From assembly GCA_012521185.1 (NCBI GenBank), contig JAAYMV010000044.1, positions 1 through 50,902 of the forward strand: a stretch of 50,902 nt of DNA. Direction: 5' to 3'. The translations under genes were made by a program, and so were the position numbers. Position 1 is the first letter of the stretch. The number at the start of each line of letters is the position of its first letter. The notes below the pieces were generated by a model, which saw only the letters and a list, made by a program, of their open reading frames with translations, made no database searches and had not been told where the DNA came from. Positions 1-50,902 of the stretch are shown here, piece after piece. Source of the DNA: Bacillota bacterium. GTDB taxonomy: Bacteria; Bacillota; Limnochordia; Darwinibacteriales; DTU012.

Positions 1-214
1 CCTTGCCCATAATTTTCGGACCAGCAATGGAAAAAGCAGCACTACCAAAGGCAAAAAGAATTACAATCACTAGTTTAGGGCGATAAGGTTGTAAATAGAC
101 TAAAAGTTTATTTAAAGTAGCTCGAAAGTTCTTTGGTTTTTCAAAACCTCTTGGCCCATGCCCCATTGGACCTCGCCGAGGTGAACTTGAGCTTCTATTA
201 GTTCTTTCACTCAT
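1..214 (-). CDS. ABC exporter half-transporter, second subunit (partial, N-terminus only)
   Basis: Only the first 71 codons are inside the window; the gene runs off the left edge. The start ATG overlaps the TGA of the upstream ABC gene in an ATGA arrangement, with AGGAGG about 9 bases before it. The product begins with a Ser/Arg/Gly-rich cytoplasmic tail (MSERTNRSSSSPRRGPMGHG), followed by a basic stretch and a first membrane helix near residues 48-68. This tail type is common in the second subunit of heterodimeric clostridial multidrug ABC exporters. Translational coupling to a gene with a degenerate ATP site suggests this subunit carries the catalytically complete Walker B and switch residues, but those lie outside the window. 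Substrate unknown. Confidence 0.85.
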   Translation of the reverse strand, partial: MSERTNRSSSSPRRGPMGHGPRGFEKPKNFRATLNKLLVYLQPYRPKLVIVILFAFGSAAFSIAGPKIMGK

Positions 215-2358
215 ATGGCTAGTTCCTCCTCAGATAATTGGGATGTGGCGATTTCTCGATAGACTGGACAATCAGCCAACAACTCTCGATGAGTTCCTAT
301 CCCAACTACTTTACCTTGATCCAGTACCACAATTTGATCAGCATTTACAATAGTGGCTATCCTTTGTGCCACCACTAAAATCGTTCGGTTTTTAATCTCT
401 TTACTAATCGCTTTTCTTAAGGCTGCATCAGTTTTAAAATCCAAAGCAGAAAAACTATCATCAAAGATCAATATTTCTGGTTCCTTAGCTAAAGCTCGAG
501 CTATGGACAGTCTTTGCCGTTGACCGCCAGAGACATTGGTGCCGCCTTGAGCTATTTCTGTTTGCAATTGATCGGCTTTTTCTGCAATAAAATCCTTTGC
601 TTGAGCAACTCGAACAGCCTTTTCAATTGCTTGCTCACTGGCATCATGGTTTTTACCATATCGTAAATTGCTTTCAATGGTGCCCATAAATAACACGCCT
701 TGTTGTGGCACATAACCAATGCGCTTACGCAATTCCTTTAAGCGTAAATCCTTAATATTTATTCCATCAATTAGGATGTCACCCTCGGTAGCATCGTAAA
801 ATCTAGGAATCAAATTTACCAATGTAGACTTTCCGCTGCCAGTACTACCGATAAAAGCAGTAGTTTTACCTGGCTCAGCTACAAAGCTAACATTTTGCAG
901 CACATATTCTTCTGCTCCAGGATACTTAAAACTAACATTGCGAAATTCAATTTTGCCTTCAATAGTATTTGGAAATTGTTTAGCTACTTTTGGCTCCTTA
1001 ATGGTCACCTCTTCTACTAAAACTTCATTAATTCGCCTAATAGAAACTGAAGCCCGTGGGAGAATTAAAGAAATCATAGAAATCATTAAGAAGGACATGA
1101 TAATTTGCATGGTATATTGCATAAAAGCCATCATATCTCCTACTTGAATTACTCCTTGATCCACTTCATGGGCTCCAACCCAAATAATAAGTAAGGTAAT
1201 GCCATTCATTAATAACATCATAGTTGGCATCATTAAAGCCATCAAGCGAGAAACAAACAAATGGGTCCTAGTTAAATCCTGATTGGCTTGTTCAAATTTT
1301 TCTTCCTCATAATTCTGGTTATTAAATGCCCGAATTACTAACATACCACTAAGAGCTTCTCGCATCACCCGATTTACCCGGTCTACTAGTTGCTGCAGCT
1401 TCTTAAACTTTGGTGTAGCAATGGCAAACAAAGTTACAACCAAGGTAGAAATAGCTAAAACCCCTACCGCGATAATCCAAGCCATAGAAGTATTGGTTCT
1501 TAAAGCCCGTAACACTCCGCCCACACCTAAAATTGGTGCATAAACCACACTGCGCAGCAGCATAATGATAAACATTTGTACCTGTTGGACGTCGTTAGTA
1601 GTCCGAGTTATCAATGAAGCAGTGGAAAAATTATTGATTTCTGCAGTAGAAAAGGTTGTGACCTTTTTAAAGATCTTACTCCTTAAACTTCTGCCTAAAG
1701 CAGCAGACACTCGCGCTGATAAAAAACCAACACTAATGGAGGCTGTCATTCCCACTAAAGCAATGGCTAACATTATTCCGCCAACAGTTAAGATATAATT
1801 GGATTGCACTTTTTGAATTTCCATGCCCAAGCTTTGATATTCTTCTTTAATAAAAGTTGTAGCTGCTTGGGTAAGAAAGGATTCAGGAATTATTGCTAAG
1901 GGATCCACATCTGAAGAAAGAGCTTGAGGTAAACTTTCTTCCAACATCCCCTTTTCTCTTCCAGATACAATAAGTATCGCCTTACCAAAAATAGCATTTA
2001 ATGCGTCCATTTCTTCCACAGTCAAGTCCTGTAAAACATATAGTTCTGTTTCTGTTAGACTAGGATATTTCCTTAACAAGCCCTCATATTCTTCTGTTCC
2101 TTGGCTGATTAACCGATAACTACTTGCTACTATTTCTTGATCTGCAGTTGTCATAAAGATACTGAGTTTATTAAAACTATCAATGCTCAAAAGATCTGGA
2201 ACTGCATTTTCAATCCCATTTTGTTGAATGCCTACATTAACTATCCGGGACATATAATCAGGTAAGGCTAAGTCAGTCATGGCTTGCAAATAGAGCAAGC
2301 CAACGATGACTAAGATAACCAATACGAATGGCTTGATCTCCTTTAAAATATTTCGCAT
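211..2358 (-). CDS. ABC exporter half-transporter with degenerate ATP site (ABCB type)
   Basis: Membrane exporter subunit of 715 residues: one N-terminal helix (about 11-29), a long extracytoplasmic insert (about 30-185), the remaining membrane helices (about 186-435), and a nucleotide-binding domain from about 465. Walker A is GSTGSGKST (504-512) and the signature is VSGGQ (609-613). The Walker B Glu is replaced by Asp (D634, in IFDDSFSALD) and the switch His by Gln (Q665, in VVAQRIATI). This pair of substitutions is known from the degenerate-site subunit of heterodimeric exporters such as TM287, BmrC and LmrC. It lies 15 bp after sbcC and overlaps its likely partner by 4 bp. The roughly 150-residue ectodomain insert makes it longer than a typical 580-residue half-transporter. 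The substrate (drug, lipid or peptide) cannot be told. Confidence 0.93.
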   Translation of the reverse strand: MRNILKEIKPFVLVILVIVGLLYLQAMTDLALPDYMSRIVNVGIQQNGIENAVPDLLSIDSFNKLSIFMTTADQEIVASSYRLISQGTEEYEGLLRKYPSLTETELYVLQDLTVEEMDALNAIFGKAILIVSGREKGMLEESLPQALSSDVDPLAIIPESFLTQAATTFIKEEYQSLGMEIQKVQSNYILTVGGIMLAIALVGMTASISVGFLSARVSAALGRSLRSKIFKKVTTFSTAEINNFSTASLITRTTNDVQQVQMFIIMLLRSVVYAPILGVGGVLRALRTNTSMAWIIAVGVLAISTLVVTLFAIATPKFKKLQQLVDRVNRVMREALSGMLVIRAFNNQNYEEEKFEQANQDLTRTHLFVSRLMALMMPTMMLLMNGITLLIIWVGAHEVDQGVIQVGDMMAFMQYTMQIIMSFLMISMISLILPRASVSIRRINEVLVEEVTIKEPKVAKQFPNTIEGKIEFRNVSFKYPGAEEYVLQNVSFVAEPGKTTAFIGSTGSGKSTLVNLIPRFYDATEGDILIDGINIKDLRLKELRKRIGYVPQQGVLFMGTIESNLRYGKNHDASEQAIEKAVRVAQAKDFIAEKADQLQTEIAQGGTNVSGGQRQRLSIARALAKEPEILIFDDSFSALDFKTDAALRKAISKEIKNRTILVVAQRIATIVNADQIVVLDQGKVVGIGTHRELLADCPVYREIATSQLSEEELAI

Positions 2359-2373
2359 ATCTTTCCTCCTGCA

Positions 2374-5300
2374 TTAGCTATGTTTTACTAAAATGGTGTG
2401 TTCAGTAACTGCATCAAAAGCATCATCATGGCTAATAACAAATAACTGATTAAACTGCTGCACGCTTTTTTGAATGGCAAACCCTAGACTTTCTCGCCGT
2501 TCTACATCTAGATTGGCTGTTGGTTCATCAAAAAAACCTACGCCAACATCTGAGAAAGTTTGCATTAATGCTAACCTAATAGCTAAAGCAGCAGTCATTT
2601 GTTCTCCGCCAGATAACTGCTTAAAGACCCGTTCCCGACCAAATCCTGCTGCGTTATCTTTCATAATCACTTCATACTGATCCGCCCATTCTAAATAGAC
2701 ATTCTCCCCGGATATACTACGATAAATTCCTGAGGCTAAAGTGGAAATATGGGTTCGATAGCGTTGCGCAATTGGATCAGCTGCTGCTTGCAGTACCTGG
2801 CGAATTAACTGTAATAATCCTCTAGCTTCCAGTAACACCTCTAATTCTTCCTGCTTAGTTGCTAAACGCTGTTGTTCAGTTTGTATCCGCTCTAGCTCCT
2901 TGGTCAGCTCACCGAGAGCCTTTTCTAACTGTTTTAACTCTAATTCCAAAGTATTTTTATTAAGTAACAAGTTCTGCAAGAACTGATCTGCTTGTTGATG
3001 TTCCTCAGGATCGTATTTATCCCCTAATTCAGCAAGTGTTTTCTGTTGCTGAGTTAATTGCTCCTGTAGTTTGCTTTGCTTGCCTTGCAGCTCTTGATAT
3101 TGACACTGTAAGCCTGCTAAGCGAGAAGCCATGGTGATGTTTTCCTTATACTGCTCATAATGACTTTGATTTTCTTGTAATAACTGCTTAACTTGAATAA
3201 TCTGCTGCTCCAAACTAGCAAATTTTTCTAATTCCATGCGTAAACTCGCTAACTCTTGCTCTTGCTCTTTGATCACTTGCAGTTGCTGTTCAAGTTGATT
3301 TTCTGCTGCCACGATTGCCTCAAGTTGACGTTTTTCCTCGAGCAACAGGTTTTCACAGAGATTAACATCTTGCTTAGCTAATTGGACTTGGTTTTCTGCT
3401 TGATTTAGAACCCCTCTCAACCATTCTTGCAAACTTTGCCCTTGTTCTAACTGTTCCTTAACCCAATGCGCCAACTGCTGTTTTTGCTCCTTAAATTTAA
3501 CTAACCAATTAGTAACCTCAGTTTGTGCTTGCGGCAGCTGCAAAATTGACCAGTCGATCTTTGGTACTGGATTGGGCATAAATGAGTAAGCATTATTAAA
3601 AGTCGTAGCCACAAAGAATTGAAAAGCTTTGTGTTTCTCAACAATTCCCCCTATAGTAGTAACGGTTTCGGTAACAAGATCGGCTAATAAATTCTGATCT
3701 AAACTGCTAGCTGCTTCCTGAATGGCTAATACAATGTCAGAAATTCTTTTCTCCAAATCTTCAATAGATTGCTGTGCATTTTTAGCCCTATCTATTTTAC
3801 CCTTTAATTCTAAAATCTTAGCTTGTAACTGACGTTCAGTTACTTCAGCCTGCTCTAATAGGGCAATTTCATCAGTTAAGCTAGCCAGCTGATTATGATA
3901 ATAACTAGATAAATTCCCTGCCACTTTGGTACTCGGACAAGTCTCATGAATAATTGGACAAATTCCTTGTTCTAAATATTGCCGATTTTGTACTAACGCA
4001 TCCCGGGCGCCAATTAGCTTCGCCTTTCTTTCTAGTACTGCTTCAAGCTGGGCTGCTTGCTCTTGACCTTTTAGTTCATCCAGTAATCTAGGTAAATCCT
4101 CAGTTTCCTTTTTCAAACTAGCCAATTGAGCTAAGTAATCGTCCATCAATACTTGTTTTTGGTAAGCATCGTCTAAAAGCAACTCATTGCTTTTAAACCA
4201 ATTGATTACTCTTTGCAAGCCAAATAAATCCTCTGTTATTTCCTGTTGGTAGGCAACCACATGCTCAACATTGCTTTTCGCCAATTCCAAAACTTGAGTT
4301 TTTTGCTTTAGTTCAGTTGTTAGTTGCTGCTGCTTCTTAGCTAACTCTTCTTTACGCCTCGCTAACTCCTGAGTTTTACTTTGGTACTCAGCTCTAGCAA
4401 TAGCATATTGCTTCTCCTCACTGTCTAGCTTAGTTTGTAATTTTCGTTGTTTAACTTGAGCTTGTTCCAATTCAGCAAGCTCGTGCTGTTTAGCTTGATA
4501 CAACTGAAAACCAGGAGCTGCTTCTTGAATTATTCTGTTAGCCATTTCTGCCTCACTAATTGCCTGAACCAAATTATGCTCTTGCTCTTGATAATGTTCT
4601 AAGCTTTGTTGGTTCAGTTTAATAGCCTGCTGTAAAGAATCAATTTCTGTTTTTAGCCTAAGCAATTGATTAACAAACTGTTGTTGCTCTTGGTACTGCT
4701 TACTAATCGTTTCTAACTCGTTAGTCTTATCTATAGTTTCTTTTGTCAATTGCTTAATTTGCTCTTCCACCTTTGGTAAGTTAACTACTTGTTCCTCAAT
4801 ATGCATTATTTCAGTTTCTAATCTAGCAATCGGGCCACTAAACTCGGCATTTAAGCCAGATGTTTTATTATAAACTTTACGATAGCCTTCTACACCTAAA
4901 ATCGCTTCAAATGTATCACGGCGCTGAGCAGGAGTTTCTAAAAAGGGTGTGGTAAAAGCTCCCTGTTGCACCGAAATTACTTGCCGGTATAATTCACGTA
5001 AGTTATCCTCTGGTGCTAAACCAATATTCGCTTTAATCCAATTAACCACATCTTGATTACCATGTAATTGTTCTAAGATGGCTCCTGATTCTTCATCGTA
5101 AACTTCCCATTTTAACGTTAAAGCGTTGGTATTAAACTTGCGAACGATCCGGTAAAGCCGTTGATCATTAGCTTCAATTAAGACCTGAACCTCGCCGCTT
5201 CTCTTACCTTCTTTAGTAAATTGCTTAGCTGTATAATCAATGTTGTCAAAAAGGGCAAAACCGATAGCTTCGATAATGGTAGATTTGCCAGCACCATTTA

Positions 5301-5397
5301 AACCAGAAATAAAATTAATTCCCGGTTGAAAAGTATATGTTACATCATCATAGCACTTAACATTAACCATTCTTAACTCAAGAATCTGCACTGGCAA
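2374..5397 (-). CDS. sbcC: DNA double-strand break repair nuclease subunit SbcC (Rad50-like ATPase)
   Basis: Large SMC-like ATPase of 1007 residues that partners SbcD to open hairpins and process DNA ends. Walker A is GLNGAGKST (32-40). A Gln/Glu-rich coiled coil (about 190-860) is broken by a hook region near 480-487. The C-terminal lobe has the signature LSGGEQ and Walker B ending in FFDEPTANLD. The hook Cys pair is C480 and C487, a CX6C spacing instead of the classic CXXC zinc hook. The start is TTG inside the 3' end of sbcD (20 bp overlap), preceded closely by AAGGAGAGA. An ATG at codon 10 is possible but has a weaker ribosome binding site and would clip the first beta strand. It lies in an sbcD-sbcC-ABC exporter run. 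Confidence 0.95.
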   Translation of the reverse strand: MPVQILELRMVNVKCYDDVTYTFQPGINFISGLNGAGKSTIIEAIGFALFDNIDYTAKQFTKEGKRSGEVQVLIEANDQRLYRIVRKFNTNALTLKWEVYDEESGAILEQLHGNQDVVNWIKANIGLAPEDNLRELYRQVISVQQGAFTTPFLETPAQRRDTFEAILGVEGYRKVYNKTSGLNAEFSGPIARLETEIMHIEEQVVNLPKVEEQIKQLTKETIDKTNELETISKQYQEQQQFVNQLLRLKTEIDSLQQAIKLNQQSLEHYQEQEHNLVQAISEAEMANRIIQEAAPGFQLYQAKQHELAELEQAQVKQRKLQTKLDSEEKQYAIARAEYQSKTQELARRKEELAKKQQQLTTELKQKTQVLELAKSNVEHVVAYQQEITEDLFGLQRVINWFKSNELLLDDAYQKQVLMDDYLAQLASLKKETEDLPRLLDELKGQEQAAQLEAVLERKAKLIGARDALVQNRQYLEQGICPIIHETCPSTKVAGNLSSYYHNQLASLTDEIALLEQAEVTERQLQAKILELKGKIDRAKNAQQSIEDLEKRISDIVLAIQEAASSLDQNLLADLVTETVTTIGGIVEKHKAFQFFVATTFNNAYSFMPNPVPKIDWSILQLPQAQTEVTNWLVKFKEQKQQLAHWVKEQLEQGQSLQEWLRGVLNQAENQVQLAKQDVNLCENLLLEEKRQLEAIVAAENQLEQQLQVIKEQEQELASLRMELEKFASLEQQIIQVKQLLQENQSHYEQYKENITMASRLAGLQCQYQELQGKQSKLQEQLTQQQKTLAELGDKYDPEEHQQADQFLQNLLLNKNTLELELKQLEKALGELTKELERIQTEQQRLATKQEELEVLLEARGLLQLIRQVLQAAADPIAQRYRTHISTLASGIYRSISGENVYLEWADQYEVIMKDNAAGFGRERVFKQLSGGEQMTAALAIRLALMQTFSDVGVGFFDEPTANLDVERRESLGFAIQKSVQQFNQLFVISHDDAFDAVTEHTILVKHS

Positions 5398-6664
5398 TCT
5401 CTCCTTCCTCTTTATCGCGCAGCTTTTTTATATGCTGGGCTAGTTTTGTTGCCATACCAATTAGAGCTTCCGATTCCAAACTTTCAGCACCTAACACAAG
5501 ATCATGAAATTGCCGAGCTGTTTGCACTACTTGATCAACAGCTGCAGGAGGTACTGCTGCCCGCTCTAATATTAGCTGATGTAAAACTTGCTTTTCCAAA
5601 GTTTCCCGCTCAAAACGGGATGAACCTTCATGGGTTCCGTAACTAGTACCTGCTAAAACCGTTTGATTCAAAAATTCAACTAATAAGCAAGGGTATTTTG
5701 CTTTAATTATTTCTTCGAGCTCCGCCCCACTAATCGCCAATGGACTGAATGGCAACTGGCCATAGATTACCACTCTAATCATCGGCAGTTGTTCATATTC
5801 GCCATAACGCTCCCCTAACTCAGCCACAAGCTTCTCATAAACCTGTTCTGGACTGGTTAAACCAGTTAAATCCAGCCGCAAATTAATTACTGGCCGTTGT
5901 AAACCAGAAATATGCTCAACTTCCATTTTTTGATCCTTAATCCGAACATGAAAAAAGCCCTTCACTTTATCAGCTTCACCTAAATCCCAGTTTTCCGGTG
6001 CTCCTGGATTAAAGATCCAATCGTCGATTTGATAAAATTCATGAACATGCCCCATAGCTAAATAATTGACTCGATTTTTCAAAGGAGTCACTTTATCTAA
6101 GGAGATTCCACCCAAATGCATTAATCTATTGATTGCCGAATGTAGTAATAAAACAGTAAAATCAGGACTTGCATCTAAAATTTCAGCTAATTCTTCAATT
6201 CGTTTTTCAGTCATAGAACCTAAATAGCCTAAACCAATAAAGCGGATACCATCTTTCACCAGTATATTACCAGGCGATTCAGGACTCCATTCTTTAAGAA
6301 TCAATTTCCCCTGTTCATCATAACAAGATCCTAAAAGATAAAAATAACCTTGGTCATTTAGAAAACTCATCCATGAATCATCTTCACCATAAGGAACCTT
6401 ATCATGATTTCCCTCTATTGCTATTACCTCTATTCCAGCAATTTTCAAGCGAGTTAACTGGGCAATTGCTTGACTGAGGGTTTTAGCATTAATCATCCGT
6501 TTGTTAAAAACATCGCCGGCTAACAACAAATAATTAACTTGATGATCAATTGCATAGTCAACAATATTGGCAAAGGCCTGTCCAAAATCATGAAAACGCT
6601 CTTCTTGATTAAATTGATTGTAACCTAGATGCAAGTCACTGCAATGCACAAAACTAATTTCCAT
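5378..6664 (-). CDS. sbcD: DNA exonuclease subunit SbcD (Mre11-like)
   Basis: Calcineurin-like metallophosphoesterase of 428 residues, the nuclease partner of SbcC. The metal-binding motifs are visible in order: CSDLHLG (about 8-14), LAGDVFN (about 48-54), EGNHDK (about 84-89), LLHS (about 172-175) and GHVHEF (about 205-210). The C-terminal 150 residues match the capping and SbcC-binding region of the family. AGGAGG stands 8 bases before the ATG. The gene starts only 27 bp beyond the pyk terminator hairpin and no good promoter is seen in between, so partial read-through from pyk, or a promoter hidden within the hairpin region, would be needed. It overlaps sbcC by 20 bp. Confidence 0.95.
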   Translation of the reverse strand: MEISFVHCSDLHLGYNQFNQEERFHDFGQAFANIVDYAIDHQVNYLLLAGDVFNKRMINAKTLSQAIAQLTRLKIAGIEVIAIEGNHDKVPYGEDDSWMSFLNDQGYFYLLGSCYDEQGKLILKEWSPESPGNILVKDGIRFIGLGYLGSMTEKRIEELAEILDASPDFTVLLLHSAINRLMHLGGISLDKVTPLKNRVNYLAMGHVHEFYQIDDWIFNPGAPENWDLGEADKVKGFFHVRIKDQKMEVEHISGLQRPVINLRLDLTGLTSPEQVYEKLVAELGERYGEYEQLPMIRVVIYGQLPFSPLAISGAELEEIIKAKYPCLLVEFLNQTVLAGTSYGTHEGSSRFERETLEKQVLHQLILERAAVPPAAVDQVVQTARQFHDLVLGAESLESEALIGMATKLAQHIKKLRDKEEGEIASADS

Positions 6665-6690
6665 TTAAGTGAACCTCCTGCCAAATTAAA

Positions 6691-6722
6691 AGTAAAAAGC
6701 GCTACCTATAAAGATAACGCTT
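6691..6722 (-). terminator. Rho-independent terminator after pyk
   Basis: On the minus strand, AAGCGTTATC pairs with GGTAGCGCTT (10 bp including two G-U pairs) around a TTTATA loop and is followed by TTTTTA. It sits 8 bases after the pyk stop and closes the dnaE-to-pyk operon. Confidence 0.75.
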
Positions 6723-6730
6723 AACCTCAA

Positions 6731-8152
6731 TTATTGGATTTCATAAACTTGTAATAAGTTGGTACTTCCGGGAACGTCTGTTTTTACTCCTGCTGTAATT
6801 GTTACTATATCACCAGATTGAACAAATTCCTGACTTAAAGCAGCTTCAACCGCTAAATCTATCATATCTTCAATGTTGTCTGCTGGTTCAACTAAGATTG
6901 GATATACACCCCAAGATAAGGCTAACTGTCTAACAACACTTGGATTTGGACAAATTGCTAAAATCGGAGATCTAGGCTTATATTTAGCAATATTTCTCGC
7001 AGTAGCTCCTGATTGGGTTGAGCAAAGAATTGCTTTAGCTTGTAAGTCTTGAGCTGTTTGGCAAGTAGAAAGCGAAATTGAGTCAGAAATAGTTTTTCTG
7101 GTTGTAGCCCTGCGATCATCTAATAACGCACTATAATCTAATGATCTTTCGATTCGACGAGCAATTGCACTCATTAATTCTACTGCTTTTACTGGATACT
7201 TACCAACAGCTGTCTCACCAGATAACATTACACAGTCTGTCCCATCGAAAATCGCATTAGCTACGTCAGCAATTTCTGCTCTAGTAGCCCGTGGATTACG
7301 AATCATGGAATCTAACATTTGTGTAGCAGTAATCACTGGCTTACCAGCTTCATTACATTTGCGAATCATCATTTTTTGCGCTACAGGTACCTCTTCAGGT
7401 GGAATTTCTACACCTAGGTCACCACGAGCAACCATGATTCCATCAGCTGCAGCAATAATCTCATCAATATTTTGTAAACCTTCATCACTTTCAATCTTAG
7501 CAATTACTGGAATATCGCCGCCAGCTTCTTTGATAATGTCTTTTACCGCTAAAACATGGCTTCCTTTACGTACAAAAGAAGCAGCAATAAAGTCTACTCC
7601 ATGCTTAACGCCAAATTTAATATGTTCAATGTCAGCCTCTGTTAATGGAGGTAAATCTACGCTAACACCTGGTAAAGAAACACCTTTTCGCGAGCTAAGC
7701 TCTCCGCCAATAACTACTTCACAATGAACATCGTTACCTTTTACTTCAGTTACTTTGAACTCAAGTAAACCATCGTCAATATAAATTGTGTTACCAGGAC
7801 CTAAATCTACATTTAAACGCTCATATTGAACGTAAGCCCGTTGTTGATCTCCTTCGCAGAATTCAGTAGTAAGGATGTACTTATCACCGGGATTAACAGT
7901 CACCTTGCCACCTTTAATATGACCTAATCTTATTTTTGGCCCTTGAATATCTAATAAAACCCCTAGATTAGCTCCTAATTCTTCAGCACAGGAGCGTAAG
8001 CGTCTTAATTGCTCCAAGTGATGATCCATACTACCATGAGAAAAATTTAGTCTTGCTACATTCATTCCAGCACGGATTAAGCTTTTGATCATTTCAGGGC
8101 TTTCACTGGCTGGTCCAATTGTACATACGATTTTTGTTTTTCGCATAACCAT
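6731..8152 (-). CDS. pyk: Pyruvate kinase (short form, without PEP-utiliser C-terminal domain)
   Basis: Converts phosphoenolpyruvate plus ADP to pyruvate plus ATP, the last step of glycolysis. The sequence shows the N-terminal KIVCTIGPAS motif, the NFSHG active-site segment, the metal/PEP-binding MVARGDLGVE and MLSGETAVGKYP. At 473 residues it ends after the allosteric C domain and lacks the roughly 110-residue PEP-utilising extension of Bacillus and Geobacillus pyruvate kinases. AGGAGG is 4 bases from the first ATG and 10 bases from a second ATG two codons on (MRKTKIV, the usual family start), so the first two residues are uncertain. It is the last gene of the acc-pfkA-pyk group, 18 bp after pfkA. 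Confidence 0.97.
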   Translation of the reverse strand: MVMRKTKIVCTIGPASESPEMIKSLIRAGMNVARLNFSHGSMDHHLEQLRRLRSCAEELGANLGVLLDIQGPKIRLGHIKGGKVTVNPGDKYILTTEFCEGDQQRAYVQYERLNVDLGPGNTIYIDDGLLEFKVTEVKGNDVHCEVVIGGELSSRKGVSLPGVSVDLPPLTEADIEHIKFGVKHGVDFIAASFVRKGSHVLAVKDIIKEAGGDIPVIAKIESDEGLQNIDEIIAAADGIMVARGDLGVEIPPEEVPVAQKMMIRKCNEAGKPVITATQMLDSMIRNPRATRAEIADVANAIFDGTDCVMLSGETAVGKYPVKAVELMSAIARRIERSLDYSALLDDRRATTRKTISDSISLSTCQTAQDLQAKAILCSTQSGATARNIAKYKPRSPILAICPNPSVVRQLALSWGVYPILVEPADNIEDMIDLAVEAALSQEFVQSGDIVTITAGVKTDVPGSTNLLQVYEIQ

Positions 8153-8170
8153 AAGTCCTCCTAAAACCTA

Positions 8171-9157
8171 TTAAATTGATGATAAGATATTTGCTAAATG
8201 ATAGTATTCCATATCGAGCTTCTGATCTTGTGCCAAAGCATATTCTAATTCCCAAGATTTTACCGCTTTATCAACTTCCCCAACCATTCTTCCTGTTTTA
8301 CCCTGATGGATTAAGCTAACAGCATGGTAAGCTAACCGACTAGATAACAAGCGATCGTTTACAGTTGGTGCACCACCTCTTTGGATTGCGCCAAGAATTA
8401 CAATTCTTGTTTCCATTCCGGTTTTTTCTTGGATATACTTACTCACTGCTACGGAAGGATTTGTTTGGTCTCCGTTTACCTGAGCACCTTCAGCTACCAT
8501 AATGATATTATGGTTCTTTCCAGCCCGATAGGCCTTTTGAATTTTTTCACATACTTGATCTAAATTATGTGGTACTTCTGGCACAATAATTGAGTCTGCT
8601 CCACCTGCCAATCCAGAATACAAGGCAATGTAGCCTGAACGGCGTCCCATAACTTCTACAATATAAATCCGTTCATGGGAGCTAGCTGTATCCCGAATTT
8701 TGTTCACCGACTCCATTACAGTGTTGACAGCAGTATCAAAACCAATAGTGAAATCTGTACAAGCAATATCATTATCAATAGTTGCTGGAATTCCAACTAC
8801 TGGAACGCCTTCTTTTTGTAGTGCTAAAGCACCAGTTAATGAACCATCACCGCCAATAACAACTAAAGCATCTATTTTATGCTTTTCCAAATTAGCAATG
8901 GCGGCAGCTCTACCTTCTTTATCCTTAAACTCTTGGGAGCGAGCACTTTTTAAAATTGTGCCTCCACGTTGAATAATGCCGGATACTGAGGCGCTGCACA
9001 GTGGTTCAATTTCATTATTGATTAAACCCTGGTAACCGCGGTAAATTCCATATGGTTCCATATTATAGCTAATAGCTGTTCGAACCACAGTTCTAATAGC
9101 GGCATTCATACCAGGTGCATCACCACCGCTTGTTAAAACACCTATTCTTTTTTTCAT
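8171..9157 (-). CDS. pfkA: ATP-dependent 6-phosphofructokinase
   Basis: Phosphorylates fructose-6-phosphate, the committed step of glycolysis. The sequence shows LTSGGDAPGMNA at the N-terminus, GGDGS (about 101-105) with Gly at the position that marks ATP rather than pyrophosphate use, and PATIDNDI with the catalytic Asp. The 328-residue length is slightly over the 319-320 of PfkA. The ATG overlaps the accA stop as ATGA, which gives translational coupling, and pyk follows after 18 bp. The accDA-pfkA-pyk order is a known Firmicutes arrangement that links fatty-acid precursor supply to glycolysis. Confidence 0.97.
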   Translation of the reverse strand: MKKRIGVLTSGGDAPGMNAAIRTVVRTAISYNMEPYGIYRGYQGLINNEIEPLCSASVSGIIQRGGTILKSARSQEFKDKEGRAAAIANLEKHKIDALVVIGGDGSLTGALALQKEGVPVVGIPATIDNDIACTDFTIGFDTAVNTVMESVNKIRDTASSHERIYIVEVMGRRSGYIALYSGLAGGADSIIVPEVPHNLDQVCEKIQKAYRAGKNHNIIMVAEGAQVNGDQTNPSVAVSKYIQEKTGMETRIVILGAIQRGGAPTVNDRLLSSRLAYHAVSLIHQGKTGRMVGEVDKAVKSWELEYALAQDQKLDMEYYHLANILSSI

Positions 9158-10191
9158 TCTCCATCCCCATTTTCATTCTGTTCTGGCAACATCTGATCTG
9201 AATCGGTCAGTTTCTCCACTACTTGTTCTTGATAGACTTTCTCAGTAAACTTGCCGATGTTGCGAAATCTTTGTAATCTATTATCAACTACCTGATCTAA
9301 TGGCAGTTTTTTCAACTCTGATAAGGAACGTTGGATAAAAGCCTTTAATTGTCTAGCTGTGGCTTGATGATCCCGATGAGCGCCACCAATTGGTTCAGTG
9401 ATCACATCATCTATAATACCAAATTTTAGTAAATCTGTGGGCATTATTTTTAATAAATTTGCTGCCTCAGCTGCCCGACTAGAATCTTTCCAAAGAATAT
9501 TTGCACACATCTCAGGAGATATTACAGAGTACCAAGCATGCTCTAACATTAAAATTCGGTCACCAACACCAATTGCCAAAGCACCGCCACTGCCGCCTTC
9601 ACCAGTAATAATACAGACAATTGGTGTCCTTAAGAAAGACATTTGTTCAATACACTCCGCAATTACTAAGCCTTGTCCACGTTGTTCAGCTTCAATTCCT
9701 GGATAAGCACCCACCACATCAATTAAGGTAATAATCGGCCGGCCAAACTTTTCCGCCTGTTTCATTAGACGAAGTGCTTTCCGATAACCCTCAGGATGAG
9801 GTAACCCGAAGTTACGAGCGATATTTTCTTTAGTATCTCGGCCTTTTTGTACACCAATAACTGTTACTGGCTCACCAAGAAATCCAGCAATCCCACCAAC
9901 AATAGCTTGATCATCAGCATAAGTCCGATCACCATGTAATTCAATAAAATCATCAAAGACTAATTCCAAATAATCTAAGGTTGTAGGTCGCTCTGGATGG
10001 CGGGCCATTCTTACTTTTTGCCATGGAGTTAAGCGTTCATAGATTTCTGTGCGTAATTTCTCTGCTCTTTTCTCTAACTCTGATAATTCATTACTGAAAT
10101 CAATACCTTGCTCAGTGATGAAGCTACGTAACTCTTGGATTTTTTCTTCGAGTTCAACAAGGGGTTGTTCCCATTCAAAAATAGTACTCAC
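9154..10191 (-). CDS. accA: Acetyl-CoA carboxylase carboxyltransferase subunit alpha
   Basis: With AccD it transfers the carboxyl group from carboxybiotin to acetyl-CoA to make malonyl-CoA for fatty-acid synthesis. Family landmarks are a coiled-coil N-terminus (EWEQPLVELEEKIQEL), ARHPERPTTLDYL, the GGSGGALAIGVGD crotonase-fold segment and YSVISPE. At 345 residues it has about 25 more than average, mostly an acidic tail after residue 315 that looks unstructured. It lies 10 bp after accD and overlaps pfkA by 4 bp. Confidence 0.97.
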   Translation of the reverse strand: MSTIFEWEQPLVELEEKIQELRSFITEQGIDFSNELSELEKRAEKLRTEIYERLTPWQKVRMARHPERPTTLDYLELVFDDFIELHGDRTYADDQAIVGGIAGFLGEPVTVIGVQKGRDTKENIARNFGLPHPEGYRKALRLMKQAEKFGRPIITLIDVVGAYPGIEAEQRGQGLVIAECIEQMSFLRTPIVCIITGEGGSGGALAIGVGDRILMLEHAWYSVISPEMCANILWKDSSRAAEAANLLKIMPTDLLKFGIIDDVITEPIGGAHRDHQATARQLKAFIQRSLSELKKLPLDQVVDNRLQRFRNIGKFTEKVYQEQVVEKLTDSDQMLPEQNENGDGE

Positions 10192-10201
10192 CTAACTCAC
10201 C

Positions 10202-11074
10202 TCATAAATGAAAGCTAAGCAGCTTAGCAATAGTCTCTTTCATCTCATTCCGATTGACAATTTTATCGATCATGCCGTTTTGTAGAGCGTACTCTGCAGT
10301 TTGAAAACCTTCAGGCAATTTTTGCCGAGTAGTTTCTTCCACAATTCTTGGCCCAGCAAATCCGATTAATGCTTTTGGCTCTGCTAATATAATATCTCCT
10401 AGTGAAGCAAAACTTGCATAAACTCCACCCATTGTTGGATGAGTCAGGACTGATATGTAAAGAAGTCCCGCTTGCTTGAACTTACCAACAGCTTGAGCAG
10501 TCTTAGCCATTTGCATCAGGCTGAAGATTCCTTCTTGCATTCTAGCACCGCCACCGCCACCAGAAAAAATTACTACTGGGATTTGCTTCTGAATACCATA
10601 CTCAAATCCCCTAGTCAATTGCTCGCCTACTACACTTCCCATACTTCCACCAATAAAAGAAAAATCAATAATTCCTAACACACAAAGATGCCCATCGATT
10701 CGGGCTTCGCCAATCAAAATGGCGTCATCAAGCTTCGTCGTCTGCTGGGCATTAGTTATTTTTTCTTCATAACCAGGAAAGTCTAAAGGATTAACAGCTA
10801 CTAATGGCGGAAATGGTTTAAAAGAATTTTCATCGGCAATAATGTTTAATCGTTCTAACGCAGAAATCCGAAAATGATAGCCGCATTTACTACAAATACC
10901 CTTGGCCTTACTACATTCCTTGCTATACAGTACACTAGCGCAGTTCTCGCATCGAATCCAAAGATTATCAGGGATTTCCTTTTTTACTGCAGTTTGTTCA
11001 TCATCAAATTGGCTAGCGGGAATTGTAGAACGAACCGTTGCATATTTTGGCTTACTGCGAAAAACTCTCAACAT
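10202..11074 (-). CDS. accD: Acetyl-CoA carboxylase carboxyltransferase subunit beta
   Basis: Zinc-containing carboxyltransferase subunit that pairs with AccA. An N-terminal Cys4 ribbon is visible as CENC and ICSKC at about residues 43-65. The crotonase-fold core shows GGGGGARMQEG and HPTMGGVYASFA. At 290 residues the length is normal. The biotin carrier and carboxylase subunits (accB, accC) are not in the window. Confidence 0.97.
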   Translation of the reverse strand: MLRVFRSKPKYATVRSTIPASQFDDEQTAVKKEIPDNLWIRCENCASVLYSKECSKAKGICSKCGYHFRISALERLNIIADENSFKPFPPLVAVNPLDFPGYEEKITNAQQTTKLDDAILIGEARIDGHLCVLGIIDFSFIGGSMGSVVGEQLTRGFEYGIQKQIPVVIFSGGGGGARMQEGIFSLMQMAKTAQAVGKFKQAGLLYISVLTHPTMGGVYASFASLGDIILAEPKALIGFAGPRIVEETTRQKLPEGFQTAEYALQNGMIDKIVNRNEMKETIAKLLSFHL

Positions 11075-11086
11075 ACCCTCACCTAC

Positions 11087-11287
11087 TTATTTGCCATATG
11101 AAGTAGAAATAACTTCATGAGCTTCTTCTATTTCAGAATCAGGAACTAAAATCTCTACGCTAGCTGCAACACCTAAATGGGGTGCCCCAATGGGACGCAG
11201 CAAAGTTAAGATTCCTTCCTGTTCTAATAAGTCTTTTAACATGTCTGCGACTACACGATTAGGAGCAATATAGACTACTGTCCACAT
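11087..11287 (-). CDS. Small DUF2007-type putative signal-transducing protein
   Basis: A 66-residue protein that begins MWTVVYIAPN and has the DUF2007 layout: a beta strand, a helix with MLKDLLEQEGI, a glycine-rich turn, and a strand with VEILVPDSEIEEAHEVI. The fold resembles a small regulatory ferredoxin-like domain and the function is not established. AAGGAGG stands 7 bases before the ATG. It sits between mtrB and accD with a 12 bp gap to accD, so it is probably co-transcribed with the acc genes. Confidence 0.8.
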   Translation of the reverse strand: MWTVVYIAPNRVVADMLKDLLEQEGILTLLRPIGAPHLGVAASVEILVPDSEIEEAHEVISTSYGK

Positions 11288-11345
11288 CGTTATTGCCTCC
11301 TTATTTTATGTTCTACATTAAATGCCAATACCATTTTCTAATAAA

Positions 11346-11582
11346 TTATTCTCTTCCAGAAGTTACTTCACCCATTTTAGTTATAACTCGTGCTTTCCCC
11401 CTGATTTTAATGGCAGAGGTATGCTGAGTAAATTGGGCAACTAACACTTCGCCTTGATCTAATTTTTCACTATGATGAAACTTTGTATCCACACCTCTGG
11501 TTAAACCAAAAATAGTAACACCATCTTCTAAAGCTTGCACCATAATATACTCATTAACTAGGTGTCGATAATCATCTGTCAA
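11346..11582 (-). CDS. mtrB: Tryptophan RNA-binding attenuation protein (TRAP)
   Basis: The product matches TRAP closely: GLTRGVDTKFHHSEKLD and QFTQHTSAIKIRGKA line up with the Bacillus subtilis protein. The RNA-contacting residues Lys37, Lys56 and Arg58 of B. subtilis are present here as K40, K59 and R61. TRAP forms an 11-subunit ring which, when loaded with tryptophan, binds (G/U)AG repeats and shuts down trp genes. I chose the TTG at 11582 as the start because AAGGAAGGTGATC precedes it; the open frame extends 8 codons further up without a ribosome binding site. This gives 78 residues, against 75 in B. subtilis. It follows dnaE by 31 bp. No trp gene and no obvious (G/U)AG-repeat target was seen in the window. 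Confidence 0.93.
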   Translation of the reverse strand: MTDDYRHLVNEYIMVQALEDGVTIFGLTRGVDTKFHHSEKLDQGEVLVAQFTQHTSAIKIRGKARVITKMGEVTSGRE

Positions 11583-11613
11583 ACAGATCACCTTCCTTAA
11601 ATACAATATATAG

Positions 11614-14574
11614 CTAATTTCTGTAATGCTCTTTTAATTCCTCCCATGGATCAATCCATTGAGCATGATGACAATACTCTTTAAGTTCTGCAAGCACCTG
11701 TTCATCGATGGCTAACCAAAATTGAGGTGCAACAATCTGAACTGCACCTTTTTGAATATTGAGCAACACTGGAGTATCTCCTTGATGGAGTTTTAAAAAT
11801 TCTTGTAACTCAGCGATTGTTTCCATCTTTGGCTGGAGAATTAACATTGGTTTTAAAGGCAATACCCATTCTGCCCGAAAAAGATGATCTTGAAACTTAC
11901 CAAATAAAGCTACTAAACTGTTAGACTGCAGACAAATTTGATACTGGTTTTTCGCCATTTTAAAGTTAATAAGACGGTTTTCACCAGCCAGCTTACCAGT
12001 AATGTCCTGAAAATCAACCTTAAGTTCTATAATATGTCCAGCAAAACACTGACCGAAATTTTCAACTAAATAATCTAAGAATACTTTCCAACCTGATAGA
12101 GGATGATTTGACAGATATAAACCTACTATTTCCTTTTCTCGTTCAAGTAATTCTAAATCTGTTAACTGAGGAATTGTTGTATTAAAGTGTCGGCTGATTT
12201 CTTGCAAAAGCTGTCTGCGTAAGCCAAATCCATCTAAGGCACCTGAATACAATAAGTTTTCGACTACATTGAATGTTAAAGGCACTCGCCCTAAAAAATC
12301 CTGTAAGCTGACAAACTGACCTTGCTTACGGGCAGCTATAATTTTTTCAGCATTAACCAAGCCCAAATATTTTAAACTTGCCAAACCAATTCTAATAGAT
12401 CGGCCTTCTTTTGTAAAGTCTATTTCTGAATAACGGATATCAGGACCTAAAATTCCAATCTCCCTAGCTAAACATTCTAAGAAAAATTCCTGTTTCCTGA
12501 CAAAACTGCCGCCAGCATGTTTTAGCTGAACTAAATAAAACTCCAGCGGATAATTTGCCTTTAAGTAGGCTGTTTGCCAAGTAATGATCGAATAGGCCGC
12601 ACTATGGGCTTTATTAAAAGCATAATCAGCAAAACTTTCGATTTGAGCAAATAAGCGTTGACCAGATATTTCGGCTAATCCCTGCTTTCGACATCCAGCT
12701 ATAAATTTGGCTTTTAGCTGCTGGATTAACTGATGATCCTTTTTGCTCATAGCCACTCTAAAAAGATCGGCTTCCTCTAAACCAAAGCCTGCTAGTTCAT
12801 GAGCTACTTGCATGACTTGTTCTTGATATAAAATTAATCCAAATGTTTCAGCTAAAATAGGCTCCAATAAGGGATGAAGATACTCGATTTTTTTCTTTTG
12901 CTCGCGCCGTTTTATATAAGTCGGCACCTGTTTTAAAGGTCCGGGACGACCTAGAGCCAACAATGCTACTAGATCTTCAAAGCAAGTTGGTTTAATTTGG
13001 GGCAGCAGATCCTGAAAAAGGGAGCTTTCGATTTGGAAAACTCCTAAAGTTTGTCCACTAGCTAAGAGCTGATAAGTTTTCTGGTCGGCTAAAGGGATCT
13101 GCTCCAATGTGAAATCCGGCTCTTGTTCTTGGATCACTGCTTCTATATCAGCTAAAATTGTTAGATTTCGTAGACTGAGTAAATCTATTTTTAAAACTCC
13201 TAAATTTTCCAAGCTATTCATATCAGCCTGAGTCACCGGCTGACTAGCATTAGGTTCTAGAGCACTATATTTAATAACTGGTTCAGGAGTAATGATAATA
13301 CCAGCCGCGTGAGTAGTAAAATGATGCTTCAATCCCACTAATCGAGGAATAATGGCTTGAGCTAGTTTTTGATCCTTAATTAATTTATTGACTTCCTTCG
13401 CTGCCAAGCTTTGACCAAAAGTACCATAAGCACCTATTTTCGCCACATGCTCTTCGCCAAACCGCTCAATCAGATAGTTAACAACTTCCTCCCGCCTTTG
13501 ATAACAAAAATCCAAATCAATATCTGGTAGGTTGCGTCGTTCCCTATTCAAAAAGCGTTCGAAAAACAAATTGTGTTCTAAAGGATCAATATTAGTAATC
13601 CCTAAACAATAAGCTACTAAACTACCAGCAGCACTACCACGACCTGGACCAACGGGTATCTTAGCTCGCTTGGCAAAAGCCACAATATCTTGAACTAATA
13701 AAAAATAGTCAGCTAAACCCATTTCTTCAATGACAGCTAACTCATCCTCTAGTCGTTCTCTAACTGAGGTAGATATTTCTGCATAGCGTTTAACAGCTCC
13801 AGCAAAAACAAGCTGACGTAAATCCATAGTATTCGATATTTTTGGCAAAGTCAGTTTCTGCTGTAAATTAACCTGGCAGCGCTTGGCAATTTCTAATCCA
13901 TTGTAGAGCACTTGTGGTAACTTACTAAAGCTTTCCGCCACTTGTTCAGGTCGCCACAAGAAAGTGGCATCTATAGTTATTTCATCTATAGAAACATTAG
14001 CTTTCAAGGCCTGTAATACCTGCAAAACTGGACGTTGTTCTTCTGTTAAATATTTGATAGCAAGACTGGCAACTAAAACTTCTGTCGGGAACAGTCTAAC
14101 TAACTGATTAGCCTGCTGACGCAAGGCTTCAGTATGAGTATGCAATTGTAAATATACGTTTTCCTTACCAAAAATTTTAGCAATCTCAGTGTAGTCATTA
14201 GTGATTGTATCTAGATTTTTAACATTAATTAAGCAAATAAGTCCTTGTTGATAAACAATAAGCTGTCTTTTATCTACTGGCTTAGGTAATGATGCTAAGG
14301 CAAGCAAATTATGATATCCCGTAATATTTTCCGCTAAGAAAACTATCCTATCTAACCCTAAAAAACCGCTTATATCTAAATCTAGGCCTAATATTGGATT
14401 AATTTGATGTTTCTCACAGTGTTGATAAAATTCGACTAACCCACCGGCTGTATTATGATCTGTTAAACCTAAATAAGAATAACCATAACTAGCTGCTAAT
14501 TTTACTAACTCAGGTATACGAATACATGACTCTAGTATAGAATAGTCACTATAGACTTGAAGCGGAACAAACAA
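11614..14574 (-). CDS. dnaE: DNA polymerase III alpha subunit, DnaE type
   Basis: C-family replicative polymerase of about 986 residues. The PHP domain (about 1-220) begins FVPLQVYSDYS. The palm has GPGRGSAAGS and PDIDLDF with the two catalytic Asp residues, and KIDLLSLRNL supplies the third. Fingers and a helix-hairpin-helix/tail region follow. The PHP domain lacks the usual HxH (Q-V-Y here), so proofreading metal sites look lost. It is shorter than the roughly 1150 residues of many DnaE proteins. I prefer the TTG start at 14574, because GAAGGTG lies 5 bases upstream; a GTG six codons earlier has no such site. It lies between the murA terminator and mtrB. Confidence 0.94.
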   Translation of the reverse strand: MFVPLQVYSDYSILESCIRIPELVKLAASYGYSYLGLTDHNTAGGLVEFYQHCEKHQINPILGLDLDISGFLGLDRIVFLAENITGYHNLLALASLPKPVDKRQLIVYQQGLICLINVKNLDTITNDYTEIAKIFGKENVYLQLHTHTEALRQQANQLVRLFPTEVLVASLAIKYLTEEQRPVLQVLQALKANVSIDEITIDATFLWRPEQVAESFSKLPQVLYNGLEIAKRCQVNLQQKLTLPKISNTMDLRQLVFAGAVKRYAEISTSVRERLEDELAVIEEMGLADYFLLVQDIVAFAKRAKIPVGPGRGSAAGSLVAYCLGITNIDPLEHNLFFERFLNRERRNLPDIDLDFCYQRREEVVNYLIERFGEEHVAKIGAYGTFGQSLAAKEVNKLIKDQKLAQAIIPRLVGLKHHFTTHAAGIIITPEPVIKYSALEPNASQPVTQADMNSLENLGVLKIDLLSLRNLTILADIEAVIQEQEPDFTLEQIPLADQKTYQLLASGQTLGVFQIESSLFQDLLPQIKPTCFEDLVALLALGRPGPLKQVPTYIKRREQKKKIEYLHPLLEPILAETFGLILYQEQVMQVAHELAGFGLEEADLFRVAMSKKDHQLIQQLKAKFIAGCRKQGLAEISGQRLFAQIESFADYAFNKAHSAAYSIITWQTAYLKANYPLEFYLVQLKHAGGSFVRKQEFFLECLAREIGILGPDIRYSEIDFTKEGRSIRIGLASLKYLGLVNAEKIIAARKQGQFVSLQDFLGRVPLTFNVVENLLYSGALDGFGLRRQLLQEISRHFNTTIPQLTDLELLEREKEIVGLYLSNHPLSGWKVFLDYLVENFGQCFAGHIIELKVDFQDITGKLAGENRLINFKMAKNQYQICLQSNSLVALFGKFQDHLFRAEWVLPLKPMLILQPKMETIAELQEFLKLHQGDTPVLLNIQKGAVQIVAPQFWLAIDEQVLAELKEYCHHAQWIDPWEELKEHYRN

Positions 14575-14637
14575 TGTTACACCTTCTTTCACTACTATAA
14601 CAATTATTTCTGCAACTAGAAACTAGAATCCTGTTAT

Positions 14638-14665
14638 AAAAAAAAGAAGGGTTGCCCCTTCTTTT
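14638..14665 (-). terminator. Rho-independent terminator after murA
   Basis: On the minus strand AAAAGAAGGG and CCCTTCTTTT pair around a GCAA tetraloop and are followed by a run of T. The left arm begins at the murA stop codon. It separates ireB-murA from dnaE. Confidence 0.88.
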
Positions 14666-15965
14666 AAGCGTTTACTTTTTCGATTTGTTCAAAAATATCA
14701 TAAGCGTTACGGGTTTCTTCCCGTGTGATTCTAGCACCTAATCCACGTAATTTACCTTCCAAGTCTTCGTAACCACGATCGATAATATCTAAGCCATAAA
14801 TCTCGGTTATTCCGGTGGCTGCTAAACCAGCAATTACTAAAGCAGCTCCGGCTCTTAAATCAGTAACTTCGACGGGAGCGCCAGTTAATTGGGGAACTCC
14901 ACGAATAATTGCTGTTTCTCGTTCTACCTTAATATCTGCTCCCATTCTGCGTAATTCATCTACATACCGAAAGCGGTCAAAAATATTTTCGCGAATTACA
15001 CTTGTGCCTTCTGCTGTACACATAGCAGCAACTAATGGTTGTTGCAAATCAGTTGGAAATCCAGGATACGGTGCTGTTTCCACATCAATCGCCTTTAATT
15101 TTTCAGGCGCAATTACCCGTATTTGATTATCACCTCTTTCAATAATTACTCCAGTTTCTTCAATTTTTATAATTGGAGATCGTAAATGCTCTGCGACTAC
15201 ATTCTTAATTACTACATCACCACCAGCGGCAGCTGTAGCAAAAATATAAGTACCAGCCTCAATCCGATCCGGAATGATGGAATACTCAATTCCTTTTAAG
15301 GATTCGACTCCTTCAATTCTGATAATATCAGTGCCTGCTCCACGAATCTTGGCACCCATTCCATTTAAAAAGATCGCCAAATCTACAACTTCAGGTTCTT
15401 TAGCGCAATTTTCTAAAACCGTTGTTCCCTTAGCTAAAGATGCGGCAATCATTAAATTAATCGTAGTCCCTACGCTAGAACGATTAATATAATAGTTGGT
15501 GCCTATTAATTCCTTACACTGAGCTTTCATAAAACCATGTTCAATTATTACCTCAGCACCCATTTGGGTAAAACCGCGAATATGAAAGTCTACCGGTCGT
15601 GATCCAATAGCACAACCACCAGGCAATGGTACCTCAGCCTTACCTAAACGGGCTAGTAACAGTCCAGCAGTATAGAATGAAGCTCGCATTTTTCTTACCA
15701 AATCATAAGGCGCTTGATAACTGTTCAAGCTTCGACCATCAATATGTAATCTATTTTCAGAGTCAAAATAAACCTCTACTCCTAAACTGCGTAAGATTAA
15801 ACATATTGTGCCAACATCACTGTCTCTTGGGATGTTATTTAATACTGATTTGCCTTCTGTAGCTAAAGCCGCTGCTACAATAATCGGTAGAGCACTATTT
15901 TTTGCACCACTTACTACTACTTCGCCACTTAATGGTTGGCCGCCTTCAATTAATAACCTCGCCAT
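14664..15965 (-). CDS. murA: UDP-N-acetylglucosamine 1-carboxyvinyltransferase
   Basis: Catalyses the first committed step of peptidoglycan synthesis, adding enolpyruvate from PEP to UDP-GlcNAc in the cytoplasm; it is the fosfomycin target. The N-terminus has VSGAKNSALP with the substrate-binding Lys, and the active-site Cys is C118 in PGGCAIGSRPVDFH, so the enzyme looks fosfomycin-sensitive. The 433-residue length is normal. The gene follows ireB/reoM by 16 bp. That homologue controls MurA stability in Listeria, so the pairing is functionally suggestive. Many Firmicutes carry two MurA forms; only one is in this window. Confidence 0.97.
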   Translation of the reverse strand: MARLLIEGGQPLSGEVVVSGAKNSALPIIVAAALATEGKSVLNNIPRDSDVGTICLILRSLGVEVYFDSENRLHIDGRSLNSYQAPYDLVRKMRASFYTAGLLLARLGKAEVPLPGGCAIGSRPVDFHIRGFTQMGAEVIIEHGFMKAQCKELIGTNYYINRSSVGTTINLMIAASLAKGTTVLENCAKEPEVVDLAIFLNGMGAKIRGAGTDIIRIEGVESLKGIEYSIIPDRIEAGTYIFATAAAGGDVVIKNVVAEHLRSPIIKIEETGVIIERGDNQIRVIAPEKLKAIDVETAPYPGFPTDLQQPLVAAMCTAEGTSVIRENIFDRFRYVDELRRMGADIKVERETAIIRGVPQLTGAPVEVTDLRAGAALVIAGLAATGITEIYGLDIIDRGYEDLEGKLRGLGARITREETRNAYDIFEQIEKVNA

Positions 15966-15981
15966 TCCTCTTACCTCCCGT

Positions 15982-16239
15982 TCATTTTAAGTTTTCCAGA
16001 TATGAGCCTATAATTTCTTCTAGCAAATCATTACGCTCGATTTTTTGCATTAAGGATCTGGCATCCATATGAGAGGTAATATATGAAGGATCACCTGAAA
16101 CAAGATATCCTACAATTTGATCTACAGGTCGATAACCTTTTTCCTCTAAAGCAGCACACACGATCCGCAATATTTCTTTTATTTGGTTTGTATTCTTATC
16201 GATTGACGAAAACGTCCGTGTTTCGCTGGAGAATTCCAT
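15982..16239 (-). CDS. ireB: IreB/ReoM family regulatory phosphoprotein (YrzL, UPF0297)
   Basis: An 85-residue protein matching YrzL/IreB/Reo[21 protein letters not shown], then [12 protein letters not shown] and an acidic/basic helical C-terminus. In enterococci and Listeria this small dimeric protein is phosphorylated on an N-terminal Thr by the PASTA kinase; Listeria ReoM controls ClpCP-dependent breakdown of MurA. A Thr at residue 7 (SETRTF) is in the right place for that site. The usual neighbours (alaS, ruvX) are absent; instead murA follows 16 bp later. AAGGGGGA precedes the ATG. Confidence 0.92.
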
Positions 16240-16438
16240 TAATCATTCCCCCTTCTAAATTTATCATAACCTTTGCTGAAATTGAATATTCCCCTTAGGT
16301 ATGTTCACTCCAAACTGATTAAATCCTGCAACAAATGGTTACATAAATATTGTTTCGCTAATTACTATATTTTTTTGACCATGAAAAGGATTTCCACCCT
16401 AACAATGGGAAGTAATATTTTAAGAAAGGAGTGAAAAT

Positions 16439-16813
16439 ATGAGTCAACGAAAACTATATCTTTCTGATAACAGAATAATAGCTGGAGTAGCCGGCGGTAT
16501 TGCAGAATACCTAGATATTGATCCGACAATTGTCAGAATCATCTGGGCTTTCGCCGTCTTTAGTGGCGGCATTGGCGCCTTGGCCTATATAATTGGAGTA
16601 ATGGTAATTCCGCCAAGACCAGTTAGTGAACCTCGCGTTACTATAGAAGGTGCTGAGAGACCGCCACGCCAAACTCTAGGCATAATTTTAATTCTCGTTG
16701 GTTTGGTATTTTTACTAAACAACTTTATTCCCTCAATTCCTTGGAGGCTAGTCTGGCCCATTGCTTTAATAATCCTTGGTCTTTTCTATATTTATAACGA
16801 ACGACGCAACTAA
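16439..16813 (+). CDS. PspC-domain membrane protein with LiaF-like C-terminal helices
   Basis: A 124-residue protein. Residues 1-62 are a PspC domain (KLYLSDNRIIAGVAGGIAEY, DPTIVRIIW, one or two membrane helices, VMVIPPRP). Residues 78-118 form two more hydrophobic segments (LGIILILVGLVFLLNNF and WPIALIILGLFYIY) that resemble the N-terminal membrane part of LiaF/LiaI-type envelope stress proteins. AAAGGAGTG precedes the ATG. It is divergent from ireB. A role in membrane stress response is inferred from the family only. A shorter PspC paralogue lies at 34611. Confidence 0.85.
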   Translation: MSQRKLYLSDNRIIAGVAGGIAEYLDIDPTIVRIIWAFAVFSGGIGALAYIIGVMVIPPRPVSEPRVTIEGAERPPRQTLGIILILVGLVFLLNNFIPSIPWRLVWPIALIILGLFYIYNERRN

Positions 16814-16863
16814 GGCAATTCACTTGCATAGAATAAGGGTAGCCAAATATTTGGGGGATCCTT

Positions 16864-17865
16864 ATGAAGATTTTAATTACCTCAGAATTTTTTTTAAGCG
16901 GTCAATCTACTCATGTTTTGGATTTAGCCAAACAACTGAAGTTGTTAGGACATAAAATCCAAATTGTCTTTACTGGCATCCATAGTCAAACCTTTTATAG
17001 TTATTATGGTTCTTTATTGAAAAGGCAAGGGATTATCTACTACACTACTAAACATCAGACAAACATCCGCAATATTATTCGGCAGTTTCGACCTGACATT
17101 ATCCATTGCCATAGCTCGACCATTTTTTCCTTGACCGAAAAAATGGCTAGTCAGTTGAGAATACCTTTTATTGTAACTTGTCATGGCTTAGGATTGTCTC
17201 ATCCTAAATATCTCCAAGCCCTAAGTAAAGCTGCTAGACTAATCTGTGTAGGCGTTAATTCCGCTAAAGAATTAATGCCTCTTTTTGCTAGTAAAATCGA
17301 GATTATTCCTAACGGAATTGACATTCAAGTTTTTAAACCAGCTCCTAAAGAAGAACAGTTGACTGTCTATTATATAGCTAGAATAGACAGCTCAAAAATT
17401 GGACCGTTAAAACAGCTTGCTAAAGCCGTCAACAAAATTCCGGAACTTAGTTTAACAGTAGTAGGAAATTGGAAACCGCCCCTTAATCAGATCGAGTTTG
17501 TTTCCTGGCAAACCGACCTTACTAAAATATTAGCCCCTGCTAATATCGTAGCTGCCTGTGGCCGTACAGCACGAGAAGCTATGGCGAGCGGAGCTGCTGT
17601 TTTGCTGATGAACAAGCGTTATGATGGATTAATTAATCGTCGACTAGTCAATAAAGCCAACTTTGATTTCTCTGGAAACATTGGCCGCTGTCGTTACCAA
17701 CAAATCTACAAAGATTTAAAACTGCTTACTTATCATCCTCGCCAGTTACGTAAAATCCAAGACTTTAGCAGAGAATATGCCCTCAACTACTTAGCCAGTA
17801 GTATCATGGCTGAAAAAACAGTTCAAGTATATCAACAAGTTATTAAAGAGAACGCTAAGGCCTAA
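16864..17865 (+). CDS. Glycosyltransferase family 4-like protein
   Basis: A 333-residue GT-B fold enzyme. The N-terminal lobe starts [10 protein letters not shown] and has [18 protein letters not shown], typical of GT4 acceptor domains, and DIIHCHS. The C-terminal lobe has [15 protein letters not shown], then [14 protein letters not shown] in the place of the donor-binding EX7E motif. The first acidic residue of that motif is not obvious, so catalysis should be checked. GGGGGATCC precedes the ATG. It lies 50 bp after the PspC gene and converges on ygiQ with an 11 bp overlap. The sugar donor and acceptor are unknown. Confidence 0.85.
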
Positions 17866-19648
17866 TTAAATATTGCTTCCCATAACCAATTAAATCAATT
17901 CTACCGGCTTTTTCCAAGGCTTCTTTAACTAAACGACGATTCTTAGGTTTACGATATTGAATCAAAGCTCGCTGCATAGCCTTTTCATGGGGAGTTTTTG
18001 CCACATAAACTTTTTCTCCAGTCAAAGGATGCAGCTCTGTGTAATACATGCAGGTACTTAAAGTGCCTGGTGTTGGATAAAAATCCTGAACCTGTTCTGG
18101 ATTATAACCCACGTCTCGTATATACTCAGCCAACATAATCCCATCTTCCAAGCGAGAACCAGGATGACTAGACATAAAGTAGGGTACTAAATACTGTTCT
18201 TTACCTAATTGACGATTGATTTTATTAAATTTCGCTACAAACTGCTGGTAAATATGTACACTCGGTTTTCCCATACTTTTTAGCACATTAGGTGAAACAT
18301 GCTCTGGTGCGACTTTCAACTGGCCACTTACATGATGCTCACATAACTCCCGAAAAAATTCTTGATTAGGATCATAGATTAAATAATCGTACCGAATTCC
18401 AGAACGAATAAAGACTTTCTTTACACCTGGCAAATTACGTAATTCCCTTAGAATACCCAAATACTCTAAGTGATCGATATCTAAATTTCTACATGCCTTA
18501 GGAAACAAACACTGACGGTGAGTGCAAACTCCTGTTTTACTTTGTTTTTTACAGGCTGGATGGCGAAAATTAGCTGTTGGTCCTCCTAAATCATGGATAT
18601 AACCTTTAAAATCAGGATCAGCAATTAATAGCTTTGCTTCCTCTAAAATAGCTTCCTTACTACGTTTTTGAATTGTTCTTCCCTGATGAAAAGTCAAAGC
18701 GCAAAAACTACAACCGCCAAAACAACCACGGCTGCTAACTAAACTAAACTTCACTTCTTTGATAGCAGGTACGCCACCTTGCTTGTCATACATTGGATGA
18801 TATCGACGGGTAAAAGGTAAAAAATATATACTATCTAGTTCATCAGTAGTTAATGGATCCGCTGGAGGATTCTGCACCACATAAGTGCCAAAAGGATATT
18901 TTTCTACTAAGGTCTTACCGGTAACTGGGTCTGTATTATTGTATTGGAGCTTAAAACTTCTAGCAAAAGCCTCTTTACACTGAGAGATTTTCTCAAACTT
19001 CGGTAAAAAAACCGGATCAATCAGGTGATCAATGCTAGTCGTTTTATAGACTGTACCTTTAATATAATTTAGATGCTTAATGGAAATCCCAGCATTCAAA
19101 CTATCGGCTATTTCCACAATTTGCCGCTCACCCATACCATAGACTAATATATCTGCATTGGCATCTAAAAGGATCGAACGACGTAAACCATCTTCCCAAT
19201 AATCATAATGCGCTAATCGACGTAGACTCGCTTCTATTCCTCCCAAAATAATTGGAACATTTTTATACGCCTCTTTAAGTCGATTAGCATACACAATAGT
19301 CGCTCGATCTGGCCGCAGTCCCACTTTTCCACCTGGTGAATAAGCATCAAAACGCCGCCGACGCTTAGCAACCGTGTAATGGTTAACCATGGAATCCAGG
19401 TTTCCACCAGCTACTAAAAATGCCAATCTAGGCTTACCTAGAACTTTAAAAGCGGCTAAATCCCGCCAATTAGGTTGAGGAATAATCCCTACTCGATAAC
19501 CTTTGGCTTCTAGCAAACGACCAATAATTGCGGTCCCAAAAGAAGCATGGTCTACATAGGCATCGCCTGAAACAATAATAAAATCTAATTGCTTCCAGCC
19601 TCGGTCAGCTAAATCAGCCTGAGAAACTGGTAAGAATTGTGTTCGCAC
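17855..19648 (-). CDS. YgiQ family radical SAM protein (UPF0313)
   Basis: A 597-residue protein with the YgiQ layout: an N-terminal domain (about 1-290) with [11 protein letters not shown] and [16 protein letters not shown], then a radical SAM core whose iron-sulfur cluster ligands are C309, C313 and C316 in CFGGCSFC. Later come KVAPEHVSP and DFYPTPGT. The family is widespread and its reaction is unknown. The start is GTG. It converges on the glycosyltransferase gene and overlaps it by 11 bp, with no room for a terminator between them. It follows the methyltransferase gene by 17 bp and may be co-transcribed with it. Confidence 0.95.
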
Positions 19649-19665
19649 TTAGTTAATGCACCCTT

Positions 19666-20451
19666 TCATTTTCGCGCCACAACAATACATTCAGAATGAT
19701 TTTGGTAAGCCTCCTTTTGATAATTGCCGTACATAGCCTCAACTTGAAAGCCTACTTGTTCTAACAATGACTGAACATGCTCTGCCGAGATGGTTGCTTC
19801 TAAACTTGATTCAACTGTTACCTTAGGGTCTTTACCAAAACGATAATTTACTTGATTTAAAAGCCGCAGATTCGTTGTTAACCCCTTTTCTTGCACTACT
19901 TGTAAAATAACTTCATTTGTAAACGGATGAATTCCTTGAAACCCAATCCAAGGAAAGGAAACACCAATTTTTACTACCCGGGTATCAAAGTCAAAGGCAA
20001 AAATACCTCCTGGTTGAAGGTGCTCGTAAACTCTCTGAAAGACTGCTAATCGATCCTGCTCCGTGGTCATATATATTAAACTGTGGTAAGGAATCATAAT
20101 TAAATTAAACTGTTCATTCAAAGAAAATTCTCGCATATCACCTTGGATTAAAGCAGGAGAATAACCATATGCCTCACATTTGTCACGAGCAATCTTTAAC
20201 ATATCAGCTGAATAATCTAAGCCAACCACTTCTCTCCCTTGCTCTAATAAAGGGATTAGAAGTCTTCCTGTGCCACAGCCAATATCTAGGATTTTTCCTG
20301 GAATTGTACTAGCTAGCTCTAAATAGAAATCAAGATCATCAGTAAATTGGATACTAAAATCATAAAGATTGTTTTCTCCGTAAATTTCTTCAACGGTGGC
20401 AATTCCTTTATCTAACAGTTCCTTGGCAAAGCCAAAAAATTGCTCCATCAT
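19666..20451 (-). CDS. Class I SAM-dependent methyltransferase
   Basis: A 261-residue cytoplasmic protein. The SAM-binding motif I is ILDIGCGTGRLL (about 54-65), motif II GLDYSADML, and the later MIPYHSLIYM corresponds to motif IV. An N-terminal segment with YGENNLYDFS is common in YcgJ/YjhP-like methyltransferases. The substrate is unknown. AGTAGGTGAA precedes the first of two consecutive ATG codons. It is divergent from the PIN-domain gene with about 60 bases between the starts. Confidence 0.9.
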   Translation of the reverse strand: MMEQFFGFAKELLDKGIATVEEIYGENNLYDFSIQFTDDLDFYLELASTIPGKILDIGCGTGRLLIPLLEQGREVVGLDYSADMLKIARDKCEAYGYSPALIQGDMREFSLNEQFNLIMIPYHSLIYMTTEQDRLAVFQRVYEHLQPGGIFAFDFDTRVVKIGVSFPWIGFQGIHPFTNEVILQVVQEKGLTTNLRLLNQVNYRFGKDPKVTVESSLEATISAEHVQSLLEQVGFQVEAMYGNYQKEAYQNHSECIVVARK

Positions 20452-20476
20452 TTCACCTACTTTTCTAATGTGTACC

Positions 20477-20507
20477 TTGACAAGAATCTTAATTCAGGCA
20501 ATACTAT
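20477..20507 (+). promoter_or_regulatory. Candidate promoter of the PIN-domain gene
   Basis: TTGACA (20477-20482) and TACTAT (20502-20507) are separated by 19 bases, longer than the ideal 17. Transcription would begin at or next to the ATG at 20512, and no clear ribosome binding site precedes that ATG. If real, the mRNA would be leaderless or nearly so. Confidence 0.4.
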
Positions 20508-20511
20508 AAAC

Positions 20512-20910
20512 ATGAAAAAGATTATGATTGACACGAACATATTTGACAAATTAATCCAAGATTCCTTTTTTCCTGATATTTGGCAATCCTTAGAAGCTAG
20601 GTTGCTTTGCTTTGTAACAACGGAAATCCAAGAGGAGGAGATTAACAACATTAGCGATTCCCGACGCAAAAAATTACTGCAAAGTATACCACGCCAAGTA
20701 ATTCCCTTAGCAATTAATAATATTGATGAAGTTGAAAAACATCTCAATGATCGCTTAATTGCTGAAACTGCTGTGCAACATTGCGACCTATTTGTAACCG
20801 AAGACCGGCAATTGCAAGAATGGTATCAAGCTCATTTTCCCAATCATCAAAGTTGGAATTATCAGGAATTTATTGTTTGGTTTTTAAATGAGGTCTATCC
20901 ATTAATCTAA
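20512..20910 (+). CDS. Orphan PIN-domain protein (putative ribonuclease)
   Basis: A 132-residue protein whose start I place at the ATG of MKKIMIDTNIF, because upstream codons match nothing and overlap the promoter-like sequence. The PIN-domain acidic quartet is visible as D7 (IDTN), E38 (TTEIQ), D80 (NDRLIAETA) and D98 (TEDRQL), and a hydrophobic strand DLFVTE precedes the last. This fold cleaves RNA in VapC-type toxins. No antitoxin-like gene flanks it, so it may be a stand-alone PIN protein rather than half of a toxin pair. A bidirectional terminator follows. Confidence 0.8.
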   Translation: MKKIMIDTNIFDKLIQDSFFPDIWQSLEARLLCFVTTEIQEEEINNISDSRRKKLLQSIPRQVIPLAINNIDEVEKHLNDRLIAETAVQHCDLFVTEDRQLQEWYQAHFPNHQSWNYQEFIVWFLNEVYPLI

Positions 20911-20917
20911 AAGTTTA

Positions 20918-20947
20918 AAAGCCATCCTTGAAAGTAAGGATGGCTTT
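20918..20947. terminator. Bidirectional terminator between the PIN gene and osmC
   Basis: AAAGCCATCCTT and AAGGATGGCTTT form a perfect 12 bp stem around a GAAAGT loop. The A/T-rich arms let it serve both the plus-strand PIN gene and the minus-strand mtnP-ddh-gltX-osmC operon. Confidence 0.85.
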
Positions 20948-20952
20948 AATGA

Positions 20953-21366
20953 TTAATCCTCTACCGCAATCTCCCAACTAATTTCGGCTGTCTTACTAAC
21001 CATACCAGCTACAGAGCAGTATTTGTCAAGGGACAACCGGATACTATCTTCTAATGCCTTTTGATTTAGATCTTTTCCTTTAAAGACAAAAGTCATTTTT
21101 ACTTTGGTAAATACTCGAGGATGCTCCTCAGCCCGCTCACCATCGATTAGAATTTGTAATCCTTTAAAAGGCACCCGTTTTTTCTCTAAGATACTAACCA
21201 CATCAATACCGGAACAACCAGCTAAGCCCATTAACACCATTTCCATTGGTGATGGTGCACTACCTTCGCCACCATTTGCTTGACTAGTATCCATTACAAC
21301 AGCATGGCCACTGCCAGAGATACCTAAAAAACTCATTTTTCCGGTCCACCTGACATCAACCTTCAT
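20953..21366 (-). CDS. OsmC family protein
   Basis: A 137-residue protein of the OsmC/YhfA type. The peroxidatic-type Cys pair appears as LAGCSGIDVVSIL (first Cys) and LDKYCSVAGMV (second Cys), with the conserved Glu/Arg region HPRVFTKVKM in between. OsmC proteins reduce organic hydroperoxides using thiols, although YhfA-like members are less well characterised. It lies 3 bp after gltX and is the last gene of the operon. In an anaerobe it plausibly helps with thiol or peroxide stress. Confidence 0.9.
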   Translation of the reverse strand: MKVDVRWTGKMSFLGISGSGHAVVMDTSQANGGEGSAPSPMEMVLMGLAGCSGIDVVSILEKKRVPFKGLQILIDGERAEEHPRVFTKVKMTFVFKGKDLNQKALEDSIRLSLDKYCSVAGMVSKTAEISWEIAVED

Positions 21367-21369
21367 TAA

Positions 21370-22824
21370 CTACTCCCCCTTTTCGTTAGCTTTAATCATC
21401 TCCACCGCATCTCTAAGCCGTTGACAAGTTCTAGCTCGGCCAACCAAGGTCAAGACAGGATAAATACTTGGACTAACATTAGTACCTGTGACCGCAACCC
21501 GCACCGGCTGCATGATATTACCTAATTTACAATCAAATTTTTCTATGGTAGCTTTAAAGATCGGTTCGAGATTTTCTTCCGTAAACTCTTTCAGTTGGAG
21601 TAACTCATTTAACAAATGACTTAAAATATCTGCCACACCTGGTTTAAATAATATCTTTTCTACAACAGCTTGGTTATAACGAACTTCATCTTGGAAGAAA
21701 TAATAAGCTGCTTCATCTAGTTCATTTAATAATTTAACACGCGATTGCAATTCTTTTAGTACTGCCTTCGCTTTAACTGCTTCTTCTTCCGAAGGATTTT
21801 CTGATAAAAAGCCAGCTTTTTGCCATTGAGCTAATACTCGAATATATAACTGATCAATATCCATATCCCGAATATAAACACCATTCATCCATTGCAGCTT
21901 TTGAATATCAAATACAGCTGGATTATGGGAAACTCTTTCTAAGGAAAACTTTTCAATTAGTTCATCCATGGAAAACAGGGTTTGGGAATCATCATAGGAC
22001 CAACCCAATAAAGCTAAATAGTTATTCATCGCTTCTGGTAAATAACCCTCGTCACGGAACTGAGTAACTGATGTTGCTCCATGGCGTTTACTTAATCTGG
22101 TCCGATCTTCACCTAAAATCATTGGTACATGAGCAAATTTAGGCACCGGATAACCTAAAGCATGATAGAGTTGGATTTGCTTTGGAGTATTAGATACATG
22201 ATCATCTCCACGGATAACATGAGTAATTTCCATTAAAGCATCGTCTACTACTACACCAAAGTTATAAGTTGGCATACCATCTGATTTCCAAATTACAAAA
22301 TCATCAATTTGTTTATTATCAAAAGTAATCTGTCCTTTAATTAGATCATCGAAGCTTGTTTCCCCTTCATTGTCTGCTTTAAATCGCAAGACACTGGTTC
22401 GACCTTGGGCTTCTAGCTCTGCACGCTGCTCCTCTGTTAAATGGCGGCAGCGTCCATCATATACTGGATCTTCTTTTCTTTCTAAAGCTGCTTTTCGCAT
22501 TTGATCTAGTTCTTCTGGTGTACAGTAACAACGATAAGCTCTGCCAGCTGCTAAGAGTTTATCAGCGGCCTCCTTATAGTACTCTAAACGTTTACTTTGA
22601 AAATAAGGACCCTCGTCCCATGTTAAGCCAAGAAACTCCATTCCTTCTAGCACACCATTGATAGATTCTTCTGTGGAACGAGCTAAATCTGTGTCTTCAA
22701 TCCTTAGTACAAAAGTTCCTTGATTTTGTTTCGCAAATAAATAGTTATATAAAGCAGTTCGGGCACCACCCACATGTAAATAACCTGTAGGACTGGGTGC
22801 AAAACGTACGCGAACTTTTCCCAT
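21370..22824 (-). CDS. gltX: Glutamyl-tRNA synthetase
   Basis: Class I aminoacyl-tRNA synthetase of 484 residues. The HIGH motif is HVGG in FAPSPTGYLHVGGARTAL, and the KMSKS equivalent is RLSKRHGA. A Cys-X-Cys and Cys-X-His zinc set is present (CYC and CRH at about residues 100-128), as in the zinc-containing GluRS group. Many Firmicutes use a non-discriminating GluRS together with GatCAB; discrimination cannot be judged here. It follows ddh by 16 bp and precedes osmC. Confidence 0.96.
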   Translation of the reverse strand: MGKVRVRFAPSPTGYLHVGGARTALYNYLFAKQNQGTFVLRIEDTDLARSTEESINGVLEGMEFLGLTWDEGPYFQSKRLEYYKEAADKLLAAGRAYRCYCTPEELDQMRKAALERKEDPVYDGRCRHLTEEQRAELEAQGRTSVLRFKADNEGETSFDDLIKGQITFDNKQIDDFVIWKSDGMPTYNFGVVVDDALMEITHVIRGDDHVSNTPKQIQLYHALGYPVPKFAHVPMILGEDRTRLSKRHGATSVTQFRDEGYLPEAMNNYLALLGWSYDDSQTLFSMDELIEKFSLERVSHNPAVFDIQKLQWMNGVYIRDMDIDQLYIRVLAQWQKAGFLSENPSEEEAVKAKAVLKELQSRVKLLNELDEAAYYFFQDEVRYNQAVVEKILFKPGVADILSHLLNELLQLKEFTEENLEPIFKATIEKFDCKLGNIMQPVRVAVTGTNVSPSIYPVLTLVGRARTCQRLRDAVEMIKANEKGE

Positions 22825-22840
22825 AAAAAATCTTCCTCTC

Positions 22841-23740
22841 TTAGACTAATCTCTTAATTAAATCTTCCCGACTTCCCGATAAATAATCGATTAATGGAAC
22901 TTCTAGCATGGTGTATGCTCCAGGCTGCTGTTTTAAACTAGCTCTAGCTGCTGAAACCATCACTTGGGCAGTAACTGCCGGATTATTAATCCGCATTTCC
23001 CAATTAAATAATTGGTTATGAGTTTTTCCAGCAACACCTTTACGCTCAATGGTAACTCCATGACCCATATCTACCAAGCTCTCAATGTCTAATACTTGAT
23101 AAACATAGGTTTCGTCATTAATAAAATAAGGATCATTTTTAATTGCTTGCTCTACTTGTGCAAATTCGGCACCAGGCTCTAATATAACATACACCAAGCG
23201 CCGATGCAAGCCTGTCCCTAGTGGAATTGTCATGGACAAGGCATTTTCCACGCCTGGCATGGCTTTCACTGCTACCGAATGTCCCATGCTCATACCTGGA
23301 CCAAAATTCGTGTAAGTAACTCCTTTAGGAGCCATTAACTCTAGTAATGTTCTCACTAAAGAATCAGTTCCTGGATCCCAGCCAGCAGCCATAATTGCTA
23401 CGGCATTATGCTGCTTAGCCTGCTCATTTAATTCAGCTCGTAAGTCAACAAGCTTTTGCCCATGAATATCAAAACAATCAATAGTATTTATTCCACGTGC
23501 TAATAAGTCTTTAGCACTTTCAGGTACTGATTTAGTAGGTATGCATAAGAGGACTACATCAACTTCTCCAAGTTCCTCAACTGAGGCAACTACTCTAAAA
23601 TCTGTTGGTTGTTGATTTTGACTAATAGATTCTTTCCTTCTAATTACTCCTACCAACTCCATATCTGGTGCTGCTTGAACAGCTTCAACGGCAAACTTAC
23701 CGATATTGCCATAACCCATAATTCCTACTTTAATAGTCAT
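22841..23740 (-). CDS. ddh: meso-Diaminopimelate dehydrogenase
   Basis: An NADPH-dependent Rossmann enzyme of 299 residues that converts tetrahydrodipicolinate to meso-diaminopimelate in one step, for lysine and peptidoglycan cross-bridges. It shows [15 protein letters not shown] at the N-terminus, DCFDIHG, and [18 protein letters not shown] with the substrate-binding region. The one-step route is typical of many Clostridia. It lies 16 bp after mtnP with GGAGGTGG as ribosome binding site. The metabolic link to its neighbours in this operon is not obvious. Confidence 0.93.
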
Positions 23741-23756
23741 TTTGCCACCTCCTAGT

Positions 23757-24548
23757 TTATTTGCCCTCTAACCCTGGTAATGAAACTTGATTAGTGCAAC
23801 AATTGCAGGCTTCATCCTTTAAATTAAAGAAGGTTTCTAAAGCTAAATGGCGCACATTATCAATTTGCGAATCCATTAATTGAACTACTTCTTCATGCGA
23901 TAAACTACTCTCCGATATACCAGCAGCCATATTCGTAACAATACAGACGGTAGCATAGCAAATTCCAGCTTCTCGCGCTAAGGTTACTTCAGGCACATTA
24001 GTCATGCCTACTAAATCTCCTCCGAGCATAGAGACCATTTTTATCTCTGCTGCTGTTTCATAGCGCGGCCCCTCAAAACATACATAGCAGCCAGTAGGAT
24101 GAATCTTTAATCCTAAATCTTGACCGGTTTGAATTAGGACCTGACGTAAGTTTGGACAATAAGGATTTGTTACATCTATATGTACTACAGGAGTTTGCTC
24201 GCCGGTAAAGAACGTATGCTCCCGCTGTTTAGTAAAATCTAAAAACTGGTCAATGATTACAAAGTCACCTAGACCCATCTGGGGATTTACCGAGCCAACA
24301 GCGTTGGTAGATATAATTTGCTTGACATCCAAGTACTTTAAGGCCCAAATATTAGCCCGATAATTAATTTTATGGGGTGCAATAGAATGTCCACTGCCAT
24401 GACGGGCTAAAAAGGCTATCTCCCAATTTCGGTAAGTACCGATGGAAACTTCCACATCACCGTAGGGAGTATGAATCTGTTCTGTACGAACATTATCTAA
24501 TAATTTTGGATCATAAACGCCTGTTCCACCAATAATTGCGTAGTCCAT
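23757..24548 (-). CDS. mtnP: S-methyl-5'-thioadenosine/thioinosine phosphorylase (MTAP family)
   Basis: A 263-residue purine nucleoside phosphorylase-type enzyme that removes methylthioadenosine (or methylthioinosine) left by polyamine synthesis and releases methylthioribose-1-phosphate. Motifs are IIGGTGVYD (phosphate loop), [18 protein letters not shown], and [13 protein letters not shown] with [12 protein letters not shown] near the nucleoside site. Which base is preferred cannot be settled by eye. It is the first gene of the mtnP-ddh-gltX-osmC operon, with AAGGAGGA before the ATG. Confidence 0.92.
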
Positions 24549-24575
24549 AGAACTCCTCCTTAATATACCTAGCTT

Positions 24576-24584
24576 ATTATATCA
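24576..24584 (-). promoter_or_regulatory. Extended -10 promoter element of the mtnP operon
   Basis: On the minus strand the sequence TGATATAAT is a perfect extended -10 (TGnTATAAT), 28 bases before the mtnP start. No good -35 is seen because the hydA terminator lies just upstream, which fits an extended -10 promoter. Confidence 0.65.
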
Positions 24585-24598
24585 TATAATCAAGAATT

Positions 24599-24634
24599 TA
24601 AAAAAGAGTTCTTATCAGATCCGATAAGAACTCT
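24599..24634 (-). terminator. Rho-independent terminator of the hydrogenase operon
   Basis: On the minus strand AGAGTTCTTATC and GATAAGAACTCT form a perfect 12 bp stem with a GGATCT loop and a run of T. It lies 13 bases after the hydA stop. Confidence 0.93.
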
Positions 24635-24646
24635 AGGCTACTAAGT

Positions 24647-26650
24647 TTACTTTTCAACCTTTGATTTTACTAACTGAACAATTTCAGGTATTTGCTCAAA
24701 ACCTACGTTACCCATCACCTTGTCATCAACAATTACCACTGGACCACCAGCACATTGTTGACAACAGAAAGCTGCTCTTAGTTTTACATCCTCTTCATAG
24801 CCATCTTTTTGCAACATGTCTGTTAAGGTTTTTAGAATTTTTACGGAACCTTTAAGATAGCAAGAAGTACCGACGCAAACCTGGATATCGACAGGAGCAT
24901 TTTCCGGTTGATTAATTTTAATTGCTTCCGTATCAATTCTCCGTCTTGAGCCATATTCAGTATGCAAAGCTTGATGTGCTTCTTCACTGCCTGGCTCAGT
25001 TAACCATTGTTCATACAAAGAAGTGAGCATTGGGTTTTGTTGTGATTTGTGCATTTGTAAGCGTTGGTCTTCCCGGTATAAACCTTTAGTCCGTTCTTTA
25101 CGTAAATTTGTACCGTTTTGAGAAATAGGCTGACCGGCACCGCCCACACAACCGCCTGGACAAGCCATTACTTCAACCAAGTCATAATGAGCTTTTCCAC
25201 TCTTAATGTCTTCTAATAACTGGCGAGCATTGGCCAGGCCATTAACAATAGCTACTTTAATTTCAGTTCCTTTTAAATCAGCAGTAAAATCACGAACTCC
25301 TTCATGACCACGAACGTCGTTAAAGACGACATTTTGTAGCTCTTCTTTTGTTACAATTTCATAAGCATTTCTTAAAACTGCTTCTGATACTCCACCACTA
25401 TTCCCAAAGATAACTCCAGCACCTGTAGCAAAGCCAAAAGGCATATCCAATGCTGTTGGTTCTAAGGACGCAAAATCAATACCAGCTTCCTTAATCATGG
25501 AAATTAGTTCCTGAGTAGTTAAGACCAAATCTACATCTGGATTATTCGCAACAAAGAATTCTTCACGACCTGCTTCAAACTTTTTAGCAGTACAAGGCAT
25601 AATACTGATCACATACACTTGTTCTCGGTCTAAACCAAGATCCTGAGCATAATAACGTTTAACTACTGATCCAAACATTTGCTGTGGTGAACGACAGCTT
25701 GAAAGATTATCTAAAAACTCAGGATAATACTGTTCTGCAAATTTGACCCATGCTGGACAACAAGAAGTAAACTGAGGAATATTCTTTTTCTCACTAAACC
25801 GTTGAATAAATTCTCTAGTTTCTTCAATTACAGTTAAGTCAGCAGCAAAGCTTGTATCAAAGACTTTATCTACGCCCATTTGTTTTAAAGCAGTAGTAAT
25901 TTGACCAAGAGTTGACTGACCAACAGGTAAACCAAAGGCTTCACCAACAGCAACGCGCACTGCAGGAGCAATTTGGACAATAACCGTTTTAGAATCATCG
26001 TAAATTGCATCCCAAGCTTGATCAATCTGTGATTTTACTACTAAGGCACCTGTTGGACATACAGCAGAACATTGACCGCAGTTTACACAATCAACTTCTC
26101 CAAGCTGTTTATTAAATGCTGGTGTTACCATCATTTTTGCACCGCGGTGAGCAAAATCTAGTACACCAATACCTTGAATTTCTTTACATACACGAACACA
26201 ATCACCGCATAAAATACATTTATTCGGATCTCTAACAATTGATGGTGAGCTTACGTCTAAAGGAAGTTTGACATCTCGTTCCCCAAACCGAATTTGACGA
26301 ACGCCATAGCGTTGGGCTAAATCTTGTAATTTACAAGTTCCGCTACGCTCACACATTGTACATTCCCGATCGTGGTTAGCTAATAGAAGTTCTAGAATGT
26401 TTTTTCTTACTTTGCGTAATTTAGCTGTATTAGTTCGAACAACTAACCCATCTTCAGGAGGTGTATGACACGAAGCCTGGATGCCGCGGCCTTCTATTTC
26501 CACAATACACATCCGACAGGCACCATAAACACTTAATTCTGAGTAATAACAAAAGGTTGGTAAATCGATTCTTGCTTTCCGTACGACTTCTAAAATATTA
26601 GTTTCTTTGTCAAATTCAACCTTTTGTCCATCGATAATCATTTGACCCAT
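24647..26650 (-). CDS. hydA: [FeFe] hydrogenase catalytic subunit HydA (group A3, multimeric)
   Basis: Catalyses H2 formation or oxidation within an HydABC complex that couples NADH and ferredoxin. I place the start at MGQMIIDG (26650), because GTGGAGGTG precedes it; the open frame extends 8 codons into hydB. In order, on the 667-residue product: an N-terminal [2Fe-2S] domain (about 30-62), a His-ligated [4Fe-4S] segment (about 92-106), two [4Fe-4S] clusters (about 144-200), then the H-cluster with TSCCPAW (C297/C298), MPCTAKK (C353) and CPGGCVGG (C497, C501). A thioredoxin-like [2Fe-2S] tail follows (C592, C597, and Cys at 629-633). All canonical H-cluster residues are present. Last gene of the operon, 1 bp after hydB. 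Confidence 0.97.
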   Translation of the reverse strand: MGQMIIDGQKVEFDKETNILEVVRKARIDLPTFCYYSELSVYGACRMCIVEIEGRGIQASCHTPPEDGLVVRTNTAKLRKVRKNILELLLANHDRECTMCERSGTCKLQDLAQRYGVRQIRFGERDVKLPLDVSSPSIVRDPNKCILCGDCVRVCKEIQGIGVLDFAHRGAKMMVTPAFNKQLGEVDCVNCGQCSAVCPTGALVVKSQIDQAWDAIYDDSKTVIVQIAPAVRVAVGEAFGLPVGQSTLGQITTALKQMGVDKVFDTSFAADLTVIEETREFIQRFSEKKNIPQFTSCCPAWVKFAEQYYPEFLDNLSSCRSPQQMFGSVVKRYYAQDLGLDREQVYVISIMPCTAKKFEAGREEFFVANNPDVDLVLTTQELISMIKEAGIDFASLEPTALDMPFGFATGAGVIFGNSGGVSEAVLRNAYEIVTKEELQNVVFNDVRGHEGVRDFTADLKGTEIKVAIVNGLANARQLLEDIKSGKAHYDLVEVMACPGGCVGGAGQPISQNGTNLRKERTKGLYREDQRLQMHKSQQNPMLTSLYEQWLTEPGSEEAHQALHTEYGSRRRIDTEAIKINQPENAPVDIQVCVGTSCYLKGSVKILKTLTDMLQKDGYEEDVKLRAAFCCQQCAGGPVVIVDDKVMGNVGFEQIPEIVQLVKSKVEK

Positions 26651-26651
26651 A

Positions 26652-28529
26652 TTAAGACACCTCCACGATGGCATTAAACTTACAAGATTCTATGCAAGCG
26701 CCACATTTAATACATTTTTCTTGGTTAATAACAAAAGGATTTTTAATTTCTCCCTCAATTGCACCAACTGGACAAACTCTTGCACATCTGGAACAACCTT
26801 TACATAAATCAGCAACAATCGTAATTCGTTTTAAAGCCTGACATACTCCAGCTGGACAACGTTTTTCCACAACGTGGGCTAAATATTCTTCTCTAAAGTA
26901 TTTTAAGGTAGTCAATACTGGATTTGGAGCAGTTTTACCTAAGCCACATAAAGAACCAATTTGTACAGATTCACCAATCTCTTCTAGTAAATCTAGATCT
27001 TCTTCGGTTCCACGGCCTTCAACAATTTTTTGTAAGATTTCTAACATCCGGCGAGTACCTTCACGACAAAGTACACACTTACCGCAGGACTCATTTTGCG
27101 TAAAGTTCATAAAGAAGCGAGCAATTTCAACAATACAAGTGTTTTCATCCATTACTACTAGACCACCAGAACCAACCATGGCTCCAGCTGCTTGTAAAGA
27201 GTCAAAATCTAAGGGTAAGTCAAAGTGTTCTTCAACTAGACAGCCACCCGAAGGTCCACCAATTTGCACAGCCTTAAACTTCTTGTTTTGCCGAACACCG
27301 CCACCAATTTCAAAAACTACATGCCGCATAGTAGTACCCATTGGCACTTCAATTAAACCAGTATTGGCAACTTCACCAGTTAAAGCAAAGGTTTTAGTAC
27401 CTGGACTCTTTACAGCACCGATTGATTTAAACCAATCTACACCTTTGCGAATAATTTCAGGTACGTTTGCTAAAGTCTCCACATTGTTAATAATGGTCGG
27501 CTTATCCCATAAACCTGATACTGCAGGGAAAGGTGGCTTTGGACGGGGCATTCCTCTTTCACCCTCAATAGAAGCAATTAATGCGCTTTCTTCACCACAA
27601 ACGAAAGCTCCCGCACCTTCTTTGATTTTTAATTCGAAATTAAAGCCTGAGCCAAAGATATCTTTACCTAATAGTCCATATTCTTGTGCTTGTTTAATGG
27701 CAGTACGTAATCTTTGAACAGCTAAGGGATACTCAGCACGAACATAAATATATCCTTCGTCAGCACCAATTGCATAACCAGCAATAGCCATTGCTTCAAT
27801 GATCCGGTGAGGGTCACCTTCCATTACACTTCTGTCCATGAAGGCACCTGGATCCCCTTCGTCACCATTACAAATAATATATTTTTTATCAGATTCTTGC
27901 GCTGCCGCAATCGCCCATTTACGACCAGCAGGGAATCCGCCGCCGCCGCGACCACGTAAATTAGAATCATTGATCATTTGCACAACTTCTTGGGGAGATA
28001 AACGTAAAGCTTTTTCTAAACCTTGATAACCATCATGAGCAATATAATTGCGAATATCTTCCGGGTTGATTTCACCACAATTAGCTAAGGCAACCCGAGT
28101 TTGATATTTATAAAATGGAATCTCGCTTTCCCTTTGATAAACCTCACCAGTATTAGGATGTCGATATAAAAGTCTTTCTACTACCTGATTATTAACTGTG
28201 GCTTCAACAATTTCAGCTGCATCTTCAGGCTTAACTTTTACATATAAAGTGCCAGTAGGTTCAACTCTTACTAGAGGACCCATTTCACAGAATCCATGAC
28301 AGCCAGTGGTAGTCGTAGTAATACCGCCACAGCCATCTTCTAATAAATAGTCGACAGTAACCAACACATCTCTTTTTGCTAATTCATCCTTAAGGGCATT
28401 ATAGACTTGTTCTGCACCGTTGGCCATACAACCAGTTCCAGCACATAACAAAAGCGAGGAGGTTTGCTTTTTCATTGCTTTATTATATTTTTCTTTTACA
28501 GCTAATAGCTGCTCTAAATTACGAATCAT
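26652..28529 (-). CDS. hydB: Hydrogenase subunit HydB (NuoF-like, NADH and FMN binding)
   Basis: A 625-residue diaphorase subunit of the bifurcating hydrogenase. The N-terminal thioredoxin-like [2Fe-2S] domain has C29, C34, C77 and C81. The NuoF core has GRGGGGFPAGRKW (192-204) for FMN/NADH and ICNGDEGDPGAFMDR. The cluster motif ESCGKCVLCREGTRRM lies near 485-500. A C-terminal double [4Fe-4S] ferredoxin domain ends the protein (CKGCSRCARVCP and CIKCGACIESC). It is flanked by hydC (3 bp) and hydA (1 bp), so the subunits are tightly co-translated. Confidence 0.97.
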   Translation of the reverse strand: MIRNLEQLLAVKEKYNKAMKKQTSSLLLCAGTGCMANGAEQVYNALKDELAKRDVLVTVDYLLEDGCGGITTTTTGCHGFCEMGPLVRVEPTGTLYVKVKPEDAAEIVEATVNNQVVERLLYRHPNTGEVYQRESEIPFYKYQTRVALANCGEINPEDIRNYIAHDGYQGLEKALRLSPQEVVQMINDSNLRGRGGGGFPAGRKWAIAAAQESDKKYIICNGDEGDPGAFMDRSVMEGDPHRIIEAMAIAGYAIGADEGYIYVRAEYPLAVQRLRTAIKQAQEYGLLGKDIFGSGFNFELKIKEGAGAFVCGEESALIASIEGERGMPRPKPPFPAVSGLWDKPTIINNVETLANVPEIIRKGVDWFKSIGAVKSPGTKTFALTGEVANTGLIEVPMGTTMRHVVFEIGGGVRQNKKFKAVQIGGPSGGCLVEEHFDLPLDFDSLQAAGAMVGSGGLVVMDENTCIVEIARFFMNFTQNESCGKCVLCREGTRRMLEILQKIVEGRGTEEDLDLLEEIGESVQIGSLCGLGKTAPNPVLTTLKYFREEYLAHVVEKRCPAGVCQALKRITIVADLCKGCSRCARVCPVGAIEGEIKNPFVINQEKCIKCGACIESCKFNAIVEVS

Positions 28530-28532
28530 CTT

Positions 28533-29030
28533 TTACATACCCTCCCTTTTTTCTAGTACATCAATAATTAAGTCAATTGCTTCCGGAGTTACTTGACCAT
28601 ACACTTGATCATTAATGGTTATTACTGGTGCTAAACCGCAAGCTCCTAAGCAAGAAACAGTCTCCACACTAAACAGACCATCATCAGTAGTAGCTTTTCC
28701 GTCTACAAGCTTAACTCTTTTGCGAATGGCTTCATAAATTGGAAGGGAGCCACGTACGTGGCAGGCTGTACCATCGCAAACTTTAATAATATATTTACCT
28801 TTAGGATCTAAAGAAAATTGGGCATAAAATGTTGCCACTCCGTAAACCGTTGCTGGTGATAAATTCAAGGCAGTGGCAATGTAAGTTAATAATTCTTCCG
28901 GTAAATAATTGTGCTTTTTCTGCACTTCTTGTAAAACTGGTATTAGTGCTGACGGTGTTGAACCATGTTCCGCTATCACGTTGTTTAGCCAATCAACAAC
29001 ATTTAAGTCAACTTCTGCTGTGCGACTCAT
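28533..29030 (-). CDS. hydC: Hydrogenase subunit HydC (NuoE-like)
   Basis: A 165-residue thioredoxin-like [2Fe-2S] subunit. The four Cys ligands are in CDGTACHVRGS and SCLGACGLAP, and the N-terminal helical part has LIPVLQEVQKKHNYLPEE as in NuoE. It shuttles electrons between the flavin subunit and the rest of the complex. It starts 15 bp after the phosphatase gene with AAGGGATG as ribosome binding site. Confidence 0.96.
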   Translation of the reverse strand: MSRTAEVDLNVVDWLNNVIAEHGSTPSALIPVLQEVQKKHNYLPEELLTYIATALNLSPATVYGVATFYAQFSLDPKGKYIIKVCDGTACHVRGSLPIYEAIRKRVKLVDGKATTDDGLFSVETVSCLGACGLAPVITINDQVYGQVTPEAIDLIIDVLEKREGM

Positions 29031-29045
29031 TTAATTCATCCCTTC

Positions 29046-30185
29046 TTAAAAATATTCAATAATGATTATTTTTCCAAGTGCTTCTAACACTTTGGCAATC
29101 TTAGTAATTAACTGTTGCTTCAGTGATAAATGCACTGGTAAATTAGGATTTTGATGTGCAGGATTAATGGCCCTGCCAACTAAAAAATTAACTTGATCCA
29201 CTTCTAACAACAATTTTGCTAATCTAGTGGCTCCATTATCTTCATCAGGTATTTGCTGTTGACTCAAATATTCATAAACAGCTGATAAAGTCAACAAACC
29301 TTCAGTAACTAAATTTATTCCATCAATATGACCAATTGGCGGTATTGAATCACTTTCATTGATTTGTGCCAAATCCACTGATATTTCTGTACTTAACTCA
29401 CGAGCGACAATTGTAGCAGTGGTTCCACCACAAACCACTCGTTTTTGTTTTTCAGCTAACAGTTTTTGCAAATAAATTTGATCGTCATTTGGATCGATTG
29501 GCGGCCCAACAGCAACTGTCGCTGTTCTCTTAGTCCGAATTTTGCAAGCCAGTACTGTAGCATCATCCCGCATAATACCCCTAGATAATTTTTTTGCGTT
29601 CCTGAGAACGCTTTCACAAATTTCGGCAGAGGAATAATTTTGTTTAGCCAAAGCTTCCAGATACTTTCCCAGCTTTGGCGCCGTCCAGCCAAAATCTAAA
29701 GAGGCGCCAATTCCAGCATGAATCACTCCATCGGTAACTGCTACTAATAAATCATTTTCTTGGCCTTGCCAACGATATTCTTTAATTGAAAGAGTGCCAA
29801 TTTGCCGAGAACGGGCTTCTACAGCTTGAACAACCCCGTTACGAACTAGAAAAAAGCCAGGATTATCAAACTCAACCACATAAATGCCGCCATCTTGGAA
29901 AATTTGAATTAATGTTAAAGTTGAATAGGCTAATTTCCTAACTTTACATTCTGGCAAAGTACGCCCAATGGTATTGACTACATCTTCCAAAGTTGCCCCT
30001 GCTTCTAACATAGTCATGGCAACTTTCGTAGTAATAGTCGCTAATATATTAGCTTTTACTCCACTGCCTAAACCATCAGACAGTACCGCTAAAAAGGAAG
30101 TGGGTGTTTGACCAAATAGAACTCGATCACCACATAAGGGTTCACCATGTTTATTTAAACTTGTAAAAGCTCGTTCCACAATCAT
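29046..30185 (-). CDS. SpoIIE-type PP2C serine phosphatase next to the sensory hydrogenase
   Basis: A 379-residue protein. Residues 1 to about 215 form a PP2C/SpoIIE phosphatase domain: GDRVLF, LSDGLGSGVKAN (metal-binding Asp and Gly), VAVTDGVIHAG and MRDDATVLACK carry the expected acidic metal ligands. Residues 230-379 are a second domain that I do not recognise with certainty; it contains VVCGGTTATIVAREL and may bind a small ligand. Co-occurrence of a PP2C phosphatase with HydS and hydCBA is known in Clostridia and Thermotogales, but its target is not established. It starts 2 bp after hydS, with its ribosome binding site inside the hydS 3' end. Confidence 0.88.
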   Translation of the reverse strand: MIVERAFTSLNKHGEPLCGDRVLFGQTPTSFLAVLSDGLGSGVKANILATITTKVAMTMLEAGATLEDVVNTIGRTLPECKVRKLAYSTLTLIQIFQDGGIYVVEFDNPGFFLVRNGVVQAVEARSRQIGTLSIKEYRWQGQENDLLVAVTDGVIHAGIGASLDFGWTAPKLGKYLEALAKQNYSSAEICESVLRNAKKLSRGIMRDDATVLACKIRTKRTATVAVGPPIDPNDDQIYLQKLLAEKQKRVVCGGTTATIVARELSTEISVDLAQINESDSIPPIGHIDGINLVTEGLLTLSAVYEYLSQQQIPDEDNGATRLAKLLLEVDQVNFLVGRAINPAHQNPNLPVHLSLKQQLITKIAKVLEALGKIIIIEYF

Positions 30186-30187
30186 AG

Positions 30188-31882
30188 TCAGCCTACCTCC
30201 AGGCCGTCTGTAAAACTACTATCTTCTTGCTCAATCAACTTGATTAATCGGCTGAGCAATATCTGAGTCTCTGCAGTGGTTTCTCCTAATAAACTAGCCA
30301 CTTCTTGGGCAACTCGCATTTGATTTTCAATAACCTCATTAGCCTTTGCTAAGGTTTCTTCTTTTAACTTAGCTAACTCTTGGGTCTGCTGCTGTTCTTT
30401 AGTGATATCTAAGAAAATACCCACTATCACATTTGGGCGTTTAACAGGAAAGATTAATTGTTTCGTAATCTTCGAATACTGCGGATAATAAACTATATCA
30501 GAAATTAACCGTCCTTGTGATTTTACTAACTTATAATTCGAAGAATCAAATAAGTGCTCCACATTTTTATTCAAGTAATCCTGTCCTCGACAGTTAAAAA
30601 TTCGTTCGGCTGCAGGATTAACTGCCAAAATATTTAGATCACAGTCTGTAACAATAATACCATTCGGTGTATTTTCAATAATAATATTGGACAAAGATTC
30701 AGCGCGAGCCCGCATATAAGGAATACACATTTCTAACTCTGCTTTACCACGAGCTACAGCAATAGCTTTTTCACGACAAGTATTATAACCACAAGCACCA
30801 CAATCTAGCTGTTCACTTGGATGTAATCGTCCATTGCTAATTAAAACCTGATTGATTTCTGCTTCAGTTACTGGCTGTGGCTGATAAGGTGTAGCTACAA
30901 ATTCTCGCTGCATTTCCACAGCTGTCCAAGATGGGCGTGACGTTGTTTGATGAGTTGCTACCCTGGTTAATAAACGAGATTGTCGTACATAATAAGGATC
31001 CTGATCATTCCAACCAGCTCCACCTAAACATCCGCCTTTACAAATCATTAATTCTGCCCATTGACCATCAACATGGCCATCTTGCAAAGCATCCAAAAAC
31101 TGCAAACATTCATTAAAGCCGTCCACTACCCATAGTTTGCCTGACAACTCAGTCTCACTGCGACTTTCTCGCCAACCGCTTTCTGTAGAAAACAAACGAG
31201 CGGTTGCCGTACCTGTAACATCTGGTTGAACTGGTTCTAACTCTTCAACTGCCAATCCTAGCTTTTTAAAGCCAGAAAATATTTCTTGATAAGTTAAGGC
31301 TAAATCAACTTCTGTAAACTGAAAACATTCTACCTTTTTAGCTGGACAAGAATCAATATAAACCACTTTTGCCTCTGGATAACGCTGCTTTAGAGATCGT
31401 CCATGAACCAACATCGGTGATAATACAGGTACTAAGTTTTTAACTAAACTAGGATAGTATTTTTGAATTAAGTTAACAAGTGCTGGACAAGCAGAAGTTA
31501 ATGCTGGTGCAAGATGTTCTGATTGCCAATAATGAGCACTGACTTCTGGTACTACCCAGGCTGCTTCCTCGACTCTTTTAATTCCAAGTTTATACAAAGT
31601 GGCAACGAGAGCATATGGTTCTTGTTGAAGGCCTAAATATGAGGGTGCTAAACTAACTACAATTTCTTCTTTTTTCTCTAACCAAGTTTGAAAAACAGAC
31701 CATTGATCAACTAGTTCTTTGGCCTGCTGTGGGCAAATTCTTGTACAAAGTCCACAATTAATACATTCTTCCGCAATAATCTCAGCTTGCCCTTGGCTAA
31801 TCCGAATAGCCTTTAAAGGACAAAAACGGATACATTTATAACAGTCTTGACATTGCCCATAACTGCCTTCAATAACAACCAT
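30188..31882 (-). CDS. hydS: Sensory [FeFe] hydrogenase HydS (group C) with PAS domain
   Basis: A 564-residue protein. Two N-terminal [4Fe-4S] clusters (C11-C21 and C40-C50) precede a hydrogenase domain. Its H-cluster loops are TSACP (A131, C132), DSCPAKK (C179) and ICKGGCLGG (C281, C285). All four H-cluster Cys ligands remain, but the proton-relay Cys of catalytic enzymes (first Cys of TSCCP) is Ala and the usual Met-Pro before loop 2 is Asp-Ser. A further [4Fe-4S] domain (C361, C364, C369, C386), a PAS domain (about 395-495) and a coiled-coil tail follow. This layout matches group C putative H2 sensors. It leads the operon and probably signals through the adjacent phosphatase. Confidence 0.92.
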   Translation of the reverse strand: MVVIEGSYGQCQDCYKCIRFCPLKAIRISQGQAEIIAEECINCGLCTRICPQQAKELVDQWSVFQTWLEKKEEIVVSLAPSYLGLQQEPYALVATLYKLGIKRVEEAAWVVPEVSAHYWQSEHLAPALTSACPALVNLIQKYYPSLVKNLVPVLSPMLVHGRSLKQRYPEAKVVYIDSCPAKKVECFQFTEVDLALTYQEIFSGFKKLGLAVEELEPVQPDVTGTATARLFSTESGWRESRSETELSGKLWVVDGFNECLQFLDALQDGHVDGQWAELMICKGGCLGGAGWNDQDPYYVRQSRLLTRVATHQTTSRPSWTAVEMQREFVATPYQPQPVTEAEINQVLISNGRLHPSEQLDCGACGYNTCREKAIAVARGKAELEMCIPYMRARAESLSNIIIENTPNGIIVTDCDLNILAVNPAAERIFNCRGQDYLNKNVEHLFDSSNYKLVKSQGRLISDIVYYPQYSKITKQLIFPVKRPNVIVGIFLDITKEQQQTQELAKLKEETLAKANEVIENQMRVAQEVASLLGETTAETQILLSRLIKLIEQEDSSFTDGLEVG

Positions 31883-31935
31883 GTCCTACACTCCCATCAG
31901 AGTTATTAGGATGCTAAGTGATATTCTTCACATTT

Positions 31936-31964
31936 ATTATATATTTTTTATATAGTAATTGCAA
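31936..31964 (-). promoter_or_regulatory. Sigma-A-type promoter of the hydS-PP2C-hydCBA operon
   Basis: On the minus strand TTGCAA (31964-31959) is followed after 17 bases by a perfect TATAAT (31941-31936). It lies 54 bases before the hydS ATG. The spacer is A/T-only except for one C. Confidence 0.85.
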
Positions 31965-31968
31965 GATC

Positions 31969-31986
31969 TCGTGAAATAATTAACCA
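31969..31986. promoter_or_regulatory. Candidate Rex operator upstream of the hydrogenase promoter
   Basis: TCGTGAA-ATAA-TTAACCA resembles the Rex consensus TTGTGAA/TTGTTAA-N4-TTCACAA/TTAACAA, with two mismatches when each half is compared with the closer form. It lies just upstream of the -35 box, about 41 to 58 bases before the start point. Rex is encoded at 38343. Binding is an inference. Confidence 0.45.
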
Positions 31987-32082
31987 AAATTTATCATGCG
32001 GAATTAAGCAGGATATTCTCAATATTTGTGCAAGTTTAATATTAACCACGGTATGCTTAAGGGAACAAAGAAAGGGGCAACA

Positions 32083-32397
32083 ATGTTACGTTTTATTACC
32101 GTTACAATGATCCTCTTGCTCTGTACCGCTCAGGGCTTTTTCCATGATCAGCTCTATGTAATAGAAACAATCAACGAGGGAATTGTTACTTTAGAAGCCC
32201 TAACCCTGGATAAACAAGGACAATATCCATTCGTCTTTTATTGTGACATAAATAAACTGCCCTCAGCTAAAGAAGGGCAGGTCATACTAGTTAAATTTGC
32301 AGGTAACTATCTAATAAAACTCGAACCACAGGAGCAAATTACTGAGGAACGACAAGTTACTATCACTAATTTATTAGAAAGGCTCAAACACCCTTAA
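32083..32397 (+). CDS. Small secreted DUF3006-like protein
   Basis: A 104-residue protein with an N-terminal signal peptide (MLRFITVTMILLLCTAQGFF). The rest has a DUF3006-like pattern: YVIETINEGIVTLEAL, then INKLPSAKEGQVILVKF and a charged helix ending in ITNLLERLKHP. I put the start at the ATG at 32083, with AAAGGGG 6 bases upstream; in-frame starts further up have no such site. It converges on a second DUF3006-type gene, and the stops share TTAA. The likely parent domain is a small beta-barrel of unknown function. Confidence 0.65.
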   Translation: MLRFITVTMILLLCTAQGFFHDQLYVIETINEGIVTLEALTLDKQGQYPFVFYCDINKLPSAKEGQVILVKFAGNYLIKLEPQEQITEERQVTITNLLERLKHP

Positions 32398-32621
32398 TCC
32401 TTATCAGGCCGATTAATTAATTTATCAAGTAGACGGGTGACTCGTTCTTTGGCAGCTTTGGTAGATTCTTGATCAATTTCTAGCTGAACCAGTAAATGGT
32501 CACCCTCAACTATTCCAACAGGCAATAGTTGCCGAGGCAAATTTACCTCTATTTCTTGCTCAGTGCATAAAAGAACTCCATAATCGCCTTCAAATCGGTC
32601 AAGAACCGCCTTCCACTGCAT
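32394..32621 (-). CDS. DUF3006 domain protein
   Basis: A 75-residue protein with the DUF3006 pattern: AVLDRFEGDYGVLL, then VNLPRQLLPVGIVEGDHLLVQLEID and a C-terminal helix VTRLLDKLINR. The function is unknown. DUF3006 genes often lie beside secreted metallo-beta-lactamase-fold proteins, as here, where it begins 11 bp after that gene. Its stop overlaps that of the convergent secreted paralogue (shared TTAA at 32394-32397). Confidence 0.82.
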   Translation of the reverse strand: MQWKAVLDRFEGDYGVLLCTEQEIEVNLPRQLLPVGIVEGDHLLVQLEIDQESTKAAKERVTRLLDKLINRPDKD

Positions 32622-32632
32622 TTAATCCCTCC

Positions 32633-33661
32633 TTAATCTACATAAAAATAATCCTTGATTTTTTCCAAGGTAGCTGCGCCAATTCCAGAAATATTGATTA
32701 AATCCCCGACTTGGTTAAAGCCATATTGATTTCGATAATTGATAATTCGCTCAGCCAGCACTGGCCCTATTCCCGGAACTGTTTGCAATTCTACTGCTGA
32801 CGCAGTGTTTAGATTTATTCGGTAATCTAAGCCCACTTGCCACTTACGAGTAGTTATTTCTCTAGTTTGGCCATCTGTGGTAATTGTAATCGTTCCATGA
32901 TAATCAGTACGATAAATTTCCACACCTTGAAGATTAATCAATGTTTGCAGTGCTGGATGAGAATACGTGTTATCCTCACCTACCATAATGATGGCAATTT
33001 CTGGCTGAATAGCGGCTAAAAATGGTGAAGAACTTGAAGTACTGCTACCATGATGAGCTACTTTTAATACTTGCGCTTGTGGTAAGGTTTTACTGGCCAC
33101 TAGCAGCTGCTCTGCTTGGCTTTCTATATCACCTGTAAATAGAAAATTTTGACTGCCAACTTGCATCCAAATTACTACCGAATTATTATTTAAACCTGTT
33201 AGAAATTGTTCTTGAGGATGAAGAAAAACAAAACGGTCGATCCCTGGTAGTGACACTTCCATACCAGCCTTTACTTGATAAAATGGTATATCTAATTGGT
33301 CAATCAAAAGTAAAAATCGTTCATAGGTTCTAGTCGTATGAATTTGAGCATCAGCATATACTTTTTCCACCGTAAAGTTCTCTAGAACAGGAATTAATCC
33401 ACCAATATGATCGGAATGAGGATGGGTGGCAACCATCAGATTAATTGTCCCGACGTTAGCCTCATGTAAAAAAGGTACCAAGCTACGCCGCCCGGCACTT
33501 TCCTGTCCTCCATCAATCAAAACCACTGCACCGGCCGTTGTCCGAATTAATATGGCATCCCCTTGTCCAACATCAACAAAATCAACAACAACTTCAGCGG
33601 CAAATACTACAGACGAATACAAAGATAGTAACAGTAAAAATATCAAAAGCTTTTTCTTCAA
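32633..33661 (-). CDS. Secreted ComEC-like metallo-beta-lactamase fused to ComEA-like helix-hairpin-helix domain
   Basis: A 342-residue exported protein. A signal peptide (MKKKLLIFLLLLSLYSSVVFA) precedes a metallo-beta-lactamase fold resembling the C-terminal domain of ComEC: DVGQGDAILI, LIDGG, THPHSDHIGG (metal-binding HxHxDH), FTGDIE and VAHHGS. Residues about 282-342 are a ComEA-type DNA-binding helix-hairpin-helix (INLNTASAVELQTVPGIGP, then GDLINISGIG). The combination suggests a nuclease acting on DNA outside the membrane, perhaps for uptake or nutrient use, but no activity is proven. The start is TTG with GGGAGGTAG upstream. It sits between an orphan ParA gene and DUF3006. Confidence 0.9.
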   Translation of the reverse strand: MKKKLLIFLLLLSLYSSVVFAAEVVVDFVDVGQGDAILIRTTAGAVVLIDGGQESAGRRSLVPFLHEANVGTINLMVATHPHSDHIGGLIPVLENFTVEKVYADAQIHTTRTYERFLLLIDQLDIPFYQVKAGMEVSLPGIDRFVFLHPQEQFLTGLNNNSVVIWMQVGSQNFLFTGDIESQAEQLLVASKTLPQAQVLKVAHHGSSTSSSSPFLAAIQPEIAIIMVGEDNTYSHPALQTLINLQGVEIYRTDYHGTITITTDGQTREITTRKWQVGLDYRINLNTASAVELQTVPGIGPVLAERIINYRNQYGFNQVGDLINISGIGAATLEKIKDYFYVD

Positions 33662-33666
33662 CTAAA

Positions 33667-34461
33667 CTACCTCCCAATCAATGCTCCGGCATAAGCTGCA
33701 TTTCTAGCCTTAACTAATTCTCGAGCTAATTCACGATAGGCTAAAGCTCCTGGTACTTGTACGGCATGTTCAAAAATAGGCTTTTGTTCAGCGCTACTTT
33801 CAGCAAACCTAATACTACGATTAACTTGGAAGGGGTATAAATGGATTTCCTTAAAATTTGTTTCTAAAATCCGAATTATTTCTCGAGCATGGTTTGTTCT
33901 AACATCAAACATAGTTGGTAAGATTCCTGCTACCCTTAAATCACTATTCAGTTGCCCTTTAATTTTAGCGATCATCTTTAATAAAGCAATAGTTCCGCGA
34001 ATGCTTAGAAATTCACATGAAACAGGAATAATTACCTGATCAGCTGCAGCCAAAGCATTAATGGTTAATAATCCTAATGAAGGCTGGCAGTCAATCAGAA
34101 TGAAATCATAATCATCCCTAACTTCATTAATAATTTTAGTAATTCGCCGTTCGCGAGCAGGTGCATTTAACAATTGCATCTCTGCCAAAGATAAATCCAT
34201 ATTTGCTGGCACCAAATCTACACCATAATCTGAACTGATTATTACTTCTGCTACTGGTTTATTTCTTAACAAACATTGGTAAATTGTGTCCTCTAATTCC
34301 TCTGGATCAAATCCAGCATAGTAAGTTAAACTAGCTTGTGGATCTAAATCAACTAACAAAACTCTTTGCTGAATATCTTGTAAGGCCACTCCCAAGTTAT
34401 AAGTAGATGTTGTCTTCCCTACCCCACCCTTTTGATTCGCTAAGACATAAACCTCCGCCAT
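33667..34461 (-). CDS. ParA/Soj family ATPase (orphan)
   Basis: A 264-residue Walker-type ATPase. It shows a deviant Walker A KGGVGKTT (about 10-17), LLVDLDPQAS (A' and Walker motifs) and FILIDCQPSLGLLT (Walker B). The start is the ATG at 34461, because GGAGGCGTGG precedes it; upstream in-frame codons lack a site. No parB partner with a helix-turn-helix is adjacent, and there is no rRNA methyltransferase or oriC gene set, so this is not the classical soj-spo0J locus. It is 5 bp upstream of the MBL-HhH gene and may position that system or act alone. Confidence 0.9.
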   Translation of the reverse strand: MAEVYVLANQKGGVGKTTSTYNLGVALQDIQQRVLLVDLDPQASLTYYAGFDPEELEDTIYQCLLRNKPVAEVIISSDYGVDLVPANMDLSLAEMQLLNAPARERRITKIINEVRDDYDFILIDCQPSLGLLTINALAAADQVIIPVSCEFLSIRGTIALLKMIAKIKGQLNSDLRVAGILPTMFDVRTNHAREIIRILETNFKEIHLYPFQVNRSIRFAESSAEQKPIFEHAVQVPGALAYRELARELVKARNAAYAGALIGR

Positions 34462-34547
34462 ATCCACGCCTCCTATTGAGGAGTATTTCGCGTTTGCCAT
34501 TTATTTCTGTATTTCGTGATATCAATCAGAATACCTGCCATTAATAA

Positions 34548-34577
34548 TTGACAAGTCAAGCTAGTTTGTTCTATGCT
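34548..34577 (+). promoter_or_regulatory. Sigma-A-type promoter of the short pspC gene
   Basis: TTGACA (34548-34553) and TATGCT (34572-34577) are separated by 18 bases and lie 33 bases before the ATG at 34611. Confidence 0.65.
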
Positions 34578-34610
34578 TAAGGTAAGACGCAATGGCGATG
34601 GAGGGTGAGC

Positions 34611-34802
34611 ATGGCTAAAAAACTATATTTATCAAATAATCGAAAGCTTGGAGGCGTTTGTGCGGGAATTGCTGAATACTTCGGCATTGATCCGACTGTT
34701 GTTCGGCTGCTTTGGGTCTTAACATTTTTCGCATATGGAATAGGCTTTTTAAGTTATTTTATCTGCTGGTTAATCATTCCTAAATCCCCCTATGCTAATT
34801 AG
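34611..34802 (+). CDS. Short PspC-domain membrane protein
   Basis: A 63-residue protein that consists only of a PspC domain: KKLYLSNNRKLGGVCAGIAEY, FGIDPTVVRLLW, a hydrophobic helix and WLIIPKSP. GGAGG is 6 bases from the ATG at 34611; a GTG two codons earlier is too close to the site. It is a paralogue of the longer protein at 16439. PspC proteins are linked to membrane stress in other bacteria; a role here is inferred. A terminator overlaps the stop codon. Confidence 0.85.
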   Translation: MAKKLYLSNNRKLGGVCAGIAEYFGIDPTVVRLLWVLTFFAYGIGFLSYFICWLIIPKSPYAN

Positions 34803-34828
34803 GCTGTTTATTCCTAAACAGCCTTTTC
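34802..34828 (+). terminator. Rho-independent terminator after the short pspC gene
   Basis: GGCTGTTT and AAACAGCC pair around an ATTCCT loop and are followed by TTTTC. Confidence 0.82.
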
Positions 34829-34841
34829 ATTTGCCTTTGTA

Positions 34842-34869
34842 ACAATTACCTCCTATACCTCATATGCTA
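34842..34869 (+). promoter_or_regulatory. Candidate sporulation-sigma (sigma-K-like) promoter of the LysM gene
   Basis: AC (34842-34843) is followed after 17 bases by CATATGCTA (34861-34869), which fits the sigma-K pattern AC-N16/17-CATAnnnTA. No sigma-A promoter of similar quality is seen. It lies about 35 bases before the TTG start. The short consensus makes chance matches possible. Confidence 0.4.
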
Positions 34870-34903
34870 TAAGGAACCTTTAATAGGCAAAGGAGGTACC
34901 AAG

Positions 34904-35524
34904 TTGAATTTTGAAGACGAAAAAAATTTAAATGAGCATAACCAACTAGAAGATTGTGGCTGTAACGAAGCGCAAAATGTCACGGATCAATCTGTAAACT
35001 TTACCTGTCCCCCTAATACCTTTGTATACATCGTTCAGCCAGGCGATACCATGTTTACCATTGCTCGCCGCTTTGGAGTTAGTCTAGACAGTCTAATTGC
35101 TATAAATCCTCAAATACCGGATCCTAGTCGAATCTTTCCCGGACAAACAATTTGTATCCCTGAAACATCAACACCTGGCCCTTGTCCACCAAATAGCACA
35201 GTATATATAGTAAAGCCAGGCGATACTATGTTTTTAATTGCTCGTCGCTTTGGAATTTCTTTAGAAGCTTTGGTAAATGCTAACCCCCAAATACCTAATC
35301 CAAACAATATTAAACCTGGGCAAACCATTTGTGTACCAAAAGGACCACCAGCACCTCAATGTCCTCCTGGATCAACTCGCTATACAGTAAAACCTGGTGA
35401 TACCATGTTTCTAATCGCGCAACGATTCGGCATTAGTCTCAATGCTTTAATTCGCGCAAATCCTCAAGTAAGTGATCCAAACCGCATTTTCCCTGGTCAA
35501 ATACTTTGTATTCCACCGCGATAA
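34904..35524 (+). CDS. Triple-LysM protein without signal peptide
   Basis: A 206-residue protein. After an acidic, Asn/Glu-rich start of about 40 residues come three LysM domains at about 45-87, 100-142 and 155-198. Each contains YxVxPGDTMFxIAxRFG and a PGQxxCxP ending, and each is preceded by CPPN or CPPG. LysM binds peptidoglycan or chitin-like glycans. There is no signal peptide or membrane segment, so a coat or cortex protein of the spore, placed from the mother cell, is more plausible than a secreted wall protein. The paired Cys residues could cross-link. The start is TTG behind AAAGGAGG. Confidence 0.85.
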   Translation: MNFEDEKNLNEHNQLEDCGCNEAQNVTDQSVNFTCPPNTFVYIVQPGDTMFTIARRFGVSLDSLIAINPQIPDPSRIFPGQTICIPETSTPGPCPPNSTVYIVKPGDTMFLIARRFGISLEALVNANPQIPNPNNIKPGQTICVPKGPPAPQCPPGSTRYTVKPGDTMFLIAQRFGISLNALIRANPQVSDPNRIFPGQILCIPPR

Positions 35525-35543
35525 TAGTTAGTCTAATTAAAAT

Positions 35544-35576
35544 CCTAAGATTTGGGCATACTAGAAAAATCTTAGG
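35544..35576 (+). promoter_or_regulatory. Hairpin overlapping the ribosome binding site of the thiamine-binding gene
   Basis: CCTAAGATT (35544-35552) and AATCTTAGG (35568-35576) form a perfect 9 bp stem. The right arm includes the first AGG of the AGGAGG site (35574-35579). No T-run follows, so it is not a typical terminator. It could reduce translation of the downstream gene. Confidence 0.45.
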
Positions 35577-35587
35577 AGGTGTTCTTA

Positions 35588-35824
35588 ATGATTAGTGCTG
35601 AGGTTTCGTTATATCCGGTGGAAACACTAGACTCAGATCAGGTAATCATGGATTCTTTAAAAAGCATTACCGAATACGATTTAAACTACGATATCGGATC
35701 CTTAAGTACTCATTTGCGCGGAGACAAAGAACAGGTCTGGAGCGGAATTCGAGCCATTCATGAAAAAGCTTTAGCTACTGGACATGAAGTTGTAATGGTA
35801 GTAACTATTTCTAATGCCATGTAA
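35588..35824 (+). CDS. Thiamine-binding (MTH1187/YkoF-type) small protein
   Basis: A 78-residue protein beginning MISAEVSLYPVET, with a ferredoxin-like pattern: strand, helix (SDQVIMDSLKSI), strand (LSTHLRGDKEQVWSGIRAIHE), then HEVVMVVTIS. This matches the thiamine/HMP-binding domain family (MTH1187/YkoF). AGGAGG is 8 bases from the ATG at 35588; an upstream GTG overlaps the site. The terminator overlaps its stop and is shared with rubrerythrin. The family typically binds thiamine or its pyrimidine part, but no thiamine gene lies nearby. Confidence 0.75.
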   Translation: MISAEVSLYPVETLDSDQVIMDSLKSITEYDLNYDIGSLSTHLRGDKEQVWSGIRAIHEKALATGHEVVMVVTISNAM

Positions 35825-35852
35825 AAAAGGGCTTGCCTAAGCGAGCCCTTTT
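35823..35852. terminator. Bidirectional terminator between the thiamine-binding gene and rubrerythrin
   Basis: AAAAGGGCT (35825-35833) and AGCCCTTTT (35844-35852) pair with an inner GC/GC extension around CTAA. Runs of A on the left and T on the right let it act on both strands; it overlaps the rubrerythrin stop. Confidence 0.83.
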
Positions 35853-36399
35853 AAAATACAACAAACTTATCCTTTTTTGCTCCGCAAATAGGACAAACAT
35901 CTGGAGCTTCTCCCAAGCCAGTATAACCACATACACCACAAATTTGAATATCCGTGTCTGGAATGTCCTCCCCCTTAGCAACAAGTTCTTTAGCGTCACT
36001 AAATAATTTTGAATGTATTCGCTCAGCTTCTAAAGCCCACCGCATCGAGGTTTGTGCTCCCTTTTCCTGCTGAAGTTCAGCAACTGCCAGATATGATGGA
36101 TACATTTGTTCAATTTCGAAATCTTCCCCAGCGATTGCCCCTGCAAGATTTTCTTCAGTGGTTCCTAATCCAAAACCAGCCATGGCTGTTACGGCAAAGT
36201 CTCCTGGTAGGCTTTTTAATTCTTTAAAATGATTACTAGCATGTACTCGTTCTGCATAAGCAATGGCTTCAAATAATCTGGATACGTTAGGAAAACCCTC
36301 TTTTTTTGCATGAGCTCCCCATACGCGATAACGCATATAAGCCATGGATTCTCCCGCATGAGCTGATCGCAGATTTGCAGCAGTCATATTGTTTTCCAT
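35851..36399 (-). CDS. Rubrerythrin
   Basis: A 182-residue non-heme iron peroxidase of anaerobes that reduces H2O2. The four-helix diiron domain shows HAGESMAYMRY, AIAYAERVHASNH and ALEAERIHSKLF with the Glu/His ligands. The C-terminal rubredoxin domain has CGVCGYTG and CPICGA for one iron. AAAGGAG precedes the ATG. It is monocistronic between a good promoter and a bidirectional terminator. The 36 bp region between its promoter and that of the FMN protein is shared, so the two could be co-regulated. Confidence 0.95.
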   Translation of the reverse strand: MENNMTAANLRSAHAGESMAYMRYRVWGAHAKKEGFPNVSRLFEAIAYAERVHASNHFKELKSLPGDFAVTAMAGFGLGTTEENLAGAIAGEDFEIEQMYPSYLAVAELQQEKGAQTSMRWALEAERIHSKLFSDAKELVAKGEDIPDTDIQICGVCGYTGLGEAPDVCPICGAKKDKFVVF

Positions 36400-36466
36400 A
36401 AATCATACTCCTTTTTCTTAAATTATCTCTGGTAGTATTTGCCTCCATTAGATTTTTCATACAGCA

Positions 36467-36495
36467 ATTCTATGATATTTTTTTAACAAAAACAA
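36467..36495 (-). promoter_or_regulatory. Sigma-A-type promoter of rubrerythrin
   Basis: On the minus strand TTGTTT (36495-36490) is followed after 17 bases by TAGAAT (36472-36467), 67 bases before the ATG. Confidence 0.65.
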
Positions 36496-36507
36496 AATAA
36501 TTTGATA

Positions 36508-36536
36508 TTGACGTAAATAATAAATAATGGTACTCT
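36508..36536 (+). promoter_or_regulatory. Sigma-A-type promoter of the double FMN-binding protein
   Basis: TTGACG (36508-36513) and TACTCT (36531-36536) are separated by 17 bases. A palindrome at 36551-36568 lies just downstream, where a repressor would block transcription. Confidence 0.65.
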
Positions 36537-36550
36537 ATAAACGGGTGGAT

Positions 36551-36568
36551 TGGTGAATGTATTCACTT
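36551..36568. promoter_or_regulatory. Candidate Rex operator downstream of the FMN-protein promoter
   Basis: TGGTGAA-TGTA-TTCACTT contains the perfect inverted repeat GTGAAT-GT-ATTCAC and matches the Rex core GTGAA-N4-TTCAC exactly. Only the outer bases deviate from TTGTGAA-N4-TTCACAA. It covers roughly +9 to +26 of the transcript. Rex is encoded 1.8 kb away. Confidence 0.6.
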
Positions 36569-36593
36569 AAACAAATTTAAGGAGGAATTGGTT

Positions 36594-37298
36594 ATGAAAA
36601 GACTGTCTGTTTTATTAGCTATTATAATGTTAATTGCCTCTACTAGTTTAGTGTCTGCTGCTAACTGGAAAGACGGTACATACGAAGCTTGGTCTGATGC
36701 TTCTGATAAAAGCATGGACTATGCCAAAGTGTTTATTAAAGATGGTAAAATTACTGGTGTTATTTTAAGAGAATATAACAACTACTTAGTTGAAAAAGAC
36801 TATGCATCCTATCCATTCCAACTTTATAGAGAAGCTTTAAGAACTCATGCACCAAAATATGTTGCTGCTCAAGGTGCAGATGTAGATCTTGTAACTTCTG
36901 CAACAGGAAGTACAACTGGTTGGAACCAAGCAGTAGAAAGAGCATTATTAAAAGCTGATCCAAACTACAATCCTGGTAAAACTTATTTTGACGGTACATT
37001 TATGGGTCGTTCCGAAACTGGCGACCGTAACTACTATGAAGTAGTTTGGGTAACAATCAAGGATGACAAAATTGTTGACATGAAGTTCCAAAGAGTTAGC
37101 ATGGAACCAACCGAACTAAAAATTGTTGAATTAGAAGACTATCCATGGCCATTATTAGGACCTGCTCGTGAGCAATATAAAGAAAATGCTATTAAAGCAG
37201 CTCCTGGTGAAGCCGACCTAGTAACTGGTGCAACTGGTTCCAGCAAAATGTGGGACAATGCTGTGCTAGACGCATTAGACAGAGCACGCATTCGATAG
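36594..37298 (+). CDS. Exported protein with two FMN-binding domains
   Basis: A 234-residue protein with a signal peptide (MKRLSVLLAIIMLIASTSLVSA) and two FMN_bind domains. Each ends in a covalent flavinylation motif: DLVTSAT (Thr about 104) and DLVTGAT (Thr about 214), which fit the ApbE-recognised pattern Dxx(S/T)GA(T/S), the first with Ser in place of Gly. Such proteins carry electrons outside the membrane. No ApbE flavin transferase or membrane electron-transfer complex is adjacent. I chose the ATG at 36594, 8 bases after AAGGAGG. Codon use is A/T-rich and regular, as for a highly expressed gene. Its operator-like palindrome links it to redox control. Confidence 0.88.
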   Translation: MKRLSVLLAIIMLIASTSLVSAANWKDGTYEAWSDASDKSMDYAKVFIKDGKITGVILREYNNYLVEKDYASYPFQLYREALRTHAPKYVAAQGADVDLVTSATGSTTGWNQAVERALLKADPNYNPGKTYFDGTFMGRSETGDRNYYEVVWVTIKDDKIVDMKFQRVSMEPTELKIVELEDYPWPLLGPAREQYKENAIKAAPGEADLVTGATGSSKMWDNAVLDALDRARIR

Positions 37299-37335
37299 TT
37301 AGCCAAGATTGATACCAATCTTTCCCTAAACAACA

Positions 37336-37363
37336 AAACCCGGATTTTTAATCCGGGTTTTTT
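37336..37363. terminator. Terminator between the FMN protein and the DUF554 gene
   Basis: AAACCCGGAT (37336-37345) pairs with ATCCGGGTTT (37351-37360) around TTTTA and is followed by TTT. The opposite strand also has a T-rich tail, so it may serve both genes. Confidence 0.85.
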
Positions 37364-37368
37364 CATGC

Positions 37369-38046
37369 CTAAAATACCATGCTTAATAAAATGGCAACAA
37401 ATAAGGAAGGTAAAAGATTACCAACGGAAATCTTAGTAATGCCCAAAATATTTAAACCAATACCAACAATTAACATTCCGCCGGTTGCTGTCATTTCCGC
37501 TATTGCGGCTGCATGGAATAATGGTTCTAAAAAACTAGCAAATATAGCAATCAGACCTTGGTACACAAAAACAGGTATAGCTGCAAAAGCCACCCCGATG
37601 CCAAAAGATGAGGCGAAAAAAATAGCACTTACTCCGTCAAGCATCGCTTTTGCATATAAAGTGTCGTGTGTGCCTTGGAGACCACCTTCTAGGGCACCGA
37701 TTACTGCCATGGCTCCTACACAATAAACTAGTGTGGCAGTAACAAAACCTTGAATAAATTGATTTGAGTCTGTATTGCTTTTACCTTTGGCTAATAAGTT
37801 ACCTAGATTTGTCAGTCGTTCATCAAGCTGTAACGCTTCCCCAACTAATCCACCGAATACTAAGCTGGCAATAGGAATCAAAATATTGGCATGAGCTAAG
37901 CCCATTTTTATCCCAATTATGATTGTTGCCAAACCTAGTCCTTGCATGATAGTATTTCTCATCGAAGACTTTAACTTTAAAATCATTCCTAGAGAAGCAC
38001 CAATTAAGATAGCTATGGCATTTACTATGGTGCCCCACAACATCAA
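37369..38046 (-). CDS. DUF554 (YqgA-type) membrane protein
   Basis: A 225-residue integral membrane protein with about six or seven hydrophobic segments (for example at 5-22, 34-52, 55-70, 100-120 and 140-175). It starts MLWGTIVNAIAILIGASLG, characteristic of DUF554/YqgA; GGLVGEALQLDERL and GMLIVGIGLNILGI are also typical. A transporter role is suspected for the family but no substrate is established. It stands alone, divergent from the DUF896 gene. Confidence 0.9.
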   Translation of the reverse strand: MMLWGTIVNAIAILIGASLGMILKLKSSMRNTIMQGLGLATIIIGIKMGLAHANILIPIASLVFGGLVGEALQLDERLTNLGNLLAKGKSNTDSNQFIQGFVTATLVYCVGAMAVIGALEGGLQGTHDTLYAKAMLDGVSAIFFASSFGIGVAFAAIPVFVYQGLIAIFASFLEPLFHAAAIAEMTATGGMLIVGIGLNILGITKISVGNLLPSLFVAILLSMVF

Positions 38047-38130
38047 TGGACATCACTCCCAATTATTTTTGCAGGAAACTTACTAACTAATAAAGAAGTA
38101 TTCTTTTTTAGAAATGGAGGCTATGTAATA

Positions 38131-38346
38131 ATGAATATCAACGATCTAATTGCACGAATTAATGAATTAGCTAAAAAAGCTAAAACAACTGGTTTAACTG
38201 AATCTGAATTAGTCGAAAGAGACAAACTTCGTCGCCAATATATTGATTTAGTTAAGCAAAACTTAGCCATAACTTTAGAAAATACTGTTTTTGTTGATGA
38301 AAACGGTAATGAAATTAAGTTTAAATCAAATAAAACCGTTCATTAA
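38131..38346 (+). CDS. DUF896 (YnzC-type) small protein
   Basis: A 71-residue protein beginning MNINDLIARINELAKKAK, with LTESELVERDKLRRQYID, the hallmark of the DUF896/UPF0291 family. The N-terminal half is a helical hairpin. The family is conserved in Firmicutes and its function is unknown. AATGGAGG precedes the ATG. It converges on rex, and their stops share TTAA (38343-38346). Confidence 0.9.
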   Translation: MNINDLIARINELAKKAKTTGLTESELVERDKLRRQYIDLVKQNLAITLENTVFVDENGNEIKFKSNKTVH

Positions 38347-39005
38347 TCTTTTATTTTATCAGAATGTTTCATTTTAAAAGACAAGCGTAACAAGCTATTG
38401 GTTAAATGAATATGTTCTAAAACAACCCCTTCTGGTACTTGGAGACGAACTGGAGCGAAATTCCAAATGGCTTTTACTCCACCTGCAATAACTTGATTAC
38501 AAACATCTTGAGCAACTTCTCGGGGAGTAGTAATCACGGCAATATCCACTGGATTGTTGGCTAAATACTCGGTTAATTTGTCGATCGGCTGAATAATACA
38601 TCCCGAAAGATATTTTCCTTCTAATAAGGGATCATTATCAAAAATTGCTTTGATTTCAAAGCCCCGATTGCGGAAGTTTTGATAACTGGCAATGGCTTTA
38701 CCTAAGTTACCTGCTCCAATCAGAATTAGATTATAAGCTCGATCTAAACCTAAGATACTGCTAATCTGATTATAAAGTTCGTCTACCCGATAACCATAGC
38801 CATGCTGACCAAAAGACCCAAAATAGCTTAAATCTGAGCGAATTTGGGCAGCAGTCAAACCGAGTGCTTCGCCCAATTCGCTTGATGATACCTTCTCTAC
38901 CTCTTGCCTAGCTAGCTCGGCCAAATACCGATAATAAAGGGGTAAGCGATTAATAACACCTTTAGGTATTCCCATTTTATTACCGTCACGTACAGGCATA
39001 TTCAT
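38343..39005 (-). CDS. rex: Redox-sensing transcriptional repressor Rex
   Basis: A 220-residue repressor that senses the NADH/NAD+ ratio. The N-terminal winged helix (about 12-85) shows RLPLYYRYLAELARQ, LTAAQIRSDLSYFG and FGQHGYGY. The Rossmann domain has LILIGAGNLGKAIASY (about 93-108) and a domain-swap C-terminal helix. In Clostridia it controls fermentation and hydrogenase genes. The exact start (first, third or eleventh codon) is ambiguous; AAGGAGTGA favours the third. It follows an exported protein gene by 19 bp. Two Rex-like palindromes are in this window, upstream of hydS and of the double-FMN gene. Confidence 0.95.
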   Translation of the reverse strand: MNMPVRDGNKMGIPKGVINRLPLYYRYLAELARQEVEKVSSSELGEALGLTAAQIRSDLSYFGSFGQHGYGYRVDELYNQISSILGLDRAYNLILIGAGNLGKAIASYQNFRNRGFEIKAIFDNDPLLEGKYLSGCIIQPIDKLTEYLANNPVDIAVITTPREVAQDVCNQVIAGGVKAIWNFAPVRLQVPEGVVLEHIHLTNSLLRLSFKMKHSDKIKD

Positions 39006-39024
39006 TCACTCCTTTTTTATTTTA

Positions 39025-39495
39025 TTATTCCACTGTTAACTTCTCTTGGTGCCGAATTTCTTCACCACTAATTAAATCCCTAACTACTACTTCAGCAATA
39101 TAAGTTGCTCTCGGAGCAAACCAAGGAATATCTACATATAAATAAAACCAAACACTCTCCCGCGGCTGCCAATCCAAGGAATCAAAATCGACTACATCTC
39201 TTTGGGTAAATAATCTAAAGCCTCCGCTTGTTTTCAAATGCACATCAACGGCCAAGTGAGTTAAATACTTTTCATCTTGGGGTAAAGTGCTAAATCCCGC
39301 TACTTCAAAATATGCATATGCACGAGTACCTTTTTTAAAAACGCCTTGATTCGGTTCATATTCTAAATAATCAGCATCCGGATCATCAGACCATCCTAGC
39401 TCTGTAAAACGAAATCCAGATTCCGTAATAACTTCTTCGGCAGTAACTGGTGCTGCAAAATTAAAAAATAATAAAAACAGCAAAATAAAAGCCAT
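39025..39495 (-). CDS. Exported protein of unknown function upstream of rex
   Basis: A protein of about 156 residues with a signal peptide (MAFILLFLLFFNFAAPVTA). The mature part appears all-beta, with aromatic-rich strands (ESVWFYLYVDIPWFAPRATY), and may be an immunoglobulin-like or beta-sandwich domain. I do not recognise the family. The start is the ATG at 39495, 9 bases from AAAGGAG; the ATG three codons earlier touches the site. It is probably co-transcribed with rex (19 bp gap). Confidence 0.7.
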   Translation of the reverse strand: MAFILLFLLFFNFAAPVTAEEVITESGFRFTELGWSDDPDADYLEYEPNQGVFKKGTRAYAYFEVAGFSTLPQDEKYLTHLAVDVHLKTSGGFRLFTQRDVVDFDSLDWQPRESVWFYLYVDIPWFAPRATYIAEVVVRDLISGEEIRHQEKLTVE

Positions 39496-39596
39496 AAAAT
39501 GCATCTCCTTTGAGGCCAGTAATCAAGGATAATAATGTAAGTTGTAGAATTATAGTTGGTAACAATACCTAATCTTTCGATGAAAGGATTGAAATA

Positions 39597-39917
39597 ATGC
39601 ACACTTTACGCAAACAATTAAACCATGGTAAATGGACACGTCCTACTGACCGTTCAGCTGTTTATACAGAAGTTCTTCCTGGAAAAATCTGGGGTATCCG
39701 GGTTACGCTAATAGATGATTACGCAAAAGTAGAAGCTATTCCAGGGGAAAAAGGCGTCTGGTATAATGCTCCAAAACGATACTCAGCTAAGGTTATGCCC
39801 CCTACTATATTCGAGAAACTTAGAGGAATTTCCTTTGCCGATAAAATAATGGCAGAAGTATCTATTAAAAGAACCGTAGCAGCTGAAGAAAATGGAGATA
39901 AAGATTACTTCGAATGA
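39597..39917 (+). CDS. Protein of unknown function
   Basis: A 106-residue soluble, basic protein with no signal peptide. Hydrophobic beta strands (GIRVTLIDDYAKVEAIP) are followed by a short helix (PPTIFEKLRGISFADKIMAEVS) and an acidic tail. I do not recognise the family. AAAGGA is 8 bases from the ATG. The A/T-rich codon use resembles its neighbours. It is followed after 72 bases by the metallophosphoesterase gene. Confidence 0.6.
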   Translation: MHTLRKQLNHGKWTRPTDRSAVYTEVLPGKIWGIRVTLIDDYAKVEAIPGEKGVWYNAPKRYSAKVMPPTIFEKLRGISFADKIMAEVSIKRTVAAEENGDKDYFE

Positions 39918-39989
39918 ATTTTTGCAGGATTTGTTACCCATTTTCAAGAATAACTACTAATAAACCTCTATGTTACAGGAGGAAACAAA

Positions 39990-40589
39990 GTGAAGATTTT
40001 AATCGTAGGCGATACAATCGATCCAATGTTATATGACCATTTTAGGCGAGAACGATTCCCTGATATAGAACTAATTCTTTCAGTAGGAGACTTGCCTGCC
40101 TGGTATCTATCCTATTTGATGTCAGTATTTAACGCTCCTTTATACTATGTTAGAGGAAATCATGACTATGACTATGAACGAGAACCACCTGACGGTGGTG
40201 AAGATATCCATGGACGCATTGTTAAATATAGAAATTTGACTATCGTAGGTTTTGAAGGTTCCATGTATTATCATTCTCCAAATGCAGTACAAAAAACTGA
40301 AAGGGAAATGTGGTGGGAATGGCAGCGTTTAAGATTACGTCTGATGCTGCGGAAGAAAATAGATATTATTTTAACACATGCACCACCATTTGGAATTCAT
40401 GACGGTGAAGATCTATGTCACAAAGGTTTCATTACCTTTTCCCGAATGATCCATAAATATCAGCCTCGATACTTTATTCATGGTCACACCCACCTAAACT
40501 ATGGTCTAAAACAAAAAAGGATCGATATTGTTAACAAAACAACAGTAATTAACGGCTACGGATATCATATTCTAGATACAGACGAGTGA
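39990..40589 (+). CDS. Small calcineurin-like metallophosphoesterase
   Basis: A 199-residue protein with family motifs in order: GDTID (first Asp; the usual GDxHG is altered), LSVGDLPAWY, RGNHDYDY, LTHAPPFG and HGHTHLNYG. These give a two-metal site. The substrate may be a nucleotide, a phosphoprotein or a nucleic acid. The start is GTG with AGGAGG 7 bases upstream. Its end lies 23 bp before the ParB/Srx-fold gene, so the two are probably co-expressed. The family looks widespread in Clostridia, but I cannot assign a function. Confidence 0.85.
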   Translation: MKILIVGDTIDPMLYDHFRRERFPDIELILSVGDLPAWYLSYLMSVFNAPLYYVRGNHDYDYEREPPDGGEDIHGRIVKYRNLTIVGFEGSMYYHSPNAVQKTEREMWWEWQRLRLRLMLRKKIDIILTHAPPFGIHDGEDLCHKGFITFSRMIHKYQPRYFIHGHTHLNYGLKQKRIDIVNKTTVINGYGYHILDTDE

Positions 40590-40612
40590 GACCAGTTAAA
40601 GGAGGAGGCTCT

Positions 40613-41587
40613 ATGTTTTCCAGAAACACCATTGAATCGTTCCAAGAGCAGCAAAATGCTACTCAAGCCACTGAACCCCTTGATTTAGGCGTTAGAACCG
40701 TAGAAGTTAAGAAAATAGTTGGGTCAGTTAATCGCTGGCAAGACTTTGACTCAAAATTTAGGTTTAAATTAAAATCCAAATTAGCTCTCGAACGTTATGA
40801 AAATATAGTCAAAGCTATGGAACAAGGTGTCATTCTACCACCAGTAGTTTTATATAAGATTAGAGACAAATACTATGTTTTAGATGGTAATCATCGTGTG
40901 GCGGCCGCAAAACAAATAGGCCAAACTTATATTGATGCAAAGATTACCGAGTTTATACCTGCAGGTGATAGTTTTGAAAATCAATTATGGCGTGAAAAAT
41001 CCTTTTTCGAATTGCGCACTGATTTGTCTGATATCGAGTTTACCGAGCTCGGACTGTATAATAAACTATTAGAGATTATTGAGCAATATCGTAAAGATGA
41101 ATTTGCCAAAACCCACAATAAATTGACACTATTTGAAGCAAGTAAACAATGGTACTATAAAGTGTATCTACCGGTAGTGGAACATATTCGCAAAGAAGGT
41201 TTGTTAATGGATTTTCCTGACCGAACAGAAGCAGACTTATTTATCTATGCCACCTTTCATAAAATGGCTAAAAGTCGCTTGACTAAAAAACGAGTCACTT
41301 ATAAACAAGCCTTAAAAGATCTTGATCCTACACCTAATCGAAGTTTCGGTGAAAAACTACTCGACAAGATTGCTGATCTACTATATATGAATGAAGTACC
41401 CAGTGATTGTCCATATGGTTTGATTATTGATGAGGATGGTTTGGTAAAAATCACCAGAGATTGTGGTGGCTGTACAAGATGTCATGAACGGGAATTAACT
41501 GCCTATCGTTACAGTGGTCCACGGGTAATTACTCATGATGATTTTGATAATATGACAGACTATAAAAAAGGGCGCTATATTCTATAA
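40613..41587 (+). CDS. ParB/Srx-fold protein with Cys-rich C-terminus
   Basis: A 324-residue protein. Residues about 35-115 form a ParB/sulfiredoxin-like domain with VLDGNHRVAAAKQIG, the conserved Gly-x-x-Arg box that binds nucleotide phosphates, and TYIDAKITEF as in DUF4032-type proteins. A helical middle follows. The C-terminus holds a Cys cluster (DCPYG, then DCGGCTRCHE) that may bind zinc. No helix-turn-helix is evident, so it is not a classical partition ParB. The start is the ATG at 40613, 8 bases after AAAGGAGG. It lies between the metallophosphoesterase and nth genes. Function unknown; ATP-dependent kinase activity, as in SerK, is one possibility. Confidence 0.75.
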   Translation: MFSRNTIESFQEQQNATQATEPLDLGVRTVEVKKIVGSVNRWQDFDSKFRFKLKSKLALERYENIVKAMEQGVILPPVVLYKIRDKYYVLDGNHRVAAAKQIGQTYIDAKITEFIPAGDSFENQLWREKSFFELRTDLSDIEFTELGLYNKLLEIIEQYRKDEFAKTHNKLTLFEASKQWYYKVYLPVVEHIRKEGLLMDFPDRTEADLFIYATFHKMAKSRLTKKRVTYKQALKDLDPTPNRSFGEKLLDKIADLLYMNEVPSDCPYGLIIDEDGLVKITRDCGGCTRCHERELTAYRYSGPRVITHDDFDNMTDYKKGRYIL

Positions 41588-41597
41588 AGCGCCCTTT
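41567..41597 (+). terminator. Hairpin at the end of the ParB/Srx-fold gene
   Basis: AAAGGGCGC (41567-41575) pairs with GCGCCCTTT (41589-41597) around the stop codon region. The T-tail is short (TTTGACTTT), so it may act as a weak terminator or attenuator before nth. Confidence 0.5.
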
Positions 41598-41623
41598 GAC
41601 TTTAACTATAGAGAGGTTTAATT

Positions 41624-42247
41624 ATGAATAAACAACAAGCAATTTTAAAAATATTAGCGGAAACCTACCCTAATCCAAAAACTGAATTGAATCACGATAC
41701 ACCCTTCCAACTGTTAATCGCCACAATTCTATCCGCCCAATGTACGGACAAGCGAGTCAATCTTATTACCAGCAAGCTATTTGCTGATCATCCGACATTA
41801 GAATCGATGGCTGCCTTGTCAGTGGAAGAAATAGAAGATTATATTCGCACCGCTGGTTTATGGAAAAATAAAGCTCGCAATATCAAAGAAACCTGTCAAA
41901 TCCTTTTAGAAAAGTACAATGGTGAAGTTCCTAAAACTAGAGAAGAGCTAATGGAATTGCCTGGTGTTGGACGGAAAACGGCTAATGTAGTCTTAGCTAA
42001 TGCCTTTCGAATTCCAGCTTTTGCAGTAGATACTCATGTCCATCGGGTAGCTAACCGCCTTGCCTTAGTGAACAGCAATAATGTTGATCAAACAGAACGT
42101 CAATTAATGGAAATAGTTCCAAAATCTGACTGGTTAGATGCTCATCATTGGTTAATCTTACATGGGCGAAGAGTATGCAAGGCGAGAAATCCTGAATGCC
42201 ATCTCTGCCCTTTAAATCAACTCTGTCCCTCTGTCAAGTTGGATTAA
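41624..42247 (+). CDS. nth: Endonuclease III (DNA glycosylase/AP lyase)
   Basis: A 207-residue base-excision repair enzyme for oxidised pyrimidines. The helix-hairpin-helix ELPGVGRKTANVVL carries the catalytic Lys. VDTHVHRVANRL carries the catalytic Asp. The C-terminal [4Fe-4S] ligands are in CKARNPECHLCPLNQLC (C-X6-C-X2-C-X5-C). Length is normal. It has its own ribosome binding site (GAGAGG) and converges on the penicillin-binding protein gene, with shared stops at TTAA (42244-42247). Confidence 0.97.
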   Translation: MNKQQAILKILAETYPNPKTELNHDTPFQLLIATILSAQCTDKRVNLITSKLFADHPTLESMAALSVEEIEDYIRTAGLWKNKARNIKETCQILLEKYNGEVPKTREELMELPGVGRKTANVVLANAFRIPAFAVDTHVHRVANRLALVNSNNVDQTERQLMEIVPKSDWLDAHHWLILHGRRVCKARNPECHLCPLNQLCPSVKLD

Positions 42248-44172
42248 ACTCCAAAAGGCATCGGCAGATCAGAATAGGTTGGTAGGTAATCTAAGTCAGT
42301 ATAAATCAAAACCTTAGTGCCTACCTCCACCTTTACCTGGGCTGCTGGTACCTGACCTACAATTCTTGTGCCTTCCCCAATAACTTCTACATTAAAACCT
42401 TGTTGTTTTAATAAATTGACTGCATTCTCTACTGTTTGCCCTGCCACATCAGGAATCGAAGCCATATTTCTGCTAGTACCTTTTTCCTGCTCCGGCTTTA
42501 CCCCTAAATATGGCAAGATTTGCTCCACTAGACGAGCAAAAACTGGAGCAGCAATGATACCGCCAAAAAAAGCTCCCTGAGGTTCCCAAATAATTAACAA
42601 GCCGCTCATTACCGGATCGTCAGCCGGAGCGTAGCCAGCAAAAGAAGTTACTGTCTTACTCTTTGAATAACGCCCATTTTCTACTAATTGAGCTGTTCCT
42701 GTTTTACCTGCTACTCTATAACCAGGCACATCGGCCCGTTTACCCGATCCATTTGCGATAACTGAGCGTAAAGTATCACTAGTTATTTTGGCGATTTCCG
42801 AGGACATAATTCCTCGTTGTTCAGGAATATTTGGCAGAATTATTTCTTCGCCTTTACGAATTTCCTTTACATAATGAGGAACCGAATAAATTCCTTGATT
42901 AGCTATGGCACCAAAGGCTGCTAGTAACTGTAATGGGGTACACGTTAAGCCTTGACCAAAACCAATATTTGCCCAAGTAACTAAAGGGACATTGTCTGAT
43001 GGAGGACGTAAGGTTCCTCCCACTTCTCCTGGAAAATCCACACCCATCTTGTGCCCAAAATTATATTGAAGGAGATAATTATAAAAACGTTCTCCACCTA
43101 AGTCAATTCCTAACTTAGCATAAAAAGGATTGCAAGAGTTTTCCATGGTCTGCACGAAATTCTGCGGACCATGACCGCCCCGATTCCAACACTTTACCCG
43201 CCAGCCAGAAACATTAATATAACCAGGATCGAAGAAGTGAGTATTCAGAGATGCGACACCGGTTTCTAAGGCAATCGCCGCTGTGACCGCCTTAAAAGTT
43301 GAGCCTGGCTCATAAGTATCTGTCACCGCAATATTCTTCCGATTCTCAATCGGAAAATCATTGTAATTTGTAATATCATAAGTAGGATAGATAGCATTAG
43401 CTAAAATTTCTCCCGTTTTCGGATCAGCGATTATGATTATCCCTAAGCGTGAGCCTGTTTCATGGACTGCACGTTCCACTTCGCGCAGGGCAATCTGTTG
43501 AATATAATAGTCGATGGTTAAAACCAGATCTGCTCCATCTTCTGCTGGTAAATAGCCTTTAATCCCACCTTCGATTTCTCGCCCAACAGCATCACGTTCA
43601 AAAACAGCCTTGCCTTTAACTCCCCTTAAAAAACTATCATAATATAGTTCAATACCCTCTAAACCCTGATTATCAATGCCGACAATGCCTAACACTTGCG
43701 GTGCTACTGAGCCATAAGGATAAAACCGCTCTGGATTTTCTACGACCCCTACCCCAGCCAAACCTAGTTTGAGAATTTCACGGGCTTCCTGATTGGAAAC
43801 TCGCTTCTTGATCCATTCACTAGCCGTACGTTTACTAATCCTATTAAACACAAAATCATAATCGATATCTAAAATTTCAGCTAGCAAAGCAGCTGTCTTT
43901 TCTTTATCTTCAATTTCTGAGGGAATAGCGTAAACAGCATTAGCGCTTACCGAAATGGCTAATGGTATACCATTTCGATCATAGATAGTACCCCGCCGAG
44001 CATCAACAGGAATTGATTGCAATCTTTGGCTAGTGGCCTTACTTTGAAAAAACTCGTTATGGAGTAATTGCAAGTAGCCTAAACGACCGACTAAACTAAC
44101 TGCTGCTATTAAGATTGTTAAAAATAATATTATTATCCGACGTGAAACTAGGATATTAGAAATTTTTGCCAA
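42244..44172 (-). CDS. Class B penicillin-binding protein with PASTA domain (SpoVD/FtsI type)
   Basis: A peptidoglycan transpeptidase of about 642 residues. It has a single N-terminal membrane helix (about 14-34), a dimerisation domain (about 50-210) and a transpeptidase domain with STFK (S291), SCN (S346) and KTGT (K490). A PASTA domain (IPDVAGQTVENAVNLLKQ, about 565-620) follows. One PASTA domain is typical of SpoVD; division PBP2x-like enzymes often have two. I prefer the TTG start at 44172, because the site GGGGAGG lies 9 bases upstream; an ATG six codons earlier lies within that site and would overlap dacF. The usual mraW-ftsL neighbours are absent. Confidence 0.92.
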   Translation of the reverse strand: MAKISNILVSRRIIILFLTILIAAVSLVGRLGYLQLLHNEFFQSKATSQRLQSIPVDARRGTIYDRNGIPLAISVSANAVYAIPSEIEDKEKTAALLAEILDIDYDFVFNRISKRTASEWIKKRVSNQEAREILKLGLAGVGVVENPERFYPYGSVAPQVLGIVGIDNQGLEGIELYYDSFLRGVKGKAVFERDAVGREIEGGIKGYLPAEDGADLVLTIDYYIQQIALREVERAVHETGSRLGIIIIADPKTGEILANAIYPTYDITNYNDFPIENRKNIAVTDTYEPGSTFKAVTAAIALETGVASLNTHFFDPGYINVSGWRVKCWNRGGHGPQNFVQTMENSCNPFYAKLGIDLGGERFYNYLLQYNFGHKMGVDFPGEVGGTLRPPSDNVPLVTWANIGFGQGLTCTPLQLLAAFGAIANQGIYSVPHYVKEIRKGEEIILPNIPEQRGIMSSEIAKITSDTLRSVIANGSGKRADVPGYRVAGKTGTAQLVENGRYSKSKTVTSFAGYAPADDPVMSGLLIIWEPQGAFFGGIIAAPVFARLVEQILPYLGVKPEQEKGTSRNMASIPDVAGQTVENAVNLLKQQGFNVEVIGEGTRIVGQVPAAQVKVEVGTKVLIYTDLDYLPTYSDLPMPFGV

Positions 44173-44174
44173 GC

Positions 44175-45329
44175 TCAGTCTCCTCCCCATAATCGACTAA
44201 TCAATCCGACTAAGTTATTCCACAATCGACGAATAAATGAAGCTAAACCTGTGCTAGTATTAGAAACTAAATCAATGGCGGCTATTTCTTGCTCATTTTG
44301 AATAATAATCAATTCACCGATTTTATCACCTTTGTCAATTGGTGCTCTAAGTTTCTGCAACTCAACTCGAGTATCAAACTTCCGCATTTCTTCGTTAAAA
44401 ACAAATAAAGAAAAATCCTCAGCAGTTACCACATCAATCAAATGACTGACTCCATCACTAACATAGCCTTGCCCTTGGTGAGTTCCCGCAGGGATTAAAA
44501 CCTCCAAATTAGCATAGGCATATTCTAACAATTGTTTTGATTCTTCATTCCTTACTTCTCTGCTCGGTGCACCTAACACTACTACAATCAGCCGCCGGCC
44601 ATGACGAACAGCACTAGTTATTAAGGTATGTCCAGCTGGTGTAGTTGCCCCGGTCTTGATGCCGTCAACACCAGGAACATCATGGAGTAAAGCATTAGAA
44701 TTGCGCATGGTACGTCCTTGAGCTTCAAGCCCATATTCTTTAGTAGAAACTAACTTACGAAATAACGGATTTTCCATGGCGATCTTCGATAAAATTGCCA
44801 TGTCATAGGCTGTAGAATAGTTACCGCTATAAATCGAAAGTAGTCCGGTAGAATCAACATAGTTGGAGTTCTTTAAACCTAATTCATGAGCACGCTTAGT
44901 CATTAGTTTAGCAAATTCTCTTTCTGATCCAGCTACATATTCAGCCAAAGCTACAGAAGCATCATTAGCCGACGCCAAAGCAGCAGCATATAATAATTCC
45001 TCAACCGTAAACTTGTCGCCACTTTTCAAATTTATCTGTGTTCCACCGCGACTGGCCGCATTGGCACTAGCTGTGACTTGCTCATCTAACTTGATTTTTC
45101 CCGCCTCAACTAACTCACAAATATACAACATGGTCATGATTTTGGTTAAGCTTGCTATGGAACGACTTTGATAGGCATTTTTTTCGTATAACACCTGATC
45201 TAAATCTGCATCATAAACCACCACAGCTATTGAAGAAAGTTCAGGAAACTGTTGTTGACCAGCAAATACTCCTGGACAAAAACAAAGCAATATTAGCAAT
45301 AAACAGGCAACGATAGTTTTTCCTTTCAC
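44175..45329 (-). CDS. D-alanyl-D-alanine carboxypeptidase (DacF/DacB-type, class C low-molecular-weight PBP)
   Basis: A 384-residue secreted or membrane-anchored enzyme that trims the terminal D-Ala from peptidoglycan stem peptides. It has a signal peptide (KTIVACLLLILLCFCPGVFA), SLTK (about residue 60), SAN in ALASANDAS and KTG in GVDGIKTGATT. A C-terminal beta-sandwich and an amphipathic helix (FIRRLWNNLVGLISRLWGGD) probably anchor it to the membrane. I prefer the GTG at 45329, as GGGGGG lies 6 bases upstream; TTG at 45344 overlaps it. It is coupled to the PASTA penicillin-binding protein with a 2 bp gap. Confidence 0.92.
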   Translation of the reverse strand: MKGKTIVACLLLILLCFCPGVFAGQQQFPELSSIAVVVYDADLDQVLYEKNAYQSRSIASLTKIMTMLYICELVEAGKIKLDEQVTASANAASRGGTQINLKSGDKFTVEELLYAAALASANDASVALAEYVAGSEREFAKLMTKRAHELGLKNSNYVDSTGLLSIYSGNYSTAYDMAILSKIAMENPLFRKLVSTKEYGLEAQGRTMRNSNALLHDVPGVDGIKTGATTPAGHTLITSAVRHGRRLIVVVLGAPSREVRNEESKQLLEYAYANLEVLIPAGTHQGQGYVSDGVSHLIDVVTAEDFSLFVFNEEMRKFDTRVELQKLRAPIDKGDKIGELIIIQNEQEIAAIDLVSNTSTGLASFIRRLWNNLVGLISRLWGGD

Positions 45330-45457
45330 TCTGTTCCCCCCCAATCTTTATTTGAATAATATGTTTAATGATCTGAACTTAATACGTTTGATACACATAA
45401 TTCAAAGATAAATCATATAATGCTAAAGACCCTGCTTTTTTTAGAGGAGGAACTGTA

Positions 45458-46504
45458 ATGGAAGCGAAGCTTTTGCAAGACCAGCAAGAATTACATATGT
45501 TTAATCATTATGTTGCTTCCCATCCCAATGGAGATGTTTTACAAACAAGCTATTGGGGAGAATTAAAAGCAAATACCGGTTGGCAAGCCCTACCCTTGGC
45601 TGTACTAGACCAAGGACAGATCAAGGGAACTGCTTTAATCTTAAAACGCCAGCTTCCTCTACTAGGTAAATGTATTTTTTATTCACCACGTGGCCCAGTT
45701 TTCTCCAATACTGCAGCTTTACAAGGCTTGATTAAGGCTGGAAAAAAGTTAGCAAAAGAACATCAAGCCATTTTCTGGAAAATGGATCCACCTTTATTAA
45801 AAGACGATCCTCAATGGGAAGAAATTACAGATCAATTAGTTCAAGTTCCTACTGGACTGGACTTCGCTGGGGTTCAACCAAAATTTGTGATGACATTAGA
45901 CATTTCTCCCCCCTTAGACGTCATCTTAGGAAATATGAAGAGTAAAACTCGTTACAACATCCGCTATGCCAATCGGCAAAAGGTAAAAGTCCGGATTAGT
46001 CAAAATAAAGAAGACTTAAAAGTATTTTATCCCCTTTTACAAGAAACTGCCGAAAGAGATCGGTTTACTATTAGATCCTATCAATACTTTGAAGATTTAT
46101 GGGATACCTTAGTTACCCGAAAAGTAGCACAGTTATTTATGGTATATCATCAAGAGCAGGCTTTAGGCGGTGCAATCGCTTTTCGCTTAGGTAAGCGAGC
46201 TTGGTATGTTTACGGAGCTAGCAGTAATGAAAAACGGAATTTACAGGCAAATTATGCCCTCCAGTGGGAAATGATTCGTTGGGCTAAAAGTTTTGGTTGT
46301 TTAATTTACGATTTCCGTGGCGTATCTGGGAATTTAGATCCGGCTAATCCATTATACGGTTTATATCGCTTTAAATCAGGATTTGATGCCCAGTTAATTG
46401 AGTATGTAGGAGAATATGACTTGCCAATCTCCAATGTAGGTTATAAACTCTGGCAAATAAGTATGCCTGTCTATCAAAAAATCACTAATCGAGGTAGAGT
46501 GTAA
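45458..46504 (+). CDS. FemAB/FemX-type peptidoglycan branching aminoacyltransferase
   Basis: A 348-residue protein with two GNAT-like subdomains: QTSYWGELKANTGW at the N-terminus, KSKTRYNIRYANRQKV, and YDFRGVSGNLDPANPLYGLYRFKSGF at the C-terminus, all Fem-family landmarks. Such enzymes add amino acids from aminoacyl-tRNA to lipid II. The coiled-coil arm of FemA/FemB appears to be lacking, as in FemX-like members. AGAGGAGGA precedes the ATG. It is followed by an alanine racemase-like gene 6 bp later, so supply of an amino acid for the bridge is a plausible link. Confidence 0.9.
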   Translation: MEAKLLQDQQELHMFNHYVASHPNGDVLQTSYWGELKANTGWQALPLAVLDQGQIKGTALILKRQLPLLGKCIFYSPRGPVFSNTAALQGLIKAGKKLAKEHQAIFWKMDPPLLKDDPQWEEITDQLVQVPTGLDFAGVQPKFVMTLDISPPLDVILGNMKSKTRYNIRYANRQKVKVRISQNKEDLKVFYPLLQETAERDRFTIRSYQYFEDLWDTLVTRKVAQLFMVYHQEQALGGAIAFRLGKRAWYVYGASSNEKRNLQANYALQWEMIRWAKSFGCLIYDFRGVSGNLDPANPLYGLYRFKSGFDAQLIEYVGEYDLPISNVGYKLWQISMPVYQKITNRGRV

Positions 46505-46510
46505 ACACCT

Positions 46511-47683
46511 ATGAAATGGTTAGGACCTACTTGGGTAACCGTTGATTTAGATGCATTACAACATAACTTGAACCAAGTGAAAAAACACAGCTCGGCACCA
46601 ATCTGTGCCGTGGTAAAGGGAGATGCCTACGGCCATGGTATTAGAAGGGTCAGTCAATTATTTGCCAGTCAAGTGAATTATTTAGCGGTTAATGATCTAA
46701 CCGAAGCCTTAGAAATTAGAACAGTAAACAACCAAATACCCATTCTAGTCCTCTGTCCCCCTCTACCCCAACAACTTAAAGCGTTTGCCCTTCATAATCT
46801 GACAGTAACCATAAACTCGCAAAATTTAGTTGAGGCTTTGGCAAAACAAAGCAGACAAATGCAGAAAATTATTAAAGTCCATTTAAAGATTGACACAGGG
46901 ATGAATAGACTAGGTATCTCACCTAATGAAGCTATTGATTTTGTCAACTTAATAAAAAGACAACCATTTCTCAAACTAGAGGGTATCTATACCCACTTTG
47001 CAGCGGCTAATAATAACCTAGCATATACCCGCAAGCAGTTAATCAAATTTAAACAGCTTCAGCAAGCCATAAGCGAAAAAGGGCACAGTAACTTAATCTG
47101 GCATTGCGCTAATAGTGCTGCTTTAATTAATCTACCTGAAACTCACCTAGACTTAGTACGAGTTGGTACACTGCTCTATGGTCAATCAACTACCAAATTA
47201 CCAGATTCTTGGAATCTACAACCGACCTGGAATTTATTTTCCCGTATTATTCAAGTAAAGAAAATAGCCAAAGGTGAAAGTATCGGTTATGGATTAACCT
47301 ATACATTAAAACGGCATTCGGTTATCGGAGTTATTCCAATTGGTTATAGCGATGGTCTTGGTGTAGATGTAAAAAAACATCACTTAATACATCGATTGTT
47401 AGAAAAACCGATTAATGTGCTGATTCACGATCAGGAGTATCCAGTAATTGGGAAAATAGCCATGGGTATGTGCTGTATTGATTTAACAGACCATCCGAAA
47501 GCTCTCGATTTATATGGGACTGCTGTTTGCATTCCTACAAAAAGAGTACTAATCAATCAACGTTTACCTAAGGTTTATTTTCAAAACAAAAAGGTATCTT
47601 GTGTATATTTCCAGAATCATTTATGGGAAGCTGTGGAAAAAAATGGTCAGCTATACCTAAAAGATAATCTAAATGGGAGGTAA
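46511..47683 (+). CDS. alr: Alanine racemase-like PLP enzyme (divergent C-terminal domain)
   Basis: A 390-residue fold-III PLP enzyme. PLP Lys is K36 in VVKGDAYGHG. The loop LKIDTGMNRLG (K126, R133) and the catalytic Tyr region SIGYGLTY (Y260) plus PIGYSDG match alanine racemase. The CMDQ motif region reads AMGMCCID, so the conserved Asp (Asp313 in the Geobacillus enzyme) is Gly. The C-terminal domain is about 20 residues shorter than usual before RLPKVYF, with no stop or frame change visible. It follows the Fem ligase by 6 bp and sppA starts 4 bp after it. It probably makes D-alanine, but a different substrate is possible. Confidence 0.8.
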   Translation: MKWLGPTWVTVDLDALQHNLNQVKKHSSAPICAVVKGDAYGHGIRRVSQLFASQVNYLAVNDLTEALEIRTVNNQIPILVLCPPLPQQLKAFALHNLTVTINSQNLVEALAKQSRQMQKIIKVHLKIDTGMNRLGISPNEAIDFVNLIKRQPFLKLEGIYTHFAAANNNLAYTRKQLIKFKQLQQAISEKGHSNLIWHCANSAALINLPETHLDLVRVGTLLYGQSTTKLPDSWNLQPTWNLFSRIIQVKKIAKGESIGYGLTYTLKRHSVIGVIPIGYSDGLGVDVKKHHLIHRLLEKPINVLIHDQEYPVIGKIAMGMCCIDLTDHPKALDLYGTAVCIPTKRVLINQRLPKVYFQNKKVSCVYFQNHLWEAVEKNGQLYLKDNLNGR

Positions 47684-47687
47684 TAGG

Positions 47688-48572
47688 GTGAAAATCGATT
47701 TCAGAAAAGTACTGAAAGTAGTTTTGATTGTCTCAATAGTAGCCATCTTTTTATCAATCGGGCTCGCGTCTATTAATGGAAATACTCCTGTAGTGTTACG
47801 AAACAAAATTGGTTTAATCAATATTAACGATGTAATTGGTAGCGAATCAACCGATAGTCTTTTTGAATCTTCGCCTTCCTATTTAACACAATTAAGACGT
47901 GCTGAAAAGGATCCAGAGATTAAGGCTCTCGTATTAAGAATTGATAGCCCGGGTGGTAGTGCAGCTACTTCTCAAGAACTATACCAAACTGTTTTGAGGA
48001 TTAGAGAAAAAGGCATCCCGGTAGTGGTGTCCATGGGCGATATGGCTGCTTCTGGCGGTTACTATGTAGCGGCAGCGGCAGATTATATTTTTGCTAATGG
48101 TGCTACAATTACCGGCTCTATTGGAGTAATTATGCAATTTGCCAATTTCCAAGAACTTTTTGACAAGCTGGGAATCAAAGTCGAGGTAATCAAATCAGGT
48201 GAATTTAAAGATGTTGGCAGTAACTCCCGTCAGTTAACTGAAGAAGAAGAAGAGTTGTTACAAGAATTAATTATCGATACTTGGGATCAATTCGTTGCTG
48301 ACATTGTATCAGCCCGGTCTTTACCAAGAGAACAAGTTGAAGCAGTAGCTGATGGACGAATTTTAAGTGGTCGACAAGCTTTAGAGGTTGGCTTAGTCGA
48401 TGAATTGGGCGGATTAGAAGAAGCCATTGCAAAAGCTAAAGATTTAGCTAATATTGAAGGAACTGTTGAAATCAAAGAATATAATGATAAAACTAACTTT
48501 TTATACCGCTTTACCCAATTGCTTAATCCATTGAAACAACCGACTGTGCAATTAAAGTATCAACAACTATAG
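47688..48572 (+). CDS. sppA: Signal peptide peptidase SppA (short form)
   Basis: A 294-residue membrane-anchored serine protease that degrades cleaved signal peptides. It has an N-terminal helix (about 9-28), then IDSPGGSAATS, the nucleophile Ser in MGDMAASGGYYVA, GSIGVIMQ, and the catalytic Lys in IKSGEFKDVGSNSR. The GTG start at 47688 lies 4-6 bases after GGGAGG; an ATG five codons earlier sits on the site and overlaps alr. It is followed 12 bp later by a Yip1-type gene. Confidence 0.94.
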   Translation: MKIDFRKVLKVVLIVSIVAIFLSIGLASINGNTPVVLRNKIGLININDVIGSESTDSLFESSPSYLTQLRRAEKDPEIKALVLRIDSPGGSAATSQELYQTVLRIREKGIPVVVSMGDMAASGGYYVAAAADYIFANGATITGSIGVIMQFANFQELFDKLGIKVEVIKSGEFKDVGSNSRQLTEEEEELLQELIIDTWDQFVADIVSARSLPREQVEAVADGRILSGRQALEVGLVDELGGLEEAIAKAKDLANIEGTVEIKEYNDKTNFLYRFTQLLNPLKQPTVQLKYQQL

Positions 48573-48584
48573 GGGGGTATTAAG

Positions 48585-49136
48585 TTGAACTTACAATTAG
48601 CAACTGACTTTTTTTCGGAACCGGTAACTGCTTTTCGTAATTTAAAGAATCATAAAGCCTCATATTGGGCAACATTAATACTAATTCTGGCACATTTAGC
48701 AATGATTCCACGAGCGCTACCTGTACCTAATTCTATTGCCTATGAAGTAATTCAAACTGCTATTACTGGAGTTATGCTTGCCTTGGTGGTATCTGCCTAT
48801 GTTTGTGGCATAGCTCGATTATTTAATGGTAGGGCAAGCTTTAGTCAAACATATCAAGCAGTTTCTGTGGCCTTTTTGCCACAAATCCTATTTGGTCCAA
48901 TTGGTCTATTACAGGTCATTTGGCCATCATCCAATTTAATTGGTGAATTAAGTTATTTAGCTAATTTTATACTATCTCTATGGGTGCTTTACCTACTAGT
49001 AGTAGCAATTCGAGAAACCCATCAAATTACCACGGGTGGTGCCATCGCAGCTTTATTGGCTGGCCCAATTCTACTAATGATTCTAGTAATTGCTCTAACG
49101 GTTGTTTTTGCAACTTCCTTAAGTGCTCTAATATAA
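48585..49136 (+). CDS. Yip1-domain membrane protein
   Basis: A 183-residue protein with about five hydrophobic helices. The N-terminus FFSEPVTAFRNLKNHKASYWATLILIL is typical of the YIP1 family, with the charged Pro/Phe entry before the first helix. In bacteria the function is unknown. The start is TTG behind GGGGGG. It is co-directional with sppA and ends exactly at the csoR promoter. Confidence 0.8.
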   Translation: MNLQLATDFFSEPVTAFRNLKNHKASYWATLILILAHLAMIPRALPVPNSIAYEVIQTAITGVMLALVVSAYVCGIARLFNGRASFSQTYQAVSVAFLPQILFGPIGLLQVIWPSSNLIGELSYLANFILSLWVLYLLVVAIRETHQITTGGAIAALLAGPILLMILVIALTVVFATSLSALI

Positions 49137-49165
49137 TTGACATAGATACCCATACCCTGTATGAT
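49137..49165 (+). promoter_or_regulatory. Promoter of csoR with possible operator
   Basis: TTGACA (49137-49142), a 17-base spacer and TATGAT (49160-49165) form a near-perfect sigma-A promoter. The spacer holds ATACCCATACCCTGTAT, with ATAC/GTAT arms, resembling the C-rich operators of CsoR-type repressors. Promoter confidence is high; the operator is a guess. Confidence 0.8.
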
Positions 49166-49202
49166 ATAAATGTAGAGCTTTCAACAAAAGAGGTGAAGCA
49201 CT

Positions 49203-49472
49203 TTGGGTAAAGAGGAAGCAAAAAAGAACTTAATAATGCGTTTAAAGCGGATTGAAGGACAAATTCGAGGTATTCAACGAATGATTGAAGAAGATAAGTA
49301 CTGTATCGATATCTTAGTGCAAGTAGCAGCTGCGCGAGCTGCCTTAGATAAAGTAGGTCTTGCAATCTTTGAAGGCCATACAAGGAATTGCTTGGTTGAA
49401 GCCATCAAGGAAGAGCGAGGCGAAGAAACAATTGAAGAATTAATGACACTAGTCATGCGATTCATAAAGTAA
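49203..49472 (+). CDS. csoR: CsoR family copper-sensing repressor
   Basis: An 89-residue all-helical repressor: RLKRIEGQIRGIQRMIEEDK, then C34, H59 and C63 in the positions that bind Cu(I) in CsoR (x-C-H-C). The His separates it from CstR, and the pattern differs from nickel RcnR and formaldehyde FrmR. The start is TTG with AGAGGTG 8 bases upstream. No copper ATPase or chaperone is adjacent in the window, so the target genes are elsewhere unless it regulates only itself. Confidence 0.88.
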   Translation: MGKEEAKKNLIMRLKRIEGQIRGIQRMIEEDKYCIDILVQVAAARAALDKVGLAIFEGHTRNCLVEAIKEERGEETIEELMTLVMRFIK

Positions 49473-49498
49473 AAAAAGAGCAGTTAACTGCTCTTTTT
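49473..49498. terminator. Bidirectional terminator between csoR and the M23 peptidase gene
   Basis: A perfect 26-base palindrome: AAAAAGAGCAGTT followed by AACTGCTCTTTTT. Both strands end in T-runs. Confidence 0.9.
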
Positions 49499-49502
49499 CT
49501 TC

Positions 49503-50345
49503 TTATGGCAATAAATCTAATGGATTAATGGTTTGATCATGATATTTAATCCGAAAATCTAGGTGCGGTCCAGTAGCTTGACCTGTAGAACCTACTTTAG
49601 CAATCGGTTGATTCACACTAACCTGGTCACCTAGGCGAACCAATATTTGTGAATTATGTCCATACCAGGTAGTATAGCCATTACCATGATCAATAACAAC
49701 AGCTTGACCAAAAGCACCCATCCAACCAGCTTGGACAACTCGCCCAGCTGCTGCCGCTCGTACAATCGTGCCTGTTGCCGCAGCAATATCAATTCCACCG
49801 TGGAAATGACGAGTTTTATGAATCGGATGAATTCTCCAACCATAAGGAGATGAAATCCTGCCGTTAAGAGGCCAAATAAACTTGGGCGCTTGATGTTTGC
49901 TAGGAACGGACCTGGCAATTACTGGAATGACTAATTCTTGCCCAGGTCGAATCACAGTAGAATTTAATCTGTTTACCTTTTGGATATTATCAACTGTTGT
50001 TCCATAAGCTAAAGCTAACCCGTACAGGGTATCACCTGATTGCACAATATGAGTTTGAGACTGTTCAATTAACTTAGTCAAAACTTGATAGGTTTTTGGT
50101 CCTACAATCCCATCGCTTGCTATCCCTTGATTTGTTTGCAGCTCTTTAACTACTCGTTCAGTTTCCTCACCAAAAATACCATCTACTGTGATTGTATAAC
50201 CAAGCTGCGCAAGAGTTTCTTGTAACGCTTGAACCTGCGCACCCCGAAAACCTTTTTTTAAAATCTGATTTGTGTTTCCAATTGCATTAATCGGCGGAGT
50301 AAAAATTAGGAGACAAATTATAAATATAATCAACCAAACCCTCAT
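49503..50345 (-). CDS. Secreted M23-type peptidase with PG-binding and LysM domains
   Basis: A 280-residue protein. A signal peptide (about 1-22, MRVWLIIFIICLLIFTPPINA) is followed by a peptidoglycan-binding helix bundle (GFRGAQVQALQETLAQLGY, about 32-95), a LysM domain (HIVQSGDTLYGLALAYG, about 98-143) and an M23 domain from about 160. Metal ligands H182 and D186 are in HFHGGID, and H230 is in WYGH. The second zinc His of the HxH motif is Asp (GPHLDFRI, H261-D263) instead of GPHLHFE. Activity is therefore uncertain. The start is the ATG at 50345 behind TGGAGGT; the TTG upstream overlaps the site. The leader can form a long hairpin. Confidence 0.9.
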   Translation of the reverse strand: MRVWLIIFIICLLIFTPPINAIGNTNQILKKGFRGAQVQALQETLAQLGYTITVDGIFGEETERVVKELQTNQGIASDGIVGPKTYQVLTKLIEQSQTHIVQSGDTLYGLALAYGTTVDNIQKVNRLNSTVIRPGQELVIPVIARSVPSKHQAPKFIWPLNGRISSPYGWRIHPIHKTRHFHGGIDIAAATGTIVRAAAAGRVVQAGWMGAFGQAVVIDHGNGYTTWYGHNSQILVRLGDQVSVNQPIAKVGSTGQATGPHLDFRIKYHDQTINPLDLLP

Positions 50346-50349
50346 GGTG

Positions 50350-50416
50350 ACCTCCAAATTGTTAGCTAATACTGTACATCTTACCTACAAATGACAGTAT
50401 TAGCTGAAATGGAGGT
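50350..50416 (-). promoter_or_regulatory. Leader hairpin able to mask the ribosome binding site of the M23 gene
   Basis: On the minus strand AGCTAATACTGT and ACAGTATTAGCT form a perfect 12 bp stem with an 18-base loop. Outside it, ACCTCCA can pair with the ribosome binding site TGGAGGT across a 4 by 7 base internal loop. No T-run follows, so it is not a normal terminator. Confidence 0.6.
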
Positions 50417-50425
50417 TTTTATACA

Positions 50426-50902
50426 TTACAAACTCTCTAGATAATGATAACTAGCCATGGCAGCAATAGCACCGTCGCTAGCAGCAGTAACAATTTGTCG
50501 TAAATTAGTCTCACGAATATCACCGGCAGCAAATACTCCCGGAATAGCGGTAGCCATTTTAGCATCAGTAATAATATAGCCTGCTTCATTAAGAATAGGA
50601 ATATCGCCTAAAAAGGATGTATTCGGAGTATAACCGATATAAACAAAAACACCATCAGCTTCAAGAGCCTGTGTTTCGCCTGTCTTTACATTCTGTATGA
50701 TAACTTGATTTACTTTCATATCCCCTTGAATCTCGGTCACAACACTATCCCAAATAAAGGAGATCTTTTCATTAGCAAAAGCACGCTTTTGCAAAATAGG
50801 TTGTGCTCTCAATTCATCACGACGATGAACAATAGATACTGAATCTGCATAACGAGTTAAAAAGATTCCTTCTTCTACTGCCGAATCGCCGCCGCCCACT
50901 AC
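50426..50902 (-). CDS. trxB: Thioredoxin reductase-like flavoprotein (partial, C-terminal part)
   Basis: The gene continues past the right edge; the last 158 codons are present. The NADPH-binding motif VVGGGDSAVEEG begins at the edge, then HRRDELRA typical of thioredoxin reductase, GVFVYIGYTPNT, and the FAD-binding GVFAAGDI followed by RQIVTAASDGAIAA. The active-site CxxC lies upstream of the edge, so it cannot be checked; a ferredoxin- or NAD-linked homologue is not excluded. It ends 80 bp before the M23 gene. Confidence 0.88.
   Translation of the reverse strand, partial: VVGGGDSAVEEGIFLTRYADSVSIVHRRDELRAQPILQKRAFANEKISFIWDSVVTEIQGDMKVNQVIIQNVKTGETQALEADGVFVYIGYTPNTSFLGDIPILNEAGYIITDAKMATAIPGVFAAGDIRETNLRQIVTAASDGAIAAMASYHYLESL

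Follow-up and report, generated by a model that had tools for sequence, protein, structure and literature searches.

On balance, we favour the reading that HydS, a PAS-domain [FeFe] hydrogenase-like sensor, and the SpoIIE-type phosphatase encoded directly after it make up one two-chain signalling device, a split form of RsbP in which the PAS domain and a C-terminal helix of the sensor act in trans on the phosphatase. H2 or the redox state would be read at the H-cluster and FeS centres of the sensor, and the PAS domain and the invariant helix would pass the signal to the phosphatase through a presumed physical contact, as the PAS-coiled-coil linker of RsbP does in cis. The phosphatase would then dephosphorylate a Ser/Thr phosphoprotein encoded away from the locus, and the hydrogenase of the same operon may come under control of the pair.

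Both open reading frames were present as originally predicted, on the minus strand of the 50,902-nt stretch of DNA that was analysed (the window), and both were assigned from the reading frame and domain matches: HydS (564 aa) at 30188..31882 and the phosphatase, a PPM/PP2C enzyme with an extra C-terminal domain (379 aa), at 29046..30185. On the same strand, HydS was separated from the phosphatase by 2 bases and the phosphatase from hydC (NuoE-like, 28533..29030) by 15 bases, followed by hydB (NuoF-like, 26652..28529) and hydA (24647..26674), which encodes an NADH-dependent [FeFe] hydrogenase of group A6 (NF040763, 795.8 bits against a cutoff of 765). A sigma-70 promoter (TTGCAA-17-TATAAT, 31936..31964, minus strand) was predicted by consensus match only, 53 bases before the HydS start, and a terminator with a 13-pair stem and a T run (24605..24634, minus strand) was predicted just after hydA. 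With these two consensus matches at its ends, the run of HydS, phosphatase, hydC, hydB and hydA probably forms a single five-gene unit. Scans of the region gave 24 promoter matches against 25.4 by chance in shuffled sequence, and 10 predicted terminators against 6.5 by chance. An imperfect palindrome, TGTGA-N6-TCACT, lay just downstream of the predicted -10 (window 31917-31932) and recalls Rex/CRP-type operators; such palindromes matched 4 times in the window against 1.2 expected, and 4 of 100 shuffles equalled this count, which is not clearly above chance. Further upstream (window 32026-32640), two short and seemingly related genes on opposite strands, DUF3006-like by eye, separated the operon from a metallo-beta-lactamase/HhH gene.

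Pfam matches in HydS comprised PF02906 (132 bits), PF04060, two N-terminal 4Fe-4S sites and a PAS domain. The N-terminal 2x[4Fe-4S] ferredoxin-like part (residues 8-56, 31715..31861) held eight cysteines, seven of them kept in 71/71 relatives and one in 66/71. It was followed by the H-domain (residues 74-291, 31010..31663), by the C-terminal [4Fe-4S] domain PF04060 (residues 358-388, 30719..30811), which was the second most conserved stretch of the protein, and by the expected PAS domain (residues about 399-503, 30374..30688). The H-cluster residues agreed with those named in advance: when aligned with the HydA of this operon, C132, C179, C281 and C285 fell on its H-cluster cysteines and A131 on its relay cysteine. 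D177-S178 stood in place of Met-Pro in loop 2, where the relatives mostly read Gly-Pro (Gly 68/71, Pro 67/71). Among 164 aligned relatives, C132, C179 and C281 were found in every sequence, and C285 was Cys in 162. The H-cluster cysteines, the PAS domain placed after the C-terminal FeS domain and the neighbouring Ser/Thr phosphatase gene are all traits of HydDB group C3.

The original prediction took loss of the relay cysteine to be established for sensory group C hydrogenases, and this proved too general. The relay position was Cys in 51/71 of the nearest and 38/93 of the phylum-survey phosphatase-linked HydS sequences, which are overlapping samples. The residue was retained in 28/31 cases with a HydA2-type hydrogenase downstream versus 3/11 with hydCBA downstream, a split that is confounded by ancestry. 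In published counts for sensory sequences, 17% have Cys and about 43% have Ala at this position (PMC10055695). Loss of the relay cysteine should not be used as a diagnostic of the phosphatase-linked class.

The phosphatase was confirmed as SpoIIE-like. PF07228 matched residues 30-216, the fold was confirmed against SpoIIE, and SpoIIE was the closest solved structure to the catalytic domain (residues 1-217, 29535..30185, minus strand). The metal ligands, whose absence would have counted against the original prediction, were retained as D20, D37-G38, D152-G153 and D207-D208, all of them invariant in the family. The chain opened directly at the first strand of its fold and lacked an N-terminal linker.

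A survey of 398 genomes yielded 96 phosphatase loci (one, L131, was read individually). HydS lay directly upstream in 95 of them, showing that the adjacency is not due to chance, and the closest loci had the same arrangement wherever the contig extended far enough. Judged by gene order, the phosphatase and HydS are inseparable; no natural fusion of the two was seen in the surveyed loci. The only orphan phosphatase, encoded without HydS (L173:1507-2646), no longer had the catalytic CGD motif and was missing some of the SDG region, which by its sequence is decay following loss of the partner. The C-terminal helix of HydS (residues 504-553, 30224..30373, minus strand) contains QMRVAQEVASLLGETTAET (residues 521-539), the most conserved 19-residue stretch of the protein, ranking above the H-cluster pocket. 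When the helix was searched alone in 149 genomes, 48/48 matches lay directly before a phosphatase match (compared by eye). A near-invariant HydS helix that appears to occur only beside this phosphatase is new with this work. Its conservation and the synteny could instead reflect a role in assembly or stability.

The proposed route of the signal resembles that of RsbP and RsbU of Bacillus subtilis, in which a helical linker and switch helices place a PPM phosphatase under the control of a PAS domain or a partner protein (PMC12143880). Coiled-coil formation by the linker switches RsbU on, which has experimental support, and RsbP is proposed to respond likewise to its PAS domain (PMC12143880). 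Their linker, however, is part of the phosphatase chain, whereas here the linker-like helix is the C-terminal end of the sensor. Data on TamHydS speak against the C-terminal cluster signalling by a change of its redox state (PMC13104023).

Three loci carried a PAS-plus-helix protein of 167-170 aa, with no H-domain, before the same phosphatase (L022:382-894, L035:7495-7998 and L055:1747-2250). The first two are Planctomycetota records; the third is labelled Nealsonbacteria, and its genes are alike. All three carried hydC/hydB-like genes nearby, and the second, by Pfam, also encoded CO dehydrogenase, acetyl-CoA synthase and a molybdopterin (formate dehydrogenase-like) enzyme. A PF02906 search of four PAS-only genomes, whose completeness is unknown, found no match in two and one match elsewhere in the genome in the other two. 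The C-terminal helix persisted in these partners, indicating that the PAS domain and helix stay constant and that the hydrogenase domain is an input that can be exchanged. A wider reading, which we hold tentatively and rate slightly short of an even chance, is that the phosphatase with a metabolite-sensing C-terminal domain would serve gas and redox metabolism as a modular output unit, docked in trans by a unique PAS-linked helix. HydS would be just one among its input heads, and the Planctomycetota PAS head would couple the unit to a CO dehydrogenase/acetyl-CoA synthase operon.

The extra domain of the phosphatase had been described as unassigned, and a profile search bore this out: residues 217-379 had no Pfam match, either alone or across 55 members. 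The unnamed alpha/beta domain (residues 219-379, 29049..29531, minus strand) carried the conserved motifs GPP, CGG, PP, TEG and NPAHQNPN. Compared by sequence with solved structures, it gave no convincing match (best E 0.12). It was modelled at a mean pLDDT of 92 as a five-stranded alpha/beta domain, and in the full-length model GPP, CGG, TEG and NPAHQNPN each came directly after successive strands. In the model, these motifs would occupy the strand-end position where Rossmann-like domains usually have a ligand pocket, and the domain probably binds a small metabolite that tunes the activity or targeting of the phosphatase. The top Foldseek matches were methylglyoxal synthases, with a similar GTT loop; the best was 1b93 (E 4.6e-4, probability 1.00), at a TM of only about 0.4-0.5. 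The domain was not assigned to methylglyoxal synthase because profile comparison by hhalign gave only 6.6% probability over 46 columns; there was also no PF02142 match, and the His motif followed a different strand. Stand-alone copies of the domain (about 158 aa) were observed directly after hydCBA in three surveyed genomes (L125:7945-8415, L127:7599-8075 and L126:7607-8086), and NPAHQNPN was not retained in the two that were aligned (L125 and L127). A phosphatase domain with a modelled ligand-like pocket is likewise new with this work, and the original prediction was right that it was undescribed.

Whether HydS senses H2 itself depends on its H-cluster. HydA and HydS are present in the host genome (98.24% complete, 126 contigs) despite no detected HydF or HydG: HydG gave no match at E 0.001, and no true HydF was found, the best match reaching 92 bits over the N-terminal part only against a cutoff of 325.6. 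An H-cluster in the host HydS is therefore not assured. Misbinning was rejected as the cause, since the composition of the window matched that of the host contigs. One 5.7-kb contig of the host genome (L273, G000:C70) had a GC content of 42% and a tetranucleotide correlation of only 0.41 to the rest, and is rRNA or foreign. The missing genes reflect either assembly gaps or real absence. Among 19 HydS-bearing genomes searched for HydG, six (the host included) had no match and a seventh (G052, 3 contigs) had one only below the cut-off. These results, together with the existence of PAS-only partners lacking an H-domain, fit a reading in which HydS is a redox or FeS sensor, not an H2 sensor, and its H-domain in this strain holds only the [4Fe-4S] part. 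We consider this improbable: in an assembly of 126 contigs the maturation genes may fall in a gap, the HydA of the same operon also requires an H-cluster, and the four cysteines are kept in all or nearly all of the 164 relatives. If the absence of HydF and HydG is real, H2 sensing by an H-cluster becomes doubtful in this organism.

The neighbourhood of the pair did not point to a target of the phosphatase. Around 80 phosphatase loci, the only recurring genes were HydS, a small [2Fe-2S] thioredoxin-like protein and the downstream hydrogenases; the small gene lay two before the phosphatase (position -2), preceding HydS, in 42 loci. Genes for a kinase, a STAS protein or an anti-sigma factor did not recur near the pair in these 80 loci, and the target is therefore expected to be encoded at a distance. 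One candidate route is a partner switch like that of RsbU and SpoIIE, in which the phosphatase would dephosphorylate a STAS anti-anti-sigma factor and so release a sigma factor that transcribes hydrogenase and fermentation genes. The proximity of SpoIIE among solved structures suits such a switch, as does the action of characterised family members on STAS proteins (PMC11418112). It nevertheless appears unlikely to us, about on a par with the redox-sensor reading, because neither STAS nor anti-sigma genes recur beside the relatives and the single STAS match of the host genome adjoins its only strong RsbW/SpoIIAB-type ATPase, away from this operon, as in a sporulation pair.

Somewhat less unlikely, though still doubtful, is that the phosphatase acts post-transcriptionally, taking off phosphate that a Hanks-type kinase has put on metabolic enzymes or on the hydrogenase itself. 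The host genome has two such kinases (PrkC and a 533-aa kinase), beside three other SpoIIE-type phosphatases, and the unequal changes of ADH and ALDH activity in hfs mutants of Thermoanaerobacterium saccharolyticum suggest post-transcriptional control (PMC5707799). However, PrkC already has a small phosphatase of its own linked to it, at a distance of about 2.6 kb, and transcript changes in Ruminococcus albus were strong (PMC6776011).

The HydS-phosphatase pair, known from fermenting bacteria, and its proposed role have already been published, and this locus is a new member. HydDB labels group C3 [FeFe] hydrogenases "phosphatase-linked (putative)" (PMC5037454). As here, they have an H-cluster domain in a PAS protein, with the gene next to a Ser/Thr phosphatase and upstream of a catalytic hydrogenase; the label comes without a mechanism, and the C-terminal phosphatase domain and the trans-acting helix lie outside its description (PMC5037454). 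The hfsABCD operon of Thermoanaerobacterium also runs from sensor (HfsB, a PAS hydrogenase) through phosphatase (HfsC, a serine phosphatase) to hydrogenase (PMC5707799, PMC11837493), but here hydCBA takes the place of an HfsD-type/HydA2-type enzyme and the small [2Fe-2S] gene is absent. The small protein before HydS in the relatives is possibly the counterpart of HfsA; HfsB and HfsC were likened by description, not by sequence. In T. saccharolyticum, deletion of hfsA/B raised the ethanol yield, while deletion of hfsC, hfsD or the whole operon did not (PMC5707799). The hfsB deletion phenotype required hfsC and hfsD (PMC5707799), whose effects are hard to separate. By analogy, these genetics agree with HydS either working through the later genes or holding them back. 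For the R. albus operon, an identical role was proposed, in which HydS senses H2, its PAS domain signals and a putative Ser/Thr phosphatase modifies regulators; its downstream genes, unlike those here, encode a ferredoxin-only hydrogenase and an alcohol/aldehyde dehydrogenase (PMC6776011). The transfer of an H2 or redox signal from HydS to the phosphatase, as originally predicted, stood as the best reading, with metal ligands intact and the genes paired in 95/96 loci, although it was already published as a hypothesis (PMC5037454, PMC6776011, PMC5707799, PMC11837493). In the freely accessible papers that were read, no description was found of the HydS helix, the phosphatase C-terminal domain or the PAS-only variant.

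Interspecies H2 transfer and ethanol yield in anaerobes hinge on the way in which PAS-domain [FeFe] hydrogenases pass on their signal. The present analysis names two specific and testable parts of such a system, the invariant HydS helix and the new phosphatase domain with its ligand-like pocket.

Follow-up and report, generated by a model that had tools for sequence, protein, structure and literature searches.

A conserved palindrome behind the promoter of an exported double-FMN protein gene is a probable Rex operator of unusual sequence

Listeria PplA is an exported, flavinylated protein of the FMN_bind type that functions in extracellular electron transfer. The operators of the redox-sensing repressor Rex are inverted repeats built on a GTGAA-N4-TTCAC or GTTAA-N4-TTAAC core. 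In Gram-positive bacteria and Thermotoga they follow TTGTGAANNNNTTCACAA (TTGTGAA-N4-TTCACAA), and the clostridial consensus is TTGTTAANNNNTTAACAA in the accessible text of the source (PMC8457756). According to the accessible portions of the respective papers, known Rex targets are hydrogenase operons, their regulator and adhE (PMC8457756, PMC11481553), and the hydrogenase operon and its regulator are also targets in Clostridium thermocellum and Caldicellulosiruptor (PMC8457756, PMC6391272). Rex motifs of the form TTGTGA-N6-TCACAA have further been reported, in the part of the paper available, before three extracellular multihaem cytochrome genes of Calderihabitans maritimus KKC1, which were raised under reducing conditions (PMC7306483). 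A term search of the main text of the Listeria Rex regulon paper detected neither pplA, fmnB nor flavin (PMC8389512), and the term 'FMN' was absent from the main text of the regulon papers on C. thermocellum and Caldicellulosiruptor (PMC8457756, PMC6391272). The initial annotation of the DNA analyzed here had proposed a link between cytosolic redox state and extracytoplasmic electron flow that was not known to it as described. For extracellular carriers in general, the predicted Rex control in C. maritimus precedes this proposal (PMC7306483, accessible text), but no report linking Rex to flavinylated carriers was found in the literature searched, of which the principal study of Rex regulons (Ravcheev 2012) was not a part.

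The window, which is the whole 50,902-nt stretch of contig JAAYMV010000044.1 from a Bacillota bacterium, encodes on its plus strand (36594..37298) an exported protein of 234 amino acids with two FMN_bind (PF04205) stretches, referred to here as the double-FMN protein. The N-terminus appeared signal-peptide-like by eye. The two domains carry the D-x-x-[ST]-G-A-T type motif of ApbE-flavinylated carriers, as DLVTSATGS and DLVTGATGS, and this flavinylation-type motif was conserved in the alignment, with TSAT in place of TGAT in the first domain of the window's species. The protein is like PplA in being exported, of the FMN_bind type and equipped with flavinylation-type motifs, but the resemblance was weak, as it scored 23.3 bits against the NCBIfam PplA cut-off of 325. 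The double-FMN protein is predicted to be covalently flavinylated and to serve as an outward electron path, with flavin as the carrier in contrast to the haem carriers of C. maritimus.

A sigma-A promoter was predicted upstream of the gene at 36508..36536 (plus strand), composed of a -35 box TTGACG (36508-36513), a 17-bp spacer and a -10 box TACTCT (36531-36536) extended by TGG. Behind this promoter, positions 36551-36568 read TGGTGAATGTATTCACTT and contain the operator-like palindrome GTGAAT-GT-ATTCAC (36553..36566, assigned to neither strand), a perfect 6+2+6 inverted repeat located 27 bp before the ATG (36594). Its core, GTGAA-TGTA-TTCAC, starts 16 bp past the -10 box. The sequence, the coordinates and the 6+6 repeat given in the initial annotation were correct, and the placement of the site at +9 to +26 was a reasonable prediction in view of the 16-bp distance. 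The exact match to Rex claimed there was confirmed for all 10 fixed bases of the core GTGAA-N4-TTCAC, but did not extend to the full 18-mer, in which the palindrome fits 11 of the 14 fixed positions and has 3 mismatches. The window held six 18-mers with 3 or fewer mismatches to TTGTGAANNNNTTCACAA when 5.1 were expected, which is the chance level, and one exact core when 0.09 were expected. The whole 2.11-Mb genome held three exact cores, of which the other two were intragenic. Because 9 of 100 window shuffles also contained such a core, the single palindrome, judged from the window alone, could be due to chance.

The conservation of the palindrome upstream of orthologous genes, however, shows that it is functional. 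The comparison covered 36 genomes, and the resulting counts are not independent because all of them belong to one order. Orthologues of the double-FMN protein (E below 1e-60) were present in 29 genomes, and 27 of the 29 upstream regions scored as having the site. GTGA-N6-TCAC was detected within 110 bp upstream of 25 of the 29 orthologues against 0.03 expected from dinucleotide shuffles, and GTGAA-N4-TTCAC within the same distance of 18 against 0.005 expected. The presence of the site in related genomes, which the initial annotation had suggested as a check, was thus confirmed. The main constants of the promoter alignment were TTGAC, TGnTAnnCT, GGG about where transcription is expected to begin, the site itself as a conserved unit of about 36550-36569 (TTGGTGAATGTATTCACTTA) and GGAGG, while the flanks had diverged. 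Of the 27 site-bearing promoters, 26 had GTGA 12-17 bp behind the -10 box; in the remaining one (G005), TTGACT-N17-TAATCT was recognized by eye, as in its relatives. This conserved place behind the -10 box, where a bound protein would block transcription, suits a repressor and not an activator. No site was found in the upstream regions of the remaining two orthologues (G023 and G024), nor at four loci of distant homologues outside the order (L018-L021).

Several individual loci showed further features. The double-FMN gene was tandemly duplicated in G022:C43 (L153:6001 and 6855), where the downstream copy has a good site and the upstream copy a weak one; this second, weak-site copy was left outside the 29 orthologues. 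In G008:C90 (L157:5910-5947), a perfect 17+4+17 inverted repeat, TTAAGTACATTAGTGAA-TTGT-TTCACTAATGTACTTAA, is built around the site. A rubrerythrin gene (35851-36399) lies divergent from the double-FMN gene in the window, and rubrerythrin occupied this place only in G004 among the 20 neighbourhoods searched, indicating that it is the FMN gene to which the operator belongs. A strict promoter-plus-site pattern gave 14 matches in the 36 genomes, three of which were promoters of the double-FMN gene.

A gene for a Rex-family repressor, rex (Rex-1), is located about 1.8 kb from the palindrome at 38343..39005 on the minus strand. The deduced protein has the Put_DNA-bind_N and CoA_binding (Rossmann) domains, the GxGxxG motif in the form GAGNLG for NAD binding and the recognition helix TAAQIRSDLSYFGSFG, and scored 287 bits against a cut-off of 233. 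A Rex match was obtained in all 36 genomes and Rex-1 in 35 of them, so that Rex is encoded in every genome of this set that has the site. Moreover, in 27 of the 29 genomes a single contig carries rex within 6 kb of the double-FMN gene; in G004 and G005 the two genes are on separate contigs. This adjacency counts for little as evidence, because the whole surrounding block is syntenic.

The window also includes an operon of a classic Rex target class, the NADH-dependent [FeFe] hydrogenase (group A6) operon on the minus strand (24647..31882). It encodes, in order, a hydrogenase-like sensor with PAS (30188-31882), a SpoIIE-type phosphatase (29046-30185), a NuoE-like protein (28533-29030), a NuoF-like protein (26652-28529) and HydA (24647-26674). 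The operon promoter TTGCAA-N17-TATAAT has TTGGTTAATTATTTCACGA before it and GTGAAGAATATCAC directly after it. Two operator-like sites were assigned here, both given as minus-strand sequence: site A (TTGGTTAATTATTTCACGAG, 31968..31987) upstream of the -35 box and site B (GTGAAGAATATCAC, 31918..31931) right after the -10 box TATAAT. Close relatives of the hydrogenase-sensor gene were present in only 6 of the 36 genomes; GTGA-N6-TCAC right after the -10 box was kept in five of these six, and the second site before the -35 box also in five (four of five besides the window's genome). The latter read TTGTTAA-N4-NTAACAA by eye in three genomes, which is close to the clostridial consensus TTGTTAANNNNTTAACAA. 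The adhE gene (868 aa) of the window's genome has the promoter TTGACA-N17-TATTAT, followed by GTTAAAAATTTCAC. Two classic Rex targets of this genome accordingly carry sites similar to that of the double-FMN gene, at the same place after the -10 box. With one mismatch allowed, the core pattern matched the genome at 63 places and the reversed control pattern at 49, so that most such matches are due to chance. The 49 of the 63 places that were examined (C41:8537 was left out) included intergenic ones at seven loci, namely adhE, the hydrogenase promoter, the double-FMN gene, an ArsR gene and three loci without a clear redox link.

Related palindromes were observed elsewhere in the order. In G007:C49:26673-26686 (L233:2674-2687), TTGTGAACACATTCACAG directly precedes two genes, for NusG_II and for a 585-aa FMN_bind/fumarate-reductase-like flavocytochrome; this locus is a putative second operon for an exported flavoprotein, and its Rex site is near-canonical. 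In G011 (L084:1501-1519) and G010 (L136:957-975), TTAGTGAAGA(T/C)TTTCGCTAA, the same operator variant as at the double-FMN gene, follows the promoter of another redox operon, with a ferredoxin-like gene and, in G011, aldehyde ferredoxin oxidoreductase. In G005:C39 (L076:1399-1416), the ATP synthase operon has GTGTGAACACGTTCACAA immediately behind its promoter. GTGAA-type palindromes (L250:898-972 in G000:C80, L122 and L140) stand just before an ArsR-family gene in the window's genome and, as TTATGAAAT(A/C)TTTCACAA, in six genomes of one genus of another family, two of which were read for context. The palindrome before the ArsR gene is possibly a site of ArsR self-control.

The 27 sites at the double-FMN gene share a deviation from the Rex consensus. 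Their upstream halves are invariant at G5, T6, G7 and A8, but base 4, directly before GTGA, was G in 23 and A in 4 sites and never the T of the consensus, so that the half-site reads TTRGTGAA and never TTGTGAA. The spacer is likewise not restricted to A/T, one of its positions being G in 22 of the 27 sites. In Thermotoga maritima Rex, as described in the accessible text of the source, Arg48 reads G5, Lys49 reads G7 and A8, and Arg60 and Gly61 touch T4 and T3 (PMC8836258). Rex-1 has Arg-Ser-Asp at the place of the T. maritima Arg-Lys-Asp, retaining GAGNLG and the G5-reading Arg, and its helix was IRSD in every recovered match (45, some loci overlapping); the solved Rex proteins aligned have Lys or Gln where Rex-1 has Ser. 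Nearly all genomes encode a second paralogue, Rex-2, with 36-45% identity to the window's Rex and the helix VRKD, including the usual Lys, in the six loci read. Since Rex-1 has Ser for Lys and Rex-2 has the usual residue, the binder could also be Rex-2.

The paralogues were missing from a few assemblies, Rex-2 from G001, G002 and G006, and Rex-1 together with the FMN protein from G015, about as often as incomplete assemblies give. The sole Rex-1 with an altered YFG stretch (SHFG) was that of G024, which lacks the site; G023, also without the site, has the usual helix. The Rex-2 gene of G000:C28 (L231:7307-7951), with the usual RKD helix, lies in an apparent housekeeping block (folD, rlmH, argS, pyrG), and the idea of a functional cluster of Rex-2 with other FMN_bind genes was dropped, as its surroundings in G007 and G000 both appeared by eye to be this block. 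Canonical 18-mers of the TTGTGAANNNNTTCACAA type within one mismatch were mildly enriched in the 36 genomes (29 forward against 12 control matches). Beyond the double-FMN promoters, the exact TTRGTGAA-site pattern matched once within coding sequence in G000 (L005) and once in G018, and the one-mismatch matches whose neighbour genes were read revealed no regulon other than the aldehyde ferredoxin oxidoreductase operon of G010 and G011.

GTGA-N6-TCAC is the core of Crp/Fnr sites too, and the palindrome may belong to a regulator other than Rex that recognizes such a repeat, for example an ArsR-type repressor or a member of the Crp/Fnr family. We regard this as unlikely but worth keeping in view, chiefly because R at base 4 and a spacer containing G are atypical of Rex. 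The related palindromes before ArsR genes in G000 and in the six genomes of one genus point in the same direction, and a Crp/Fnr domain (PF13545) scored over the cut-off in 34 of the 36 genomes. The two exceptions, G003 (99% complete) and G008 (92%), nevertheless have the site, so that a Crp/Fnr protein was not found in all site-bearing genomes, allowing for incomplete assemblies; binding by a Crp/Fnr-family protein was the alternative that the initial annotation had named as refuting its proposal. Crp/Fnr activators usually bind upstream of the -35 box, but the site is positioned downstream of the -10 box and neither upstream of nor overlapping the -35 box. Moreover, the hydrogenase operon and adhE, both classic Rex targets, carry like sites at a like place, and no regulator other than Rex was recognized near the double-FMN gene in the window; the 20 neighbourhoods in related genomes were covered by probing with 14 window proteins.

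The palindrome would be transcribed, and it could instead act as RNA, a 5'-proximal mRNA hairpin that stabilizes the message or controls its translation. Indeed, each of the 27 sites, folded alone, gave a hairpin (-1.7 to -9.4 kcal/mol), and many of them had G-C, G-U or A-U as the pair flanking the core. This explanation is nonetheless improbable, as GTGA was identical in 27 of 27 sites and TCAC in 25 (CCAC in the other two) without compensatory change, and the outer pairs were broken in genus g4 of f1 and in f2 genomes. The half-sites at the hydrogenase and adhE promoters also vary between GTTAA and GTGAA without a matching change in the partner. A chance palindrome without function would agree with the two intragenic exact cores among the three of the genome and with the shuffled windows that hold one, but it is contradicted by the 25 of 29 conserved upstream regions and appears very improbable, barring a shared non-regulatory cause.

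A Rex operator repressing the double-FMN gene at high NAD+ is the best explanation of the palindrome, because the site is conserved in sequence and position, rex is encoded in the window and related sites are found on the hydrogenase and adhE promoters. We assign this reading a probability of about 0.7, and the double-FMN gene would then be a new member of the Rex regulon with an unusual operator variant. The proposal of such repression in the initial annotation thereby gained support, tempered by the outer base that departs from the consensus and by the existence of two paralogues. The site resembles the described Rex operators in having a GTGAA-N4-TTCAC palindrome near the transcription start, a redox gene downstream and rex nearby, and differs from them at base 4 and in the spacer. 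The binder would be a Rex-family repressor, most likely Rex-1, which is encoded 1.8 kb away.

When NAD+ is dominant, a Rex dimer bound immediately behind the -10 box would block transcription of the double-FMN gene. A rise in NADH would release Rex and allow the exported flavoprotein to be made, together with the [FeFe] hydrogenase operon and AdhE as NADH-consuming outlets. More tentatively, and with rather less than even odds, the Rex paralogue with Lys changed to Ser in its helix and the shifted operator TTRGTGAA-N4-TTCACYA may form an order-wide, near-dedicated circuit coupling the cytosolic NADH/NAD+ ratio to a doubly flavinylated exported carrier. The outward electron path would open as NADH accumulates, and the two paralogues would split the redox regulon by operator type. 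The 51-kb window, with rex, a classic target and a new target, would be a compact test case for such a division of operators between Rex paralogues. If the Rex reading is true, the reach of a well-known bacterial NADH sensor extends to an electron carrier that is based on flavin and lies outside the membrane, and extracytoplasmic electron disposal would join hydrogen and ethanol formation in one programme.
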